Below are positions 1-64,000 of a DNA stretch of 64,000 nt, piece after piece. Origin of the DNA: Phycisphaerae bacterium (GTDB lineage: Bacteria; Planctomycetota; Phycisphaerae; Phycisphaerales; SM1A02); NCBI GenBank assembly GCA_002711415.1, contig PARI01000032.1:146861-210860 (forward strand). The letters are read 5' to 3'. A program made the position numbers and the translations under genes. The notes beneath the pieces are model-generated. The model was not told the DNA's origin. It worked only from the letters and a program-made list of their open reading frames with translations, and did not search any database. Each line of letters begins with the position of its first letter. The stretch's first letter is position 1.

Positions 1-1
1 C

Positions 2-199
2 CCGAAGCTCTTCGACAAGTTTTATCGGGTCGAGAATTTCAAGAGATTCGCCAAGGGAACGGGCCTGGGGCTGAATCTCTGCAAGAACATCGTGGAATCG
101 GTTCACCGGGGGCAGATTGGTGTCGATTCAACACTTGGCATGGGTTCGAGGTTCTGGTTCTCGATCCCGATGCGTTACTCGGGCAGCCAGGCGGCCTAG
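2..199 (+). CDS. Sensor histidine kinase, C-terminal end (partial)
   Basis: The window opens inside this gene; only the last 65 codons are visible. They hold the end of a HATPase_c (GHKL) domain: the F-box-like segment 'LFDKFYRV' and the G2 box 'GTGLGLNLCKNIVE', followed by the usual closing strand 'GSRFWFSIP'. This is the ATP-lid region of a membrane or soluble histidine kinase, which phosphorylates its own His and then a response regulator. The stop codon lies nine bases before the preferred start of the response regulator gene, so the two are almost certainly a cognate pair in one operon. Sensor domain and phospho-His are outside the window. Confidence 0.85.
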   Translation, partial: PKLFDKFYRVENFKRFAKGTGLGLNLCKNIVESVHRGQIGVDSTLGMGSRFWFSIPMRYSGSQAA

Positions 200-208
200 G
201 AGATGCAG

Positions 209-607
209 ATGAGCAATGGAACGATTCTCGTGGTTGATGACGAGGCCCACATCGTGCAGGTCGTGTCGCTCAAGCTGAAGAATGCCGGCTACGACGTCCT
301 CACCGCCTTTGATGGCGAGGAGGCGTTCGAGACCCTCATGCGTGAACCGGTCGACCTGGTCATCACGGACTACCAGATGCCGTACATGACCGGACTGGAA
401 CTGGCCCGGTCGATGTCCCGGCATCCGCTGATGGCCGAGACCCCGGTCCTCATCCTCACGGCGCGCGGATTCGGGCTTGATGATTCGGACCTCCAGATCG
501 AAAACGTCAAGGAAGTCCTCACGAAGCCGTTCAGCCCGAGGGGAATCCTCGATCGTGTCGCATCGATCATCGCACTGAACACCCGTGGCAAGTCGGAGGC
601 AGCGTGA
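209..607 (+). CDS. Single-domain response regulator (CheY-like receiver)
   Basis: The protein is a lone receiver domain of about 132 residues with no output domain. It has the acidic pocket 'VVDDE', the phospho-acceptor Asp in 'LVITDYQMP', the switch Thr in 'LILTARG' and the conserved Lys in 'LTKPF'. Such proteins relay phosphate by protein-protein contact, here presumably from the kinase just upstream to a partner such as the following HD-GYP protein. An ATG exists at 203, but the one at 209 has AGGAG six bases upstream (198-202), so 209 is preferred. The stop overlaps the GTG start of the next gene (GTGA), which suggests translational coupling. Confidence 0.88.
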   Translation: MSNGTILVVDDEAHIVQVVSLKLKNAGYDVLTAFDGEEAFETLMREPVDLVITDYQMPYMTGLELARSMSRHPLMAETPVLILTARGFGLDDSDLQIENVKEVLTKPFSPRGILDRVASIIALNTRGKSEAA

Positions 608-2262
608 AGTCCACCCAGGTACAACCCGCTACAAGGGGACAGCTTGATCTGTCGGATCGACTTCGAGCGGCGGATGTCCTCTGGCTCGAGTGCGATGCCC
701 GCGGCAGCATCATCAGGTGGCCATGGCCCGCAGGTGACTGGGAGGCCAGCATCTTCTCCAGGGGCGCCTTGTTCAGGAAATCCCTTCGACGCGCGGTCCA
801 GGACTTCAAGGACAGTGCCGAACCGGACCCCGTCGAGGTGATCCCTGGCTGTTGGATCATCGGCTCCCCGATCATGCATCGACGACGATGCTCCGGGTGG
901 GGGATCGGTCTGGTCATCACGGACGAGTTCACCCGCAGCGAGCAGTTCCAGTCACTGTGCCATGCGGCGGAGCTGGATGTCGCCATCACCCGTCACCTGC
1001 TGATGGAGGTCAGGCGCCCCGCTGCATGCGAGGTCCCCAGGATCGCCACGCTCGTGCGGATCCTGCACCAGCAGGACATGTCCCACTCCCGAAGTCGCAA
1101 CGACGTCGAGGAGATGGGGCGACACCTCTCGGCCAGCTACGAGGAGATGCACCTGCTCTACACGGTGATCTCCAGCATGAGCTTCAACGAGAAGCCGTCT
1201 GTGTTCCTTGCCGGCGCCGCCACCGAGCTGCTGGACACGACCCCATTCTGCTGGGGTGGTGTGATCCTCAATGACGACATCATCAACCTCGCCGATGACC
1301 GGGCAAGGCTGCTCCAGGTCGGCGACGGGCATCCCGGCGATGACGTGTTCGAGGATCTCGGTCTGCAACTGCTGGCCACGGCCGACTCCATGGAGCCGTT
1401 GATCATCGACCCTTCGCGGGATTCGGACTTCGAGCGTTTCAGCACGATCGGCGGCCCGATCCTCGCCTGCCCGATCAGGCGTGAGGACAAGCTTCTCGGG
1501 ATGCTCGTCACCGTCGACAAGGACGGCGAGGACGCATCGGTCTCCTCGATCGAGACCAAGCTCGTCGGAGCGACCGCCGATCACATGGGGATCTTCCTCG
1601 AGAACGCCATGCTCTACCAGGACCTGGATGCGATGTTCCTGGGCATGCTCCAGGCGATCACGTCGACCATCGATGCCAAGGATCCGTACACCCGTGGTCA
1701 CTCCCAGAGGGTCGCGTTGCTGAGTCGTGACCTGGCTCACGCGATCGGCCTGTCCGAGGAGGAGGTCAAGCGGGTGCACATCGCCGGCCTCGTGCACGAC
1801 GTTGGCAAGATCGGGATTCCCGAGGCCGTACTCTGCAAGCCAGGGCAGTTGACCGACCAGGAATACAGGCTGGTGCAGGAACACCCGGAGATCGGGTACA
1901 GGATCCTCAAGGACATCCCGCAGTTGAGGGACGTGCTCACCGGCGTGCTGCATCACCACGAGCGATGGGACGGTGCCGGTTATCCCAGTGGTCTCGCCGG
2001 ACGCCAGATCCCGCTGTTCGCGAGGCTGATCGCACTGGCCGACACCTTCGATGCGATGAGTTCAGACAGGACGTACCGGGGCGGTCGTTCTCGTGACGAG
2101 GTGCTCGCCGAGATCAGCCGGTGCCGAGGGGCGCAGTTCGATCCGGAGTTCGTCGACGCGTTCTGCCAGCTTGACTTCACCGAGTTCGACCGGTTGATCA
2201 GCCAGGCCCAGGAGGGCACCGAGCACGATCCTTCCGGTCTCTTCGAGGGATCACGATCATGA
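604..2262 (+). CDS. GAF and HD-GYP domain phosphodiesterase (predicted c-di-GMP hydrolase)
   Basis: The 552-residue protein has an N-terminal part of unknown fold (about 1-180), a GAF-like region (about 185-340) and a C-terminal HD-GYP domain (about 350-520). Metal and catalytic motifs are intact: 'HSQRVALLS', 'HDVGKIGIP', and 'HHHERWDGAGYP', which holds the HHExxxGxGYP signature. HD-GYP proteins hydrolyse cyclic di-GMP to pGpG or GMP. It starts at a GTG overlapping the receiver gene and its stop overlaps the STAS gene. Position between a receiver and a secretion ATPase suggests second-messenger control of the assembly genes downstream; that link is inferred. Confidence 0.87.
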   Translation: MKSTQVQPATRGQLDLSDRLRAADVLWLECDARGSIIRWPWPAGDWEASIFSRGALFRKSLRRAVQDFKDSAEPDPVEVIPGCWIIGSPIMHRRRCSGWGIGLVITDEFTRSEQFQSLCHAAELDVAITRHLLMEVRRPAACEVPRIATLVRILHQQDMSHSRSRNDVEEMGRHLSASYEEMHLLYTVISSMSFNEKPSVFLAGAATELLDTTPFCWGGVILNDDIINLADDRARLLQVGDGHPGDDVFEDLGLQLLATADSMEPLIIDPSRDSDFERFSTIGGPILACPIRREDKLLGMLVTVDKDGEDASVSSIETKLVGATADHMGIFLENAMLYQDLDAMFLGMLQAITSTIDAKDPYTRGHSQRVALLSRDLAHAIGLSEEEVKRVHIAGLVHDVGKIGIPEAVLCKPGQLTDQEYRLVQEHPEIGYRILKDIPQLRDVLTGVLHHHERWDGAGYPSGLAGRQIPLFARLIALADTFDAMSSDRTYRGGRSRDEVLAEISRCRGAQFDPEFVDAFCQLDFTEFDRLISQAQEGTEHDPSGLFEGSRS

Positions 2263-2594
2263 AGCTCGAATGGGAGGAGTACGGGGACACGACGCTGCTT
2301 TCGCTTTCCGGCGAGTTCAGCATCGATCAGTCCGATCGGTTCCAGCGATCGTGCCAGGAGTACCTCGATCGTGGAATCATCAACTTCGTCATCGATCTGG
2401 CTGGCGTGACGCAAGTCGACTCGGCGGCGCTGGAGTGCCTGCTCTGGCTTCAGGACATGACATCGAGCCATTCAGGACGCGTCAGGCTCGTCGCCGATTC
2501 CGAGGATGTCGCAACTGTTCTTCGAATCACCAGGTTGGACCAGAAGTTCGAGATCTGTTCGACCGTCGAGGGCGCCGCCCGATCGCTTCGCTGA
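2259..2594 (+). CDS. STAS domain protein (anti-sigma factor antagonist type)
   Basis: This 111-residue protein is a single STAS domain, with the usual 'LSGEFSIDQ' first strands and the switch-site motif 'VDSAALECLLWL'. Ser55 occupies the position phosphorylated in SpoIIAA/RsbV-type antagonists. Such proteins bind anti-sigma kinases or scaffold signalling complexes when unphosphorylated. The start ATG overlaps the preceding stop (ATGA). No RsbW/SpoIIAB-type kinase is seen in the window, although a kinase of unknown type ends at position 199. A stand-alone sigma region 4-like gene lies 3.3 kb downstream, but no partner relationship can be shown from sequence. Confidence 0.85.
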   Translation: MKLEWEEYGDTTLLSLSGEFSIDQSDRFQRSCQEYLDRGIINFVIDLAGVTQVDSAALECLLWLQDMTSSHSGRVRLVADSEDVATVLRITRLDQKFEICSTVEGAARSLR

Positions 2595-2604
2595 GGAGAA
2601 ACAC

Positions 2605-4341
2605 GTGAGCATGATTTCACGAACATCGATGCGCGGCGCCGCGATGATCTCCCAGCAGCCACTGGGCCAGATGCTGGTCGACAGGAACATCATCACGACC
2701 GAGCAGTTGAACGAGGCCTTGCAGCACCAGTCCCAGTCCGGGCATCGAAAGCTCCTCGGAGAGGTCCTCGTGGACATGAAGTTCGCCGACGAGGACCAGG
2801 TGATGGAGGTCCTCGCCTCCGGGTACGGCATCCCGTACCTCAGCAATGCCGCCAGGCTCGCTGATCCGAGGGCCGTTGAGCGGCTGCCACGCGAGTTCCT
2901 CGAGGAGCATGACGTCCTGCCGCTGTTCCTGGTCCGCGATACGCTGACCGTCGCGGTCGCCGAGCCGGCGAATCTCTACCTGATCGATGAGATCGCCCGC
3001 ATCAGCGAATGCACGGTGCAGATCGTCGCCGCAACGCTCACCGAGATCCGCTCGAGCCTTCAGGCCTATCTGCCTGCTGCGAACGTCTTCGTCATCGACG
3101 ACATCTACGAGGACATCGCCGAGGCCGACTTCAGTGTCATCGAGAAGCAGGTCGCGGAGATCTCCGACCTCCAGGAGGTTGCCGGGCACAGCCCGGTGGT
3201 CAAGCTGGTGAACTACCTGATCTACGCGGCCGTCCAGGACGGTGCATCGGACATCCATATCGAACCCAGCGATCACCGGCTTCGCGTCCGCTACCGGGTT
3301 GATGGCCGCCTCTTCGAGAAGCTGGAGCCTCCGTATCAGATGGCCCCGGCGATCCCCAGCCGCATCAAGATCATGAGCAACCTGGACATCTCCGAGCGCC
3401 GGATTCCGCAGGACGGCGACATCCACGTGATGATGGAAGGTCGCCCGATCGACCTTCGTGTATCGACCATGCCCGGCAAGCACGGCGAGAAGGTCGTGAT
3501 TCGCATCATCGACGCCCGTAACGCGATGGTCTCCATGGAGAAGCTCGGCCTCGAGAAGCAGATGCTCCAGCAGTGGCACGAGCTGATCACTCAGCCCAAC
3601 GGCATCGTCCTTGTCACCGGGCCGACCGGTTCCGGAAAGTCGACGACGCTCTACTCGGCGCTGCAGCAGGTCAACGATGAGGAGCTGAACCTGTCCACGG
3701 TCGAGGACCCGGTCGAAGCGACGCTTCCGGGCGTCAACCAGTTCCAGGTCAACGAGCGGGCCGGATTCAATTTCGCCAATGCGCTGCGATCGATGCTGCG
3801 TCAGGATCCGGACATCATCATGGTCGGAGAGATCCGTGATGAGGAGACCGCCTCCATCGCGACGCAGGCCGCCCTGACCGGTCACCTGGTCTACTCGACC
3901 ATTCATACCAACGATGCCGCCAGCGCCATTACCCGCCTGATCAATATCGGGATCGAACCGTACCTGGTCGCTGCCACACTGAGAGGCGTACTCGCCCAGC
4001 GACTGGTCCGAAAGATCTGTCCGCACTGCAAGGAGCCGTGCCAGCCCGAGGAGGGCGCCAGGCAGCTGGTCGAGCAGGTGTGTGGTCCTGTGGATTCCCT
4101 GTTCCACGGCCCGGGCTGTCCCCGGTGCAGGAACACCGGCTTCGCCGGCAGGATCGGCATCTTCGAACTTCTGACCCTGGATGATCGGATCCTCGAGCTG
4201 GTCGCCGCCGCGGCTCCGCTCCAGGAGATCGTCTCCTGCCTGCAGAAACGTGAGTTCTGCAACCTGAGAACCGATGGAATCCGCAAGGCCGCCGCCGGCC
4301 TCACGACCATCGAGGAAGTCCTGTACGCCACGAGCATGTGA
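2605..4341 (+). CDS. Type II secretion / type IV pilus assembly ATPase (GspE/PilB family), set 1
   Basis: This is a hexameric cytoplasmic ATPase that powers pilus or pseudopilus assembly. The N-terminal GspE_N/MshEN-like domain spans about residues 15-150 and the ATPase core follows. Walker A is 'GPTGSGKSTT' (about 337-346), the Walker B region 'DPDIIMVGEIRD' (about 400), and the arginine/His-box region 'STIHTNDAASAITRLI'. A zinc-binding tetracysteine (CPHC near 471, CPRC near 503) is typical of extension ATPases. The open frame reaches back into the STAS gene, but GTG 2605 has AGGAG at 2594-2598 with six-base spacing, giving 578 residues; ATG 2611 is the alternative. The platform gene follows 16 bases later. 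Confidence 0.93.
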   Translation: MSMISRTSMRGAAMISQQPLGQMLVDRNIITTEQLNEALQHQSQSGHRKLLGEVLVDMKFADEDQVMEVLASGYGIPYLSNAARLADPRAVERLPREFLEEHDVLPLFLVRDTLTVAVAEPANLYLIDEIARISECTVQIVAATLTEIRSSLQAYLPAANVFVIDDIYEDIAEADFSVIEKQVAEISDLQEVAGHSPVVKLVNYLIYAAVQDGASDIHIEPSDHRLRVRYRVDGRLFEKLEPPYQMAPAIPSRIKIMSNLDISERRIPQDGDIHVMMEGRPIDLRVSTMPGKHGEKVVIRIIDARNAMVSMEKLGLEKQMLQQWHELITQPNGIVLVTGPTGSGKSTTLYSALQQVNDEELNLSTVEDPVEATLPGVNQFQVNERAGFNFANALRSMLRQDPDIIMVGEIRDEETASIATQAALTGHLVYSTIHTNDAASAITRLINIGIEPYLVAATLRGVLAQRLVRKICPHCKEPCQPEEGARQLVEQVCGPVDSLFHGPGCPRCRNTGFAGRIGIFELLTLDDRILELVAAAAPLQEIVSCLQKREFCNLRTDGIRKAAAGLTTIEEVLYATSM

Positions 4342-4357
4342 ACACCGAGGATCGTCG

Positions 4358-5617
4358 ATGACCCAGGTCAAGAGCACATTCTTCTGGAGAGCACGCGATG
4401 GCGCAGGACGCATCGTGACTGGTTCCACGATCGCTGGCTCAGTCGATGAAGTCGGATCAAAGCTGCGTTCGGATGGCAAGTTCGTCGTCTCCGTATCGCC
4501 CGCTGATGCGGCGATCGAAGCCGAGCCGGCCAGGCAGGACGCCCCTGCTCGAGGTCGGGCCCGGACCGCCGGCGGACGCGTCAGCAGGAACGATGTCGTG
4601 GTGTTCTGCCAGCAGATGAGCGTGATGCTCGACAGTGGTGTGCCACTTCCTGAGGCGATGCAGTCGGTCAGTGCCGGCATCCAGTCCGCGCCGTTCAAGC
4701 GGGTCATCGAGTCGGTGTCCGATGACATCGAGGGCGGCGAGCTGCTCTCGGTCGCGCTGTCTCGATGGCCGAAGGTCTTTCCAGGCGTGCTCGTCAGCCT
4801 GATGCGAGCCTCCGAGGCTACCGGATCGATGGGGCCGATGTTCGGACAGGCCGCGGAGTATCTCTCCAAGGAACAACGCACCATGCGACAGGTGCGACAG
4901 GCATTGAGCTATCCGGTCTTCATGATGGTCATCGGCATCGGGATCACCGTCTTTCTGCTCTCGGTGGTGCTTCCGAGATTCGCGCAGATCTACGAAAAGC
5001 GATCAGCCACGCTGCCGGGTCCGACCAGCCTGCTCATCGACCTGAGCAATTTCATCACGCCCCAGTACATGATCTACCTGCCAGTCATGGCCGTCCTGGT
5101 CGTGGCATCCATGGTGCTCTGCAGGACCCGCATCGGTCGTTCCACGATCGATTCGGCCCGCTTGAACCTCCCGGTCATCGGTCGTCTGCACAGGCAGGTG
5201 TATCTCAGCCGGTTCAGCCGGACCATGTCGACCCTGGTCGGAGCGGGGGTCAACCTCCTGGACGTGATCACGATCTGCAGGGGAGTGACCCCCAACATCC
5301 ATTTCGACCGCTTCTGGGATGCCCTGGAACGGAGCGTCAAGGAAGGTGGCGAACTGGCGACCGCGGCCGGGACATCCGGGCTGGTTCCCGCCAATGTCGT
5401 CTCGATGATCGCCGCCGGCGAACGTTCCGGGCGTCTGTCCGAGGTGCTGTCCAAGGCCGCTGACTTCTCCGAGGACGAGTTGGAAGCCACCGTCAAGCAC
5501 GTCACCTCAATCGTCGAGCCGGTGATGATCTGTGTCATGGGCGTGGTCGTCGGATCGATCGCCATGGCCTTGCTGCTTCCCATCTTCAGCATGGGCAAGG
5601 TCGTCACGGGGGGCTGA
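4358..5617 (+). CDS. Inner-membrane platform protein (GspF/PilC family), set 1
   Basis: This polytopic protein of about 419 residues has two T2SSF domains separated by a membrane pair and a final C-terminal segment ending '...IAMALLLPIFSMGKVVTGG', the classic PilC/GspF ending. It couples the ATPase to pilin polymerisation in the inner membrane. ATG 4358 follows CGAGG with seven-base spacing and is preferred over the earlier in-frame start at 4274, which lies inside the ATPase gene. The N-terminal ~85 residues include a charged linker rich in Ala and Arg. No prepilin gene follows directly, so the pilin of this set is probably encoded elsewhere (the prepilin at 7275 is a candidate). Confidence 0.92.
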   Translation: MTQVKSTFFWRARDGAGRIVTGSTIAGSVDEVGSKLRSDGKFVVSVSPADAAIEAEPARQDAPARGRARTAGGRVSRNDVVVFCQQMSVMLDSGVPLPEAMQSVSAGIQSAPFKRVIESVSDDIEGGELLSVALSRWPKVFPGVLVSLMRASEATGSMGPMFGQAAEYLSKEQRTMRQVRQALSYPVFMMVIGIGITVFLLSVVLPRFAQIYEKRSATLPGPTSLLIDLSNFITPQYMIYLPVMAVLVVASMVLCRTRIGRSTIDSARLNLPVIGRLHRQVYLSRFSRTMSTLVGAGVNLLDVITICRGVTPNIHFDRFWDALERSVKEGGELATAAGTSGLVPANVVSMIAAGERSGRLSEVLSKAADFSEDELEATVKHVTSIVEPVMICVMGVVVGSIAMALLLPIFSMGKVVTGG

Positions 5618-5674
5618 TCGCCAATCAAGCCGCGTTTTTTGCGTTCCAGGACGGATTTGCATCCCAGACTGGAC

Positions 5675-5704
5675 TTGCAACACCCATTATTGTCGATGTA
5701 TTAT
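5675..5704 (+). promoter_or_regulatory. Putative sigma-70-type promoter before the sigma region 4-like gene
   Basis: TTGCAA at 5675-5680 and TATTAT at 5699-5704 are separated by 18 bases in the gap after the set 1 platform gene. The gap is AT-richer than the flanking genes. If used, it leaves a leader of about 165 bases before the start at 5879. Confidence 0.4.
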
Positions 5705-5782
5705 CGGAAGTGTTCCAGCAGGATCCCTTGCTGCAGGGCAAGCCAAGGACGGTTTGCAGGTGCTGACTGGAACCATCGTGGA

Positions 5783-5815
5783 CCGGATCCCACCATTCAG
5801 CAGCAGGTGGTCCGG
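5783..5815 (+). other. Leader hairpin upstream of the sigma region 4-like gene
   Basis: CCGGATCCCACC (5783-5794) can pair with GGTGGTCCGG (5806-5815): ten base pairs with a two-base bulge and an 11-base loop. It sits in the presumed untranslated leader, 63 bases before the start codon. No T-run follows, so it is not a standard terminator. Confidence 0.4.
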
Positions 5816-5878
5816 AGGGAACGACATTGGGATCCGACCTGCCATGCAGGCGGAACACCAACAGAAGGGAGCACTGCC

Positions 5879-6094
5879 ATGGAAGGCAACAACGCCCGTC
5901 TCGTTCAGACAATGATTTCAAGGCTCGACCAGAGGCAGCGGTTGATTCTCGCGTTGAGATACGCCGAGGAACTGACCGTGCCCGAGATCGCGCATGTCCT
6001 TCGAATCGGCCTGGCCGAGGTTCAATCGACCCTCGACCAGCTCGTGGAGGAGGTCAGACGCGAGGTTTCCGAGAAGTCATTGCTCGTGAGCTGA
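5879..6094 (+). CDS. Small stand-alone sigma-70 region 4-like HTH protein
   Basis: The 71-residue product resembles only the region 4 helix-turn-helix of sigma factors: 'RQRLILALRYAEELT' followed by 'VPEIAHVLRIGLAEVQSTL', the pattern of sigma region 4.2 in SigB/FliA/ECF-type factors. Region 2 is absent, so it cannot be a complete sigma factor. It could be a regulator that binds -35 elements or the RNA polymerase beta flap, or a remnant. ATG 5879 has AAGGGA eight bases upstream. The open frame extends upstream to 5639, but that part has no recognisable motif. It is separated by two bases from the convergent dockerin gene. Confidence 0.7.
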   Translation: MEGNNARLVQTMISRLDQRQRLILALRYAEELTVPEIAHVLRIGLAEVQSTLDQLVEEVRREVSEKSLLVS

Positions 6095-6096
6095 GC

Positions 6097-7146
6097 TCAG
6101 AAGACCGGACCCCACTTGCCCAGGAAGTACCCGAGGTCCACGCCATCGACGAGGCCGTCTGTGTTGAAGTCGGCGATCGGGTTGTCAGTGCCCCATGCGC
6201 CCAGGAACGCGCCCAGGTCCTCGCCGTTGACGATGCCATCGCAGTTGATGTCGGCCGGTTCAGCGCAAGGGTCGTCACCGATCTGGATCGTTGCTGCAAG
6301 GGTTGCGGCCGAAGCAAGATCGAAATCGACGAGTGGGTTTTCCTTCAGGTAGAAGTTCGGGAAATTTCCTCCCTTGATCTCCACCTGGGTCAGGGAACTG
6401 ATGCAGAAGACGACTCGTCCGATGTCAAGTCCTTTGGCGATGTATGCCTGGATCTGAGGGTCCTCGACGTCAACCTGGAATGTCAGGACTGTTCCTTCTG
6501 TCAGGGCTTCCCCGGGCACCACGGTATCGGTCAGGCCGATTGCCCATGGTTTCGGGTCAAATCGTTCTCGAACGTTGTTGGAGATGTCGAACTCTCCGCC
6601 CGCTGGCGAATAGTTGATCGGGAAGAGACTTCTTACCGACTGGGCTGCCGGATTTCCGAAACCGAATGGGCCATTTTCCGGAAATGAAAACGCGTCGTAA
6701 TCCCACCGGTAGCCAACGCCATGGAGTTCGATGGACTGTCCCGCGTCGACATCGGTGGTCGCATCCGGATCCGATGGCGGAAGGAAGTTGGTGTATGGAT
6801 CGTATGTCTCGTCATAGATGCAGACATCATTGGCGATTGACATGGTGACCTGCAGATTCTGGATGTTGTACGATTCGATGCCGAGTCCAGTTTCGATCAG
6901 TTCCTCCGTATCGAATCCGATAACCACCTGGCCATCCCTGTTGTCAAACGCAGTCTGGCTCGGATCAGGCGTATATCCAAAGGTGCTTCCAACAGGCCTG
7001 TTCCCCGGGGTCGCATTGAATGGGTACATCCACCGATCGAAACTGGGACGAAGAATTTCGATGGAAAACACATCCCCCAGTGCAGGCATTGGAGCCATAA
7101 ACAGGGTGCTGCTCAGAATCAGGGTTGCCTTGATAGACTTTGACAT
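6097..7146 (-). CDS. Secreted protein with C-terminal dockerin-type calcium-binding repeat
   Basis: A Sec signal peptide (about residues 1-24, ending 'APMPALG') precedes roughly 270 residues of beta-rich sequence of unknown function. The protein ends with two EF-hand-like loops, 'DINCDGIVNGED' (about 296) and 'DFNTDGLVDGVD' (about 325), each followed by 'LGAFLGAWG' or 'LGYFLGKWG'. This doublet is the dockerin type I arrangement common on extracellular proteins of Phycisphaerae. In cellulosomes dockerins bind cohesins; in planctomycetes the partner is not established, and no cohesin is visible here. ATG 7146 is chosen because the signal peptide begins there; the frame extends to 7194. Base composition is AT-richer than its neighbours. 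Confidence 0.8.
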   Translation of the reverse strand: MSKSIKATLILSSTLFMAPMPALGDVFSIEILRPSFDRWMYPFNATPGNRPVGSTFGYTPDPSQTAFDNRDGQVVIGFDTEELIETGLGIESYNIQNLQVTMSIANDVCIYDETYDPYTNFLPPSDPDATTDVDAGQSIELHGVGYRWDYDAFSFPENGPFGFGNPAAQSVRSLFPINYSPAGGEFDISNNVRERFDPKPWAIGLTDTVVPGEALTEGTVLTFQVDVEDPQIQAYIAKGLDIGRVVFCISSLTQVEIKGGNFPNFYLKENPLVDFDLASAATLAATIQIGDDPCAEPADINCDGIVNGEDLGAFLGAWGTDNPIADFNTDGLVDGVDLGYFLGKWGPVF

Positions 7147-7170
7147 CGTTTGAATTCCCGCTTTAAGTGC

Positions 7171-7189
7171 CCTAAAAGAGGGTTTTAGG
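7171..7189. promoter_or_regulatory. Perfect inverted repeat in the dockerin-gene leader
   Basis: CCTAAAA (7171-7177), loop GAGGG, TTTTAGG (7183-7189): a perfect 7-bp inverted repeat between the presumed minus-strand promoter and the start codon at 7146. It could be a transcription-factor operator or a leader hairpin. Confidence 0.45.
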
Positions 7190-7214
7190 AGCAAATATTG
7201 AAATTGAGATTGAG

Positions 7215-7243
7215 TTGCAATATCCTACTCAGTCGTATTTATA
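7215..7243 (+). promoter_or_regulatory. Putative promoter of the prepilin gene
   Basis: TTGCAA (7215-7220) and TTTATA (7238-7243) with 17-base spacing, reading toward the prepilin gene. Transcription would start near 7250, which fits the unusual TTG start at 7275. It overlaps the divergent minus-strand promoter. Confidence 0.35.
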
Positions 7244-7250
7244 GATTCAA
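7222..7250 (-). promoter_or_regulatory. Putative promoter of the dockerin-protein gene
   Basis: On the minus strand, TTGAAT (7250-7245) and TAGGAT (7227-7222) are spaced by 17 bases. The predicted leader of about 70 bases contains the inverted repeat at 7171-7189. Confidence 0.4.
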
Positions 7251-7274
7251 TGCTCTTGTCTGGTTCTGACGAAA

Positions 7275-8150
7275 TTGAGTTGTTTCTCAACCAATAATCC
7301 GGCTCTCCTGCGACCCTCCCGGGGCAACGCGGCCTTTACTCTCGTTGAGTTGCTTGTTGTCATTGCCCTCATAGCGATTCTTGCTGCCATCGCGGTGCCA
7401 ACGGTTCAGTCGGTTCGCCAGGCGGCCACAAGGTCCTCCGAGATGTCTGCTGCACGCAGCCTCATCACGGCATGGGCCCAGTACTCCTTCGATAACAAGG
7501 GACAGTTGCTTCCAGGCCACAAGACTGGTCTTGATGCTACGGATGAGCATGGAAATTCAATCCCGAGCATCGCCATCGAGGAGGTGGCTGCTCGTTTTCC
7601 CTGGCGTATTGCTCCGTACCTGGGCTCAAACCTGAGTGCTCTCTACAGTGGTGAGCAAGCCAGCGAGCTCCAGGAAATGTCCGAGCAGGACTATGCAAGC
7701 TTCGTGTACCAACTCAGCCTGTTCCCATCCTTCGGTCTGAACAGTTGCTGGGTCGGTGGCGATACGACCACGGGTGCTTGGAATCCCGCATTCATCTCGG
7801 CCTTCGGCCAGTACTACGCTAGCAGGATGAGCTCGATACGGAATCCGTCTCGACTGCTCGTATTCGGCAGTGGTCGTGCACTCACTAACTCACCGGAATC
7901 AGGTTCTGGCATCACCGAAGGATTCTTCAGGTTGCAATCGCCATGGTTCAGTTCTCGCCGCTGGGCAGAGCAGTATGACCCACTTGATCCGGCTTCCTAT
8001 GGGAATATCTCGGCACGACATGAAGGGCAGGCGATCATCGCCAACGCCGGTGGCAGCGTTGAGTCGGTGGATGTCGAGGAACTGGACGACATGCGTCGCT
8101 GGGCCGACCAGGCGGACGACCCCGACTGGACAATCAGTCCGGTCCCCTGA
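7275..8150 (+). CDS. Prepilin-type N-terminal methylation protein, H-X9-DG-like pseudopilin
   Basis: The short leader ends before 'FTLVELLVVIALIAIL', the class III prepilin signal and transmembrane helix; Glu at +5 is present and Ala replaces the usual Gly at -1, as is common in planctomycetes. The C-terminal part has 'ARHEGQAIIANAGG', which resembles the H-X9-DG box of planctomycete pseudopilins with Gly in place of Asp. The only in-frame start before the signal is TTG 7275; no in-frame ATG exists there. Predicted promoter elements just upstream support it. The protein would be processed by a prepilin peptidase (none in this window) and assembled at the inner membrane, perhaps by set 1 nearby. 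Confidence 0.82.
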   Translation: MSCFSTNNPALLRPSRGNAAFTLVELLVVIALIAILAAIAVPTVQSVRQAATRSSEMSAARSLITAWAQYSFDNKGQLLPGHKTGLDATDEHGNSIPSIAIEEVAARFPWRIAPYLGSNLSALYSGEQASELQEMSEQDYASFVYQLSLFPSFGLNSCWVGGDTTTGAWNPAFISAFGQYYASRMSSIRNPSRLLVFGSGRALTNSPESGSGITEGFFRLQSPWFSSRRWAEQYDPLDPASYGNISARHEGQAIIANAGGSVESVDVEELDDMRRWADQADDPDWTISPVP

Positions 8151-8155
8151 CCTTC

Positions 8156-10138
8156 CTATTCATCCTGCTCCCGCAGCTTCGCCAGTACCGTGAAGTCCTC
8201 GAGCGTCGTCGTGTCCTGGGTGGTCTCGTTGCCGCTGGCGATGTCCCGGAGCAGTCGCCTCATGATCTTGCCGGATCGCGTCTTGGGCAGTGCCGCCGTG
8301 AAACGGATCATGTCCGGCTTGGCGATCGCTCCGATCTCCTCGGCCACGTGCCTGCGGAGCAGGTCTCGCAGCTGGTCATCGGCCTCGATGTCCGGCCCGA
8401 GCGTGCAGAACGCCGCGATGCCGGTTCCCTTGATCTCGTGCGGCATCCCGACCACCGCCGCCTCGACCACGTACTCGTGGCTGACCAGTGCCGATTCAAC
8501 CTCCATCGTTCCGAGCCGGTGGCCCGAGACGTTGATCACGTCGTCAATCCTGCCCATGATCCAGAAGTAGCCGCGATCATCGCGGCGGGCACCATCGCCT
8601 GCGGTGTACATCCCCTTGACACGTGACCAGTACGTTTCGATGAATCGTTCACGGTCACCATAGATCCCTCTGAGCATTGACGGCCACGGCTTCCTGATCA
8701 CCAGGAGGCCGCCGATGTTCGGCGGCTGTTCCTCGCCCTTGTCGTTGACGATGGCTGCGTCGATTCCGAGAAACGGAAGCGTGCAGCTTCCGGGTACGGT
8801 CGGTGTCGCACCGGGCAGGGGGGTGATCATGTGGCCGCCCGTCTCGGTCTGCCACCACGTGTCGACGATCGGGCATCGCTCTGCGCCGATGACCTTGTGG
8901 TACCACATCCAGGCCTCGGGGTTGATCGGTTCACCGACCGTGCCCAGTACGCACAGGCTGGAGAGGTCGTGCTTGGCCGGGTGCTCGTCGCCCCACTTCA
9001 TGAAGGCCCTGATCGCCGTCGGCGCGGTGTAGAACTGCGTGACCTTGTGGCGCTGGACGATGTCCCAGAATCGATCCTCCTCCGGGAAGTTGGGGGCGCC
9101 TTCATACATCAGGGTCGGCACCCTGTTGGGAAGCAGACCGTAGACGATGTAGCTGTGACCGGTGACCCACCCGATGTCCGCAGTGCACCAGTAGACCTGG
9201 TTCCTTCCGGGAACGAGGTTGAAGACGTACCGCGCCGTCGTGGCGGTGTGGACCATGTATCCGCCCGTGGTGTGGACGATGCCCTTGGGCTTGCCGGTCG
9301 AACCGGAGGTGTAGAGCAGGAAGAGCATGTCCTCGCTCTCCATGTGCTCGCATTCGCAGGCATCATCCTGGCCGCTGACGAGATCGTGCCAATCGATGTC
9401 CCGATCGGCGTCGAGCTGGACCTGGTTTCCGCACCGTCGAAGCATGACGACCTTCTCGATGTGCGAGGTCATCTCGCACGCCGCATCGACGTTGTCCTTC
9501 AATGGCACGACGCTGCCTCGTCTCCAACCGCCGTCACAGGTGAGGACGACCTTGCTGCGTGCATCATCGACCCTGTCTGCGATCGCATGGGCGCTGAACC
9601 CGCCGAAGATGATCGAGTGGACCGCGCCGATCCTGGCACAGGCGAGCATCGCGATCGCAAGCTCGGGCACCATCCCCATGTAGATCGTGACCACGTCACC
9701 ACGACCGACCCCGATCGACTTCAGGCCGTTGGCGAGTCGGCATGTCTGCTTGAGCAGCTGCTCGTAGGTGAGCTCTATGATCTCGGGACCATTCGGCCCG
9801 ACCGGCTCGCCCTCCCAGATCAGGGCCACATCGGCACCATGGCCGGCCTCGATCTGTCGCTCGAGACAGTTCCAGCTGATGTTGGTCGTTCCCCCATCGA
9901 ACCACCGACAGTCCGGCGCGGACCATTCCACGACCTTCTCCCAAGGCTTGAACCAGTGAAACTCCGAGGCGATCTCGCCCCAGAAGCCCTCGGGATCCTC
10001 AAGCGATCGCTCGTGCATGCTCCGGTACTGCTCCATCGAGCCGACCAGTGCGCCGCCGATCCTCGAATCGAACTCGGCGGGGGGTTCGAAGATTCGATCT
10101 TCCTGCAACACCGACCGGATGTCCTGGTTTTCTGCCAC
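8156..10138 (-). CDS. acs: Acetyl-CoA synthetase (AMP-forming)
   Basis: The enzyme activates acetate with ATP and CoA through an acetyl-AMP intermediate, feeding acetate into central metabolism. The adenylation motif 'YTSGSTGKPKG' lies near residue 274, the 'TWWQTETGG' motif is intact, and the C-terminal 'KTRSGKIMRR' carries the catalytic Lys that is the usual target of regulatory acetylation. GTG 10138 has AAGGA six bases upstream and gives about 660 residues, close to the family's 650; ATG 10153 and an earlier in-frame start at 10198 are alternatives. It is convergent with the prepilin gene, whose stop lies five bases away, and 82 bases downstream of alaS on the same strand. Confidence 0.96.
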   Translation of the reverse strand: MAENQDIRSVLQEDRIFEPPAEFDSRIGGALVGSMEQYRSMHERSLEDPEGFWGEIASEFHWFKPWEKVVEWSAPDCRWFDGGTTNISWNCLERQIEAGHGADVALIWEGEPVGPNGPEIIELTYEQLLKQTCRLANGLKSIGVGRGDVVTIYMGMVPELAIAMLACARIGAVHSIIFGGFSAHAIADRVDDARSKVVLTCDGGWRRGSVVPLKDNVDAACEMTSHIEKVVMLRRCGNQVQLDADRDIDWHDLVSGQDDACECEHMESEDMLFLLYTSGSTGKPKGIVHTTGGYMVHTATTARYVFNLVPGRNQVYWCTADIGWVTGHSYIVYGLLPNRVPTLMYEGAPNFPEEDRFWDIVQRHKVTQFYTAPTAIRAFMKWGDEHPAKHDLSSLCVLGTVGEPINPEAWMWYHKVIGAERCPIVDTWWQTETGGHMITPLPGATPTVPGSCTLPFLGIDAAIVNDKGEEQPPNIGGLLVIRKPWPSMLRGIYGDRERFIETYWSRVKGMYTAGDGARRDDRGYFWIMGRIDDVINVSGHRLGTMEVESALVSHEYVVEAAVVGMPHEIKGTGIAAFCTLGPDIEADDQLRDLLRRHVAEEIGAIAKPDMIRFTAALPKTRSGKIMRRLLRDIASGNETTQDTTTLEDFTVLAKLREQDE

Positions 10139-10220
10139 GGCATGTCCTTCCATTGAATGGCCTGCTCCACCGGCAGGGGGCCTGAGGATACTCAACATCG
10201 GTCCGGGTTGAAGTTCGGAC

Positions 10221-13019
<2,799 letters not shown>

Positions 13020-13124
13020 GATCGAAACCTCCTGGTGGACAAGAGGATACCCGCAGCCGCTGCCGCAGTTGCTCATGTGCCCGCCACGAGGGTATCGTGT
13101 ATCCCAATACGCGAGGATCTGACG

Positions 13125-13934
13125 ATGACCACCCGGATGCCCTTCGTGGGCGGAAACTGGAAGATGAACACGACCATGGCCACGGCCACCGAACTGGCCG
13201 CCGCCATCAGACGCGACACGGCCGACCTGGTCCGGTCATGCGACATCGTGCTCTGCCCGCCGTTCCCGTACCTGCCCGCTGTCGCCGGGGAACTGGCCGG
13301 CGGCGGGCTCATGCTCGGAGCGCAGGATGTCTCCAGCGAACCCGATGGGGCTTTCACGGGGCAGGTTTCCGCCTCCATGCTGACCGATGTCGGAGCGAAT
13401 GTTTCGATTATCGGTCACTCCGAGCGTCGCCGGTACAATGCAGAGACCGATGACGGAATCAACAACAAGGTGCGAATGGCCCTGGATTCGGCCCTCTGGG
13501 TCGTCCTGTGCATCGGTGAGACACTCGAGCAGCGGAAGGCTGGAAACGCCATCGAGGTGATCCTGCAGCAGCTGAGGCATGGCCTGATGGACGTTCCTGC
13601 GGACCAGATGAGGCAGCTCGTGGTGGCCTACGAGCCCGTTTGGGCCATTGGAACGGGGATGACGGCGACCCCGGCTGATGCCCAGGAGGCCCACCGAATG
13701 ATCCGGTTCGAGTTGAAAACCCTGTATGATGGTGGGCTCGCTGATTCGACCCGCATCATCTACGGCGGCTCGATGAATGCCTCGAACGCGGCCGAGCTGC
13801 TCGGTTGCGAAGGAATCGATGGTGGCCTCATCGGGGGCGCATCACTGAAGTCCGACGAGTTCGTCAAGATCTGCTCGATTGCTGCTGAACAGTACCAGTC
13901 GAAACAGCCCTGTGAAGGAACGCCAGCTCCATGA
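13125..13934 (+). CDS. tpiA: Triosephosphate isomerase
   Basis: The enzyme interconverts glyceraldehyde 3-phosphate and dihydroxyacetone phosphate in glycolysis. The catalytic residues are all present: Lys in 'GGNWKMN', His in 'SIIGHSERR' and Glu in 'AYEPVWAIGTG'; phosphate-binding 'YGGSMNASN' and 'GLIGGASL' follow. The 269-residue length is normal, with a short charged tail. ATG 13125 has GAGG eight bases upstream; the frame is open much further upstream across alaS but that part is antisense to it. The stop overlaps the secG start (ATGA), so the pair is translationally coupled, the usual tpiA-secG arrangement. Confidence 0.97.
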   Translation: MTTRMPFVGGNWKMNTTMATATELAAAIRRDTADLVRSCDIVLCPPFPYLPAVAGELAGGGLMLGAQDVSSEPDGAFTGQVSASMLTDVGANVSIIGHSERRRYNAETDDGINNKVRMALDSALWVVLCIGETLEQRKAGNAIEVILQQLRHGLMDVPADQMRQLVVAYEPVWAIGTGMTATPADAQEAHRMIRFELKTLYDGGLADSTRIIYGGSMNASNAAELLGCEGIDGGLIGGASLKSDEFVKICSIAAEQYQSKQPCEGTPAP

Positions 13935-14380
13935 GTACCTGGATCATCATTCTGACCATTGCATTCATCATCATCGCCGTGGCGATGATCCTGATCATCC
14001 TCGTCCAGCGGCCGCATGGCGGTGGCCTTTCCGGTGCGTTCGGCGGCGCTGGTGGTGGCGGGACCGACACCGCGTTCGGTGGTCGGACCGGGGACGCCCT
14101 GACCGTCGCGACGATCGGTGCGTTCGTCCTGTACCTCCTGGTCGCGATCTCGCTGAACATCATCGACACGACCCGACAGCAGTCCGAGGGGGCGACCACG
14201 GTGGCCGACACCACGCCGGCCCAGCCGGTTTCGCCGGTCACGCAGACCAGCCCCGGCATCACGATCAACCCGCCGACCAGCAGTGAGGACCTGCTTGATC
14301 CGGGCCTGGACATCCAACCCGCGACCACGCCGGCACCGACGCCCGCGCCTTCGTCGACGGACCCCGCAGGCGACGGCTGA
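13931..14380 (+). CDS. secG: Preprotein translocase subunit SecG
   Basis: Two transmembrane helices (about residues 4-25 and 56-78) flank the conserved cytoplasmic loop 'GGLSGAFGGAGGGGTDTAFG', which identifies SecG of the SecYEG channel. The C-terminal ~65 residues form a Thr/Pro/Ala-rich tail that is not part of the core family and is probably disordered and periplasmic. The start overlaps the end of tpiA by four bases. With 149 residues it is longer than E. coli SecG (110) only because of this tail. Confidence 0.93.
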   Translation: MSTWIIILTIAFIIIAVAMILIILVQRPHGGGLSGAFGGAGGGGTDTAFGGRTGDALTVATIGAFVLYLLVAISLNIIDTTRQQSEGATTVADTTPAQPVSPVTQTSPGITINPPTSSEDLLDPGLDIQPATTPAPTPAPSSTDPAGDG

Positions 14381-14416
14381 TCCCGTCCGGATCCGAACCC
14401 AGGAAGCACGCATCCA

Positions 14417-15325
14417 ATGATCCGCTCGATGACAGGTTTCGGAAGTGCCAGCACCGAGGTCGATGGTGTCCAGTACGCGGTCGAACTCCGCTCGGTCAAC
14501 AACAAGTTCTTCAAGGCCACCATCCGGATCCCGGAGTCGCTGCAGTCCCTGGAATCAGAGTTTGAATCGATGCTCTCCAAGAGGTTCTCCCGGGGCAGCA
14601 TCACCCTCCTGGTGGAGTTCGCGGACAAGGCGGGTTCCATCACCGGTCGCATCAACGAGCCGGTCGTCAATTCCTACATTGACCAGCTCCGGAAGGTCGT
14701 GGCCGACAGGGCGGGACAGGATCCCGGTTCGGATGAATCCCTCGTGCTGGACGTGACGCGGATCCTCGAGCTTCCGGGCAGCCTCGTCACCGACCTGGAC
14801 GATTCGATCATCGACAGGGCTCGTGGCGTGTTCACCGACCTGGTCGGCCAGGCCGCCGACAAGCTCGAGTCGATGCGGGAGCGGGAGGGAAGGGACCTGC
14901 ACGAACTGCTCGGGGACTTCGGTGATTCCATCGGTGGCCGCCTCGCCGTCATCGCCGAGCGGGCACCGAGTGTCGTCGAGCAGTACCAGGGTCGCCTGCA
15001 ATCGAGGATCAACGAACTGTTGTCCGAGCTCGGTGGGACCGTCAGCGAGGCGGACCTGATCCGCGAGGTCGCGATCTTCGCGGAGCGATCCGACATCGCC
15101 GAGGAGATCTCCCGCCTGCAAGGGCATCTGAATCAGTTCAAGGAGATCATCGACAACGACAACGGGCAGCCCAGTGGTCGGACCCTCGACTTCCTGTCAC
15201 AGGAGATGCTGCGAGAGGCCAACACCATCGCCAGCAAGTCCGCCGACGTCGAGATCTCCCGCGAGATCGTGGAGATCAAGGGCTCGATCGATCGAATCAA
15301 GGAACAGGCCCAGAACGTCGAGTAG
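14417..15325 (+). CDS. yicC: YicC family endoribonuclease
   Basis: The N-terminus 'MIRSMTGFGSA' and 'VELRSVNNKFFKATIRIP' are hallmarks of the YicC N-terminal domain. The C-terminal DUF1732 part ends '...ADVEISREIVEIKGSIDRIKEQAQNVE', matching the family's conserved C-terminus. E. coli YicC has been shown to take part in small-RNA degradation as an endoribonuclease. The 302-residue length fits the family. It follows secG by 36 bases and precedes a phosphotransferase gene by 18 bases on the same strand, so all three could be cotranscribed. In many bacteria yicC neighbours gmk, which is not seen here. Confidence 0.92.
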   Translation: MIRSMTGFGSASTEVDGVQYAVELRSVNNKFFKATIRIPESLQSLESEFESMLSKRFSRGSITLLVEFADKAGSITGRINEPVVNSYIDQLRKVVADRAGQDPGSDESLVLDVTRILELPGSLVTDLDDSIIDRARGVFTDLVGQAADKLESMREREGRDLHELLGDFGDSIGGRLAVIAERAPSVVEQYQGRLQSRINELLSELGGTVSEADLIREVAIFAERSDIAEEISRLQGHLNQFKEIIDNDNGQPSGRTLDFLSQEMLREANTIASKSADVEISREIVEIKGSIDRIKEQAQNVE

Positions 15326-15343
15326 TCGCTCGCGACTCCACCC

Positions 15344-16420
15344 ATGGAAGATCGTCCTGCCAGCGAACCCGGCCATGTCGCCCCGGACCACATGGAGTGG
15401 CTCAGGTCGGTCACTCGCGTCCTTCGCCAGTACGACATCGGCGGCATCGGTTCGATCACCGAGTTCAAGCGGGGGTCGCGCAAGTCGCCGAAGCTCCTGA
15501 TCCGGACCGAGCGGGGCAGCCTCCTGCTGAAGCAGCGTGCCCGTGGTCGATTCGACGAGGAGCGGATCCGCATGTCCCACGAGTTCCAGTTCCACCTGGG
15601 CGACAACGGCTTTCCCGTCGCGCCCCTGGTCAGGACGATGGATGGTCGCAGCTGGGTCCACGAGAACGAACTCGTCTTCGAGTTGTTCAGGTTCATCGAC
15701 GGTGGTCGATGCGACAAGTCGCCTGCCCAGACCGAGATCGCCGGCGAAATTCTGGGCCGGCTGCACTCGCTGAGCGTCACCAGCCCCATCAGCAGCGACA
15801 GCCAGCATTCGAGTTTCCACGACTCCGGCATGCTCGAGCCGGCGATCGGGAGGCTTGCATCGTCCATCCTGAAGGTCGAGCCCGGGACCGATCCGACCAG
15901 GATCGAATCGGTCGCACTGGACATGATGTCTCTCTACCGGGAGTCCGTTGCGCACGTCAGTGAACTTGGCTTCGACTCCTGGGACCGAAGCGTGATCCAT
16001 GGCGACTGGCATCCCGGAAACCTGATCTTCATTGATGGGAAGGTCATCGCCGTGATCGACTTCGACACGATCCGCGAGGAGCCGCTGGTCATCGACCTGG
16101 CCAATGGCGCGCTGCAGTTCTCATCGAGTTCGATCAGGGGGGCGTCGCCTCTGTCGTGGCCCGTCTCCATCGATCTTGAACGCATGGCGGCTTTCATCCG
16201 GGGCTATCGCGAGTCTGGATCACCCTTGCAGGACACCGCGTTTCTCAGGGCCATCCCGTGGCTGATGATCGAGGCACTCATCATCGAGGCGGTCGTCCCG
16301 ATCGCACAGGAGGGCCGTTTCGCGGACATCTCCGGTTGGTCGTTCCTCGTCATGGCTCATCAGAGAGCGCGTTGGATCCACACCCGGATCCAGCGGATTA
16401 CCGAGATACTCAGGACCTAG
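15344..16420 (+). CDS. Phosphotransferase of the aminoglycoside/CotS-like kinase family
   Basis: The protein has the APH-fold kinase motifs: the catalytic loop 'VIHGDWHPGNLIF' (about 217-229) and the metal-binding 'VIDFDTI' (about 236-242), with an N-terminal lobe containing 'LLLKQRARGRFDEERI', where Lys would bind ATP. The family includes aminoglycoside kinases, homoserine kinase-like enzymes and CotS spore-coat proteins; the substrate cannot be told from sequence. Residues downstream of the metal motif continue as a helical C-lobe. The gene follows yicC closely. Its last codons form the first copy of a 15-bp repeat that recurs 209 bases later. Confidence 0.8.
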   Translation: MEDRPASEPGHVAPDHMEWLRSVTRVLRQYDIGGIGSITEFKRGSRKSPKLLIRTERGSLLLKQRARGRFDEERIRMSHEFQFHLGDNGFPVAPLVRTMDGRSWVHENELVFELFRFIDGGRCDKSPAQTEIAGEILGRLHSLSVTSPISSDSQHSSFHDSGMLEPAIGRLASSILKVEPGTDPTRIESVALDMMSLYRESVAHVSELGFDSWDRSVIHGDWHPGNLIFIDGKVIAVIDFDTIREEPLVIDLANGALQFSSSSIRGASPLSWPVSIDLERMAAFIRGYRESGSPLQDTAFLRAIPWLMIEALIIEAVVPIAQEGRFADISGWSFLVMAHQRARWIHTRIQRITEILRT

Positions 16421-16626
16421 TTTTCATAGGGGATCCAACACCCTGAAAACGGCATCCGACTCCACGCACCATCGAGCACTCCTTTGGATTCCACTGACCG
16501 GATTCCTGGCGGTCATCACGCTGCTGTCATGTGATTTTCCAAGGTTGCGGGCTCCTGGTCATCGCACTGCAGGAAGCATGATGGATTCACGCCCGTTCAC
16601 AGCGTATAACTGAGATACTCAGGACC
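16403..16626 (+). repeat. 15-bp direct repeat flanking a 194-bp spacer
   Basis: GAGATACTCAGGACC occurs exactly at 16403-16417, inside the last codons of the phosphotransferase gene, and again at 16612-16626, just before the PDZ-protein gene. The intervening segment contains a possible small lipoprotein frame. The arrangement could come from a short duplication or an insertion event. Confidence 0.8.
16443..16613 (+). CDS. Possible small lipoprotein (56 aa) with a CTG start
   Basis: An open frame without ATG, GTG or TTG near its start encodes a charged N-terminus, a hydrophobic stretch 'LLWIPLTGFLAVITLLSC' that resembles a lipoprotein signal with a Cys, and a polar tail ending 'SRPFTAYN'. A CTG at 16443 has AGGGGA about nine bases upstream. 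The frame lies between the two 15-bp repeats and its stop overlaps the second. It may be a real small gene, a decayed lipoprotein or chance; no homologue is recognised. Confidence 0.25.
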   Translation: MKTASDSTHHRALLWIPLTGFLAVITLLSCDFPRLRAPGHRTAGSMMDSRPFTAYN

Positions 16627-16647
16627 GAGTCCTGGTTGGAGACCGCA

Positions 16648-17697
16648 ATGGCAGGATCTCAGAGTCCAATTCGACGCATGGTCCTGGTCATGTTCACCTG
16701 CATGATCATGTCGTGTCCCTGTCCGGACGCCCGGGCTCAGTCACTGGCCGAGATCGACCAGCTGCTGCAATTACTGTCTCGTCGGGACATGCTTGGGAAC
16801 ATCAGTCTGGATCCGCAGTTGCTCGAGAAGGCGATGCTGCTGGACAGCGACGACCTCTCGGTCCGCATCAAGGCCGAGCAGTTCCTGCTCTCGACGCCCG
16901 CGGAGCACGAGCAGTTCCTCGTACTGCTCTCCATGGAGCGCATGGGCAACGAGCAGCGGCATCGCCTGCTGACGATCCTTCGTCACCGGATACTCATGGC
17001 TCCCCGCGGAGCGCTGGGAATCGTCATGGAGCCTCGGAACGGCATGCTGGCGGGTATCGAGGTCATGGAGGTGCTTCGGGGCATGCCTGCTGAAGGCATC
17101 CTGAGGGCGGGTGATCGCATCACGCACATCGACCAGCAGGAGGTCCGAATCAACAGTGACCTGATCGAGATCATCCAGTCGATGCCCCCCGGTCACGAGG
17201 TCCAGTTGTCGATCCTGCGTCGGAAGCCCCGTGCGCCTGAACGACTGCAGGCCGATGACAGGCAGCAGGAGCTGGCCCAGATGTCGATCACGGTCGCCCT
17301 TGGATCGGTCGATCAGCTTGATCGGTTCGGAAGCAACGACAACCCCCGCACCAACCGCGTGCTCATGGAGCGACGCGACCTGCTGCGTCACGCCGAGGCG
17401 GTGCTCGGTCCGGTCGCGATCGAGATCCCGGTCTTCCAGCAGACTCCCGGCCTGGTCGCCGGCGAAGGTGATCCCAGGAACCACCCCGAGGTGCAGTCCA
17501 TCCGCCAGTTCAGGCGGCTGATCCAGCTGGATGTCGTCGATCGGGCCGATATGAACACGAACGAACTGCAGAAGATCTTCACGCAACTGCAGGTCTGGGC
17601 CAAGGAGGAAGGACAGACTCCTTCGAGTCGACAGTATCGTCGCGCCGTGGTCCAGCTCTATGCGGAGGAGCTCCGCATGATGCTGTCAGGTACCTGA
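16648..17697 (+). CDS. Secreted PDZ domain protein without protease domain
   Basis: A signal peptide (MAGSQSPIRRMVLVMFTC... to about residue 31, 'DARAQ') leads into a helical region and a PDZ domain at about 115-195, with the carboxylate-binding loop 'RGALGIVME' and the typical 'GMPAEGILRAGDRITHID'. There is no trypsin-like or site-2 protease motif, so the protein is likely a periplasmic adaptor or peptide-binding factor. ATG 16648 has GGAGA five bases upstream and is preferred over TTG 16636. The C-terminal ~150 residues have no recognisable domain. It converges with the adenylate kinase gene with a two-base gap. Confidence 0.7.
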   Translation: MAGSQSPIRRMVLVMFTCMIMSCPCPDARAQSLAEIDQLLQLLSRRDMLGNISLDPQLLEKAMLLDSDDLSVRIKAEQFLLSTPAEHEQFLVLLSMERMGNEQRHRLLTILRHRILMAPRGALGIVMEPRNGMLAGIEVMEVLRGMPAEGILRAGDRITHIDQQEVRINSDLIEIIQSMPPGHEVQLSILRRKPRAPERLQADDRQQELAQMSITVALGSVDQLDRFGSNDNPRTNRVLMERRDLLRHAEAVLGPVAIEIPVFQQTPGLVAGEGDPRNHPEVQSIRQFRRLIQLDVVDRADMNTNELQKIFTQLQVWAKEEGQTPSSRQYRRAVVQLYAEELRMMLSGT

Positions 17698-17699
17698 AT

Positions 17700-18317
17700 T
17701 CAACCGAGCGGGTTGTTGAAGTTGGCCGCCTGGATCGGTGCGATCTTGGCGAGCACGTTGCTGAGCACCTCGGCGGGCGTGCCGATGGCCTGGATCTCGA
17801 TCGTGAGCGAGGGGTCGTAGAAGCCAAGCACTGGTTCCGATTCCCGTCGATAGACCTCGAACCGGTTCCTAATCACCGCCTCGTCGGCGTCATCGGTCCG
17901 GTTCTGCTTCAGGGCGCGTATCTTCATGCGCTCGACCATGGTGTCCAGGTTGCTGCAGACCAGATGCACCATGCCGATCACATCGATGTCATCCTGCATG
18001 TGCTCGGCCTGGTAGAGGTTCCTCGGGATGCCGTCCAATATGAGCACTTGACTCTCGGGATCGTACTCCCCGGAATCGATCCGGTCCTTCATGTAGTCAC
18101 GCCACATCTGGATCGTCATGTCGTCGGGAACAAGTTCCCCCTTGCTCGAGTACTCCTTGAACTTGCGACCGAGTTCGGATTCCGGATCGAGAGATCGGAA
18201 GATGTCACCGCAGGCGACATGGTTGAAGCCCGGGATGTGCTTGAGCATCGAACCCTGCGTGCCCTTGCCGGTGCCGGGTGATCCAAACATCAGAATTGAC
18301 TTGTAGCGATCACTCAT
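17700..18317 (-). CDS. adk: Adenylate kinase family nucleoside monophosphate kinase
   Basis: The protein has the P-loop 'GSPGTGKGTQ' (about 12-21), an NMP-binding segment beginning 'HVACGDIFR', the 'LILDGIPRN' motif (normally DGFPR) and the helix 'RTDDADEAVIRNRFEVYRRE'. It lacks the long zinc-type LID insertion, so it belongs to the short-LID class, which includes both adenylate and UMP/CMP kinases. The Phe-to-Ile change in DGFPR and the short LID leave the preferred NMP open. At 205 residues it is normal for that class. It is divergent from recJ across about 150 bases. Confidence 0.85.
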   Translation of the reverse strand: MSDRYKSILMFGSPGTGKGTQGSMLKHIPGFNHVACGDIFRSLDPESELGRKFKEYSSKGELVPDDMTIQMWRDYMKDRIDSGEYDPESQVLILDGIPRNLYQAEHMQDDIDVIGMVHLVCSNLDTMVERMKIRALKQNRTDDADEAVIRNRFEVYRRESEPVLGFYDPSLTIEIQAIGTPAEVLSNVLAKIAPIQAANFNNPLG

Positions 18318-18469
18318 CCGAACGCTCCTTGGTCTGGCCCGACAGTATCCCCTCTCTGGGGTGGTTCAGGCAAGCAGTGCCCCGGATCGCCCGACCCGGC
18401 GTGGTTCCTGGTTTTGATATCCGGACCTTCGGTGGCGTTGATCGCCCCGGTGACGTAGGGTCTGGTTGC

Positions 18470-20281
18470 ATGAGCATCGCGATGCAGAAGAAACGATGGA
18501 AAGCCAGGTATCCCGGTGAACAACCCGACCGGCAACGGTCCCTGCTGCAGAGGCTGCTGCAGTTGAGGGGAATCGGGGACGAGGAGGTCTTCTTCAACCC
18601 GAGCCTGGGCAACCTGGTCAAACCGGCTCGGATGCCCGGCATGGAGCGGGCCGCCGAGCGTCTGGTCGAGGCCGTTCGAACCGGGCAGCGCATCGTCATC
18701 TACGGTGACTATGACGTCGACGGAATCACCGCCACGGCCATTCTCTTCCAGGTCATCCGGTCGATCGCACCCGATGCCGACATCCGCAGCTACATCCCAC
18801 ATCGTCTTGACGAGGGATACGGCCTCAACGAGGAGGCCCTGGAATCGATCGCCGACGACGGCGCCGACCTGGTCATCACGGTCGACTGCGGGATCACCGC
18901 CACCGACGAGGCCGCCCGGGCGGGGCAGCTCGGTTTCGACCTGGTGATCACCGATCACCACCAGCTGGCCCTGGATCCGAAGACCGGTGAACCGCTGCCA
19001 CTTCCCACGGCCCATGCACTGGTGCATCCCGACCTTCCCGGGAGTGAGTACCCGTTCAAGGAACTCTGCGGCGCCGGGGTCGCGTGGAAGCTCGCCTGGC
19101 AGTTCGCAGTGACCTGGTGCGGATCGGAGAAGGTCGCCGACGTGCTTCGGGAGGCGTTGATGCAGACGCTTCCGCTCGCCGGGATCGGCACGATCGCCGA
19201 CGTCGTGCCGCTGGTGGGGGAGAACCGGATCATCGCCTCCCTTGGGCTGCGACGGGTGCCCGCCTCGACGATCCCGGGGTTGAGGGCGCTGGTCGACGCG
19301 GCCGGGCTGGCCAGCAAGAAGATCGACTCCGAGTCGATCGGCTTCCGGATCGCGCCGCTGTTGAACGCCTCGGGCCGGATGGATCATGCCGAGGACGCCG
19401 CGAGGCTCCTGATCGACGCCGATGACCACCAGTGCCGGGAGATCGCCTCGAGCCTGGTGGACCTGAACAAGCTCAGGAAGATCCAGCAGGATCACATCGA
19501 GGAGGAGGCCATCGGGATCATCGAGCAGTCGGGACTCCTGGAGGACGAGGCCCGCGTCATCGTGCTGGCACACCCGGACTGGCACCGTGGCATCGTCGGC
19601 ATCGTCTGCAGCAGGCTCGTCGAGCGGTATGGTCGCCCGACGATCCTCATGCAGGAACACGAGGGTCTCTGCATGGGATCGGCGCGCAGCATCGACGGCT
19701 ACCCGATCCACGAGGGCCTGACCGCATGCGGCACGCACCTGAAGACGTTCGGAGGCCATGCCATGGCCGCGGGGCTCACCCTCGAGACCACCGAGCTCGA
19801 CCGGTTCAGGGAGGCGCTGGAGGCGCACGCACGCAAGCGACTCGAGGTCGAGGATCTGGTCCCGTCGATCGAGTACGACTGCCACGCTGATCTGGATGAA
19901 CTGTGCCACATGGAAGTCGCGCGGGAACTGGCGCGCATGGGACCGTTCGGTCGCTCCAACCCGCGGCCGCGATTCAGGGTCTCCGGCCTGGAGATCGCGA
20001 TGCCCCCGAAGTTCATGGGCAGCCGGGAGGAGCACGTGGCCCTCTCACTCAGGCCCGCAGGTGCCGGGGCGAGCCAGAACATGCGATGTGTGTGGTGGCG
20101 AGCAGCAGATCATGTCGCGTCCATGGAACTCGAACCCGGGATGCGGGTCGAGGCGATCCTGACACCGTCAATCAACTCCTTCAGGGGACGCGAGTCGGTC
20201 GAGGCCCAGATCATCGACCTGGTTCGATCGCCCAAGTCCACCGACAAGGCGTCATCGACCGGGGCGAAGTCGGCGCGGTGA
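18470..20281 (+). CDS. recJ: Single-stranded-DNA-specific exonuclease RecJ
   Basis: This is the 5'-3' exonuclease used in recombination and mismatch repair. The DHH phosphoesterase motifs are intact: 'VIYGDYDVDGITATAI' (about 77-92), 'VITVDCGIT', and 'VITDHHQL' (the DHH motif, about 158-165). The DHHA1 domain contains the 'GGHAMAAGLTLE' Gly/His motif, and a C-terminal OB-like region follows. ATG 18470 has TAGGG nine bases upstream and gives 603 residues, near the usual 570-600; the frame is open to 18278 but that part overlaps adk. A short basic extension after the OB region is not conserved in the family. Confidence 0.94.
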   Translation: MSIAMQKKRWKARYPGEQPDRQRSLLQRLLQLRGIGDEEVFFNPSLGNLVKPARMPGMERAAERLVEAVRTGQRIVIYGDYDVDGITATAILFQVIRSIAPDADIRSYIPHRLDEGYGLNEEALESIADDGADLVITVDCGITATDEAARAGQLGFDLVITDHHQLALDPKTGEPLPLPTAHALVHPDLPGSEYPFKELCGAGVAWKLAWQFAVTWCGSEKVADVLREALMQTLPLAGIGTIADVVPLVGENRIIASLGLRRVPASTIPGLRALVDAAGLASKKIDSESIGFRIAPLLNASGRMDHAEDAARLLIDADDHQCREIASSLVDLNKLRKIQQDHIEEEAIGIIEQSGLLEDEARVIVLAHPDWHRGIVGIVCSRLVERYGRPTILMQEHEGLCMGSARSIDGYPIHEGLTACGTHLKTFGGHAMAAGLTLETTELDRFREALEAHARKRLEVEDLVPSIEYDCHADLDELCHMEVARELARMGPFGRSNPRPRFRVSGLEIAMPPKFMGSREEHVALSLRPAGAGASQNMRCVWWRAADHVASMELEPGMRVEAILTPSINSFRGRESVEAQIIDLVRSPKSTDKASSTGAKSAR

Positions 20282-20303
20282 AGAATGCGTGAACCACGGG
20301 TGT

Positions 20304-20939
20304 TCAGTGGGCGTGCTTCCTGAACCCGAGGAGGATCCGCCAGGCGAGTGCGAGTGGGAACAGCAACTGCACGAAGATCACGACGATCGTGATCAGTATC
20401 CCCAGCGGCGCCGACCAGTGGACGATCAGCAGGTTGGACACGTCATAGGCGAAGAAGGTCCCGTCCCATGGAATGCAGGTCTGGAGCAACTGGCCGATCG
20501 TCCAGAGCACGAGGATCGCGCTGCCCGTGTTGACATGCCCGAGCAGACATGACAGCGAGCCGCAGATGACGATCACGCCCATCAGTCCCATCAACAGGGC
20601 ATTGGTCGCGATGACATCGGCCGAAGGCACCGACTTGAGCAGTTCCTTGGCATCCTCCGCATCGCTCAGTTCACCACTGAGGTGTCCCTTGCCAAGCGTG
20701 ATCGTGTTGAACACGTCGTCGACGACCATGCCGGCCCGGGGCCCGAACTTGTCCAGCTCGTGCCTGCCGTCCCCGACCTCCTCGGCCTTGGAGAGCCCGA
20801 TGAAGAGGACGACGATCTGCAGGATCCCCGAAAGCACCAGGGTGACCCACATCCCGATCCTGTACTTTCTGGTGCCAGGATTGTCGAGAGGACCCCAGTC
20901 GATGAAGTACGCGTGCTTCTTCATGCAGAGACCAGCCAT
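20304..20939 (-). CDS. Integral membrane protein of unknown function
   Basis: I do not recognise this 211-residue protein. It has one hydrophobic helix near residues 30-50, a soluble stretch rich in charged residues (about 52-105), then three further helices (about 108-128, 138-155 and 170-198) and a basic end 'RILLGFRKHAH'. The Asp/Glu-rich loop could face the periplasm. ATG 20924 inside the frame is an alternative start ('MKKHAYFIDWG'); neither has a convincing ribosome binding site. It stands between recJ (convergent, 22 bases) and the GNAT gene, with no functional hint from context. Confidence 0.6.
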   Translation of the reverse strand: MAGLCMKKHAYFIDWGPLDNPGTRKYRIGMWVTLVLSGILQIVVLFIGLSKAEEVGDGRHELDKFGPRAGMVVDDVFNTITLGKGHLSGELSDAEDAKELLKSVPSADVIATNALLMGLMGVIVICGSLSCLLGHVNTGSAILVLWTIGQLLQTCIPWDGTFFAYDVSNLLIVHWSAPLGILITIVVIFVQLLFPLALAWRILLGFRKHAH

Positions 20940-21011
20940 GCAGGTTCGGTCGCTCGTGCGAAGGTGTTTGTCTCGGGGTGCCTCTGGGCCATGGTCGCCT
21001 TTGGTTCGGGT

Positions 21012-22130
21012 TCAGGAGGACTGGTTCTCCCAGTCCGAGCGGATGATAGCGTAGCTGATCACGTCGACGGGGTCGCCATCCCTGGAGAACCTGGACCTGA
21101 CCAGCCCGTCCCGTATGAGTCCAGCCTTGGTCATGACCCGTCCGGAGGCCTCGTTGTGAGGTCGGTGATCACCCTCGATCCTGTGAAGCGAGAGTTCCTG
21201 GAATCCATGCCTGACCACCAGGCGCAGCGCCTCGGTGGCATAGCCCCGGTTCCACCATGGTTCGCCGATCATGAACCCGGTGCCCGCCGTGTTCCTGGTC
21301 GGGCCGGGCATCCTTGACATGCCCACGTTGCCGACCAGTTCACCGGTCTGCCTGTCCTGGATGCCCCAGACCCATCCGGTGTTCCGTGCAGCGGATTCGT
21401 GCCAGGCCTCGATCCTCGCTCTCATGCTGTCGCGGGTGAAGTCCTTCTCCCGCAGCGTGTTCCTGAAGACCTCGTCGGTGGCGTGCACCTGGTACATGCT
21501 CTCCGTGTCGGCATGCCGGAGTCCTCGAAGGAGGATCCGTTCACCTTCGATCCGCGGAGGCAGTCCCCGGTCGACCAGGCGACACTGCCCGGGCCACTGT
21601 TCCGCCGTGACCCCGAGCAGTTTGACATCGTGGAGTTCGCCGCGGAACACCATCGATCGCTCAAGCCTCGCCACAGGTTTCAGTCCCGCGTTGACCAGGA
21701 CGTGGCCCGATGCGGCGTTCTCCACAGCATGACGCGAGGAGATCCTGGCATGGCCCGCTTCATCGAACCCCCAGCCCATGACCGCTCGAGCGGCCTCGGA
21801 GGCATACCCCTGTCCCCACCATTGCTTCCCGAGCCAGTAGCCCAGCTCCGCAGTGCGAGTCGTCGGTTCCGGGCTGAGTCCGATGGATCCCATCAACCGG
21901 CCGGTTTCCGCGGAGGTGATCGCCAGGGCGGTCTCGCCGCCTTCCTTCGCATCGGAAGCATGCGTCCTGATCCACTCCATCGCCATGCCTTCCTCGTATG
22001 GGTGGGGGACCCGGCTGAGAAAACGGCTGACCTCGCCGTCGGCGAGCATCCGGGTGACCTCGTCGGCATCTTCGATCGAGAACGGTCGGAGGTGGAGTCG
22101 TTCGGTGTCCAGGTGGGGCAGTGCAGTCAT
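21012..22130 (-). CDS. Tandem GNAT (RimJ/RimL-type) N-acetyltransferase fusion
   Basis: Two complete acetyltransferase domains lie in one chain. The first (about 1-175) opens 'LDTERLHLRPFSIEDADEVT' and contains the acetyl-CoA loop in 'WWGQGYASEAARAVM'; the second (about 190-372) opens 'IEGERILLRGLRHADTESM' and contains 'WWNRGYATEALRLVV'. Both keep the RimJ/RimL-type Q/RGYA loop and the C-terminal 'N.ASG.V..KAGL' pattern. The family acetylates protein N-termini, small molecules or antibiotics; the substrate is unknown. ATG 22130 starts right at the first domain; the in-frame start at 22175 adds 15 residues with no motif. Confidence 0.85.
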   Translation of the reverse strand: MTALPHLDTERLHLRPFSIEDADEVTRMLADGEVSRFLSRVPHPYEEGMAMEWIRTHASDAKEGGETALAITSAETGRLMGSIGLSPEPTTRTAELGYWLGKQWWGQGYASEAARAVMGWGFDEAGHARISSRHAVENAASGHVLVNAGLKPVARLERSMVFRGELHDVKLLGVTAEQWPGQCRLVDRGLPPRIEGERILLRGLRHADTESMYQVHATDEVFRNTLREKDFTRDSMRARIEAWHESAARNTGWVWGIQDRQTGELVGNVGMSRMPGPTRNTAGTGFMIGEPWWNRGYATEALRLVVRHGFQELSLHRIEGDHRPHNEASGRVMTKAGLIRDGLVRSRFSRDGDPVDVISYAIIRSDWENQSS

Positions 22131-22180
22131 CGTAGCTTGAGGAAGTGTATGTCGGTCGTGTCCATCAATGGACATCCGAC

Positions 22181-23590
22181 CTAGAGCAGGACTTCCTCTC
22201 CATCACTGATCGATTCCGGCAGTTCGACATCGCGCAGGTCGCCGGCCTCGATGGCCGTGGAAGCCTTGATCTCGATCCTGGAAGTGACATGCCCGTCGCC
22301 ATCCCGCTGCACCGTGCAGCCAGCGGCTTCCAGCCACAGGCCGGCGCGATCCGACTGCAGCTGGTGGCTGGATTCCGGGCTGTCCTCTCCACTGGCATTC
22401 TTGATCGGGGCGAACTCCTCGACCCTCACCGTCTCGTAGACGATCGAGGAATCGGCCAGTGGGATCGCATCAAAGACGAACGCCTCGAACTTGGTGGCGT
22501 TGGGCTGCTCCGGCTGCACCAGCTCGCCGCTGTCCAGGTCGATGTACGGCACCTTCTTGTGCGCCATGTGGAAGGGCAGTGCGAAATCGTCCGGGTTCCG
22601 GGTCAGGTGCTCCACGAACTCGACGCTCATCATGTGGATGCCGATCGAGCCGGCCCGAAGGCGGAGCCGCCCGTTCTCGTCGGTTTCCGCGGCGATTCCC
22701 GGATCGATGTCCGAGTACTCGATCACTCGCGTCTTGCCATCGACCATGCAGAGCACACCGACCTTCTCACCGGGGTCCCTCTTGGGAATCATCTTGCTCG
22801 AGATCTGTCCCGAGCTGTCCTTTGCGGCGACGTGCAGCCCGATGAACAGGGGATCGAGCACGTGAACCAGCGGGTTGTCCACCTGGAAGTAGCTGATCTG
22901 CTCGATGCCCCGGGCTCGCATGTGCTCGAGCGATCCACTGACCGCCAGGGCCAGCAGCGAACCCCCGTGCCCGTCCGGATTGACGGCCACATGATCCTTC
23001 TGCGCCAGCAGCATCCTCCCGTCCCCATCGATGCTGGGCAGCACGCCCTGCTGGAAGAACACGACCTGCTGGGGATCGAGGCCGAAATGATTGTTGTCCG
23101 TGAAGAACGCCCGGGTGTCATCGTCGTTGATCGGGCTTGTCATGATGTACCAGGTCAGCGAAACGTCGTATCGACTCTCGATGGCGAGGATCTGTTCCGC
23201 GAACACACGGAACAGAGGCTTGCCCGTCAGCACGGTCGCCGGGAAGGCGCCCTTGGGACCGTTCCACCCGAGCCTGGTTCCCTGGCCACCGGCCACGGTG
23301 AACGGAGCGACCTTGCCGGCGCGGATCATTTCCACGCCGATGTCCCTGTATCGCTGATGATCCTCCGGAAGTGTCGGGTAGATCACCGGTGGCTGGATCG
23401 AGTCGGTCGATGTCGAGTCCTCGTGATGTTCCTGCCCGATGAGCTTCTGCATCTGCTGGAAGTTGATCATCTCCAGCTGCTGCACGAGGGATTCCTGCTG
23501 CTGCTCGTCCAGCGAGGCGTAGAAGTCCAGCAGGTGCTCCTGTCCCTGGCTCTTGAGCATCCGTGTGATCGACTCGGGAGGCTGTGTCAT
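22181..23590 (-). CDS. UDP-N-acetylglucosamine pyrophosphorylase, eukaryote-type (UDPGP family)
   Basis: The enzyme is predicted to make UDP-GlcNAc (or UDP-GalNAc) from the sugar 1-phosphate and UTP. The nucleotide loop 'VAGGQGTRLGWNGPKGAF' (about 99-116) matches the UAP1/AGX signature rather than GlmU, and 'YFQVDNPLVHVLDPLFIG', 'KVGVLCMVDGKTRVIEYSD' and 'FVFDAIP' follow the same family. An N-terminal helical region of about 90 residues precedes the catalytic core, as in eukaryotic UAPs. ATG 23590 fits the family's start; the frame extends to 23653. glmM, which supplies GlcN-1-P, lies 4.5 kb away on the same strand. No GlmU-like acetyltransferase is present in the window. Confidence 0.88.
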   Translation of the reverse strand: MTQPPESITRMLKSQGQEHLLDFYASLDEQQQESLVQQLEMINFQQMQKLIGQEHHEDSTSTDSIQPPVIYPTLPEDHQRYRDIGVEMIRAGKVAPFTVAGGQGTRLGWNGPKGAFPATVLTGKPLFRVFAEQILAIESRYDVSLTWYIMTSPINDDDTRAFFTDNNHFGLDPQQVVFFQQGVLPSIDGDGRMLLAQKDHVAVNPDGHGGSLLALAVSGSLEHMRARGIEQISYFQVDNPLVHVLDPLFIGLHVAAKDSSGQISSKMIPKRDPGEKVGVLCMVDGKTRVIEYSDIDPGIAAETDENGRLRLRAGSIGIHMMSVEFVEHLTRNPDDFALPFHMAHKKVPYIDLDSGELVQPEQPNATKFEAFVFDAIPLADSSIVYETVRVEEFAPIKNASGEDSPESSHQLQSDRAGLWLEAAGCTVQRDGDGHVTSRIEIKASTAIEAGDLRDVELPESISDGEEVLL

Positions 23591-23622
23591 GGGTTCGCCC
23601 GGCTTCTGTGGGTCCGATGGAT

Positions 23623-24303
23623 TCAGGATTCGGGCGTGATCGGTTCGGACCACCCCTGGGAGCTGTGTCGCACGATCTTCCCTGTCTCGAGGTAGATCAC
23701 CTGTTCGCAGATGTTCGTGCAGTGATCCGCGATGCGCTCCAGCGACTTGGTGACCGTCATCAACCGGAAGGCGAAGGCCACCTCCAGGCTTCCGTCAGCG
23801 ACCCTGGCCTGGGAGTTCATGAGGATCTCGCTCTTGAACGCATCGACGGTGTCATCGAACAGGAGGACCTGCCTGGCCAGTTCGACGTTGGAGTCCTCGA
23901 GTGATCGAATGCTGTCCCGCAGCATGCCGATGACGCTGTTGGCCATCACCCTGAAGGTGTTCGGAACCAGCTTGGCATCCCCCTTGTTCTCCAACACGAC
24001 CTCGGAGACGTTCACGGCGCAGTCGGCGATCTTCTCGAACTCGTTGTTGACCTTGACGATGGTCAGGATCGAACGGATGTCATGTGCATCGTCGCTGCCC
24101 ATGGTCAGCAGCGGGATCGAGGCTCGCTCGATCTCCACATCGACCTTGTCGATCACCTCGTCGACACTGATGACCGTCGAGGCCTTCTCCTGGTCATCGT
24201 CGAAGTAGCATTCGACCGCCTTGAGTGTCAGGTCGAGCACGCGGTCTCCCTGCGTGACGATGTCATTCCTGAGCTGACCGAGCTTCTTCTTGAATTCAGA
24301 CAC
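23623..24303 (-). CDS. phoU: Phosphate signalling regulator PhoU
   Basis: The protein consists of two PhoU three-helix repeats with the family motifs 'FEKIADCAVNVSE' and 'SLERIADHCTNICEQVIYL', which carry the E/DxxxD metal-binding residues. PhoU restrains phosphate uptake through the Pst transporter and modulates the PhoR sensor. GTG 24303 has GAGG five bases upstream and gives 226 residues, the normal length; the in-frame start at 24429 adds 42 residues that overlap pdxJ on the other strand. No pst or phoB/R gene is in the window, although polyphosphate kinase is encoded 4 kb away and belongs to the same phosphate physiology. Confidence 0.94.
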   Translation of the reverse strand: MSEFKKKLGQLRNDIVTQGDRVLDLTLKAVECYFDDDQEKASTVISVDEVIDKVDVEIERASIPLLTMGSDDAHDIRSILTIVKVNNEFEKIADCAVNVSEVVLENKGDAKLVPNTFRVMANSVIGMLRDSIRSLEDSNVELARQVLLFDDTVDAFKSEILMNSQARVADGSLEVAFAFRLMTVTKSLERIADHCTNICEQVIYLETGKIVRHSSQGWSEPITPES

Positions 24304-24406
24304 GTTGACCTCGACTGGGACTGGGTGCTGGACGCACCTCAGGAGTATACGACAGGAGCTGCGGGTGAGGGTGGCACACCCTGTTGGCTGGAGGTAGTCT
24401 GCGGGC

Positions 24407-25150
24407 ATGGCAGTACTGTGCGTGAACATCGATCACGTGGCGACCCTCCGCCAGGCCCGGCGCGGGGTCGAGCCGGATCCTGTCCCGGCCGCCGCTGATG
24501 CACTGGCCGGCGGGGCTGACTCGATCACCCTCCACCTTCGCGAGGACCGTCGCCACGTGCAGGATGAGGATCTCCGGAGGATCCAGAGTGAACTGGATGT
24601 GAAGGTCAACCTGGAGATGGCGCCCACGAAGCCGATGGTCGACATCGCGATCGAGTCCATGCCGGGAATGGTGATGCTGGTCCCTGAAGGTCGCCAGGAG
24701 ATCACCACCGAGGGCGGGCTTGATGTCGACGGCCTCCGCGATGATCTCTCTCCGATCCTGGCACGCCTGGCCTCGGCGGGGCTCAGGACCAGCGCCTTCA
24801 TCGACGCCGAGCCGAACCAGGTACGCGCCGCATCGGAGCTGGGCTTCGATGTCTGCGAGGTCCACACCGGGCCCTGGGCCCATGCCGTGCAGGAGGAGGG
24901 GGTGCAGGGGCCTGCCGCGGCCAGGCAGCTCCAACTGGTCGCCGAGGCCGGACGGCAGATCCGGCAGCTGGGCATGCAGTTCAATGCCGGCCACGCCCTG
25001 AACTATGACAACGTCGGGCCGATCGCAGCACTGGATGAGCTGTCGGAACTGCACATCGGGCACTCGATCGTCAGCCGCAGCGTCTTCGTGGGTTTCCGGA
25101 CCGCGGTGGAGACGATGGTCTGCCTGATTCATGATGCACGCGGGGCGTGA
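24407..25150 (+). CDS. pdxJ: Pyridoxine 5'-phosphate synthase
   Basis: This TIM-barrel enzyme joins 3-amino-2-oxopropyl phosphate and deoxyxylulose 5-phosphate in the DXP-dependent vitamin B6 pathway. The family signatures are clear: 'VNIDHVATLRQARRG' at the N-terminus, 'ITLHLREDRRHVQDEDL', 'KVNLEMAP', 'VMLVPEGRQEITTEGGLDV', 'EVHTGPWA' and 'FNAGHALNYDN', ending in 'ELHIGHSIVSRSVFVGF'. The 247-residue length is typical. The start is preceded by GGAGG at modest spacing. It overlaps the upstream in-frame extension of phoU only, not its real coding region, so the two genes are divergent. Confidence 0.96.
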   Translation: MAVLCVNIDHVATLRQARRGVEPDPVPAAADALAGGADSITLHLREDRRHVQDEDLRRIQSELDVKVNLEMAPTKPMVDIAIESMPGMVMLVPEGRQEITTEGGLDVDGLRDDLSPILARLASAGLRTSAFIDAEPNQVRAASELGFDVCEVHTGPWAHAVQEEGVQGPAAARQLQLVAEAGRQIRQLGMQFNAGHALNYDNVGPIAALDELSELHIGHSIVSRSVFVGFRTAVETMVCLIHDARGA

Positions 25151-25202
25151 TGCCGTACAATCAGACGGTACGGACATGCAGTCAAGTGAACGGAGTCACG
25201 TG

Positions 25203-26120
25203 ATGAACCAGTTCAAGGGCACCTACACCGCCCTGGTCACCCCCTTCACGATGGACGGTTCCGCCGTCGATCAACGGAGGCTGGCCGAGCAGGTGCGATT
25301 CCAGGCCGAGGCAGGGGTGACCGGTGTGGTCGCCTGTGGCACCACCGGCGAGTCACCCACGCTCTCGGATTCAGAGCAGAAAGCGGTCATCGAGCAGGTC
25401 GTCGAGGAATCCCGTTCCCACGGGATCCATGCGGTCGCCGGCACCGGTTCCAACGACACCAGACACGCGGTCGCGGCTCATGCTCATGCCGCATCGGTCG
25501 GTGCGATCGCCTCGCTGCAGGTCACGCCCTACTACAACAAGCCGTCGGCGGAAGGCCTCTACCGTCACTTCATGACCATCGCCGACTCGGTCGATCTTCC
25601 AATCATCCTCTACCACGTGCCCGGACGCTGTGGAGTGCGGATGGAGATGTCCCTGCTCACCAGGCTGTTCACGCATCCAAACATCATCGCGATCAAGGAG
25701 GCCAGTGGCTCCATCGACATGGTCAGCAGCCTCGTCGACCAGACCGATGCGGTCGTGCTCTCGGGCGACGACACGCTCATGCTGGCGATGGGATCCGTCG
25801 GTGCGACTGGTGTCATCAGCGTCGTCTCAAACATCGCGCCCGATCGCGTCCAGCGGATCTGGGACTGCGTTGAGGCGGGGGACCTGCATGGCGCACGTGA
25901 GGCCCACCGCTGGTTGTTCCCACTGGCCGATTCCCTCATGACGCTCGACGTGAACCCGGTGACCGTCAAGACGGCGATGTCAATCCTCAGCATGGATTCG
26001 GGTACGCTTCGATCACCGCTGGTCGGTATGGCCGAGCAGGCGAGACAGGCACTGGTCGGCATCCTCAAGGGTCGTGGGCTGCTCGAGTCCGGCACGGTCG
26101 CCGAGGCGATCAATTCATGA
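25203..26120 (+). CDS. dapA: 4-hydroxy-tetrahydrodipicolinate synthase
   Basis: The enzyme condenses pyruvate with aspartate semialdehyde in lysine and diaminopimelate synthesis. The Schiff-base Lys is in 'IAIKEASGS' (about 164), the active-site Thr pair in 'GTTGES', and Tyr in 'TPYYNKP' and 'LYHVPGR'; all catalytic residues are present. ATG 25203 has GGAG seven bases upstream; a GTG at 25200 and an upstream frame to 25131 are possible but less likely. TACAAT at 25156-25161 could be a -10 element, without a clear -35. A Nudix gene follows after seven bases. Confidence 0.95.
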   Translation: MNQFKGTYTALVTPFTMDGSAVDQRRLAEQVRFQAEAGVTGVVACGTTGESPTLSDSEQKAVIEQVVEESRSHGIHAVAGTGSNDTRHAVAAHAHAASVGAIASLQVTPYYNKPSAEGLYRHFMTIADSVDLPIILYHVPGRCGVRMEMSLLTRLFTHPNIIAIKEASGSIDMVSSLVDQTDAVVLSGDDTLMLAMGSVGATGVISVVSNIAPDRVQRIWDCVEAGDLHGAREAHRWLFPLADSLMTLDVNPVTVKTAMSILSMDSGTLRSPLVGMAEQARQALVGILKGRGLLESGTVAEAINS

Positions 26121-26127
26121 AGGAAAC

Positions 26128-26649
26128 ATGTTCGTGACCGATGCTGCTCCCTTGCCATATCGCATTGCCGTCCTGTGCTACCTCTATGACCAGGACGACC
26201 GTCTTCTACTGCTGCACAGGGCCAAGTCCCCCAATGCGGGGCTGTACTCCCCGATCGGGGGCAAGCTCGAGGTCGAACTGGGTGAAGGGCCTCACCAGTG
26301 CGCCGTGCGGGAGATCATGGAGGAGACGGGCCTGGAGATCCCGATCGACCAGGTCCACCTTTTCGGCATGGTCTCCGAGCGTGCCTACGAGGGCGAGACC
26401 CACTGGTTGATCTTCCTGTTCGAGGTCAGACAGCGGATCGATCCGTCACGGATCACCACGTACGAGTTCGACGAAGGTACCCTCGAGTGGATCGATGTCG
26501 ATGCCGTCGAGCAGTTGCCGATTCCCCGGACCGATCGGGAGATCCTCTGGCCGAATGTGAGGAAGCATCGGGGCGGGTTCTTCAGCATTCACATCGAGTG
26601 CGACACCGACCCGATGTCCTGGTCGATTCACGAATCCAGCGCCGACTAG
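26128..26649 (+). CDS. Nudix hydrolase
   Basis: The Nudix catalytic helix is present as 'REIMEETGLEI', preceded by 'SPIGGKLEVELGEGPHQCAV'. The spacing between the box Gly and the following Glu is two residues longer than the textbook GX5EX7REUXEEXGU, a variant known from the 'GGKLE....GESP' subgroup. Such enzymes hydrolyse nucleoside diphosphates linked to another moiety; the substrate here is unknown (8-oxo-dGTP and diphosphoinositol or nucleotide sugars are all possible). ATG 26128 follows AAGGA. The gene lies seven bases after dapA, and its stop overlaps the convergent glmM stop by four bases (shared CTAG). Confidence 0.85.
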   Translation: MFVTDAAPLPYRIAVLCYLYDQDDRLLLLHRAKSPNAGLYSPIGGKLEVELGEGPHQCAVREIMEETGLEIPIDQVHLFGMVSERAYEGETHWLIFLFEVRQRIDPSRITTYEFDEGTLEWIDVDAVEQLPIPRTDREILWPNVRKHRGGFFSIHIECDTDPMSWSIHESSAD

Positions 26650-28034
26650 GACCCGAGCCCGGCGACTTCGGCGACCCTGTCACGAAGCGCCTCGGCCTCC
26701 GTCGTGCTCGTCGCTTCGGCGATCAGCCGGATCACGGGTTCCGTGTTGCTCGCTCTGAGGTGCACCCATCCCTGCTCCAGGTCAATTCGAACTCCGTCGG
26801 TCCGATCGACCTGGGCGTCCTTGAATGCGATCGCCACGTCATCGAGCATCCGCTGGACCATGTCGTCTCCGGCGGGATCGTACTGGAGCTTGGTCTTGAT
26901 CATCGAGTAGCTCGGCACGCTGCCGACGAGTTCCGAGATGCTCAGCCCAGTCGCCGCCATGTGATCAAGGACCAGCGCCATCGACGAGAGACTGTCACGG
27001 ACGAAGCAGACTCTCGGGAGAATGACGCCGCCGTTGCCCTCGCCACCGAGGTGTCCCTTGTCCCGCTTGATCGCCTCGACGACGTTGGCCTCTCCGACGG
27101 CGGTGCGTTGGACCCTGGCACCGGGGTGCAACGCGGCGACGTCATCGATCATCCTGCTCGTGGAGAGGTTCGTCGCCAGCACGGTGGGGCCCCAGAGTCT
27201 CAGGGCGCTCATCGCCGCGATCACGAGCGTGTATTCCTCTCCGATGTACATGCCGTTCTCGTCGACGATGGCCAGTCGATCCGCATCCGGATCCTGTGCG
27301 AATCCGCAGTGGGCCCGCTCATCATCCGCCGTCGCTTCGCAGAGTGATCCGAGGTTCTCCCTGATCGGTTCCGGGGTGTGGGCGAACTCGCCGCTGACCT
27401 GGCTGTTCAAGTGCACCAGCCCGACGCCCAGGGTCTCCATGAGGCGCCTGCCACCTTCTGATCCCGAGGCGTTGACCGAATCCAGCACGACCGTGAATCC
27501 TGCCGACCGGATCGAATCGATGTCGACGGCCTCCTTCACACGCTGGACGTGGGCCTCGGTGGCCGTTGAATCGGTGGTACACGTGCCGGCTCGTGTGCTC
27601 TCGAGTTCGTCGCCCTCTGACCTTCTGAATCGCTCGATGATCGTGTCGGCGATCGCCGGTGGGGGAGCAACGCCATCACGGTCCAGGCACTTCAGCCCGT
27701 TCCACTGGATCGGGTTGTGGCTCGCGGTGATGCACATGCCTCCATCGCAGCCAAGAGTGGAGATCATCAGGCCGGTGGTCGGGGTGGTGACGACACCCAG
27801 GTCGATCACATCACATCCGCACGCGGTCAGTCCCTCGATGGCGCCCCGACCGATCTGGTCCCCCGAGGCCCGTCCGTCACGTCCGATGCACACCCTGGGA
27901 CTTCGATCGTCGGCCTGCTCCAGGAGCCATGAACCGAACGCGGCCGCGAATCTCGCGGCGACCTCGGGCGTCATCGACCGTCCGACGATTCCACGGGCGC
28001 CGGAGACCGAGAGCATCAGTGGTGCACTTTCCAT
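26646..28034 (-). CDS. glmM: Phosphoglucosamine mutase (phosphohexomutase family)
   Basis: The enzyme interconverts glucosamine 6- and 1-phosphate on the way to UDP-GlcNAc for peptidoglycan or surface sugars. The four hallmark loops are present: the phosphoserine loop 'CITASHNPIQWNG' (about 103-115), the metal loop 'DPDADRLAI' (about 248), the sugar-binding 'GGEGNGGVI' (about 330) and the phosphate loop 'RASNTEPVIRL' (about 432). At 462 residues it is normal. Specificity between GlmM and phosphomannomutase cannot be settled from these loops alone, but 'GEGNGG' (rather than GEMSGH) also occurs in archaeal-type GlmM proteins. A UAP-type pyrophosphorylase nearby supports the amino-sugar role. 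Confidence 0.82.
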   Translation of the reverse strand: MESAPLMLSVSGARGIVGRSMTPEVAARFAAAFGSWLLEQADDRSPRVCIGRDGRASGDQIGRGAIEGLTACGCDVIDLGVVTTPTTGLMISTLGCDGGMCITASHNPIQWNGLKCLDRDGVAPPPAIADTIIERFRRSEGDELESTRAGTCTTDSTATEAHVQRVKEAVDIDSIRSAGFTVVLDSVNASGSEGGRRLMETLGVGLVHLNSQVSGEFAHTPEPIRENLGSLCEATADDERAHCGFAQDPDADRLAIVDENGMYIGEEYTLVIAAMSALRLWGPTVLATNLSTSRMIDDVAALHPGARVQRTAVGEANVVEAIKRDKGHLGGEGNGGVILPRVCFVRDSLSSMALVLDHMAATGLSISELVGSVPSYSMIKTKLQYDPAGDDMVQRMLDDVAIAFKDAQVDRTDGVRIDLEQGWVHLRASNTEPVIRLIAEATSTTEAEALRDRVAEVAGLGS

Positions 28035-28143
28035 GTCGTGAGTCTATCCGAGTCCGCGATCGACCGTGCCCTGGTGTAGTCCAGCCGATAACGAGACGGC
28101 ACCGTGATCAAACGCCCTGATCCGTCCGCATCGGTACCAGGTC

Positions 28144-28173
28144 TTCCGGTTGGCGCTTGATGCCCGGTATAAT
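28144..28173 (+). promoter_or_regulatory. Putative promoter with consensus -10, directly before the PTPS-like gene
   Basis: TATAAT at 28168-28173 matches the -10 consensus, with TTCCGG (28144-28149) 18 bases upstream as a weak -35. The start codon is only ten bases after the -10, so the transcript would be leaderless or nearly so. AGGA (28178-28181) is only two bases from the ATG, too close to act as a normal ribosome binding site. Confidence 0.55.
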
Positions 28174-28183
28174 GAGCAGGAAC

Positions 28184-28561
28184 ATGTATCGAATCCAGGT
28201 TGAACACGTCTTCGATGCGGCACACGCCCTCCTGATACGGGGGGAGCGGGAGCAGTCTCATCGACATGACTGGCGTGTCGTGCTGACGGTGGTGGGGCAG
28301 CACCTCGACAGGGATGGCCTTCTCTGCGACTTCCACGAACTGGAGGCGATGCTCCGGGAGATCACGGCGCCATTCGATGGAGGCGACCTCAACACGACGC
28401 CACCATTCAACACGGTCAACCCGACCGCCGAGCACGTCGCGCGGCATGTCGGGGAACACGTGTGCGCTTGCCTTCCGGATTCGATCCGCCTGGAGCGGAT
28501 CGCCGTCACCGAGGCCGTCGGCTGCATCGCGATCTACGAGCCCGAGGGGGTCACGGCATGA
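28184..28561 (+). CDS. 6-pyruvoyl-tetrahydropterin synthase / QueD family protein, catalytic residues replaced
   Basis: The 125-residue protein has the family's T-fold: 'HVFDAAHAL' supplies the first zinc His, 'SHRHDW' the other two (normally HGHxY), and 'NPTAEHVARHV' and 'VTEAVGCIAIYE' match conserved later strands. The catalytic Cys expected four residues before HxH is Arg, and the catalytic Asp-His of 'LDHxxLN' reads 'FDGGDLN', so Cys and His are both missing while the zinc site is kept. It may catalyse a different reaction on a pterin-like substrate, act non-enzymatically, or be a PTPS-III-like variant. Its stop overlaps the ppk1 start (ATGA). Confidence 0.8.
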   Translation: MYRIQVEHVFDAAHALLIRGEREQSHRHDWRVVLTVVGQHLDRDGLLCDFHELEAMLREITAPFDGGDLNTTPPFNTVNPTAEHVARHVGEHVCACLPDSIRLERIAVTEAVGCIAIYEPEGVTA

Positions 28562-30717
28562 GTGTCGAGGAGCCCAGGAACGATCTCGAGGCCATCGCCA
28601 GTGACCAGGACTTCCAGGTCGCCCTGCAGGATCCGAGCCGGTTTCTCAACCGGGATCTCCAGTGGCTCCGCTTCAACCAGAGGGTCCTCGACCTGGCCTG
28701 CGATGATCGCACGCCGCTGCTGGAACGGGTCCGGTTTCTCGCGATCTACTCCAACAACCTCGACGAGTTCTTCATGAAGCGGGTGGGCGGTCTGCGCAGG
28801 CAGATCGACGCCGGTCTCGGTTCGATTCCAAACGAGAACATCTCCCCCAGCGACCAGATCAGCAGGATACGGAAGCGAGTCGAGGAGATGAACCGGATCC
28901 AGACCGCCTGCTACAAGGACCAGATCCTGCCGAAGCTGGCCGCCAAGGGCGTCGAGCTGATCCGCTGGAAGGACATGACTCCCCAGGAGCAGGAGGAGGC
29001 CGAGCACTGGTACCGGCGGAACGTCTTCCCGATCCTGACACCGCTCTCGGTCGATCCCGGGCACCGGTTCCCGTTCATATCCAACATGAGCGTGTCGCTG
29101 GGCGTGATGCTCAGGCGTCCCGGGGAGTCCGAGCAGTTGTTCGCACGCGTGAAGGTGCCCGAGTTGCAGGAGCGACTCTACCGCGTTCCCGACAAGCTTC
29201 GATTCGTTCTCCTGCAGGACATCATCGAGCACAACCTCGACGATCTCTTTCCAGGGATGGAGATCCTCAAGGTGCTTCCGTTCCGCGTGACAAGGAACGC
29301 GGACGTCGAAAGGGATCACGAGGATGCGGAGGACCTGCTGGAGCAGATCCAGCAGCAGCTTCGCGAGCGTCGATTCGCCCAGGTCGTCCGGGTGGAGATC
29401 GGCCGAAAGCCCAACAAGAAGATCCTCAGGTTCCTTACGGAGGAACTCGACCTGAACGCCGACGACTTCTACGAGACGACGGCGCTGCTGGACAACTCGG
29501 TCCTCAACCAGATCGCCGACCTGGACATCCCGGGCTGCCACTACCGGAAGTGGACGCCGATCGCACCACGGGGGCTGCAGACCGAGGAATCGGACATCTT
29601 CAGCCTCATCAGGTCACGTGACATCCTCGTGCATCACCCGTATGAATCATTCGATGCCAGCGTGGAGCACTTCATCGAGAACGCCGCGAAGGATCCGAAG
29701 GTGCTCTGCATCAAGCAGGCCCTGTACAGGACCTCGGGGGACAGTCCCTTCATTCCCAACCTCATCCGCGCCGCCGAGGCTGGAAAGCAGGTCGCCGTGC
29801 TCGTAGAGCTTCGTGCCCGCTTCGACGAGGCGAGGAACATCCACTGGGCGAGGAAGCTCGAGGATGCGGGGGTCCACGTCGCCTACGGGGTCGTCGGCCT
29901 GAAGACGCATACCAAGACGGCCCTGGTCGTCCGACAGGAGGCCGATGGCATCCGCTCCTACGTCCACATCGGGACGGGGAACTACAACTCCGTGACGGCC
30001 AGGCTCTACGAGGATCTCGGTCTCTTCACCTGCGACTCCGACATCACCGAGGACATCGTGGACCTCTTCAACTACATGACGGGTCGCTCCAGGCAGCGTG
30101 ACTACCGGAAGCTCCTGGTCGCACCGGTCGCCATGAAGCGCCGGTTCATCGAGATGATCGAGCGGGAGATCCTGCTGCAGACCCCGGAGCGGCCGGGTCA
30201 CATCATCGCCAAGATGAACCAGATCGAGGACCGAGCGGTGACCGACGCCCTCTACAGGGCGTCACAGGCGGGCGTGAAGGTCGACCTGATCGTCCGGGGG
30301 TTCTGCTGCCTCAGGCCCCAGGTGACCAATCTCAGCGAGAACATCAGGGTCATGTCGATCCTGGGCCGGTTCCTCGAGCACAGCCGGATCTTCTGGTTTT
30401 CCCTCGGGAAGGAGGATCCGATCGACGGTGAGTTCTACATCGGTTCGGCTGACTGGATGTACCGGAACCTCAACCGTCGCGTGGAGGCGATCGTTCCGAT
30501 CGAGAGCAAGCAGCTTCGCAAGCGGCTTCACGCCATGCTCCAGGTCATGCTTGAGGATCAGCTCCAGGTCTGGGAGATGCATCCGGATGGAAGCTACACC
30601 CTGAGGAACGTGGCCGACATGGATCCCGAGGATCCTCAGCTTGTCGGAACGCATGAGACGCTCATGCGGCTTGCCGAAAGCGAGCTGCACTACGATCCCT
30701 TGGCCGAGGACGAGTGA
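28558..30717 (+). CDS. ppk1: Polyphosphate kinase 1
   Basis: The enzyme reversibly transfers the terminal phosphate of ATP to inorganic polyphosphate. Its N-terminal 'FLNRDLQWLRFNQRVLDLA' and 'FLAIYSNNLDEFFMKRVGGL' are typical PPK1 starts. The catalytic phospholipase-D-like halves contain the His of 'GLKTHTKTALVV' (about 451), 'VHIGTGNYNS' and the second His in 'FLEHSRIFWF', with 'GSADWMYRNLNRRVE' after it. All are intact in about 719 residues. ATG 28558 overlaps the stop of the PTPS-like gene, so expression is coupled; the pair has an apparent consensus -10. It converges with the set 2 pilus genes. Confidence 0.96.
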   Translation: MSVEEPRNDLEAIASDQDFQVALQDPSRFLNRDLQWLRFNQRVLDLACDDRTPLLERVRFLAIYSNNLDEFFMKRVGGLRRQIDAGLGSIPNENISPSDQISRIRKRVEEMNRIQTACYKDQILPKLAAKGVELIRWKDMTPQEQEEAEHWYRRNVFPILTPLSVDPGHRFPFISNMSVSLGVMLRRPGESEQLFARVKVPELQERLYRVPDKLRFVLLQDIIEHNLDDLFPGMEILKVLPFRVTRNADVERDHEDAEDLLEQIQQQLRERRFAQVVRVEIGRKPNKKILRFLTEELDLNADDFYETTALLDNSVLNQIADLDIPGCHYRKWTPIAPRGLQTEESDIFSLIRSRDILVHHPYESFDASVEHFIENAAKDPKVLCIKQALYRTSGDSPFIPNLIRAAEAGKQVAVLVELRARFDEARNIHWARKLEDAGVHVAYGVVGLKTHTKTALVVRQEADGIRSYVHIGTGNYNSVTARLYEDLGLFTCDSDITEDIVDLFNYMTGRSRQRDYRKLLVAPVAMKRRFIEMIEREILLQTPERPGHIIAKMNQIEDRAVTDALYRASQAGVKVDLIVRGFCCLRPQVTNLSENIRVMSILGRFLEHSRIFWFSLGKEDPIDGEFYIGSADWMYRNLNRRVEAIVPIESKQLRKRLHAMLQVMLEDQLQVWEMHPDGSYTLRNVADMDPEDPQLVGTHETLMRLAESELHYDPLAEDE

Positions 30718-30724
30718 TCCTTGA

Positions 30725-31315
30725 TCAATAGGTGGCGCTTCGAGGCATCGCCGAGGCGACCAGCCGGATTTCCGTCGGCATGTCACCCTCGATGTCCAGG
30801 TCGACCTGGTCATCCGCGACCACGGTCAGGTCGATCGTGATCCGGTACAGGTTCCTCCCGTTCTCGTATTCCAGCGTGAACGGGCTCACTGGAAGACCGT
30901 CGGTCCCGGTCCGTTGCTCCACGCCCTCGAGGAGGACGTGTGACGTCGAAGGACCGCTGCCGTTGTCGACGACCAGCACGAGGTTCTCATCCACCGGATC
31001 CCACTGGATCGTCACCAGCTGGTCGTCCTGGGTCATGAACTCGATGAAGTTGCTCTTCAGCACGTTGTCCAGGGGATTCACCGGGTAGGGCCCGAACTCG
31101 TCTCCGGTCCTGATCAGCGTGAGCATTCGATCAAGGACGAGGCGACTGACCGTGTGGGTCGAGGCCTGCTCGGTGGTCGCCTGGTACGCGATGAAGGAGG
31201 CCTGGAGGGCGACCAGCGTCGCCGTCAGCAGGGCGGAACTGATGGCCAGGGCCACGAGCATCTCGACGAGGTTGAGACCTCTTCGTCGTCGTGCTTGTGC
31301 GGTGGGTCGACTCAT
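30725..31315 (-). CDS. Minor pilin-like protein (PilW/GspJ-type prepilin), set 2
   Basis: The leader 'RPTAQARRRRG' precedes 'LNLVEMLVALAISSALLTAT', a class III prepilin signal with Gly at -1 and Glu at +5. The remaining ~160 residues are beta-rich, like the C-terminal domain of PilW or GspJ, which sit near the pilus tip. ATG 31315 shares one base with the stop of the preceding pilX-like gene (TGATG), so it is coupled to it. The in-frame extension to 31372 lies inside that gene. It is the last gene of the pilT-pilC locus and converges with ppk1. Confidence 0.82.
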   Translation of the reverse strand: MSRPTAQARRRRGLNLVEMLVALAISSALLTATLVALQASFIAYQATTEQASTHTVSRLVLDRMLTLIRTGDEFGPYPVNPLDNVLKSNFIEFMTQDDQLVTIQWDPVDENLVLVVDNGSGPSTSHVLLEGVEQRTGTDGLPVSPFTLEYENGRNLYRITIDLTVVADDQVDLDIEGDMPTEIRLVASAMPRSATY

Positions 31316-33720
31316 CAGTAGATGCCGCCTTCCCTGTAGCTCATGGGGATCGTCTCCATGGTGATCGGCCATGGGATCCCGTCGGGCAGCATCGCGTCCG
31401 GGTTGTACCTGAGCGTGATCTCGCCGAAGCCCTCGAACTCGCCACTGGTCGGATCGGTTCCCTCGCCGTCGCCATCGAGCGGGCCGAAGTACCCGATCGT
31501 CGTGTTGAACGCGTTGACCTGGCCGTCGTAGAAGAGGGGGCCCTCGCCGTCCTTCGGATGGAACGTCATCATCAGTGTGCCGAAGACGTCCGCGGTACCG
31601 CGGACATCGAGGATCCCGGCGATGATCACGCCCTTGAGCTTGACCGTCGCGGTCTCGTCCGGATCTACGGCCTGCTCGTTGGTGAAGTTGCCGACGTCGA
31701 TCGACCAGCCCGGCATCATGATCGAGCTCTTGGCCAGTTCCTGCCGTGTCTCCTCGCCAATGGACTCCAGCGCCGCCACCAGCTCGATCACGTCAGGCTG
31801 TGACTGCAGGTCGGGATCCTCGGGATCCACGTAGAAGCGGGTCGCTCCCGTGATCTGGACCTTGTTCCGCCAGTGGGTGTACTGGTTCGGCTTGTCGCCG
31901 CTGATGGATCCGAGGAACGTGCATCCGTCGAACCGGATGTTGTTCGAGAGGGTCTTGGTGTCATCCACGACGTCGTTTCCATGCGCGGAGGTCAGGCCTT
32001 CGAAGCGTGGGGGATAGGTGACCGTGCCACCGTTTTCGATCTTCTCCTGGGCGCCCGTGTAGTTCCAGTTCACGTCGATGCAGTCGGATTCCGTCTGGAT
32101 GTACGTCACGCCCTCGAATCGACAGTTCCTGAAGAGGCCGTTGTTTCCCACGGGGATCGTCACGTTGTTGAAGACCATGTTCTCGTAGAGAGGTCTCCTG
32201 TACCAGTCATACGCGTTCAGCGATCCGTAGGGAACGGACTCGTAGTCGCGGGCATCGGCCTCGGTGAACACGGCGCCCGGTGTCGAAGCGATGTTCCAGT
32301 TGGCCTGCGACTCCAACTGGTTCGAGGCCTGGGCGAAGAACCAGGTCTGACTCTCGTCGAACATGCTCGTGTTGATCTCCCTGAGATCCTCTTCCCCGAC
32401 CTCGAAGGTGGCCGCGGCCTTGTCCTTGCCGGGCACGATCGGTCCCTGGACGATCGACTGATAGCTCTCCCCATGGAGCGACTCCCACGGTTCCCGTGCG
32501 ACCGCGAAGGCGAGCCGGCCCTTGATCTTGGCGTACCGGTCAAGCGATGAGATGGTGCCATCGTTGTAGCCGAGCGTGATGTCGTCGCCATCGACGACAT
32601 CGTCGTCATTGCGGTCCGGATCAGCCTTGTCGACCAGGCGAGCCAACTGGTCGTCCACGTCCTCGAACTCGACCGAGAGGGAGCCCAGTCCGGCATTGGC
32701 GGCCAGGACATCGTCGTACACGACCATTCCGTCGCCGTTGGTATCGAACTCGCCGAGGAACAGATCAAAGTCGTCGATGTACTCGTCATCATCGACATCG
32801 ATCAGTTCCGGGTACAGGTGGAGTTCCTGGCCCTCGGTCGGGTGATCAGGACGGAGGCGTGCGTCCTGGTCGACATCATGAAGGGTGATCTGCGAGTACA
32901 GGATATCCAGCTTCTGGTTCAGCTCGTCGGAGAGGTAGTAGTAGTCGCTCCTGACGACAAGTGGATCTCCATTGCCATCATCGAGTTCGCCCTCGACCAG
33001 GCCGTACCGTGAACCGAGCGGCCCTTCGACCCGGACGTTCTTGCCGATCATGACACGGTTCGGGCTGATGATCGCGTACTCGATCTTCTTGTCGATCTCG
33101 AAGTCCACCTGCAGCGTCCTGGTGATTCCGCGATCATGACCGATGCTGGTCACCCTGACGACGGGCTGGTCGGCCACGAGCTCGTACCGCAGCCGGAAGT
33201 AGAGATCGTTCTCGCCATTCCGCATCCTGACGGGCTTCACCAGGACGGTGCCGGTCTCGGTATCCAGCAGTGGCAGGTTCTGGTCGGTCAGTTCCGGATC
33301 GAACGAATGCTGGCCCTGCTGGTGGGCCTCGATGATCGCCTCGGCAAGTCCGTTGGGCGGGTTGGTGCTCACGTACTCGGTCGGCGGAAGGATCTCGACG
33401 GAACCGTCCATCGAGGTGTTGAACGTCCCCAGCCAGAGATCATGTCCGAACTGTTCGCTGATCACACCCTTCTCGACGACGAAGCGGCTCGATTCTCGCT
33501 GCAACTGCTTGCTGGCGTAGATCAACCCGGTCTCAGCGGCGCTCATCGCCCTGGAGACCTTGATCGCGGAGTCAGCTGTCCGCAGGTTGCCGTGGGCCAC
33601 GACTGCCATGGCTGCGGTGAGGGAGCTGAAGATGACCAGGAACATCATCGCAAGGACGTTGGCGACACCACGTCGCGTTGCGGTCGTTCGGGGTGTCGGG
33701 TTGTGAGTACGTCGGTTCAT
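31315..33720 (-). CDS. Large PilX/GspK-like pilus component with three calcium loops, set 2
   Basis: A short basic leader and 'GVANVLAMMFLVIFSSLTAA' form an N-terminal membrane helix like PilX/GspK, whose +5 Glu is absent. At 801 residues the protein is several times longer than PilX. Three canonical EF-hand/dockerin loops lie between about 305 and 380: 'DVDDDEYIDDFD', 'DTNGDGMVVYDD' and 'DRNDDDVVDGDD'. Farther on, segments such as 'FRNCRFEGVTYI' and 'RFDGCTFLGSI' suggest a short beta-helix. It may be a large tip or surface adhesin-like subunit. ATG 33720 has AGGA nine bases upstream; the in-frame start at 33741 is an alternative. Confidence 0.72.
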   Translation of the reverse strand: MNRRTHNPTPRTTATRRGVANVLAMMFLVIFSSLTAAMAVVAHGNLRTADSAIKVSRAMSAAETGLIYASKQLQRESSRFVVEKGVISEQFGHDLWLGTFNTSMDGSVEILPPTEYVSTNPPNGLAEAIIEAHQQGQHSFDPELTDQNLPLLDTETGTVLVKPVRMRNGENDLYFRLRYELVADQPVVRVTSIGHDRGITRTLQVDFEIDKKIEYAIISPNRVMIGKNVRVEGPLGSRYGLVEGELDDGNGDPLVVRSDYYYLSDELNQKLDILYSQITLHDVDQDARLRPDHPTEGQELHLYPELIDVDDDEYIDDFDLFLGEFDTNGDGMVVYDDVLAANAGLGSLSVEFEDVDDQLARLVDKADPDRNDDDVVDGDDITLGYNDGTISSLDRYAKIKGRLAFAVAREPWESLHGESYQSIVQGPIVPGKDKAAATFEVGEEDLREINTSMFDESQTWFFAQASNQLESQANWNIASTPGAVFTEADARDYESVPYGSLNAYDWYRRPLYENMVFNNVTIPVGNNGLFRNCRFEGVTYIQTESDCIDVNWNYTGAQEKIENGGTVTYPPRFEGLTSAHGNDVVDDTKTLSNNIRFDGCTFLGSISGDKPNQYTHWRNKVQITGATRFYVDPEDPDLQSQPDVIELVAALESIGEETRQELAKSSIMMPGWSIDVGNFTNEQAVDPDETATVKLKGVIIAGILDVRGTADVFGTLMMTFHPKDGEGPLFYDGQVNAFNTTIGYFGPLDGDGEGTDPTSGEFEGFGEITLRYNPDAMLPDGIPWPITMETIPMSYREGGIY

Positions 33721-33745
33721 TGTGAGTATCCTGTACTTCACGTGT

Positions 33746-34315
33746 TCATCCCGGTGCGATCCATGTGACCCTCGTGATCTCCCTCGGCTCGACGTCCATC
33801 GGTCCCTGGTAGTGGACGATCACCTCGAACTTGATCAGGACGGACTGCCCGTCCGCGACACTGGTGGTGATGTCGAAGGGATCCACGTTCCAGACGGAGA
33901 CCGTCTGGGACCACCCGTCCATGCCGGCAATGATCTCGCGTCGGGCGTTGATGGGGCCGTTGCCGGCTGCATGGGAGAAGATCAGCCCGTTGCCATCGGA
34001 GCCATCGAAGTCGTCGAGGTCGTCGAAGTCGCCGATCGTCAGCTCGGTCGGCTCGGGCCCCCAGAACGCCTCCTGCGTGACGGGGTCCGTTCTGGAGAGG
34101 TTCAGGGTCATCTCCCTGATCTCGTTCCCGAGTCTCATCGCGGTCGCCGCATGGGTTGACCAGGCGTTCTGCTTGTGGAAGTTCTGCTGGGCAGCCATGA
34201 TCGCGAGGACGCCCACGCCGACGATGATCGTCGCCAGCGCGGTCTCGATGAGGGTGAAGCCGTGTCGCTTCCGACCGGTTCGCCCCCCCTGGTTTTTCGC
34301 GTTTGTCTTGAACAT
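33746..34315 (-). CDS. Minor pilin-like protein (PilV/GspI-type prepilin), set 2
   Basis: The basic leader 'GGRTGRKRHG' is followed by 'FTLIETALATIIVGVGVLAI', a class III prepilin signal with Gly -1 and Glu +5. The length (189 residues) and the 'AATAMRLGNEIREM' helix fit the PilV/GspI group that initiates pseudopilus tips. The C-terminal half includes an Asp-rich patch 'DFDDLDDFDGSDG' that could bind a cation. The gene lies three bases from the upstream pilC stop and 25 bases before the pilX-like gene, clearly in the same operon. Confidence 0.85.
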   Translation of the reverse strand: MFKTNAKNQGGRTGRKRHGFTLIETALATIIVGVGVLAIMAAQQNFHKQNAWSTHAATAMRLGNEIREMTLNLSRTDPVTQEAFWGPEPTELTIGDFDDLDDFDGSDGNGLIFSHAAGNGPINARREIIAGMDGWSQTVSVWNVDPFDITTSVADGQSVLIKFEVIVHYQGPMDVEPREITRVTWIAPG

Positions 34316-34318
34316 TGC

Positions 34319-35545
34319 TCAGCCTGCGACCAGATTGCTCATCTTGAAGATCGGGAGAATGATCGCCATCGCGATGAAGCCGACGATCGAGCCCATCACG
34401 ACGATCATCAACGGCTCGATCATGCTCGTGACCGCCTTGATCGAGTCACGCAGCACCTTCGAGTAGTAGACGGAGACCTCGTCGAGGACCTCGCCCAGGC
34501 GCCCCGACTCCTCGCCCGCGGAGATCATCTGGATGACCGACCGTGGAAGGAGGCTCGAACGCACGAGTTGTGACTGGATCTTTCGTCCCTGCTTGACCGA
34601 GCCGTAGACCCCTCGCCACATCCTCCTGTAGAGCTGGTTTCCTGAGATGTCGCCGGTGATGGCGATGGTGTCCAGCATCGGCACGCCGGCGTTCAGCAGT
34701 TCGCCCATCGTGTGGAGGCTTCGACTGATGTACAGGGCGCGGAACATCCTGTTCAGCAGGGGCATCCGGAGCTTCGTCCTGTCCCACCAGAACGAGCCGA
34801 GCTCGGTCCTGATGAAGGCCATGAATCCGACGATCCCGACGACCAGGCCGATCAGCAGGAGCCACCAGTATTCGACCATGAACCCGGAGATCCCCATGAG
34901 GAACTTGGTGGGGCCCGGCAGGGCCTCCTCCTTGCCCTCGCACACGTTGGCGAACCTCGGGAGGACGAACGTCAGCAGGAAGATCGTCACGCCGATCGCC
35001 ATCGTGGCGATGATGCCGGGATAGATGCTGGCTCCGATGACCATCTTCCTCGTCTCGATCTCCTGGGAGAGGTAGGCGGCGATCCGATCGAGCATCCTCG
35101 AGAACGCGCCCGACATCTCCGATGCCTTGACCATGTTCACGTACAGCGGCCCGAACAGTTTCGGGTGCTTGGCGATGGCCTCGGAGAACTGCTTGCCGCT
35201 TTCGACGTCCATCTTCAGCGAGAGGATGATCTTCTTGAACTTCTGGTTGGAGACCTGGTCCGCGACGCCTTCCAGCGCCGATCTCAGGTTGATGCCGGCC
35301 TTCATCATCACGGCGAGCTGGATCGTGAAGTCGAGCACGTCCTTCTGGGAAGGGCCTGACGAATAATTCAGATGCGCCAGCAGGGAGTTGATGCGGGCGC
35401 TGGTCGTCTGCACCGGGACAAGCTGCAGGACATGGTTGCCCTGGTTGCGCAGGATCGAGGCTGCCGTGGCGGCACTGTCCGCAGCGAGGACACCGGCCTG
35501 GATCTGGCCTGATGATTGACGAGCTTGGAATCGATACTGGGGCAT
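34319..35545 (-). CDS. pilC: Inner-membrane platform protein (PilC/GspF family), set 2
   Basis: This polytopic platform has two T2SSF domains; the conserved 'MLKAGINLRSALEGVADQ'-type first motif reads 'MMKAGINLRSALEGVA', and the second 'LLNAGVPMLDTIAI'. The C-terminus 'IIVVMGSIVGFIAMAIILPI' is characteristic of PilC. It anchors the ATPase PilT (and a PilB not found in this locus) to the pilin assembly site. ATG 35545 is preferred over 35569, whose AAGGGG abuts the start codon, and over the frame start at 35638, which lies inside pilT. It follows pilT by 37 bases. Confidence 0.92.
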   Translation of the reverse strand: MPQYRFQARQSSGQIQAGVLAADSAATAASILRNQGNHVLQLVPVQTTSARINSLLAHLNYSSGPSQKDVLDFTIQLAVMMKAGINLRSALEGVADQVSNQKFKKIILSLKMDVESGKQFSEAIAKHPKLFGPLYVNMVKASEMSGAFSRMLDRIAAYLSQEIETRKMVIGASIYPGIIATMAIGVTIFLLTFVLPRFANVCEGKEEALPGPTKFLMGISGFMVEYWWLLLIGLVVGIVGFMAFIRTELGSFWWDRTKLRMPLLNRMFRALYISRSLHTMGELLNAGVPMLDTIAITGDISGNQLYRRMWRGVYGSVKQGRKIQSQLVRSSLLPRSVIQMISAGEESGRLGEVLDEVSVYYSKVLRDSIKAVTSMIEPLMIVVMGSIVGFIAMAIILPIFKMSNLVAG

Positions 35546-35582
35546 GTCGTGTTCCAGCAAGGGGTTCATCCCCTTGGACCGC

Positions 35583-36638
35583 TCAGGCGGCGAGCTGCCT
35601 TTCGAGCTTGTCGGGGAATGCCGCTTGTGCGACCGCATCCTCGCGACTGATCATTCCGTTGAAGTACAGTTCCGCAATTGCCGTGTCGAGGCTTCTCATC
35701 CCCATCTGGCGACTGGTGTCGATGACGTTGGGGATCTCGAATGTTCGTGATTCCCTGATGATGTTCCTGATCGCGGGCGTGCACAGCATGACTTCAATCG
35801 CCGGAACCATGCCAGGCTGGTCGATCCGGCTGAAGAGGGTCTGCGACACGACCGCCTGGAGCGTGGTCGAGAGCATGGACCGGATCTGGTTCTGCTGGCC
35901 GGCGGGATACATGTCGATGATTCGTTCAACCGTCTGCGAAGCATTGACCGTGTGCAGCGTGGAGAGCACGAGGTGTCCCGTCTCGGCTGCCGAGATCGCC
36001 AGGGCGGTCGTCTCGAGGTCTCGCATTTCACCGACCAGGATGATGTCCGGGTCCTGCCTCAACGCGTGTCGGAGGCCTGAGGCGAAGCTGCCCATGTCGG
36101 CGCCGAGCTCTCGCTGCTCGAGGAGGCACTTGCTCGAATCGAACGTGTACTCGATCGGATCCTCCAGCGTGATGATGTGCTTGCGGTACCGTTCGTTCAT
36201 CGCCTGGATCATGGCCGCAAGGGTCGTCGACTTGCCCGAGCCGGTGTCGCCGGTGACCAGGACAAGGCCCCTGGGCAGGTAGGTCAGGCGACCGATGACC
36301 TCTGGGAGGTTCAGGTCCGCCAGTGGGGGAATCGTCGTCTTGATCGCACGGAGGGAGAGGCTGATGCCACATCGCTGCCTGTGCGCGTTGACACGGTATC
36401 GACCCTGCCCGGCGACCTCGTAGGAGAAGTCGAGGTCATGTTCACGATCGAACGTCGCAACCTGGTCCGCCGAGACGATGCCCTCGAGGACCTTTCGCAT
36501 CTGTTCGGGCTGAAGCGTGGGATAGTCCATCGGGGTCATGATGGTGTGAACGCGCATCATCGGTGGCTGGCCGGCCACGAGATGAACATCGGAGGCATCA
36601 TGCTCCCTGGCTGCTTGGAGAATCTCGTTCAACTGCAT
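35583..36638 (-). CDS. pilT: Twitching motility / pilus retraction ATPase PilT
   Basis: Walker A 'GDTGSGKSTTLAAMI', the Asp box in 'TLEDPIEYTF', Walker B 'DPDIILVGEMRD', the His box 'STLHTVNASQTVERIID' and the PilT-specific 'TPAIRNIIRESRTFEIPN' are all present. The tetracysteine of extension ATPases is absent, as expected for PilT. The AIRNxIRE box supports retraction function. ATG 36638 is preferred; TTG 36656 precedes it in frame. At 351 residues the length is standard. It is the first gene of an operon with pilC and three pilus components, so set 2 is likely a retractile pilus; its PilB would be elsewhere. Confidence 0.95.
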   Translation of the reverse strand: MQLNEILQAAREHDASDVHLVAGQPPMMRVHTIMTPMDYPTLQPEQMRKVLEGIVSADQVATFDREHDLDFSYEVAGQGRYRVNAHRQRCGISLSLRAIKTTIPPLADLNLPEVIGRLTYLPRGLVLVTGDTGSGKSTTLAAMIQAMNERYRKHIITLEDPIEYTFDSSKCLLEQRELGADMGSFASGLRHALRQDPDIILVGEMRDLETTALAISAAETGHLVLSTLHTVNASQTVERIIDMYPAGQQNQIRSMLSTTLQAVVSQTLFSRIDQPGMVPAIEVMLCTPAIRNIIRESRTFEIPNVIDTSRQMGMRSLDTAIAELYFNGMISREDAVAQAAFPDKLERQLAA

Positions 36639-36807
36639 GGTGGTGGTTTCCGTCAATCACAACTCAATACACGACAGACGCCACGGATTTATCGACCGGT
36701 GGTGGGGGTGAATTCACTTCCACTTCGATGTTTCAGAACTCGATTTTGAATGATCGCCCTGTGCGATCTCGGCGGCATGCACGGAGGATTATCGGAACCA
36801 GATGTGA

Positions 36808-37344
36808 TTATTCCGGACTTTCAGCGAGCCTGGTGACGGCCACTTCGCTCATGGTTCCCTGCCCGGAAAAGCCCACCGATGGGGTCCTCATGCCGGTATC
36901 GAAGAGCAGGTCTGCGATGAAGCCCGGTTCACGGTACCGCAGTGAGCCGCTGATGCCCCAGGACAGGTCCATTTCGACGGTCGATCCCGGTTCCGGGAGG
37001 GTGTCTCCGAAGGTCGAAATCGGGATCACCGCAGGGATCGGTATCACGGCGTACCCATTGGATGGGAGTGTCCTCAAGGCCGCCCATTCCCCACGGAACT
37101 GCCTCTTCCCGTTGATGTTCACGTGATAGCTGAAGCGTTCCAGCTCCAGCGGATCCGTATTGGGATTCTCAAGGTGCAGTTCCAGTTCGAGCAGGCCCCG
37201 GTCCGCGGTCGCCTCGACCAGGCTGACCTTCTCGACCTGTATCCTCGGAGGGGTGTTGAACCCGCATCCAGCCACGAAAACCACGATCAACATCGGGAGG
37301 ATGGCCGTACAGGTCCTGCACGCGACTTTCCTGGTGATCACCAT
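36808..37344 (-). CDS. Predicted lipoprotein with LEA14-like (WHy) domain
   Basis: A lipoprotein signal with lipobox 'VAGC' (Cys about residue 27) leads into a domain of about 115 residues that matches the LEA14/WHy beta-sandwich: 'LLELELHLENPNTDPLELER' followed by 'YHVNINGKRQFRGEW'. Such domains occur in plant desiccation proteins and in bacterial lipoproteins of unclear function. ATG 37344 is chosen because the signal begins there; 37374 is in frame upstream. It is separated from pilT by 169 bases and is divergent from the giant propeller gene. Membrane anchoring by the lipid is expected; a role is not known. Confidence 0.75.
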   Translation of the reverse strand: MVITRKVACRTCTAILPMLIVVFVAGCGFNTPPRIQVEKVSLVEATADRGLLELELHLENPNTDPLELERFSYHVNINGKRQFRGEWAALRTLPSNGYAVIPIPAVIPISTFGDTLPEPGSTVEMDLSWGISGSLRYREPGFIADLLFDTGMRTPSVGFSGQGTMSEVAVTRLAESPE

Positions 37345-37402
37345 GAACGGCACTCTACACGGTTCGTGGACCATTGGCGACCGAACTCGTCGATTCGCCC
37401 TC

Positions 37403-37431
37403 TTGGAAGGTCCCTACCATGTCGATAAGAG
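37403..37431 (+). promoter_or_regulatory. Putative promoter of the large propeller gene
   Basis: TTGGAA (37403-37408) and TAAGAG (37426-37431) with 17-base spacing; the start codon follows 16 bases later, with GGAGG (37439-37443) as ribosome binding site. Confidence 0.4.
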
Positions 37432-37446
37432 CATGGCTGGAGGCCC

Positions 37447-40400
37447 ATGATGAATCGCCATTCCAGATTTCCCGACCTGGTGCTCCTGTCGATGCTGCTG
37501 GCATCGCTGATCGCATCACCCGTGCCGTTGATGGGCCAGGATGAAAGCCCGGTCGTCGTGGATGATTCGCCATGGGCGTGGCAACTGCTTCAGCAGGTGC
37601 ATGGGCACAAGCAGGGCAATGCCACCGAGGCGGCCAGGTTGTGCCAGCGTCTCCTGGACGAGTACGGTCCCCGGCTCGTGCCCAGGGACACGGGCGGCTC
37701 CGACGATCTCGTCAGCGTCAGGGCGAACGTCATGGAGTTGCTGCTGGAGAACGAGGAACTGCTCCGCACATATCGGAGGATGAACCGATCCGCGGCCTCA
37801 CGACTGATGGACCAGGGCAGGCACCATGAGGTCGTCCAGCGATACTACCTGACGCGCTACGGGCTCGAAGCACTCCTGAGGATCACTCAGGATCACGTTG
37901 ACTCGGGTCGGTTCGACAACGCGCTCGCGTGCGTACTGCTCCTGGACAGGCACCCTGACCTCGATGGTCGTCGACGCGCCCACGCCCTTCACATGGAAGC
38001 GATCTCAAGGCTCGGTCGGGGCGAACCGATCGACACGATCAGGAACGAGCTCGGGCGGCTGGATTCCGAAGAGTCCGCTCACCTGCTCGAGCACATCGCC
38101 ATGATGGAAGCCTGCGAATGGCCACCCGGGCCCGGCACCAGCATTTCATCCCTCGTTGCGTCAGGTTCCGCATCGCTTCCGAAGGATGACGATGGTTGGC
38201 ACAGGATCTGGTCTCGACCGCTGGAATCGACCCTCTACAGGAGGATCTTCTACAGGGACGAGAGTTCCACTCCGTTCTCCCCTCGAACAGTGCAGAAGGC
38301 GCTGGAAGACGCCTCGATCATGACGACGGTTCCGGTCGTCACCGATTCGACCGTCTACATCAACGAAGGGCATGTCATCACCGCCCTTGACCGGATCAAT
38401 CAGAGGGTCGCCTGGCAGCGCGTGTTCGAGCCGACCAGGCTCGACCGCGATGGTGGCCGAGTCGGTGATCTCAACGACATCGTGATCCACGGGGATCGCC
38501 TGTTGACCATGACCGGCCATGCCGGGTCACAGGCACGTTCAGGTGGCGGGACGATCCTCTGCCTGGACGCCCGGGATGGCCAGAGCCTGTGGCAGACGCA
38601 CCTGGACCGGCTCGATGGCCGGGACGAGTTCGAGGGGCTCTTCTGCTACGGGACCCCCGTGGTCGTCGATGACCGTGTCTGTTTCCTCGCGAGAAAGGTC
38701 AACAACAGGCTCGAGACCGTCGTGTACGCCATCGGCCTGGATCTCCAGACCGGTGAACTGGAATGGGACACGCTCGTCTGTTCGTGCGGAGGTGTTCGGC
38801 TGAGTGGCATGAGGCCCTTTTCAAGCCTTCGTGCAGACGAGGGCCATCTCTATCTCAGCTCGAGCGTCGGGGCGCTTGCCTGCATCAATGCATCCGATGG
38901 TGTCATCAGGTGGCTTCACCGCTTTCCCGTGCCGATTCGTGAATCCAGGTTCGCCGTCGAGCCATGGGAGATCTCGAGTCCTCTCATGACATCGAGGGGG
39001 GTGCTTGCGATCACACCTGACCAGTCGGAGATCGTGCTTGTCGAACCGAACAGTGGGGACATCCTGGAACGCTATCCGACCGGGCTCGGGACCAACTGGC
39101 AGATGCCTCGCTACCTCGTCCAGTTCGATCTGCCACGGCCTGACGGAATGACAGCGGAAACCGTCCTTGCCGTCGGGCATGATGTCTCGGCATTCGATGT
39201 CCATCATCTGGAGAAGCCGCTCTGGACGTTCAGCAGGAACAACCCAGAACGAATCAGGCAGCTCGTCGGTGGGGACCAGCGTTCGGGCATTCGCGGACGG
39301 GTTCAGCCTGCCGGTGGATACGTCGTCGTGCCGGGAACGGATGGGTTGCTCATCGTCGATTCCAGCAACGGGATGATCCTGCAGTCGGTCGACGTCGACG
39401 AGCCCTGCAACCCCGTGCTCGATGGATTCCAGCTGCTGCTGGCCGGACAGAACCAGTTGCTGAGCCTGATGCCGTTGGAGGAGGCCGAGCGTCTGATGCG
39501 ATCCCGGATCGATCAGTCGCCCCAGGATCCGGAGCAGGCACTGGCCCTGCTTCAACTCGGCCTCAATGCAGGGGATGGAAGCCTGTGCCTCGAGGCCGCG
39601 GAACTCGGGATCGATTCGATCGAACTCATGGGCCCGACCGATCATGAATCCGTGTTGCGGGGGGAACTGCTCCAACTGCTGTTGCGGGTGGATGATGCCT
39701 CGCTTTGCTCACAGCGACGATCTGGAGATCATCTTCATTCGATCATCTCGGCCGTGGCGACCCAGCCCTCCCAGCACGTGTTGGCCCAGCTTGCGAGATC
39801 GGCATGGCTGGAGCGTACCGACAGGATCGATGAGGCCGTCATGGTGCTCCAGGAGCTTCTGTCCAACCGGGATCGATCCACGTCACTGATAGCGAACCCT
39901 GACGGACGCATCGTTCCGGCATCGAAGCTTGCGCTGCTCCGGTTGAACGAGATCATCGACGTGCATGGTTCCGTTGTGACCAGTCCCCTGGACACGCAGG
40001 ACTCCGTCGAGGCAAGCGTTGAGATCGCCGGGATCATGGAACAGGAGGGCCGGTCACGGGAGGCCCTGCTCGCTCTGGTTCGATCGTCATGGGATTCCAC
40101 CATCGATCATGTCCATACATGCAAGGCGCTGCCGCTTCAGCATGCAGGCGCAATGGCTACGAGAAACCAGTGGCTGGACCTGGCCTCGGAACTGCAGGAA
40201 CACGCCCTGGCCATCGGTACCGAGCTGTCCGGTCAGACGATGAGCAATGGAACCGAGGCCGTGAACACGCCGATGCTCGGCCAGGAACCGGGAGCGGTCC
40301 GCGAACTGGACGTGATGCTCGCACGGACGCTCGTGGATGACCCAGGCGAAGGTGTGCTCGTGGTCTCAAGGAACGAGCTGGTCATGCTCGAGGAGGCCGA

Positions 40401-41592
40401 CCTGGAACCCCGCTGGGCGGTTCCCCTGGAGGACACGGATCCACTGATCCTGGATTCGGATCGGTTCATCACGATCCAGGAGGAAGGGGGCAGCGGGATC
40501 GCAATTTCTCGACTGGATCCTGCTGATGGAACCCAGGTATGGCGAACACCTGAACTCTCGGAGTATTTTCCAGGAGACCGGCTGGAGGCATTCGGACGAA
40601 TCGCGGAGATACCGCTTCCTGGCGGAGCGCCGCTGGTGCTCGACGAGATCATCTCGATGGTCCGGGACGATCACCTCTGGTTGACCCGGCGAAACGGGGA
40701 TGTTGCGATGTTCGACATGGCCGGTTCCAGGCAGGCCCAGTGGGTGCGAAGTGAGTTGATCGATCATGTCCACTTCGTCGAGGGTAACGAACTTGGCATC
40801 GTCATCGCCGGCACCGATGTCACGCGGTTCTCAGGCATGCCCAACACGATCAACCCCAGGATCATCGTCCTGGATCCCCTGACAGGGGATACGATCATCG
40901 ACCATCACCCGGAACTGGAAGGCGACCTCCAGTGGCTGGCGATCTCACCGATGGGGATGCTCGCACTGGGCTCGAGTGGTGGTGTCGAGACCATTGGCAT
41001 GGCCCGATCCGGTGGTGGTCCGGGGCCGCTTCTCTGGCGGAGTGCATCCAGGCCCTACCGGGATCTCGCCAGCGGCTGGTTCTGGGGGCTGGACCTGCAG
41101 ATGGCCGATGCCGATGGGGCCGTCACGACGGCACGGGCCTCAGATGGAGTCCTGGTCCGGGATCGCTACAAGCAGCCTGGCGAAGGCCTCTCGACCTCGG
41201 GTCCGCTTCGGACCGTGCGTATCGACAACCAGGGGCTTCTGCTTCACTTCAAGGGTCGTGTGCTTGATTTCGGTCCACGGGGCCGGCTGCAGGGGACCGA
41301 TGCGGTCGCCACGAGCCCGAACTACACGTTGATGCTCCCTGCAGGGGAACAGATCATCCTGCTCTCGGCACTGGGAAGTCGACAGATCCGTCTCCAGGAC
41401 CGGCTGGGACACAGGACCATCTTCGAGTACCGAGTTCACCAGTTGGATCGGAGCCGGGGCTGCAAGCTCCTCGGCCCGGATCTCCAGCTTCAGTCACCCG
41501 TGCGAATCGGGCGGGGGGCCGTCGTCAACGGTTGGCTGCTCCTGGGATCCGATGCCGGGACCACCGCGGTTCCACTTCCTCCAGGAACATGA
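37447..41592 (+). CDS. Very large exported PQQ-type beta-propeller protein
   Basis: An N-terminal signal (about 1-30, ending 'VPLMGQ') precedes a helical, TPR-like region (about 45-210) and two blocks of PQQ/BamB-like blades. Blade cores include 'VITALDRINQRVAWQRV', 'TILCLDARDGQSLWQTHLD' and 'ALACINASDGVIRWLHRF' in the first block (about 300-520) and 'AISRLDPADGTQVWRTPEL' in the second (about 950-1100). A helical region lies between them. The 1381 residues far exceed BamB. ATG 37450 has better spacing to GGAGG than the first ATG. It may be a periplasmic scaffold or surface protein; association with the secretion locus nearby is only positional. Confidence 0.72.
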   Translation: MMNRHSRFPDLVLLSMLLASLIASPVPLMGQDESPVVVDDSPWAWQLLQQVHGHKQGNATEAARLCQRLLDEYGPRLVPRDTGGSDDLVSVRANVMELLLENEELLRTYRRMNRSAASRLMDQGRHHEVVQRYYLTRYGLEALLRITQDHVDSGRFDNALACVLLLDRHPDLDGRRRAHALHMEAISRLGRGEPIDTIRNELGRLDSEESAHLLEHIAMMEACEWPPGPGTSISSLVASGSASLPKDDDGWHRIWSRPLESTLYRRIFYRDESSTPFSPRTVQKALEDASIMTTVPVVTDSTVYINEGHVITALDRINQRVAWQRVFEPTRLDRDGGRVGDLNDIVIHGDRLLTMTGHAGSQARSGGGTILCLDARDGQSLWQTHLDRLDGRDEFEGLFCYGTPVVVDDRVCFLARKVNNRLETVVYAIGLDLQTGELEWDTLVCSCGGVRLSGMRPFSSLRADEGHLYLSSSVGALACINASDGVIRWLHRFPVPIRESRFAVEPWEISSPLMTSRGVLAITPDQSEIVLVEPNSGDILERYPTGLGTNWQMPRYLVQFDLPRPDGMTAETVLAVGHDVSAFDVHHLEKPLWTFSRNNPERIRQLVGGDQRSGIRGRVQPAGGYVVVPGTDGLLIVDSSNGMILQSVDVDEPCNPVLDGFQLLLAGQNQLLSLMPLEEAERLMRSRIDQSPQDPEQALALLQLGLNAGDGSLCLEAAELGIDSIELMGPTDHESVLRGELLQLLLRVDDASLCSQRRSGDHLHSIISAVATQPSQHVLAQLARSAWLERTDRIDEAVMVLQELLSNRDRSTSLIANPDGRIVPASKLALLRLNEIIDVHGSVVTSPLDTQDSVEASVEIAGIMEQEGRSREALLALVRSSWDSTIDHVHTCKALPLQHAGAMATRNQWLDLASELQEHALAIGTELSGQTMSNGTEAVNTPMLGQEPGAVRELDVMLARTLVDDPGEGVLVVSRNELVMLEEADLEPRWAVPLEDTDPLILDSDRFITIQEEGGSGIAISRLDPADGTQVWRTPELSEYFPGDRLEAFGRIAEIPLPGGAPLVLDEIISMVRDDHLWLTRRNGDVAMFDMAGSRQAQWVRSELIDHVHFVEGNELGIVIAGTDVTRFSGMPNTINPRIIVLDPLTGDTIIDHHPELEGDLQWLAISPMGMLALGSSGGVETIGMARSGGGPGPLLWRSASRPYRDLASGWFWGLDLQMADADGAVTTARASDGVLVRDRYKQPGEGLSTSGPLRTVRIDNQGLLLHFKGRVLDFGPRGRLQGTDAVATSPNYTLMLPAGEQIILLSALGSRQIRLQDRLGHRTIFEYRVHQLDRSRGCKLLGPDLQLQSPVRIGRGAVVNGWLLLGSDAGTTAVPLPPGT

Positions 41593-41689
41593 CGGAACCA
41601 ACTTTTTCCCGCGAGGACTTGATCCCCGGAAGCATATTGGATACATATTCGCGCTGAGAGGGTTTTCATTTTTCCAAGCAGGAGGTTCC

Positions 41690-42028
41690 ATGTCGATCAT
41701 CATAGAACCGGACTTGATTCTCGATCCCGGGTCCCAGTGGCAGGTCTGGACCGGTCCAGTCATGACATGGGACGAGGGGTCTGACGATGACTATTCCTTC
41801 TATGACGATGAGGAATCGGAAGAGGATGAATTCGACGAGCTCGATGCCGATGAAGACGACGATGATGATGACGAGGAACGCATCGATGATGAAGACGATG
41901 AAGATGAGAAGTTCATCATCGAAGACGAAGACGACGAGGATGATGATGACGACATCTTTGGTGGCGATGACGAGGATGACGACGAGGATGACGAAGACAT
42001 CGACGACGACGAGGACGATGAGTTCTGA
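41690..42028 (+). CDS. Extremely acidic small protein of unknown function
   Basis: The 112-residue product begins with a neutral 27-residue segment ('MSIIIEPDLILDPG' then two Trp) and continues as an almost uninterrupted Asp/Glu tract: 63 of residues 28-112 are acidic, interspersed with single hydrophobics such as F48, I65, F75-I77, I89-F90 and F112. AGGAGG precedes ATG 41690 by four bases, a strong ribosome binding site that argues for translation. The tract could bind calcium, basic proteins or mimic nucleic acid. It ends directly against the stop of the convergent lipoprotein gene. I recognise no family. Confidence 0.7.
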   Translation: MSIIIEPDLILDPGSQWQVWTGPVMTWDEGSDDDYSFYDDEESEEDEFDELDADEDDDDDDEERIDDEDDEDEKFIIEDEDDEDDDDDIFGGDDEDDDEDDEDIDDDEDDEF

Positions 42029-43285
42029 TCAATCCTCCCCGGGTTCCTCACGCACACGGTCCACCCAGAGCCCCGACAGCATGAGCTGATCATCGTCAGC
42101 CCTTGCAAGCAGGATGTTCCAGGCGTTCTCTTGTCCGCCCCTGTCAGCCGGGTAGGGTATCGACGTTTCTTCGAGCAGTTCGATGCGAGCCTGATCCTCC
42201 CGGACCTCGGACTGCAGCGGCATCAGGTAGACCCCGGTCCGAGTGGCGACGATATAGCTGTCCTTCTCCAGGCGACAGGCCGCGATTGATCCGTTCAGCA
42301 GTTCCCAGTTGACCTGCACCGAGGGATTCCAGAGCGACATCCGCCTTCGACTTGGACTGAAGTAGCAGAGCGTGCTTCCGGAATCGGGCTGAACGGCGGT
42401 TCCGGTCCCGACCGAGAGCATCATCTGCCACGCTGTTCGAGGCGTGGCCCTCACCGAGACCGACAACTGGCGCTTGCCCTGGTCGAACGTGTCACTGTTG
42501 ATCGTGGGGCCGTGGACCAGATGGAGTCTGCCATCGAGGAACGACGCCACGAACACGCCTTGCCCGTTCTCGGAGAAGACCGGAAGCATCCATGACCGCT
42601 CGGGGTCATCCTGCCAGGACCATTCCCCGTGTTCGTTTCGTACCCGGAGTTCGAAGTGCTCGCGGTCGATCTCCCGTGTCGACCAGGCGAACTGGCCGCC
42701 CGGACCGATGACACCGAATGCGTTGACGCGGTCATCATCGACGATCCAGTCGACCTGGCCGGTCTTCCAATCGGCCATGCCGATCCACCGCGAACCATTC
42801 TCAAGCGGCATTTCCACGAGAAACCCCTCATCTGTCGCACTGCGGCCCAGTACGTGTCCGCCGGGAAGCGTGTGGATCAGTTCGTACCCGCTCGGTGCCA
42901 GTCGCCAGACCTGGATCCGGGTCGCCATCGGTGGTCTGGCACCGTCCCCGGCCAGAACATCATCCCATCGTGGCCGGTACCCCGTCGACGTCGCGATATG
43001 CGTGGCTGCGGGTGATGCCAATGGCAGCGTGAAACCATCGAACGGGATCGAGCCCAGCGCCGTGATGGACATGCGTGCCTGGTTGGTGGTGATCATCCTG
43101 GAGACGGGGGGGGAGCCGTCGTTTCCGGCCGAGATCTTCCTGGCGTGTTCGGGTTGCGGATCGTCCAGGATGACCTTCCGCGACACGACCGAGGTCCTGT
43201 CCGTCACGCAGCCGCCGGCGCACGCCATGGCAAGGACTGCCAGAAGTGCACGTTGCCTGATTCGAGCATCAAGCCACATGGTCAT
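42029..43285 (-). CDS. Predicted lipoprotein with beta-propeller-like repeats
   Basis: A signal with a possible lipobox ending 'ACAGGC' (Cys about residue 26) precedes about 390 residues of WD/PQQ-like beta repeats, e.g. 'WIGMADWKTGQVDWIV', 'VFVASFLDGRLHLVHGP' and 'LLNGSIAACRLEKDSYIVATRTG'. No enzymatic motif is seen. The start overlaps the stop of the secretin gene (ATGA), making it the last cistron of the set 3 secretion operon, where a secretin pilotin would be expected. A pilotin role is conceivable but the fold looks different from known pilotins. An ATG at 43279 is also possible. Confidence 0.68.
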   Translation of the reverse strand: MTMWLDARIRQRALLAVLAMACAGGCVTDRTSVVSRKVILDDPQPEHARKISAGNDGSPPVSRMITTNQARMSITALGSIPFDGFTLPLASPAATHIATSTGYRPRWDDVLAGDGARPPMATRIQVWRLAPSGYELIHTLPGGHVLGRSATDEGFLVEMPLENGSRWIGMADWKTGQVDWIVDDDRVNAFGVIGPGGQFAWSTREIDREHFELRVRNEHGEWSWQDDPERSWMLPVFSENGQGVFVASFLDGRLHLVHGPTINSDTFDQGKRQLSVSVRATPRTAWQMMLSVGTGTAVQPDSGSTLCYFSPSRRRMSLWNPSVQVNWELLNGSIAACRLEKDSYIVATRTGVYLMPLQSEVREDQARIELLEETSIPYPADRGGQENAWNILLARADDDQLMLSGLWVDRVREEPGED

Positions 43286-45933
43286 TCGCTGGCTGAAGCG
43301 GACGGTTCTCCCTCGTCGTCGTCAGCTGATTCATCGGCTTCCGGCTTCTTCGAGTCATCGTCGTTCTCGTAGAGCCTTCCATGCTCAGGAGAGCCGTGTT
43401 CCGGGATCAACGGGACGCCGTCGTTTGAGAACGGCTCGCTTGCGATCGGGTTCTTGACGACATCCTTCAGCGGCTGGGACAGCGCTTCGAGCCTCTCTCG
43501 CTCGAGCACGTTGAAGTTGCTGTCGTTGTCATCAGGGTTGTCCACGATCGTCGGGGTGATGAAGATCAGTAGTTCCTCGGTCACATCGGCCTTGTCCGTC
43601 GAGGTGAAGAGTGCTCCAACGAGCGGAATGTCGCCGAGCAGTGGAACCTTGTTGGTCGTTTCGGATTCCGTCTGGGTCCTGATGCCGGAGATCACGATGG
43701 TCTGGTTGTCCTGGACCGTGATCGACGTCGTGGTCTTCCTCGTGTCGATGATGCCCTGGCCATTGAACGTCTTCAGACTCGTGTTGGAGAGGATCACCTC
43801 GATGTCCATCGCGACGTTCTGGTCATCCGTGATCCTCGGCCTGACGTTGAGCCCGATGCCGACGGCCTTCTGCTCAAAGCTCCTGTTGGTCGATCCACTC
43901 TCCGTGGTCTGGCTTCCGGTCTCGATTGAGACTTCCTCACCATTGAAGAAGAGTGCTTCCTTGTTGTCCGACGTGAAGACGCGTGGCTGCTGGAGGATCC
44001 GGACGTTGGTCTCCTTGTCCAGAGCCTGCAGGATGAAACTTGGTGTCCCTTGGAGCCCGAAGTCACCCTGGGCATTGAAGAACGAGCTGCCGATCCCGGT
44101 CTTCTGGAAGTTAAAGTTGATCGATCCGCCGATTGAATTGTTCGAGTCCCTGGTCGTGACGTCCGAACCTACCTTCAGCCCGAACAGGAGATCATCGTTC
44201 AACTCGACCGTTGCAATGACGGCACTGATCATCACCTGGCGGCCCGGCATGTCCAGTTCGGCGATGATCTCGAGGATCGCCTCCTGGATCTCGGGGGTCG
44301 CCAGCACGAGGAGGCTGTTCTGATTGGCATTGGGCACGACGCGGGACTTGCCGACGATGGCGCTGACTTCCGTCGCCTCGTCTCCGCCCGAGCCTCGGCC
44401 CTGCCAGGGGAAGCTGATCTCGTCGCCCTGATTGTCTCCTGCTTCGTCGTTGCCGCCCGAGGTGAGCGTGGTCACGTCGATGCCGGTGAGGCCCTCTCCC
44501 GGTGCTTCAAGTGTGACGTTGGAGCCTGCAGCGCCGAGCAGCACGTTGAGCACCTCGGCCACCTCGAATGCGCTGGCATGCTTCAGGGGCACGTTGACCG
44601 GGAGGCCGACTTCCAGTGGCTGGTCGATCTTCTTGATCATCTGGTCGAGCCAGTCGAAGTTGTCCGGGGTCTTGCTGATCACGATCAGGCGGTTTGAATC
44701 CGGGTAGGCTTCGATCCTGAAGATGTTCGCGACGGTGACATCGGCACCGGCACCGCCTGCGGCGTTTCCGCCCCGCGACACGCCGCCCCTGCTGGAACTG
44801 CTGGAGGCGCCTCCGCTGGAGGATTCGAGCAATGCCTGGAGCGTGTCCCTCACCTTGATCGGATCGGTGTACTTGAGGTCGTAGAGCCTGAATATGTCGC
44901 CTTCACGAGTCGGCGGGATGTCCCAGGCCGTCTTGATCAGCAGGGCGATCTCCGCCATGATCTCCGGCTCGGCTCGGACGGTCAGCGAGTTCGTCTGGGG
45001 CAGGACCGTGACCATCAACTGGTCGCTCGTACCGACGATCTCGGGGACGCCGGTCTGGGTGCGATTCTGCGGCCGTTGCGTCTGGCCTCGCTGGCTTTGT
45101 GCCCGGTTGGATGAGCTGGAACGCGAGGAGGAGCTTGTCGACCTGCTCGAGGTGAACAGGCTCTCGATGACCTCGGCGACCGTGTTCGCGTCCGCGTAGG
45201 CGAGCCTGAACGTCTGGGTCTCGACATCGACATACGCAGGCACATCGAGGATGTCGATGAGACTCTGGATCCGCTTGGCAAGACCGATGTCGCCCTGCAG
45301 CACGAGCTGGTTCGAGTTGATGTCCTCGGTGAGACTCGCGTAGCTGGGAACTGAACTGTTGAGCTGTTCGAAGATGTCGTTGACCTTCGTGTTCTGGATC
45401 TTGAACACCTTGATCACGAAGGCACCATCCTCCTTCGCGTTGCGCACGTCATCATCGGGGCCGAGAATGACCGCAGGCTGGGCCTCGCTGATCGTCTCGA
45501 GGCTGTCCAGCAGGATCAGGTCGTCGGTCTCGATGACGCCCACCGAGTTGAGCCTGAAGGCCTGGAAGAGCAGGTCAACGGCTTCACGCTTGGTGACGGC
45601 CTTGTCACTGATGATCGTGATCTTCTGTGGGGCGATCGTGGTCATCTTCACGATCACCGCCTTGCCGGTCCACTGGACGATGAACGGGATGAAGTCCTCG
45701 ATCTTCTTGTCCTTGAAGGCGATCTGGACCAGTTCATCATCGTCGGCGCCATCAGCAATTCCTACGGCGCCGCCCTCTGAGGTCGCTGCTTCCTCTGGCT
45801 GTTCGGCCGGAGCCTGTCGATCATCCTGAAGCAACGCTTCCTGTGAATCGGCCGGCTGGCTCGCAGGAACAGCGGTCGGTTGTTCCTGTGCTGTCGGAGC
45901 ATCCTGTCGTGGCTGGGAGGCTGGACGTTGCAC
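43282..45933 (-). CDS. gspD: Type II secretion secretin (GspD), main part
   Basis: The protein contains an N0 domain ('VQIAFKDKKIEDFIPFIVQW'), N1-N3 repeats with Ser/Gly-rich linkers, and the secretin core with 'VPLLGDIPLVGALF'. It would form the outer-membrane ring that exported proteins cross. A long acidic Ser-rich tail follows. The GTG at 45933 gives no signal peptide, although secretins need Sec export. The reading frame stays open upstream, and a frame with a good signal peptide ends twelve bases before it, so the real N-terminus is probably the neighbouring ORF joined by a -1 shift at the C-run (45987-45994). The following lipoprotein gene overlaps by four bases. Confidence 0.9.
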   Translation of the reverse strand: MQRPASQPRQDAPTAQEQPTAVPASQPADSQEALLQDDRQAPAEQPEEAATSEGGAVGIADGADDDELVQIAFKDKKIEDFIPFIVQWTGKAVIVKMTTIAPQKITIISDKAVTKREAVDLLFQAFRLNSVGVIETDDLILLDSLETISEAQPAVILGPDDDVRNAKEDGAFVIKVFKIQNTKVNDIFEQLNSSVPSYASLTEDINSNQLVLQGDIGLAKRIQSLIDILDVPAYVDVETQTFRLAYADANTVAEVIESLFTSSRSTSSSSRSSSSNRAQSQRGQTQRPQNRTQTGVPEIVGTSDQLMVTVLPQTNSLTVRAEPEIMAEIALLIKTAWDIPPTREGDIFRLYDLKYTDPIKVRDTLQALLESSSGGASSSSSRGGVSRGGNAAGGAGADVTVANIFRIEAYPDSNRLIVISKTPDNFDWLDQMIKKIDQPLEVGLPVNVPLKHASAFEVAEVLNVLLGAAGSNVTLEAPGEGLTGIDVTTLTSGGNDEAGDNQGDEISFPWQGRGSGGDEATEVSAIVGKSRVVPNANQNSLLVLATPEIQEAILEIIAELDMPGRQVMISAVIATVELNDDLLFGLKVGSDVTTRDSNNSIGGSINFNFQKTGIGSSFFNAQGDFGLQGTPSFILQALDKETNVRILQQPRVFTSDNKEALFFNGEEVSIETGSQTTESGSTNRSFEQKAVGIGLNVRPRITDDQNVAMDIEVILSNTSLKTFNGQGIIDTRKTTTSITVQDNQTIVISGIRTQTESETTNKVPLLGDIPLVGALFTSTDKADVTEELLIFITPTIVDNPDDNDSNFNVLERERLEALSQPLKDVVKNPIASEPFSNDGVPLIPEHGSPEHGRLYENDDDSKKPEADESADDDEGEPSASASE

Positions 45934-45944
45934 GTTGCTGCCAC

Positions 45945-46241
45945 TCAGGCTGGGACCGGTGGGGTCCTCTCCGGGGGTGCGGCCAAGGGGGGGGTCGGCT
46001 TCTCGTCCTCGTCTTCCTCGTCTTCCTCGTCTGTCGCCTTGGTGGCCTCGCTGGGCTGGGGTGCAGGATCCTGCCTCTGGTTGGAGTCAGGCTGCGGAGA
46101 CGGTGCGGGTCGGTCGCCGGAATCGGCCAGGAGCCAATCGCTGGCGGTGACCATGGTGCCAAGCATCAGGAGCAATGTCAGCGTGAATACGATGCATCGT
46201 TTCGGTCGTCCCATGACTGATCTGGTGCTCCGTATATTCAT
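45945..46241 (-). CDS. Signal-peptide-bearing N-terminal part of the secretin gene, out of frame
   Basis: This short frame encodes a Sec signal peptide ('CIVFTLTLLLMLGTMVTAS') followed by a Pro/Gln-rich and acidic linker ('DEEDEEDEDEKPTPP') and then stops. It lies just upstream of gspD in another frame. A -1 shift at the eight-C run would continue it into 'LGRTPGEDPTGPSLSGSN' and the secretin, giving a normal exported protein. It could be a sequencing error, a phase-variable switch or programmed frameshifting. Alternatively it is an independent small exported protein, which I consider less likely. ATG 46214, right at the signal, is an alternative start; 46259 (GTG) is a third. Confidence 0.7.
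   Translation of the reverse strand: MNIRSTRSVMGRPKRCIVFTLTLLLMLGTMVTASDWLLADSGDRPAPSPQPDSNQRQDPAPQPSEATKATDEEDEEDEDEKPTPPLAAPPERTPPVPA
45987..45994 (-). other. Eight-base homopolymer at the frame break of the secretin gene
   Basis: Eight G on the plus strand (eight C in the mRNA sense) between the signal-peptide frame and the GspD frame. One extra base here would join the two. Such runs are prone to both sequencing errors and replication slippage. Confidence 0.8.
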
Positions 46242-46331
46242 GGCTGTAATGAACTCCACTGTACTCTGGTCTCTCTGGAATTGTCCAACGTGCGGGTTTT
46301 GAGGCTATTTCACGCTTTCATGCTGAAACGA

Positions 46332-47201
46332 TCAGCGTGACTGGCGGATCTTCTCCAGCAACTTGCTGAATTCCTCGGCCAGCCGCTTCCTGGTCTGGCT
46401 GTCGATGTCTGATCGCTGTCGGGCCCGACTGACCGCGGAGAGCATCTGCTGCGCCTCCTGGCGTGTCATGGCCTGGATGTCCCCATCCGTCAGGGGTTCG
46501 GGAATCTCGGCATTCCCATAGGAGCCTGGTTGTCGAGGAACGCTCGGCGTGCTCGCTGGCTGGACCGGGGCCGAAGGAGTCGATGGAGGCGTGTAGGACG
46601 AACTGCTCGAGGTGGATCCGCTGAAGACGCTGCCGGCGTTGTTGCTGGCGAAGATACCTCCGTCGAACAGTCCCTGTGCATCGTTTCCGAAGACGGATAC
46701 CTCGTACTCACCGCCCTTGTGGCCGAGGGTGACAGTCCAGGGTGCATTGATGTTGATGATACGGACCCCGAGGATCTCGTCACCCACGCCACCGCTGTTC
46801 CCATTGTTGAAGAAGACCTTGTCGGCAAAGATCCCGTCAACGGGTGGCCCCGTGTACATCGCCGGTGGCGGTGGAGGTGGAGGCGGTGGTGGAGGCGTGT
46901 ACTCGATCGGATCAGGTTCGGGTGGTGGGGGTGGCGGAGGTCTTCTCGGCGGCTTGGGCGCGAAGAACACCGATCGCCCGTTGAACCGGTCGAGATTCGT
47001 CTGGACCATCGCCACGTGCTGTTGCAGCAGGGGGTCTGATCGGCTCTGGCCTGCGTCACGTGTCGAGGGCGCGATCATCGAGCCGAAGAGTGTCGGCACG
47101 GAGTACAGGACGAAAACGACGACGATGATGCATGCAAGCATGCTGACCACGAGTGGCCCTGACCAACGTACGCCTGATGGGAGCTTGATCCGGTTATCCA
47201 T
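46332..47201 (-). CDS. GspC/PilP-like inner-membrane protein with polyproline linker
   Basis: A single transmembrane helix (about 16-38) is followed by a proline-rich periplasmic linker (about 80-118, runs of up to eleven Pro), then a homology-region (HR)-like domain with 'VGDEILGVRIININAPWTVT' that would contact the secretin. The last 56 residues ('PEPLTDGDIQAMTRQEAQ' onward) form a helical module that is also found at the end of the GspL-like protein. ATG 47201 has GCGAGG seven bases upstream. Placed after the GspM-like gene and before the secretin, it occupies the PilP position of a pilMNOPQ order; GspC/PilP assignment is by domain order, not strong similarity. Confidence 0.7.
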   Translation of the reverse strand: MDNRIKLPSGVRWSGPLVVSMLACIIVVVFVLYSVPTLFGSMIAPSTRDAGQSRSDPLLQQHVAMVQTNLDRFNGRSVFFAPKPPRRPPPPPPPEPDPIEYTPPPPPPPPPPPAMYTGPPVDGIFADKVFFNNGNSGGVGDEILGVRIININAPWTVTLGHKGGEYEVSVFGNDAQGLFDGGIFASNNAGSVFSGSTSSSSSYTPPSTPSAPVQPASTPSVPRQPGSYGNAEIPEPLTDGDIQAMTRQEAQQMLSAVSRARQRSDIDSQTRKRLAEEFSKLLEKIRQSR

Positions 47202-47204
47202 GCT

Positions 47205-47813
47205 TCAGCCTCGCCGTCCCGCGTTCAACGGGGACATGATCCATGCCTCGACCGTCATCTTGACGGTCACCCTGGTCATTCGTTCCATCCTGGTGATGCG
47301 AAGCGAGGAGATTGATTCGATCTCCGGGTTGCTCTCGATCTCCGAGATGATCTTCAGTGCCTCTTCAGGCGACGCGTCGAACTGGAGCCTGCCGGTCACC
47401 TTCTCGATCCGGCCGCCCGTGCTCGAGGTGATGCTTGTGAGTGCATCCGAGGGAAGCTTGGCGCCTCCGAAATTGTCGTAGCTGTCGTTGTATATCTTGT
47501 GGTCCTTCAGGATGGAGTTGATCGTCCTGCTCAGCTTCTTCGCGCCGTCGGCCTCGGTGCTGGGAATGTTGACTGGTCCAACAGCCCTGATCGTCGCCTC
47601 CATTCGCGGGGAGAACTCGGCTTCCTTGCTGGCACCTTCGTGAAGGATCTCAGCGTACCGGTCGGCGCTCTGGTTCCACTGTCGGGCCACCGCCCAGAGG
47701 TACTCGTCGGCAAGCAGGAACAGCACCATGACGGCCAGGACGGCGATGCTGCCCTGGTAGACCGGTGACAGGCCCCTGTACTTCTCCCATGTTTGCTCCA
47801 CTCGATCGCTCAT
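47205..47813 (-). CDS. GspM/PilO-like inner-membrane assembly protein
   Basis: The 202-residue protein has a short cytoplasmic N-terminus, one membrane helix ('YQGSIAVLAVMVLFLLADEY', about 19-38), a coiled region and a ferredoxin-like C-terminal domain ('GRLQFDASPEEALKIISEIE', 'RMTRVTVKMTVEAWIM'), the plan of GspM and PilO. It would stabilise the GspL homologue at the inner membrane. The start ATG overlaps the gspL-like stop by four bases and its own stop lies three bases before the gspC-like start, so the three are tightly coupled. Confidence 0.78.
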   Translation of the reverse strand: MSDRVEQTWEKYRGLSPVYQGSIAVLAVMVLFLLADEYLWAVARQWNQSADRYAEILHEGASKEAEFSPRMEATIRAVGPVNIPSTEADGAKKLSRTINSILKDHKIYNDSYDNFGGAKLPSDALTSITSSTGGRIEKVTGRLQFDASPEEALKIISEIESNPEIESISSLRITRMERMTRVTVKMTVEAWIMSPLNAGRRG

Positions 47814-49729
47814 CCTGCCTCCTTCACCCGATCAAGCAGGAGCCTGAACTGATTCTTGAGCTGCTCGTTCGCCTGTTCATCCAGGCCCGGGAGTTGCCTT
47901 GCTTCGGCGATCCGTGCCAGTGCCTCCTGGGCTTCAGTCTTCGTGAGTGCACTGATCTGCTCCGGTGTTAGCAGTTCAGGCAGTGAGTCGCTCGGGTTCG
48001 TGGTTGTCCGGTCCGGGCCACCGCCTCGCTTGGCGAGACCGGAACTGCCCGAACCCCTCCGGGAGAGATTTCTTCGATCTCGAGTGGATTCCTCCTCGTT
48101 CTCCTCGTCGATCGTCGTCTCATCCTCGGTCGTTTCGGTTGTTGCGACCATCTCGGTCGCAGGGTTCTCCGACTCCTCCTCCTCAGCAGCAGGTTCAATC
48201 TCGGCCGTCGCATCGGCGACCACTTCACTCTGCTCCTCCGCCTCGGATTCTTCTTCTTCGGGCTCTTCCTGCTTTCCGTACCGTCGCTCAGACAGGGTCA
48301 ATGCACCGAAGTCCTGCTCCTCGGGATACCTGAAGACGTACGTTGGTCGGGCGATCTCCGCTGTCAACGTGAACTCGTAATCACCGCGAGCGTTGGGCTT
48401 GTCCCAGCTTGGCGTGACTCGTTCGAAGATCCTGCTCTCGTACATCTGCGACTGCATCAGCCCGATGCGTTCCGTGGCGATCATCCCGTCATGCTTCTTC
48501 GCCAGCCCGTGCAGCGTGATCCGCTCGCCGTGGTTGATGACGATCTGATCCAGGTCGATCCCCTCGGGCGTTGTGCAGGCGATGTCGGCCAGCAGCTTGG
48601 TCATAGGCCACGATCGCTGTTCGAGCTCATCATACATCTCCAACTGCTTGTCCAAGTCCTCGAGCTTCAACTCGTATGCCTGGCGATCCGGCAGCTTGAC
48701 CTTCAGGATTCCAAGGCGTGCCAGCGCGATCGCAGCCGGCCCGAAGCCGATGACCAGGATCGCCGCGATCAGGATTCCGATGGCTATTCTCGGTTCGGAC
48801 ATGCGTTCGGCGGTGTTGGCGATCAGCCCCTGGTCCTTGCTTGGGGGATCGATCCTCAACGCCATCAGCGGCTCCATCGGTCCGGCCGCTGCCAGTACAA
48901 CGCCCAGGTGCAGACCCCACTCCTGGAACCACTGTGCATCTGCCGGCAGTCCCTTCACGTGATCTGCCAGAGCGTTCCTGACCTGATCCGAAAGCACCAG
49001 TTGCGGTCCGTTGGTGCCCTGGAGCGAGGACTCGATCCAATCGACCTGTCTCTTGACCTCGTCCTCGGGCACGTTTGCATTGAAGGCCGACTCGGCGAAC
49101 GCCCGTCCGACGCAGGCCCCCCAGGGCTCGCCAGGAGCGGCCTCGACGAGCGTGTTCCTGATGATCAAGCCCTTGCTTGATCGGTAGACCAGTGAGATTG
49201 TTCCATCGTCACTGTTGGTCCAGATCAACGGGGCATCAGTTCCGCCTTCGCCGCACAACCCGAGCAGTCCGGTGAGAATCGGCGTGTAGCCGACCTGTTC
49301 ATCCAGTTCCAGAGGCTTGATGCTTCGTTCAAGGGGCCATGCCATGATGACCCCCGTTGCACCGGAGCCTTGTGAGTCCGAGGTGCTGGCCATCACGGTT
49401 CTGTGCTTGGGAATCCCCCCGAGGATGTGGGTTTCGGCCTGCAGGCTCAATGCGGCCTGAACCTGCTCCTTCCCGGCATCCGGGAGGGGGCAGAGCCTGC
49501 TGATCACTGTCGTGGAGGGCAGCATCTCGACGACGTGGGCTGCCTGGGCATCCTGGATCAGCGATTCCAGGCCTTCCAGGTCGCTCACATCGGTCATGGT
49601 CGCCAATTCGACCATGGATCCATCGATTCTGGCGACCATGGCCTTCCAGCCTGTCTTATCGGGCTTCAGGATCGCCCAGCAGGCCTGATCCACTGTCTGC
49701 TTCTGCCTGTTGTTGCTCTTTCTCGGCAT
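47810..49729 (-). CDS. GspL-like protein (PilM-PilN type fusion) with acidic linker and shared C-terminal module
   Basis: The N-terminal ~290 residues fit an actin-like/GspL cytoplasmic domain ('LLGLCGEGGTDAPLIWTNSD'), one transmembrane helix lies at about 315-338, and a PilN-like periplasmic part follows to about 480. A disordered, Glu-rich linker (about 490-575) and a helical C-terminal module beginning 'PELLTPEQISALTKTEAQ' complete the 639 residues. The module resembles the C-terminus of the GspC-like protein two genes away. In known systems GspL recruits the ATPase GspE to the membrane. The start at 49729 is six bases from the gspK stop. Confidence 0.78.
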   Translation of the reverse strand: MPRKSNNRQKQTVDQACWAILKPDKTGWKAMVARIDGSMVELATMTDVSDLEGLESLIQDAQAAHVVEMLPSTTVISRLCPLPDAGKEQVQAALSLQAETHILGGIPKHRTVMASTSDSQGSGATGVIMAWPLERSIKPLELDEQVGYTPILTGLLGLCGEGGTDAPLIWTNSDDGTISLVYRSSKGLIIRNTLVEAAPGEPWGACVGRAFAESAFNANVPEDEVKRQVDWIESSLQGTNGPQLVLSDQVRNALADHVKGLPADAQWFQEWGLHLGVVLAAAGPMEPLMALRIDPPSKDQGLIANTAERMSEPRIAIGILIAAILVIGFGPAAIALARLGILKVKLPDRQAYELKLEDLDKQLEMYDELEQRSWPMTKLLADIACTTPEGIDLDQIVINHGERITLHGLAKKHDGMIATERIGLMQSQMYESRIFERVTPSWDKPNARGDYEFTLTAEIARPTYVFRYPEEQDFGALTLSERRYGKQEEPEEEESEAEEQSEVVADATAEIEPAAEEEESENPATEMVATTETTEDETTIDEENEEESTRDRRNLSRRGSGSSGLAKRGGGPDRTTTNPSDSLPELLTPEQISALTKTEAQEALARIAEARQLPGLDEQANEQLKNQFRLLLDRVKEAG

Positions 49730-49735
49730 CTTCGA

Positions 49736-51145
49736 TTACTGCTCCCTGTACGCCAGGATCTTCACTGGGAGAGTAGAACGATCAACTACCACGACCATTT
49801 CAACCTCTGTACCGGTGGAAAACGCTCTTCCCTTGCTTGAAATCGTGAAAACGTTGCTGATCACATCAAGTTTCGCTCCCATTGAGGCCAGCATTCCAGC
49901 TTCCATCCCGCTGACCTCCAGCAGGTCAACGAGGCTGGTGATCCCTCCGAGGCGGTTCTCCCTCAGGGCGATGATTCCATTGACCAGGTCTGGCTCGAAC
50001 CCCACCAGATCCTCAAGGACGGCTGCGGAGGCGGTATTGACGTTCACCTTGCCGGGGCTCCGTTGCTCGAGCGTGGCCAGTGTGCTCTCCTGGAAGATCA
50101 GCCTCAGCTGATCATCCGTCAATGGGGATGGCTCCTGCTGGCTCTGGCCGCTGGTTCCCGCCGAGCTTCTCATGCTGTTGCCCAGTGCCGTACCCGAGGA
50201 TGAATTACCCGTGTCCGCCAGGTCCGCCAGGTCCACGATCAGGAGTGATGCCAGCTGAGCGTTGTCCTGTCCGGCGAAGTTGGACAGCGCGGCAGCCTGG
50301 GCCTCGTCGACATCGAGTCGACCCATCATCTCCTGTGACGTCGCCTCTTTCAGGTTCAGCCTCGGCAGACCGGACATCCCCATCCCGCCATCAATCGAGT
50401 AGGTCGTGAGCATGGCCGCCCAGCCTTCCTGAAGGATCCCATCCGGGTCGTCCGGGGGCCATGTCGTGTTGCCATCGTCTTCGTTCGGATCGAGCCGGTT
50501 GTTGAAGTTCCAATCCTCTCCACGGACGAACTCCGGCCAGGCCCCGGCAACGAGCTCGACCTCCGCGATGCTGCGGAACGGAGCATTTCGGGGCGTATAG
50601 CCATGGCTCCTGTTGATGTAGTACTCCTCTTCCGCACCCATGCCCTCGACCTCGTCATTCTCATCCATCCAGTCGATGATCGAGTCGGCGACATCGGCCG
50701 TCATGTCAGGAAGATTCAGCAGTTCCATCGATGACAGCAGGTTGATGTTCGCCTTGCCATGCTCATCCATGGGGCCGGCCCATTCCTGTCCGTCGGTGTA
50801 GTGCCTGATGTCCCAGCTTCCGGTCAACACCTCGCCGACCGAGTAGTTCTCCAGTTCGTCCACCATCTGCATGGGGTTTTCCGGTTCCGGGTTTTCCGTG
50901 TAGTACCCCATGATCGCTATCATCTGTTCAACGCCTGCACGCGCCGCCCACCGGGCCTGTACCTGGGCGAGTTGTTCTCGACCGATGGTCGCCTGGCGGA
51001 ACGAGATCACCTGCAAGGCAGCGGTGATCACGGCCGCGATGGCAAGGGACCAGATCACCACGACGATCGTCGAGCCCTTCGACGGCCTACGGTGATCTGT
51101 TGTTATCCTGCCTGTCTCCACTCGTGTCGCCTTGCCTGGGGTCAT
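49736..51145 (-). CDS. gspK: Type II secretion minor pseudopilin GspK
   Basis: The N-terminal membrane helix 'GSTIVVVIWSLAIAAVITAA' lacks the +5 Glu, as GspK does, because it caps the pseudopilus. The body contains 'HGKANINLLSSMELLNLPDM' and a helix-hairpin-helix-like motif 'KVNVNTASAAVLEDLVGFEP' with 'IIALRENRLGGITSLVDLLE', the hallmark alpha domain of GspK. 469 residues is somewhat long. A possible calcium site 'NNRLDPNEDDGN' lies near residue 218. ATG 51145 follows three bases after the gspJ stop region. It forms the tip complex with GspI and GspJ encoded just upstream. Confidence 0.9.
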   Translation of the reverse strand: MTPGKATRVETGRITTDHRRPSKGSTIVVVIWSLAIAAVITAALQVISFRQATIGREQLAQVQARWAARAGVEQMIAIMGYYTENPEPENPMQMVDELENYSVGEVLTGSWDIRHYTDGQEWAGPMDEHGKANINLLSSMELLNLPDMTADVADSIIDWMDENDEVEGMGAEEEYYINRSHGYTPRNAPFRSIAEVELVAGAWPEFVRGEDWNFNNRLDPNEDDGNTTWPPDDPDGILQEGWAAMLTTYSIDGGMGMSGLPRLNLKEATSQEMMGRLDVDEAQAAALSNFAGQDNAQLASLLIVDLADLADTGNSSSGTALGNSMRSSAGTSGQSQQEPSPLTDDQLRLIFQESTLATLEQRSPGKVNVNTASAAVLEDLVGFEPDLVNGIIALRENRLGGITSLVDLLEVSGMEAGMLASMGAKLDVISNVFTISSKGRAFSTGTEVEMVVVVDRSTLPVKILAYREQ

Positions 51146-51147
51146 CT

Positions 51148-52173
51148 TCAGTCACGGAACTGGTTGCTTGATGGGATGGTGCTTGATCCCGATGGTCTCG
51201 AACTCGGGATCGTCGAACCGGTGCGGCCTCCACGGCCTCCACTGATGCTGGGTCCGCTGGAACCGGTGCCTCCCGGCTTGCTGCCAGAGCCTCCGGGCTT
51301 GCCACCCTGGGATCCACCACCTCTCCCTCCTCCAGAACCTGGAATCCCACCACCACCACCACCACCGGTTGATCCGGGCTGCCCGCTCGCTGCGGAGCCG
51401 CTGCCGGAGATCCCACTGCCAGTGCCATCATTCATTGGATCATCCGGGTCCATTTCGTCCTCCTCGACCTGGTTCTCGATCGGCGGGAGGATTCGATCTA
51501 TGGCGATCTGGGTTCGCAGCGTGATGACCGTGGCGTCCACGTCGTAAGGCTCGGTCTCGTTTGGCTGACCGACTGCATCGATCGTGATCCGGATCGCCCA
51601 GGGCATGCCGTAGATGTCCGAGTCCCAGTCCTGGAACCATGTTTCACCGTCATACGCCTGTATGTCCAGCCCGACGATGCCGTCGGCGATCGGGGTGACG
51701 ATGCCGCCACCATCGGGAACATCATCGGGGACCGCGTCCCGCCTCTGCCAGAGCGCGACACCGAGCTCATCATCCATGATCCTGAACTGCGTCTCGTACT
51801 CGAATCCCTCGCCGTTGTACTCGATCGATCGCAGTGGCTTGAGCTTGTTGCTGAAGATCAGCAGTTCATCACGAGGGAACTCGCCCAATGGCGAGTCGAT
51901 CCGACTGTCGGTGATCAGGACGCGAGAGTCGAACAGGTCCTGGCTCCGAAGCACACCGGCGATGTCCCTTCTGATCTCGTTCAGTGCCGTGGCCGCCCTC
52001 TGTGTCGCGGTCAGCCTGATGCGGGTGCTGCTCCTGGCCCGTGTCAGTTGAAGGAGGCTCAGCGTCACAGTTCCGATGACGATGACCGCGATGCTGCCTG
52101 CGACGATCAATTCAACGAGCGTGAAGCCGCGTCTTCGATTCGTTCGATGCGATCTATCCCAGGTCTTCTTCAT
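51148..52173 (-). CDS. gspJ: Type II secretion minor pseudopilin GspJ with Gly/Ser-rich tail
   Basis: The leader 'RSHRTNRRRG' precedes 'FTLVELIVAGSIAVIVIGTV', a class III prepilin signal with Glu +5. The next ~210 residues match the beta-rich GspJ fold ('RRDIAGVLRSQDLFDSRVLI' region). The final ~80 residues are an unusual Gly/Ser/Pro low-complexity tail, nearly free of hydrophobics and absent from typical GspJ. ATG 52173 has AGAGGG upstream and overlaps the gspI end by 20 bases; the in-frame start at 52200 is alternative. The tail would project from the pseudopilus tip. Confidence 0.85.
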   Translation of the reverse strand: MKKTWDRSHRTNRRRGFTLVELIVAGSIAVIVIGTVTLSLLQLTRARSSTRIRLTATQRAATALNEIRRDIAGVLRSQDLFDSRVLITDSRIDSPLGEFPRDELLIFSNKLKPLRSIEYNGEGFEYETQFRIMDDELGVALWQRRDAVPDDVPDGGGIVTPIADGIVGLDIQAYDGETWFQDWDSDIYGMPWAIRITIDAVGQPNETEPYDVDATVITLRTQIAIDRILPPIENQVEEDEMDPDDPMNDGTGSGISGSGSAASGQPGSTGGGGGGGIPGSGGGRGGGSQGGKPGGSGSKPGGTGSSGPSISGGRGGRTGSTIPSSRPSGSSTIPSSNQFRD

Positions 52174-52621
52174 ACCGTCCCTCTCGATCAATCGGCTCAT
52201 CGGGCTCCCTGATGGGATCCGGTTCCTCGCCGAGTTTCATGGCGATCAGTGTTGCGACCGAATAGCTTGTTCCGTTGTCATGGGTGACCGTCGCGGTCAC
52301 GGCGTATGGATCTCCGACCGCAGGATCCTCGATCTCGATCTCGAATTCGAACTCTTCGAACGGAGCCTCGAACCGACCGAAGGTGTCATGGAGTTTCGGA
52401 AAGTCCACCGGGCCCTCGGTGAGCACGCTGGAGAGCAGCTCATCAAGCAGTGCTGCGGCGAGGATTTCCTGCTCTCCCTGTTGCTGGAGACGAAGTCCAC
52501 GGGTGGCCAGAGTCAGGATCGTCGTGAGCCCGATCGCCAGGAGGATGCCCGAGACGATGACGTCCACCAGGGCGAAGCCCCGTCGGCGTGAGCGCCGTGC
52601 TGGATGGTGTCGATTCGTCAT
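52154..52621 (-). CDS. gspI: Type II secretion minor pseudopilin GspI
   Basis: The leader 'RHHPARRSRRRG' is followed by 'FALVDVIVSGILLAIGLTTI'. Gly -1 is present, but +5 is Asp instead of the near-invariant Glu, a rare and possibly functional change. 'AAALLDELLSSVL' fits the conserved GspI helix region, and the C-terminal half is beta-rich and acidic. The start at 52621 shares one base with the gspH stop (TGATG). At 155 residues it is a little longer than typical GspI. It would initiate the pseudopilus tip with GspJ and GspK. Confidence 0.85.
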   Translation of the reverse strand: MTNRHHPARRSRRRGFALVDVIVSGILLAIGLTTILTLATRGLRLQQQGEQEILAAALLDELLSSVLTEGPVDFPKLHDTFGRFEAPFEEFEFEIEIEDPAVGDPYAVTATVTHDNGTSYSVATLIAMKLGEEPDPIREPDEPIDREGRYEEDLG

Positions 52622-53208
52622 CACCATACGTCCCTTGTCCTTCCGGCATCATCAAGGTCAAAAGCCTCCCTGAAGCCCTCGGATTCACCCGAATCCTCGG
52701 AGCGATAGGGGGAATGGCTGTGTGGGAGCAGCGTGAGCGTCGTGTCCATCCCCGGTGCTTCCAGTCGCACCTGGATCATCGGCCTGTCCTCGCCTGGAAC
52801 CGACTTGATGAACCATTCGCCGTCCGTGTTCATCCTCAGTTGGTTCTCCAGGACCTCCGCGATCCTGACGCCTTCAGGCAACCGGACCTCGGGCACCAGT
52901 ACGTCGCGTCTCCAGAATGCGGGTTCGCTCGGGGCCTCAGGGTCCACGTCGAGGATCATCAGCGAGATCGCGTCCCTCTGTGGATCCATCCAGATGCCGA
53001 CCTGCTGGTCGCCGATCGATTCCTTGTACGCGAACATTGTCATGAGGTCGGTGATCTGCTCCAGGGCGAGCTCGTTTCGTCTTCCCTGGAGCCCGGTGAT
53101 CCGTGGAACGATCAGGCCGGCAAGCAGCATCATGACGACTGCAACGACCAGGACCTCCGCAAGTGTGAAGCCCCTGTGTCGCCTTGATGTTCCTGTCAAA
53201 CGAGACAT
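52621..53208 (-). CDS. gspH: Type II secretion pseudopilin GspH
   Basis: The prepilin signal is 'RLTGTSRRHRG' before 'FTLAEVLVVAVVMMLLAGLI', with Glu +5. The ~150-residue beta domain ('GIWMDPQRDAISLMILDVDP' and 'LENQLRMNTDGEWFIKS') fits GspH. ATG 53208 has AGGA nine bases upstream and begins 28 bases after the gspG stop; ATG 53226 and the frame start at 53307, inside gspG, are less likely. The C-terminal ~20 residues ('SEGFREAFDLDDAGRTRDVW') are polar and not part of the core. Confidence 0.85.
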   Translation of the reverse strand: MSRLTGTSRRHRGFTLAEVLVVAVVMMLLAGLIVPRITGLQGRRNELALEQITDLMTMFAYKESIGDQQVGIWMDPQRDAISLMILDVDPEAPSEPAFWRRDVLVPEVRLPEGVRIAEVLENQLRMNTDGEWFIKSVPGEDRPMIQVRLEAPGMDTTLTLLPHSHSPYRSEDSGESEGFREAFDLDDAGRTRDVW

Positions 53209-53236
53209 CTCCGGGATTCCTGTCATCAGTCGGCTG

Positions 53237-53683
53237 CTAATCCACGATCTCCTGGCCGTGGATGATGTCCTGGTCATCGCCTTCGCCACCGATCTTCCCG
53301 TCGGCACCGAAGCTGATCACGTCGAAGTCGTAGTTAACTTCGCCGGGAATCCTGATGATGAAGGGGTTGTCCCATGGGTCGATCAGCGCCTTCTTGTTTC
53401 CGAGGATCGGATCCGAGTCCGCAACGAGCATCTCGAGCGAGAAGTCATCCGGGAGCGTGCTCACGCCTTCCTCGGTCATGTACAGCGTGACTGCCTGGGC
53501 AAGGCTGGACGCGTCCGCGAGGGCCTTCTTCTGCTTGGCTTCGCCGACATAGGTCCACAGACGGGGGACGACCAGAGCGGCCAGCAGGGCGACGATGGTC
53601 ACCGCGACGATCACTTCCATGAGCGTGAATGCTCGTCGTGTGTTTCTGCGTGCCGCCCGTCGCTGTCGATCGAGAGTGTTCAT
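53237..53683 (-). CDS. gspG: Type II secretion major pseudopilin GspG
   Basis: The leader is followed by 'FTLMEVIVAVTIVALLAALV' with Ala at -1 and Glu +5. The family's C-terminal calcium site is present: 'IDPWDNPFIIRI', then 'VISFGADGKIGGEGDDQDI', corresponding to 'DPWGxPY....SxGxDG'. This is the main subunit of the pseudopilus. ATG 53683 has AGGAGA seven bases upstream; the open frame extends to 53722. It is the first of seven closely spaced genes (G-H-I-J-K-L-M) and probably starts a transcription unit distinct from gspE-gspF, judging from the 154-base gap. Confidence 0.93.
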   Translation of the reverse strand: MNTLDRQRRAARRNTRRAFTLMEVIVAVTIVALLAALVVPRLWTYVGEAKQKKALADASSLAQAVTLYMTEEGVSTLPDDFSLEMLVADSDPILGNKKALIDPWDNPFIIRIPGEVNYDFDVISFGADGKIGGEGDDQDIIHGQEIVD

Positions 53684-53739
53684 GATTTCTCCTGCTGTTC
53701 CGATGAGTCCCATGCGATCCAATTGAGTCAGACAGTCAT

Positions 53740-53767
53740 GTTATCGGTCTGATCACGGCCGTGTCAT
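53740..53767 (-). promoter_or_regulatory. Putative promoter of the gspG operon
   Basis: On the minus strand ATGACA (53767-53762) and GATAAC (53745-53740) are spaced by 16 bases, in the 154-base gap between gspF and gspG. They match five of six and four of six consensus positions. Confidence 0.4.
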
Positions 53768-53774
53768 GGCCATT

Positions 53775-53792
53775 GAGCCCTCCCCGGGGCTC
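53775..53792 (-). terminator. Hairpin between gspF and gspG
   Basis: GAGCCC and GGGCTC (53775-53780, 53787-53792) form a perfect 6-bp stem with a six-base loop, 45 bases after the gspF stop. No T-run follows, so it may be a weak terminator or an mRNA-processing hairpin rather than a rho-independent terminator. Confidence 0.35.
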
Positions 53793-53837
53793 TCCAGCAT
53801 GCATAACGAGGCTGCAGCTCGAATCTTGCAGGGGATT

Positions 53838-55073
53838 TCAGCCGCCGATGGCAGATTGCATCTCCAGAAGCGGGAGCAGGATCGCCGCCAGGACGAAGGC
53901 CGCGATCACCGCCATGACGGCGAGGAGGATCGGGGGCAGGGCCTTCGAGAAGATCTTCAGGGAGTTGTTCACCTGGCGATCGAAGGCCTTGGCGGCGTGC
54001 ATGAGCATGCTCTCGAGCCGACCTGACCGTTCGCCGATGTTGACGATCTGGACCAGCAGTGGGGGGAAGTGTCCGCACCTCTCGAGAGGATCCGCGAGTG
54101 AGCCACCCGTGGAGACCTTCTCCTGGACCATGTCGATCGCCTGCATCAGCACGGTGTTGCCGAGCGTGTCCCTGACGATCTTCAAGGCGGTGAGGATCGG
54201 TATGCCTGCCGAGACCAGCGTGCCGAGGGTTCTGGTGAACCTCGCGACCGCGACATCTCGAAGGACGCGACCGAGCAGGGGCATCTTCAGAAGCAGGCCA
54301 TCGAACAGCAGCTTGTTCCGTGGGATCCTGATCCATGCCCGCCACGCGAAGAACGCCGTGATCACCAGGAGGATGATGACCAGCCACCACGTCTCGATGA
54401 ACGTGGCCATGCTCAGCAGGAACTGCGTCGGCCATGGCATGGTGAACCCAGGCTGGCCTTCCAGTGGCTCCAGGAGCGTTGGCAGGAGGAAGGTGACCAG
54501 GACGACGACGCTGATTGCGATGAGGACGGCCACGATCATCGGGTAGACCGTCGCACTGACGAGTTCGCGCCTCAGCTCGACCGAGCGATCCAGAAGGTCG
54601 GCCAACTGGTGCAGGACCTCGCTCATCTGTCCCGAGGCATCCGCTGCTCGCATCATGCCGATGATCATGTCGTCAAAGGGCGCGCCATACTCGGCACATG
54701 CCTGATGAAGTGGCATGCCCGCCTCGACCTTCTCGATGAGGAAGTCGAGGATCTGCTGGGAGTTCGCGGTCCCCTGTCGCCGAACCGTCTGGAGTCCCTG
54801 CATCAGGGGCAGGCCAGCTTCCAGTGCCGTCGCCAGTTCGCGAACCAGGTTCGCTACCTCGGGCCGGCTCAGGGTCTTCTTGGACCTGCCGAGGCTGATG
54901 GAGAGCCCGCCGGACTCGCCCGTTCCAGCATGGTCCTTCACGGCATCGAGTTCGGTGGGCAGCTCGCCGCGGCCGGTCAAGAGCCTCATCGCCGCCTCAC
55001 GGTCGCTCGCCTGGATCTCGCCGGCCGATTCGACTCCGTCGGTTTTGATTGTCTTGTAGCGAAATGCCGGCAT
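53838..55073 (-). CDS. gspF: Type II secretion inner-membrane platform GspF, set 3
   Basis: The 411-residue protein begins 'MPAFRYKTIKTDG' as GspF proteins do and has two T2SSF domains ('TALEAGLPLMQGLQTV' and 'TLVSAGIPILTALKIV'), three membrane segments and the C-terminal 'FVLAAILLPLLEMQSAIGG'. It forms the inner-membrane platform on which GspE works. AGGGA precedes ATG 55073 at normal spacing. It lies 13 bases after gspE and is followed by the gspG gap. It is clearly distinct from the other two platforms in the window. Confidence 0.94.
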   Translation of the reverse strand: MPAFRYKTIKTDGVESAGEIQASDREAAMRLLTGRGELPTELDAVKDHAGTGESGGLSISLGRSKKTLSRPEVANLVRELATALEAGLPLMQGLQTVRRQGTANSQQILDFLIEKVEAGMPLHQACAEYGAPFDDMIIGMMRAADASGQMSEVLHQLADLLDRSVELRRELVSATVYPMIVAVLIAISVVVLVTFLLPTLLEPLEGQPGFTMPWPTQFLLSMATFIETWWLVIILLVITAFFAWRAWIRIPRNKLLFDGLLLKMPLLGRVLRDVAVARFTRTLGTLVSAGIPILTALKIVRDTLGNTVLMQAIDMVQEKVSTGGSLADPLERCGHFPPLLVQIVNIGERSGRLESMLMHAAKAFDRQVNNSLKIFSKALPPILLAVMAVIAAFVLAAILLPLLEMQSAIGG

Positions 55074-55086
55074 TGGACGTCCCTGT

Positions 55087-56769
55087 CTACTTGATCAGCT
55101 CCTCGACATCCTGGGTTGCTCGCAGGACCTCCTGGATCGTCGTTGCACCTGCGGCCGCCTTGGAGATTCCATCCATGCGCATGTTGATGAAGTCCTTGCC
55201 CATGTTCTCCTTCAACTCGATCACCGGTCGGTTGTCCGCGATGGCGGCCCGAAGGTCTGAGTTGACCCGGATCAGTTCGAAGAAACCGATCCGTCCCCTG
55301 AAGCCGGTGTTCCGGCATTCCTCGCATCCAGCGCCGATCATCTGACGGCCATTGAACTGGTCCAGTTCATCGGCGGTGAGCCTGTGCAGCGTCTCCTCGG
55401 GTATCGGTCGCGACTCGGCACAGTACTCGCAGACCCGTCGCCCGAGTCTCTGGGCGAGAAGGCCCTCGATGACCGAGGCGACAAGGTATGGCTCGGCACC
55501 CATGTCGATCATTCGGCCGATCGAGCTGATCGCATCGTTGGTGTGCAGCGTGCTGAAGATGAGGTGGCCGGTCAGGGCCGAGCGAATCGCGATGTCCACC
55601 GTCTCGTTGTCACGGACTTCGCCGACGAAGATCACGTCCGGGTCCTGCCTGAGGATCGAACGGAGTCCCGATGCGAAGGTCAAGCCTCTCTTTGGGTTGA
55701 CCGGAATCTGGTTGATCCCCGACAACTCGTACTCGACCGGATCCTCGATCGTGATGATCTTCTTCCGGGGGTCGTACAGCTTGCTCAGGGCCGCGTAGAG
55801 CGTGGTCGTCTTGCCCGAACCGGTGGGTCCGGTGACCAGGACGAGCCCATGCGGCTTGTCGATCATCCGGTCCATCATGTCGCGATGGATCTCGCTCATG
55901 CCCAGGTTCTGGAGGTCCAGGGACTGGGCGCTCTTGTCCAGAATTCGCATGACCACTGATTCGCCGTAGAGCGTCGGTACGGTCGAGACACGGATGTCCA
56001 CCTTCCTGCCCTCGAAGCGTAGGGTGATGTGCCCGTCCTGTGGGACGTATCGTTCCGCGATGTTCATGTGCGCCATGATCTTGATTCGACCGATCAGCGC
56101 CGGCTGGAGGTGCTTCGGAGGCGGGGGTTGTTCGATGAGGATGCCATCGATCCTGTACTTGACCTTCAGTTCGCTTTCGAATGGCTCGATGTGCACGTCG
56201 GAGGTTCTTGATTGGATCGCTTCCAGCAGCACCAGGTTGACCAGGTTGATCAGCGTGGGCTGTTCGGCCATTCGATGGACATCATCCGCCTCGATCGCGT
56301 CGAGGTTGTGCTCGGCCTCCATCGCGGTGACATCGCCGTCACGGGCCAGGCTTTCGGCCATGCGAGCGGCTGTGGTGCCGTAATGGACACGCATCAACTC
56401 GCTGAAGAGATCCTGGTCGAGTCCCACCCGCGTGATCGGGAGATCGCACAGCGAGGTCATCTCGTCGACCGCGGAGATGTCCAGGGGGTCCGCCATGGCC
56501 ACGAGCAGGCTGCCGTCATCGATCCTGATGGGGATGGCGCGAAGCCGCACCGCTGTATCAGGGGTCACGTGTTCGACCGCTGATTCATCGACGTCCGGCA
56601 TCTTCTCGAGCCACTGGATCCCCAGCATCCGACACCGTTCCCGCCCGGCGTCCGGTGAATCGATGGAGGTCTCCATGCCCGAGTTCCCGGAGGGATGCTC
56701 GAGAATCATCTCGCCGTCAAGTGGATCGGGAGAGCGTTCGGGTGAATTGTCTGTTGGATCATGACTCAC
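55087..56769 (-). CDS. gspE: Type II secretion ATPase GspE, set 3
   Basis: The N-terminal ~60 residues are variable and acidic; a GspE_N-like domain (about 60-150) and the ATPase follow. Motifs are Walker A 'GPTGSGKTTTLY' (about 320), Asp box 'TIEDPVEYEL', Walker B 'DPDVIFVGEVRD', His box 'STLHTNDAISSIGRMID' and the zinc tetracysteine 'CEYC' / 'CEEC'. It drives pseudopilus assembly. GTG 56769 has AGGG eight bases upstream. It is the first gene of the set 3 locus in transcription order. At 560 residues it is slightly long because of the N-terminal extension. Confidence 0.95.
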   Translation of the reverse strand: MSHDPTDNSPERSPDPLDGEMILEHPSGNSGMETSIDSPDAGRERCRMLGIQWLEKMPDVDESAVEHVTPDTAVRLRAIPIRIDDGSLLVAMADPLDISAVDEMTSLCDLPITRVGLDQDLFSELMRVHYGTTAARMAESLARDGDVTAMEAEHNLDAIEADDVHRMAEQPTLINLVNLVLLEAIQSRTSDVHIEPFESELKVKYRIDGILIEQPPPPKHLQPALIGRIKIMAHMNIAERYVPQDGHITLRFEGRKVDIRVSTVPTLYGESVVMRILDKSAQSLDLQNLGMSEIHRDMMDRMIDKPHGLVLVTGPTGSGKTTTLYAALSKLYDPRKKIITIEDPVEYELSGINQIPVNPKRGLTFASGLRSILRQDPDVIFVGEVRDNETVDIAIRSALTGHLIFSTLHTNDAISSIGRMIDMGAEPYLVASVIEGLLAQRLGRRVCEYCAESRPIPEETLHRLTADELDQFNGRQMIGAGCEECRNTGFRGRIGFFELIRVNSDLRAAIADNRPVIELKENMGKDFINMRMDGISKAAAGATTIQEVLRATQDVEELIK

Positions 56770-56804
56770 GGTATGGACCCTGTTCCTGGTGCGATTGGAA
56801 CCGC

Positions 56805-58232
56805 CTACTGATCGGCGCCCTTGCCTGAACCACCCTTTTGCGGTGCGCCCTTCTTCGAGTGTCCCGAGTGCCTCGGGGGACGTGTCGGACGATCGGTTGA
56901 ACCCGGGCCGCTTGGGCTGAGTCGACGATCTGGACTGCCGGAACTAGGCCTTGAAGGTGCACGGACACCGTCCGGATTCGATGACGGTACCGAGCCGCCG
57001 ATGCGGCCCTGGGCGTTGCCGCCCTTGGTGTTGCCGAATGAAGGCAGCAATTCGTTCTGTTCAGGGGTCAGGATGTCCCTCAATGCCTGGAGGGTCCTGT
57101 TGTTCAACTCGTCGCGCATCTTCTTTGCGTCCATCCACGCCTGCGATTCACTTCGCCTCGTGGTCTGGTCGCCGTTGCGCCGGTCGATCATCAGCTGCAC
57201 TTCTTGCCTTGGCTTCTTCGGTTCATCCTCCCGAAGCACCGCGACCATGTGCATCTGCAATTGACCGAGTTCCGAGAGGTAGTCGACCTCGAGCGTGTCA
57301 ATCGCGATCAGTTGTTCGTCCGTCAGGGTCTCCAGGGACCTGGCCAGTTCGAAGTACCGGAGGATCGGTGATCGAAGGAACGCCTTTGGATAGCCGCGTT
57401 CATGGGCCTTCATCCGGAAGGCATCACCATGCGGGGCGGGGAGTGATTCCGAGATCGACTCGATGGCCTGGTCGTTGGCGGTCCGGACCGCGACCCTCTG
57501 CTGCATCAACTTCTCCATCGCGATCAGCCCCGAGTCGAAGTCCATGGTGGCCATCGCCTCCTTGATCATGTCCTGGTTCTGGAGGATCGTCGACATGCGG
57601 GACTGAAGTGCCCCATCAAGGTCGATCTCGTACTGGATGATCGCGGGTTCGGCCTCCATCATGGCCTCGGAGGGGAGGTTCATCTCGTTGATCAGAGTCA
57701 CGAGGTTGGTGGATTCGCCTGAAATCTCTCCCTTGGGAAGCTCGTACTCCCTCGTCAACGCCATCTCGAGTCGAGGCCACTGCTCTAACTGCACCGGACC
57801 AAGCTGGCTCTTGAGATTGTCAAGGAACTCGATTCGCAGGAGCTCCTTGGTCTGGTTCAGTTGTTCCAGCGGAGCCATGATCAGCCGCATCATCTCGGGG
57901 TTGTTGGCCTGGCCCGATGCGACCATCTGCCTCATGGCCTCGGTCTGGTCCTTCATCTTGAGCCTGGCGGTCTCCGTCTCCATCTTGAACGAGACCGAGT
58001 AATCCTCGAGAAGTGATTCGAGGATGTGTCGTTGCCACTGCTCGAGCTTGAGAACATCGTTGATCAGCTGCGCGTCCCTTCGAAGGAAGGTCGGCTGGAA
58101 GGCATCGGCGAAACCCGCCTGTCCGCCGAACTGAGCATGGCTGTTGCCACTGAGGCACACGGCGGTCAGGGTCGCCATCGAGACGAGTACCGCCCTGGTC
58201 AATCTGCGGTGAATCCAAGACTGCCTGATCAT
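56805..58232 (-). CDS. Exported helical protein of unknown function with basic, Pro/Gly-rich tail
   Basis: A Sec signal (about 1-34, ending 'GNSHAQ') precedes about 340 residues predicted to be helical and charged, with repeated 'LT.EQ'-like motifs ('LTDEQLIAIDTLE' and 'ILTPEQNELLPSF') reminiscent of, but not identical to, Spy/CpxP LTxxQ repeats. The last ~80 residues are Pro/Gly/Ser/Arg/Lys-rich and end 'GGSGKGADQ'. AGGAG precedes ATG 58232 by eight bases. It sits 35 bases upstream of gspE on the same strand and could be co-transcribed with the secretion genes; it might be a periplasmic chaperone or a secreted client. No family is recognised with confidence. Confidence 0.68.
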   Translation of the reverse strand: MIRQSWIHRRLTRAVLVSMATLTAVCLSGNSHAQFGGQAGFADAFQPTFLRRDAQLINDVLKLEQWQRHILESLLEDYSVSFKMETETARLKMKDQTEAMRQMVASGQANNPEMMRLIMAPLEQLNQTKELLRIEFLDNLKSQLGPVQLEQWPRLEMALTREYELPKGEISGESTNLVTLINEMNLPSEAMMEAEPAIIQYEIDLDGALQSRMSTILQNQDMIKEAMATMDFDSGLIAMEKLMQQRVAVRTANDQAIESISESLPAPHGDAFRMKAHERGYPKAFLRSPILRYFELARSLETLTDEQLIAIDTLEVDYLSELGQLQMHMVAVLREDEPKKPRQEVQLMIDRRNGDQTTRRSESQAWMDAKKMRDELNNRTLQALRDILTPEQNELLPSFGNTKGGNAQGRIGGSVPSSNPDGVRAPSRPSSGSPDRRLSPSGPGSTDRPTRPPRHSGHSKKGAPQKGGSGKGADQ

Positions 58233-58457
58233 GTTCGAGCTCCTGTTCTACCTGCCTTCTCAGTGGGCACCTGGAAATGTCCCAACAGCCCTGACATGGC
58301 CGGGGGCTCATGAACAACGCCCCAGGGGACCCTTTTATGTCGAGAAAAAGAGGGGCGTTTGTACAGTTCTGGGCAAGATCCCCTCCAGGAAAGGGCCGAA
58401 AGTCCATCCTGTCCGATAAATCGTCATCGCCACCAGTGATTTGCACCGTCCTTGGAA

Positions 58458-59150
58458 TCAGAGCGTGGTTCGCTGCTCGATCCGTTTCTCGGATTCGGTC
58501 TGGACGATCCTGTGCACGTAGATTCCGGGTGTGTGCACCTGGTCGGGGTCCAGCGTACCCGTCTCGACGATCTCCTCGACCTCTGCGACCGTGATCCGGC
58601 CGCATGAGGCGACCATGGGGTTGAAGTTCCTCGCGGTCTTCCTGTAGATGAGGTTGCCGCTCGTGTCGGCCTTGTAGGCCTTCACGAGGGACAGGTCCGC
58701 GACGATGCCTTCCTCGAGTATGTACTGGTGGCCGTCGAACTGCTTGTGTTCCTTGCCCTCGGCGATCACGGTTCCGACCCCAGTCCTCGTGTAGAACCCG
58801 GCGATGCCCGCGCCTCCGGCACGAAGCCTCTCTGCGAGGGTGCCCTGCGGGTTGAATTCGACCTCGAGTTCCTCGGCCATGAACTGCCGTTCGAACTCCT
58901 CGTTCTCGCCGACGTAGCTGGAGACCATCTTCCGGATCTGCCTTGTCTGAAGCAGCAGGCCCAGTCCCCAGTCGTCGACGCCGGCATTGTTGCTGATCAC
59001 CGTCAGATCGGTCACGCCGGTGTCACGGAGCGCGATGATCAGTTGCTCCGGGATCCCGCACAGTCCGAAGCCGCCGACGGCGACCGTCATGCCTGGCTTG
59101 CAGAGTCCCTCAAGTGCTTGTGCCGGGGAATCGTAAATCTTCTCGACCAT
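58458..59150 (-). CDS. 3-oxoacid CoA-transferase subunit A
   Basis: The family I CoA-transferase alpha subunit is recognised by 'GMTVAVGGFGLCGIPEQLI' and 'LTVISNNAGVDDWGLGLLL', with 'GAGIAGFYTRTGVGT' and 'AYKADTSGNLIYRKTARNFN' further on. It normally forms a complex with a B subunit that carries the catalytic Glu; no B subunit gene lies on either side here. ATG 59150 has GGAG nine bases upstream and is preferred over TTG 59165. The substrate could be succinyl-CoA with acetoacetate, or another short-chain pair. The gene is divergent from an MFS transporter. Confidence 0.88.
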   Translation of the reverse strand: MVEKIYDSPAQALEGLCKPGMTVAVGGFGLCGIPEQLIIALRDTGVTDLTVISNNAGVDDWGLGLLLQTRQIRKMVSSYVGENEEFERQFMAEELEVEFNPQGTLAERLRAGGAGIAGFYTRTGVGTVIAEGKEHKQFDGHQYILEEGIVADLSLVKAYKADTSGNLIYRKTARNFNPMVASCGRITVAEVEEIVETGTLDPDQVHTPGIYVHRIVQTESEKRIEQRTTL

Positions 59151-59303
59151 GTGCAAGTTCTCCAATCACCTGAAGTGTACCTGCAAATCACAAGGCCGTA
59201 CGTCGCATGGTTACTCGGAGGGCGGTTGGCGTGATGCCTGCTATAGTGCACGATTCACGCCACGGCATCGGGCGATCCTCGTCCATGATCTGTGGTTCCG
59301 CGC

Positions 59304-59309
59304 TAGAAT
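59304..59309 (+). promoter_or_regulatory. -10-like hexamer six bases before the MFS start codon
   Basis: TAGAAT lies at 59304-59309 and the ATG at 59316, so a transcript from it would start at or within a few bases of the ATG. No clear -35 or ribosome binding site is seen. It suggests a leaderless mRNA, as for the PTPS-like gene. Confidence 0.35.
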
Positions 59310-59315
59310 CACGAC

Positions 59316-60554
59316 ATGAAGACGCCTGACATGGAACCCGCCCCGCATCGGCCGGCAAATGCTCGGATCGATATCGAACTTGTGTTCCTGCTGCTCTTGC
59401 TGTCGGCGATGCCGGACACCATGGTGATACCTCTGGTGAAGGAACTGGTGGTCGACCGCTACGAGGTCACTGATGCGTCGGCGCACCTGTTCCTGATACT
59501 GAACCTCGTGGGCGCGCTGCTGGCCCTGCCATTCATCGCGATCCTGAAGCCGTTGCTGGGACTCAGGAAGCTGCTGTTCGCTTCCTCCCTTGCCGGTGCG
59601 ATCCTGCTCTGCGTGATGAGCATGCCGATCGGATTCGTGTTCACGATCGGACTGCGGCTGGTCGAGGGGATGACCGACGTGCTCATCTTCGCCGTGCTGA
59701 TGGACATGATCAGCCGCATCGGGCCCAAGGAGGTCCCGGGATTCAGGTTCGGCATTGCCGCCACGGTCCTGATGGGCGGACTGGCCCTGGGCATGCTGAT
59801 CGGAGGAAGCCTGGCCGACCAACTTGGCGAGAACGTGGCCCTGATCTTCCTTGTCGGCGGCGGCATCTACCTGCTCATCGCGCTGCTGGCCGCGACGCTC
59901 AAGCCGTTCAACACCCAGGTCGATCCGGTAGTGGATGAATCCACGACGGTGCACACGGCGCCTGGTCGCCTCTTCTTCCTGGTCGGTCCGTTGCTGATGA
60001 ACTTCTCAGATCGAGCGATCAGCGGACTGATTACGGCTTCGCTGCCCCTCTACCTGTCCCGATCTGGGGACTATTCAGCAGTATGGCGGGGCGGTTTCAT
60101 CGCCTCGATCCTCTTGGCCATGGCGGTGGCCAACATCCCGGCAGGCTGGCTATCCGATCGATTCGGGGCCCTGCCGGTCCGCATCATCTCTGGAACCGGA
60201 TATGCACTGGCGATCGCATCGATTCCCCTTCTGGTCGATCACCCGATCCCGCTCCTGGCACTCATGGTGCTCATCGGGATCCTTGGAAGCGGACTCATGC
60301 CATCGGCGCTCTCGCTTCTCTGCCTGTCCGGGCAGGGGGCGGTGGGCATGGGCGGCTTCCGTGGCGCCGGTGAGTTCGGGTTCCTCTCGGGGATGGTTCT
60401 CTCGGGAATCCTGCTGGGTTCACTGAAGTCGCTGGGATTCGATGATGACAGCGGGGGAGCCTACTCGGTGATCATCCTGGCCTTCGCGGCACTGCACCTT
60501 TGTATCACTGCAGCATCAGCCTTGGTCATCCTGATGGGCATGAAGCGTCGTTGA
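59316..60554 (+). CDS. Major facilitator superfamily transporter
   Basis: The 412-residue protein has about twelve hydrophobic helices in two blocks of six. The loop between helices 2 and 3 ends 'LKPLLGLRKLLFASSLAG', and the equivalent loop of the second half reads 'PAGWLSDRFGALPVRIISG', the classic MFS GxLaDRxG motif. The cytoplasmic loop after helix 6 is short. The substrate is not identifiable. The start at 59316 has no ribosome binding site and a -10-like TAGAAT six bases before it. Convergent with the sigma factor gene (19 bases apart). Confidence 0.85.
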   Translation: MKTPDMEPAPHRPANARIDIELVFLLLLLSAMPDTMVIPLVKELVVDRYEVTDASAHLFLILNLVGALLALPFIAILKPLLGLRKLLFASSLAGAILLCVMSMPIGFVFTIGLRLVEGMTDVLIFAVLMDMISRIGPKEVPGFRFGIAATVLMGGLALGMLIGGSLADQLGENVALIFLVGGGIYLLIALLAATLKPFNTQVDPVVDESTTVHTAPGRLFFLVGPLLMNFSDRAISGLITASLPLYLSRSGDYSAVWRGGFIASILLAMAVANIPAGWLSDRFGALPVRIISGTGYALAIASIPLLVDHPIPLLALMVLIGILGSGLMPSALSLLCLSGQGAVGMGGFRGAGEFGFLSGMVLSGILLGSLKSLGFDDDSGGAYSVIILAFAALHLCITAASALVILMGMKRR

Positions 60555-60573
60555 ATCAGTTCGTGCATGTCGT

Positions 60574-61608
60574 TCAGTTGTCCGTGCCGACCGGGATCCT
60601 CGGATCCTGGAACACGGAGCGTTCGAACCTGGACCGGATCTTCTTCAAGGCCTTGTTCTGGATCTGGCGCACCCGCTCCTTTGTGACCCCGATGATATGG
60701 CCGACCTGTTCCAGTGTCAGCGAGGGCTGGTTCATCGGACGGGCGCCGCACGTGTCGTCCCCGAGGCCGAACCTGTAGTAGATCACCTGCTGCTCGACGG
60801 AGCTGAGTTCCGCAAGGTTGCCTGACACGATGGCCTTCACCTCGTCAGCACATTCCTCCTCGTGCGTCTTGCGAACGGTCTCGAGATGGTTGGATTTCTC
60901 CATCTCGGGATCGAAATCCGTCGGGAACCGCTGGCGATACTTTGACAACTTCATTCCCTGCCTGCTGAACGCCTTCAGGATCGCCCGGCATGCATATGTT
61001 GAGAACTTGAATCCACGGCCGCAGTCGAACTTGTCAACCGATCGGAGCAGCGCCATGTTCCCCTCGCTGACGAGGTCGGCGAAGTCGACTTCACTCATCC
61101 TGGTCCGCTTGGCCATGGCGAGCACGAGCGCGAGATTCGTCTCCGCGATCTGTTCGCGCAGTTGCAGTGCCTTGGAGTACCAGCTCAGAAGATCGCGTGA
61201 ATCCGACGCCGTCGGCTTCTGGCCATCGACTCGCTGCTTGATCACGTTGAGCATGTGCCTGGAGAAGTTGTACTGGAGGAAGATGACGCGTTCCTGGTCG
61301 GCTGTCAGGATGATCGACTTCTGCGTCCTGCCCTTTGGCGACCCGATCTCCATCATCGGCCGATACCAAGATACGTCCGGCCTGTCGATCTCCGGTGCCT
61401 CGTCGAAGATCCTTCGCTCGGCATTGGATCGATGGAACTCATCCGAGTCGATGTAGTCGATCTCCTGCCCCAGCAGCCAGTCGACCAGTCCCTTCTCGTC
61501 CTTGGTCAGTCGCCGTGTCCTTCGCCTGGTGAGGGGCTTTGCCCTCGAACCCCGTCGCGTCTTGGCACGACCGAGTGGTGTGTCTTTACTTGAGAGAGGC
61601 TGGACCAT
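60574..61608 (-). CDS. Alternative sigma-70 family sigma factor with divergent region 2.4
   Basis: The 344-residue protein contains core region 2 ('FADLVSEGNMALLRSVDKFD', about 172-191) and a canonical region 4.2 ('LTLEQVGHIIGVTKERVRQ', about 296-314) followed by 'ALKKIRSRF'. The -10-recognising region reads 'FKFSTYACRAILKAFSRQG', where housekeeping sigma factors have a Trp-rich 'ATWWIRQAITR', so promoter choice likely differs. Region 1.1 is replaced by an Arg/Lys-rich N-terminus. ATG 61608 has GAGGA nine bases upstream and fits the start of the basic region; the open frame to 61905 crosses the structured leader and is rejected. Confidence 0.88.
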   Translation of the reverse strand: MVQPLSSKDTPLGRAKTRRGSRAKPLTRRRTRRLTKDEKGLVDWLLGQEIDYIDSDEFHRSNAERRIFDEAPEIDRPDVSWYRPMMEIGSPKGRTQKSIILTADQERVIFLQYNFSRHMLNVIKQRVDGQKPTASDSRDLLSWYSKALQLREQIAETNLALVLAMAKRTRMSEVDFADLVSEGNMALLRSVDKFDCGRGFKFSTYACRAILKAFSRQGMKLSKYRQRFPTDFDPEMEKSNHLETVRKTHEEECADEVKAIVSGNLAELSSVEQQVIYYRFGLGDDTCGARPMNQPSLTLEQVGHIIGVTKERVRQIQNKALKKIRSRFERSVFQDPRIPVGTDN

Positions 61609-61619
61609 TGACGAGTCCT

Positions 61620-61665
61620 CGCTGTCCCCACATGGAAAGACTGGATTCAATTCAGACGGACAGCG
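61620..61665 (-). promoter_or_regulatory. Inverted repeat sequestering the sigma-factor ribosome binding site
   Basis: In the minus-strand mRNA, CGCTGTCC (61665-61658) pairs with GGACAGCG (61627-61620), an 8-bp perfect stem with a 30-base loop. The 3' arm ends at the first base of the GAGGA ribosome binding site (61620-61616), eleven bases from the ATG. This geometry could limit ribosome access, as in RNA thermometers or translationally controlled sigma factors. Confidence 0.5.
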
Positions 61666-61678
61666 GCAAGCAAGGCGG

Positions 61679-61730
61679 ATCGTGGGGATAGCCCGCCCAA
61701 CAGGGCCTGGAGCCCGTTTCCCACCACGAT
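61679..61730 (-). ncRNA. Structured leader element upstream of the sigma-factor gene
   Basis: Arms ATCGTGG and CCACGAT (61730-61724 and 61685-61679 in mRNA sense) form a 7-bp outer stem, extended by GGA/TCC after a two-base bulge. Inside, one GCCC can pair with either an upstream or a downstream GGGC, so two inner hairpins are mutually exclusive. It resembles no riboswitch class I can name; a switch-like leader is an inference. Confidence 0.35.
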
Positions 61731-61851
61731 GTATGCTCTCGGCGTCGAATGCAGGCCCGAGCCTGCTGGAGGTGGACGCCCTACTACTAGGACATACTCC
61801 GACAACTTGTATTCGGTTCTCTTGAAACTGATTTTCATGTCTGCGCATGCG

Positions 61852-61871
61852 AAAAAACGCCCCTGGAGGCG
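61852..61871 (-). terminator. Rho-independent terminator after ndk
   Basis: In the minus-strand transcript CGCC (61871-61868) and GGCG (61861-61858) form a short GC stem with a six-base loop, followed directly by six T (61857-61852). It lies 75 bases after the ndk stop and before the sigma-factor leader. Confidence 0.6.
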
Positions 61872-61945
61872 GATTTTCATATATCGGAGGGTGGCCTGAA
61901 CTCATCCCTCGACTGGATTCTCATTCGGCTCAAGGCCTGCTCGGA

Positions 61946-62416
61946 TCACTCCGGTTGGCCGGAGCCAAGGTCGTAGACCCAGCATTCCACGGCGCGATCA
62001 TAGTCGACGATCTCCCCCTCACCGAAGAACAGCGAGAGTTCCCTCTCGGCCGCCTCGGGCGAGTCCGAGCCATGGATCAGGTTAAAGCTGTTGGAGACAC
62101 CAAAGTCACCACGAATGGTGCCCGGTTCGGCGTTGCTGCCGAACGTTGCCCCCATCATCTTCCTGGAGATTCCGATGGCTCCGACACCCCTCAATGCCAG
62201 TACCAGGACCGGAGAGCTGGTCATGAAGGTGACCAGTCCGTCATAGAACGGCTTGCCTTGGTGGGACTCGTAGTGGCGAGATGCCAGTTCGCCCGAGATC
62301 TTCATGAACTTGGCGCCCACGACCTGGATGCCCTTGTCCTCGAATCTACTGATGATCCGGCCCATGAGACCTCGTTGGACCGCGTCGGGCTTGAGAATGA
62401 TCAGGGTGGTTTCCAT
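61946..62416 (-). CDS. ndk: Nucleoside diphosphate kinase
   Basis: The enzyme transfers the gamma phosphate between nucleoside triphosphates and diphosphates through a phospho-His. The start 'METTLIILKPDAVQRGLMG' and the catalytic box 'SFNLIHGSDSPEAAERE' (His about 115) are conserved, as is 'GIQVVGAKFMKIS'. The 156-residue length is slightly above the usual 140-150. ATG 62416 has CAGGAG upstream; the in-frame start at 62443 lies in the leader. It is divergent from topoisomerase VI B and has its own promoter, leader hairpin and terminator. Confidence 0.96.
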   Translation of the reverse strand: METTLIILKPDAVQRGLMGRIISRFEDKGIQVVGAKFMKISGELASRHYESHQGKPFYDGLVTFMTSSPVLVLALRGVGAIGISRKMMGATFGSNAEPGTIRGDFGVSNSFNLIHGSDSPEAAERELSLFFGEGEIVDYDRAVECWVYDLGSGQPE

Positions 62417-62444
62417 CGTCTGCTCCTGGTTCCATTGATGCATG

Positions 62445-62460
62445 CCCCGGCTTCCCGGGG
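62445..62460 (-). other. Hairpin in the ndk leader
   Basis: CCCCGG and CCGGGG pair as a perfect 6-bp stem closed by a GAAG tetraloop in the minus-strand transcript, 29 bases before the ndk start. It lies between the -10 element and the ribosome binding site. There is no following T-run. Confidence 0.5.
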
Positions 62461-62466
62461 GTGCGG

Positions 62467-62496
62467 ATTATAGTTGCTGCACCGGATCCATGTGGA
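62467..62496 (-). promoter_or_regulatory. Putative ndk promoter
   Basis: TATAAT (62472-62467, minus strand) with TCCACA (62496-62491) 18 bases upstream: a consensus -10 and a four-of-six -35. The leader would be about 45 bases. Confidence 0.55.
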
Positions 62497-62638
62497 GGCT
62501 GCTCCTCGGGGGGCGGGCTGGTAGAGCCAACCCCCGGGTACGGGCCATCCTCCTGAATTCATGGCCTGTCCCCTCATCGACCATTCCGAATCGGGATCCA
62601 CCTCATCCGCTAAGATGGTGTTGCAAGGAAGCCGCATC

Positions 62639-64000
62639 ATGACCCCGACCGCCACCCCGACGCGACCTCGATCCGGTGCCAAGATGAGCAAGGACAAGAA
62701 GTCCAAATCAACAACTCGAAAGCGTGCATCGGCCGAACAGATGGCCAGTTCCCAGCGAGAGATCTCCGTCAGCGAGTTCTTCGCCAAGAACCGGCACCTT
62801 CTTGGATTCGACAACCCGAGAAAGGCGATGCTCACCACGGTCAAGGAGGCTGTCGACAACGCCCTTGACGCCTGTGAGGAGGGCGGCATCCTTCCCGAGA
62901 TCCACGTGGGCGTTCTCCAACTCTCGGAGACGCGATTCAAGATCACCATCCGCGACAACGGCCCGGGGATCGTCCGGCAGCAGATCGAGAACATCTTCGG
63001 CAAGCTTCTCTATGGCTCGAAGTTCCATCGAATGAAGATGAGCCGTGGACAGCAGGGGATCGGGATCTCCGCGGCAGGCATGTACGGCCTGATGACGACC
63101 GGCCAGCCCGTTCTCATCGTGAGCAAGACCAAGAAGAACAAGCCCTCTCACGAAGTCGTTCTCAAGATCGATACGACCAAGAATCGCCCGGTCGTGGTGA
63201 GCGAAACCGAGCATCCCGAGGACGACAAGCTCTTCCCCGAGGGACACGGCACGCAGGTCGCCATCGAGCTCGAGGGCAAGTACCAGAAGGGCCGGCAGTC
63301 GATCGACGAGTACATCGAGCAGACGGCCATCGCCAATCCCCATGCTCGCTTCGAGTACGTCACCCCCTCCAACGAGACCATCGAGGTCCCCCGAGCCATG
63401 GATGAGCTGCCCCCTGATCCGATCGAGATCAAGCCCCATCCGAAAGGAATCGAGCTTGGGACCCTCATCCAGATGCTCGAAAGAACCAAGTCCACCCAGC
63501 TCGGCGCGTTCTTCAAGAACGAGTTCTGTCGCGTCGGGCCACGGGTCGCCAAGGAGATCTGCAAGAAGGCGAAGCTGACCGACCGGACCTGGATCAAGAA
63601 CGTCGGGCACGATGATGCAGAGGCCCTCTACGATGCGATCCAGGATGTCCGGATCATGGCTCCGCCGACCAACTGTCTCGTACCCATCGGCTCCAAGGGG
63701 CTGCTCGCTGGTCTGCTCAAGGAGGTCAAGGCCGAGTTCTTCTCTGTGGCGAGCCGGTCGCCTGCGGTCTACCGAGGCAATCCATTCCTCATCGAGGTCG
63801 GCATTGCGTACGGGGGAAAGCTCTCCAGCGAGGAATCATCCAGGATCCTCAGGTTCGCCAACCGCGTGCCACTTCTGTACCAGCAGTCCGCCTGCTCGTC
63901 CTTCAAGGCCGTCGTGGAGACTGGCTGGAAGAACTACGGACTGCAGCAGCCGCGTGGAAGCCTGCCGGTCGGCCCCCTGGTGATCCTGATCCACATGGCG
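62639..64000 (+). CDS. top6B: DNA topoisomerase VI subunit B (partial, runs off the window)
   Basis: The first 454 codons are visible. After a basic N-terminus (about 1-37), the GHKL ATPase starts at 'VSEFFAKNRHLLGFDNPRKA', with the N box 'EAVDNALDACEEGG' (about 68-81), 'RDNGPGI' (about 105) and 'GQQGIGISAAGMYG' (about 138-151). The H2TH-like and transducer regions follow ('FKNEFCRVGPRVAKEICKKA', 'VYRGNPFLIEVGIAYGG'). Topo VI relaxes supercoils as an A2B2 complex; subunit A, with the cleaving Tyr, should lie downstream. AAGGAA precedes ATG 62639 by eight bases. Topo VI is typical of archaea and plants and is known from only some bacteria. Confidence 0.93.
   Translation, partial: MTPTATPTRPRSGAKMSKDKKSKSTTRKRASAEQMASSQREISVSEFFAKNRHLLGFDNPRKAMLTTVKEAVDNALDACEEGGILPEIHVGVLQLSETRFKITIRDNGPGIVRQQIENIFGKLLYGSKFHRMKMSRGQQGIGISAAGMYGLMTTGQPVLIVSKTKKNKPSHEVVLKIDTTKNRPVVVSETEHPEDDKLFPEGHGTQVAIELEGKYQKGRQSIDEYIEQTAIANPHARFEYVTPSNETIEVPRAMDELPPDPIEIKPHPKGIELGTLIQMLERTKSTQLGAFFKNEFCRVGPRVAKEICKKAKLTDRTWIKNVGHDDAEALYDAIQDVRIMAPPTNCLVPIGSKGLLAGLLKEVKAEFFSVASRSPAVYRGNPFLIEVGIAYGGKLSSEESSRILRFANRVPLLYQQSACSSFKAVVETGWKNYGLQQPRGSLPVGPLVILIHMA

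What the first reader, a model, noticed from the sequence alone, without database searches (positions are those of the whole stretch)
46332..49729. Same C-terminal helical module on the GspL-like and GspC-like proteins
The last ~55 residues of the GspL-like protein ('PELLTPEQISALTKTEAQ' onward, ending 'LLLDRVKEAG') and of the GspC-like protein ('PEPLTDGDIQAMTRQEAQ' onward, ending 'LLEKIRQSR') align without large gaps: P-E-x-L-T, I, then T, E-A-Q, a run of L/A and A-R at matching positions. Both sit after disordered linkers and would be periplasmic. Standard GspL, GspC, PilN and PilP proteins are not known to end this way. A shared docking domain for a common partner (secretin, peptidoglycan or an unknown periplasmic protein) is a reasonable hypothesis.
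Basis: partly seen in the sequence, partly recalled or inferred. Interest (0 to 1): 0.78.

Follow-up and report, generated by a model that had tools for sequence, protein, structure and literature searches.

The report
Shared tail domain on secretion-system proteins
Two membrane proteins of a planctomycete type II secretion machine end in copies of the same small three-helix domain, which every relative keeps on one of them and which has repeatedly been copied onto other envelope proteins, so it probably acts as a plug that docks proteins at this machine; the docking itself is not yet tested.

Summary
The last ~53 residues of the GspL-like and GspC-like proteins are homologous: 20 of 56 residues identical without gaps, BLASTP 2e-12, 0 of 20,000 shuffles as good. 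No Pfam, NCBIfam or PDB sequence family covers them. AlphaFold predicts a three-helix mini-domain. All 59 recognisable GspL proteins of this operon type carry it. GspC carries it in 30 of 57 loci, explained by one change on an operon tree. It is more constrained than the adjacent linker. It is not confined to GspL and GspC: about 25 other proteins carry it, nearly all with a signal peptide or TM segment, including small secreted STN-like proteins, TM Ser/Thr kinases, DUF1579 proteins with two copies, a lipoprotein and one secretin. Most of these copies resemble their own genome's or genus's GspL tail. I found it convincingly only in this planctomycete order, and in no tested genome lacking this GspL. 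The best reading is a mobile periplasmic docking domain centred on the T2SS platform. The partner is unknown and binding is untested.

The parts
47813..47980 (-). C-terminal module of the GspL-like protein (residues 584-639)
   Evidence: BLASTP and shuffles against the GspC tail; profile score 64.9; AlphaFold three helices, mean pLDDT 85
46335..46502 (-). C-terminal module of the GspC-like protein (residues 234-289)
   Evidence: profile score 71.9; same three helices 239-244, 247-261, 268-287 in the GspC model
47810..49729 (-). gspL-like gene, 639 aa
   Evidence: Operon position K-L-M-C-D in 59 loci; 13 of 28 family members hit PilN, 2 hit T2SSL; the window copy itself has no Pfam hit at 0.1
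46332..47201 (-). gspC-like gene, 289 aa: TM helix 15-39, beta domain 121-169, linker, module
   Evidence: Model; best Foldseek match is Dickeya GspB 4wfw, prob 0.92, E 0.54, TMt 0.47: weak; identity rests mainly on synteny
47981..48322 (-). GspL acidic, Ser/Arg-rich linker before the module (about residues 470-583, boundary approximate)
   Evidence: Sequence; pN/pS of the 70 residues before the module 0.55 against 0.40 for the tail
46503..46688 (-). GspC Ser/Pro-rich linker (about residues 172-233)
   Evidence: pLDDT below 50 at 172-205 and 210-230; pN/pS 0.61
47205..47813 (-). gspM-like gene between gspL and gspC, no module
43282..45933 (-). gspD secretin ORF, no module
   Evidence: Pfam Secretin 5e-44, Secretin_N 3.3e-34, N0 1.7e-6; TIGR02517 346 bits, just under its 351-bit cut-off
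49736..51145 (-). gspK-like gene, no module
   Evidence: T2SSK_1st 2.1e-11; NF037980 3.8e-21, under its cut-off

Best explanation
The tail is a small, mobile, periplasmic three-helix docking domain of about 53 residues, carried on a flexible linker. It arose on GspL in the ancestor of several families of one planctomycete order and is an integral part of that GspL. It was later copied once onto GspC and repeatedly, lineage by lineage, onto other exported or membrane proteins. [quoted passage not shown] Shown: homology, recurrence, C-terminal position, exported carriers, co-occurrence with this GspL, constraint, a single change on GspC, repeated similarity to the own GspL. Predicted: the fold. 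Inferred: that it binds protein, that the site is the T2SS platform, and the partner. Given docking, I put about 40% on tail-to-tail pairing and 60% on a third protein.
For: Homology and significance. All 59 GspL found carry it. One change on the operon tree accounts for its presence on GspC, 30 with and 27 without, and every scored descendant keeps it. Tails pN/pS 0.40 against 0.55-0.61 in the adjacent linkers; tail more conserved than linker in 10 of 13 GspL and 10 of 10 GspC pairs. A hydrophobic export or TM segment precedes the module in 24 of 26 other carriers; the other two ORFs are truncated. 15 of 17 modules outside the DUF1579 group rank in the top 3 of 60 for similarity to their own GspL tail. 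An STN-like protein in G075 has a tail 85% identical to its own GspL tail, while proteins at the matching site in other genera carry tails nearer to their own GspL. Module-negative genomes give no intact tailed GspL. Compact predicted fold on a disordered tether. XpsC, XpsL and XpsM form one complex in Xanthomonas (PMC11981180).
Against: No interaction data and no complex prediction could be run. GspC tails do not track their own GspL tail (median rank about 24 of 60), so no pairwise co-evolution is visible there. Similarity of the other copies to the own GspL may reflect only recent copying. The other carriers are not encoded in the T2SS operon and have diverse functions. GspC in about half of the loci does without the module.
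Confidence: 0.6

Rival explanations
1. [quoted passage not shown]
For: OutB's 28-residue C-terminal extension follows an HR domain and cross-links to peptidoglycan (PMC9239104). All carriers are extracytoplasmic or membrane proteins.
Against: A chemical ligand common to bacteria gives no reason for restriction to genomes with this GspL or to one order, nor for donors being the own GspL. No similarity to a known wall-binding domain.
Confidence: 0.12
2. Secretion tag: exported carriers are T2SS substrates recognised through the module, and the GspL and GspC copies are part of the recognition site.
For: C-terminal position; several carriers are soluble exported proteins (redoxin, beta-lactamase family, STN-like, DUF1579). 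Module found only with this T2SS.
Against: Carriers include TM kinases, TM proteins and a lipoprotein that are unlikely to be secreted. Most genomes, including the window's, have no or few non-Gsp copies, so most substrates cannot depend on it.
Confidence: 0.1
3. Structural cap or neutral hitch-hiker: a stable helical end that protects disordered tails and spreads by recombination from gspL without a binding role.
For: The conserved positions look like helix caps and core, with no invariant residue across the 49-row alignment. Carrier functions are diverse.
Against: Retention on all 59 GspL and on all scored descendants of the GspC gain, constraint above the linker, almost exclusive presence on exported carriers, and donors that look like the own GspL.
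Confidence: 0.1
4. Convergence: short amphipathic helical tails with similar composition, not homologous.
For: Short, helical, E/A/R/L-rich.
Against: Ungapped 36% identity with 0 of 20,000 composition-preserving shuffles as good; the two-row profile retrieves both tails in many genomes; an 85% identical pair exists between unrelated proteins of one genome.
Confidence: 0.02

Closest known systems
T2SS GspL / T4P PilM-PilN family
   Same: Operon place, PilN-like periplasmic domain in many members
   Different: No Pfam or NCBIfam model covers the tail; distant GspL-like proteins of G031 and PilN paralogues in the own genome end without it
T2SS GspC and GspB/OutB (HR-domain proteins)
   Same: TM helix, periplasmic beta domain, then a C-terminal extension; weak fold match to GspB. 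OutB's extension anchors to peptidoglycan (PMC9239104)
   Different: The extension here is a folded 53-residue domain shared with GspL and unrelated proteins; OutB's is a 28-residue polyampholyte peptide
GspC C-terminal PDZ or coiled-coil regions (from general knowledge)
   Same: C-terminal periplasmic add-on of GspC, variable between lineages
   Different: Predicted three-helix domain, no Pfam PDZ match
Mobile C-terminal modules such as dockerins or T9SS C-terminal domains (from general knowledge)
   Same: Works-like comparison only: one small domain attached to many exported proteins
   Different: No sequence match; here the same domain is also part of the secretion machine itself
Ribosomal protein uL29
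   Same: Best structural resemblance: Z up to 8.0, rmsd 1.2-2.1 over 52-56 residues
   Different: Profile comparison with uL29 of the same genomes gives no relation (probability 2.5%); likely a common helical arrangement only

Membership tests
T2SS GspL | Place in a gspK-L-M-C-D operon | tested here: met
   59 loci
T2SS GspL | PilN-like / GspL periplasmic domain | tested here: inconclusive
   13 of 28 family members hit PilN (best 3.5e-7) and 2 hit T2SSL, the window copy none at 0.1; solved GspL chains are top biological hits only at E 0.3
T2SS GspC | Single TM followed by an HR domain | tested here: inconclusive
   TM and a 6-strand beta domain predicted; best Foldseek match is GspB HR at E 0.54; no Pfam hit
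T2SS GspC | Binds GspD N0 through HR | not testable with these tools
   needs a binding assay or complex prediction
T2SS system | GspD secretin with N0, N1 and secretin domains | tested here: met
   Pfam matches over the cut-offs; TIGR02517 slightly under its cut-off
Any described Pfam domain (for the tail) | Match over the curated cut-off | tested here: not met
   only scattered hits with E of 0.005 or worse
Ribosomal uL29 | Sequence profile relation | tested here: not met
   hhalign probability 2.5%, P 0.018 over 21 columns
Peptidoglycan anchor | Binds or cross-links to peptidoglycan | not testable with these tools
   needs sacculus binding or DTSSP cross-linking
Protein docking domain | Direct protein partner | not testable with these tools

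The most novel reading that the evidence does not exclude
The T2SS platform of this order is a periplasmic hub with its own address tag. The GspL tail defines a lineage-specific docking code, and unrelated envelope proteins, including TM Ser/Thr kinases and small secreted STN-like proteins, are recruited to the machine by acquiring a copy of their own GspL tail.
Probability: 0.3. Interest if true: 0.82.

Novelty: new variant of a known kind. Interest (0 to 1): 0.62.

Why it matters
T2SS assembly platforms are poorly understood, and no transferable docking domain shared by GspL and GspC is known to me. Here one small undescribed domain marks every GspL of an order's T2SS, was added to GspC once and kept, and appears independently on other envelope proteins. 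That is a natural, repeated experiment on which proteins join the platform, a ready bait for finding T2SS partners in planctomycetes, and a small portable tag to test for targeting.

Tried and rejected
Pfam and NCBIfam on the window proteins and Pfam on 49 module members: no domain. uL29 ancestry, suggested by the fold hits: not supported by profile comparison, and the Z values are in the range of common helical arrangements. GspL-GspC homogenisation: rejected, GspC tails do not track their own GspL. Secretin N0/N1 identity of the STN-like carriers: only suggestive; hhalign against GspD N0-N1 is not convincing and Pfam gives a weak Secretin_N hit in one, so they are called STN-like by pattern. 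Hits in L092 (internal), L093 and L123/L124 treated as false positives. Two partial hits outside the order at E up to 1e-3 among 392 genomes are what chance gives. The module tree has 53 columns and resolves little. The genome-contig scan gave only two loci. Literature searches found nothing on this tail (open-licence papers only).

Full report
What was claimed.

Is it there? Yes. The GspL-like protein (window 47810-49729, -) ends in residues 584-639 and the GspC-like protein (46332-47201, -) in residues 234-289. They align without gaps: 20 of 56 identical, BLASTP 2e-12, 0 of 20,000 shuffles as good, Gumbel P about 1e-9. Codons have diverged (5 of 20 shared residues keep the codon), so the duplication is old. 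Searches of the own genome find only these two clear copies. A lenient scan finds a third, diverged copy at the end of a secreted STN-like protein on contig C17; its tail beats 20,000 shuffles.

What are the carriers? The operon is K-L-M-C-D. GspD and GspK are recognised by Pfam and NCBIfam. GspL is recognised across its family through PilN and T2SSL, though not in the window copy itself. GspC is identified by position, a TM helix and a beta domain whose best fold hit is Dickeya GspB, weakly. In both, the module follows a low-complexity linker and lies on the periplasmic side of a single TM segment (inference from topology).

What is the module? Iterated profiles converge on about 53 residues with consensus PxPLTxxxIxAMxxxEAxxALxxVxxARxxxxLDxxTxxRLxxEFxxLxxRxR. 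The GspC model shows the same three helices. Fold search returns mainly uL29 ribosomal hairpins at Z of 8 or less, within the range of common helical arrangements, and profile comparison gives no relation to uL29.

Does it recur? In 400 genomes of the order, 190 match the two-row profile. With a 49-row profile, 47 of 48 and 52 of 52 genomes of the same family match, as do 33 of 45 from other families of the order. Class and phylum samples give no convincing hit outside the order. Every GspL of this type found in the fetched loci (59 of 59) has it. Of 16 module-negative genomes tested for this GspL, 14 give no match, one (G289) only a contig-edge fragment, and G031 two distant GspL-like proteins of 496-497 aa that end without the module. 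The PilN paralogues in the window's own genome also lack it.

History on GspC. On a GspK+GspD+GspM tree of 59 loci, presence of the GspC tail (30) and absence (27) needs exactly one change, with SH-aLRT 100. The outgroup families and the basal family member lack it, so the simplest reading is one gain on GspC, kept by all scored descendants. This counts L057, where the tail lies in a shifted frame, and L074, where it is divergent, as present; L069 and L113 were left unscored. GspC proteins without the module mostly end in acidic or Pro-rich low-complexity tails.

Constraint. In pairs of related loci the tail is more conserved than the 70 residues before it in 10 of 13 GspL pairs and 10 of 10 GspC pairs. 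Pooled pN/pS is 0.40 for both tails, against 0.55 and 0.61 for the linkers and 0.46 and 0.52 for the cores. Many dS values are saturated, so these ratios are rough.

Other carriers. About 25 further proteins bear it, nearly always at the C-terminus: STN-like small secreted proteins (L080, L082, L083, L085, L117; near the N-terminus in L119, L121), Ser/Thr kinases with one TM segment and TPRs (L081, L086, L118), a TlpA-like redoxin (L064; L079 looks like a fragment of another), DUF1579 proteins with two tandem copies (L047, L077, L078, L089, L090), YfbK-like VWA proteins (L050; internal in L091), a beta-lactamase-family protein (L084), a lipoprotein that is little more than linker plus module (L087), small TM proteins (L052, L058), a WD40 protein (L056), an unknown exported protein (L122) and a secretin (L099). 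DUF1579 was confirmed by Pfam in L089 and assigned to the others by similarity. A hydrophobic segment precedes the module in 24 of 26; the other two ORFs are truncated.

Where do the extra copies come from? Fifteen of 17 modules outside the DUF1579 group have their own GspL tail among the three best of 60; GspC tails (median rank about 24) and DUF1579 modules do not. The clearest case is an STN-like protein beside mutS. In G075 its tail is 85% identical to G075's GspL tail; at the matching site in G279 and G084 the tails are 42-45% identical to their own GspL and only 20-27% to the G075 one. A second genome of G075's genus has the STN-like protein without the module. Copying from, or homogenisation with, the own GspL has therefore happened more than once.

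How it probably works. A folded mini-domain on a flexible tether, under selection, on exported proteins, in genomes with this T2SS, and repeatedly copied from GspL, fits a docking domain at the T2SS inner-membrane platform. XpsC, XpsL and XpsM form one complex in Xanthomonas (PMC11981180), so tail-to-tail pairing is possible; a common third protein is equally compatible. OutB/GspB offers a working analogue of a short C-terminal extension that anchors the machine, there to peptidoglycan (PMC9239104). A wall anchor, a secretion tag and a neutral cap are less well supported, for the reasons given under the rivals.

Limits.

Noticed in passing
window 45945-46259 and 45987-45994: The signal-peptide start of GspD lies in a different frame from the rest of the secretin; the shift is best placed at a run of eight G (C on the coding strand). 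It may be an assembly error or a variable tract.
   Followed up: partly
L053 4900-5508; L076 9647-10273: Both sampled genomes of genus g20 have a second, shorter GspC-like gene without the module between gspC and gspD.
   Followed up: no
L080, L083, L085, L117: STN-like secreted proteins sit convergent to mutS, and in three of the four beside a gene that looks like the obg GTPase; other genera have homologues ending in long coiled-coil-like tails instead of the module.
   Followed up: partly
L047, L077, L078, L089, L090: DUF1579-like exported proteins of genera g10 and g14 carry two tandem modules that form an older lineage than the other extra copies.
   Followed up: partly
L057 6174-6704: In G217 the GspC tail is found in a frame different from the GspC body, so the gene appears frame-shifted there.
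   Followed up: no
window 41552-42028: An ORF of 158 aa with an extremely acidic, D/E-only C-terminal half lies convergent to the gene at 42029-43285.
   Followed up: no
L099 3264-5852: In one genome of another family (G089) the secretin GspD itself ends in the module.
   Followed up: partly
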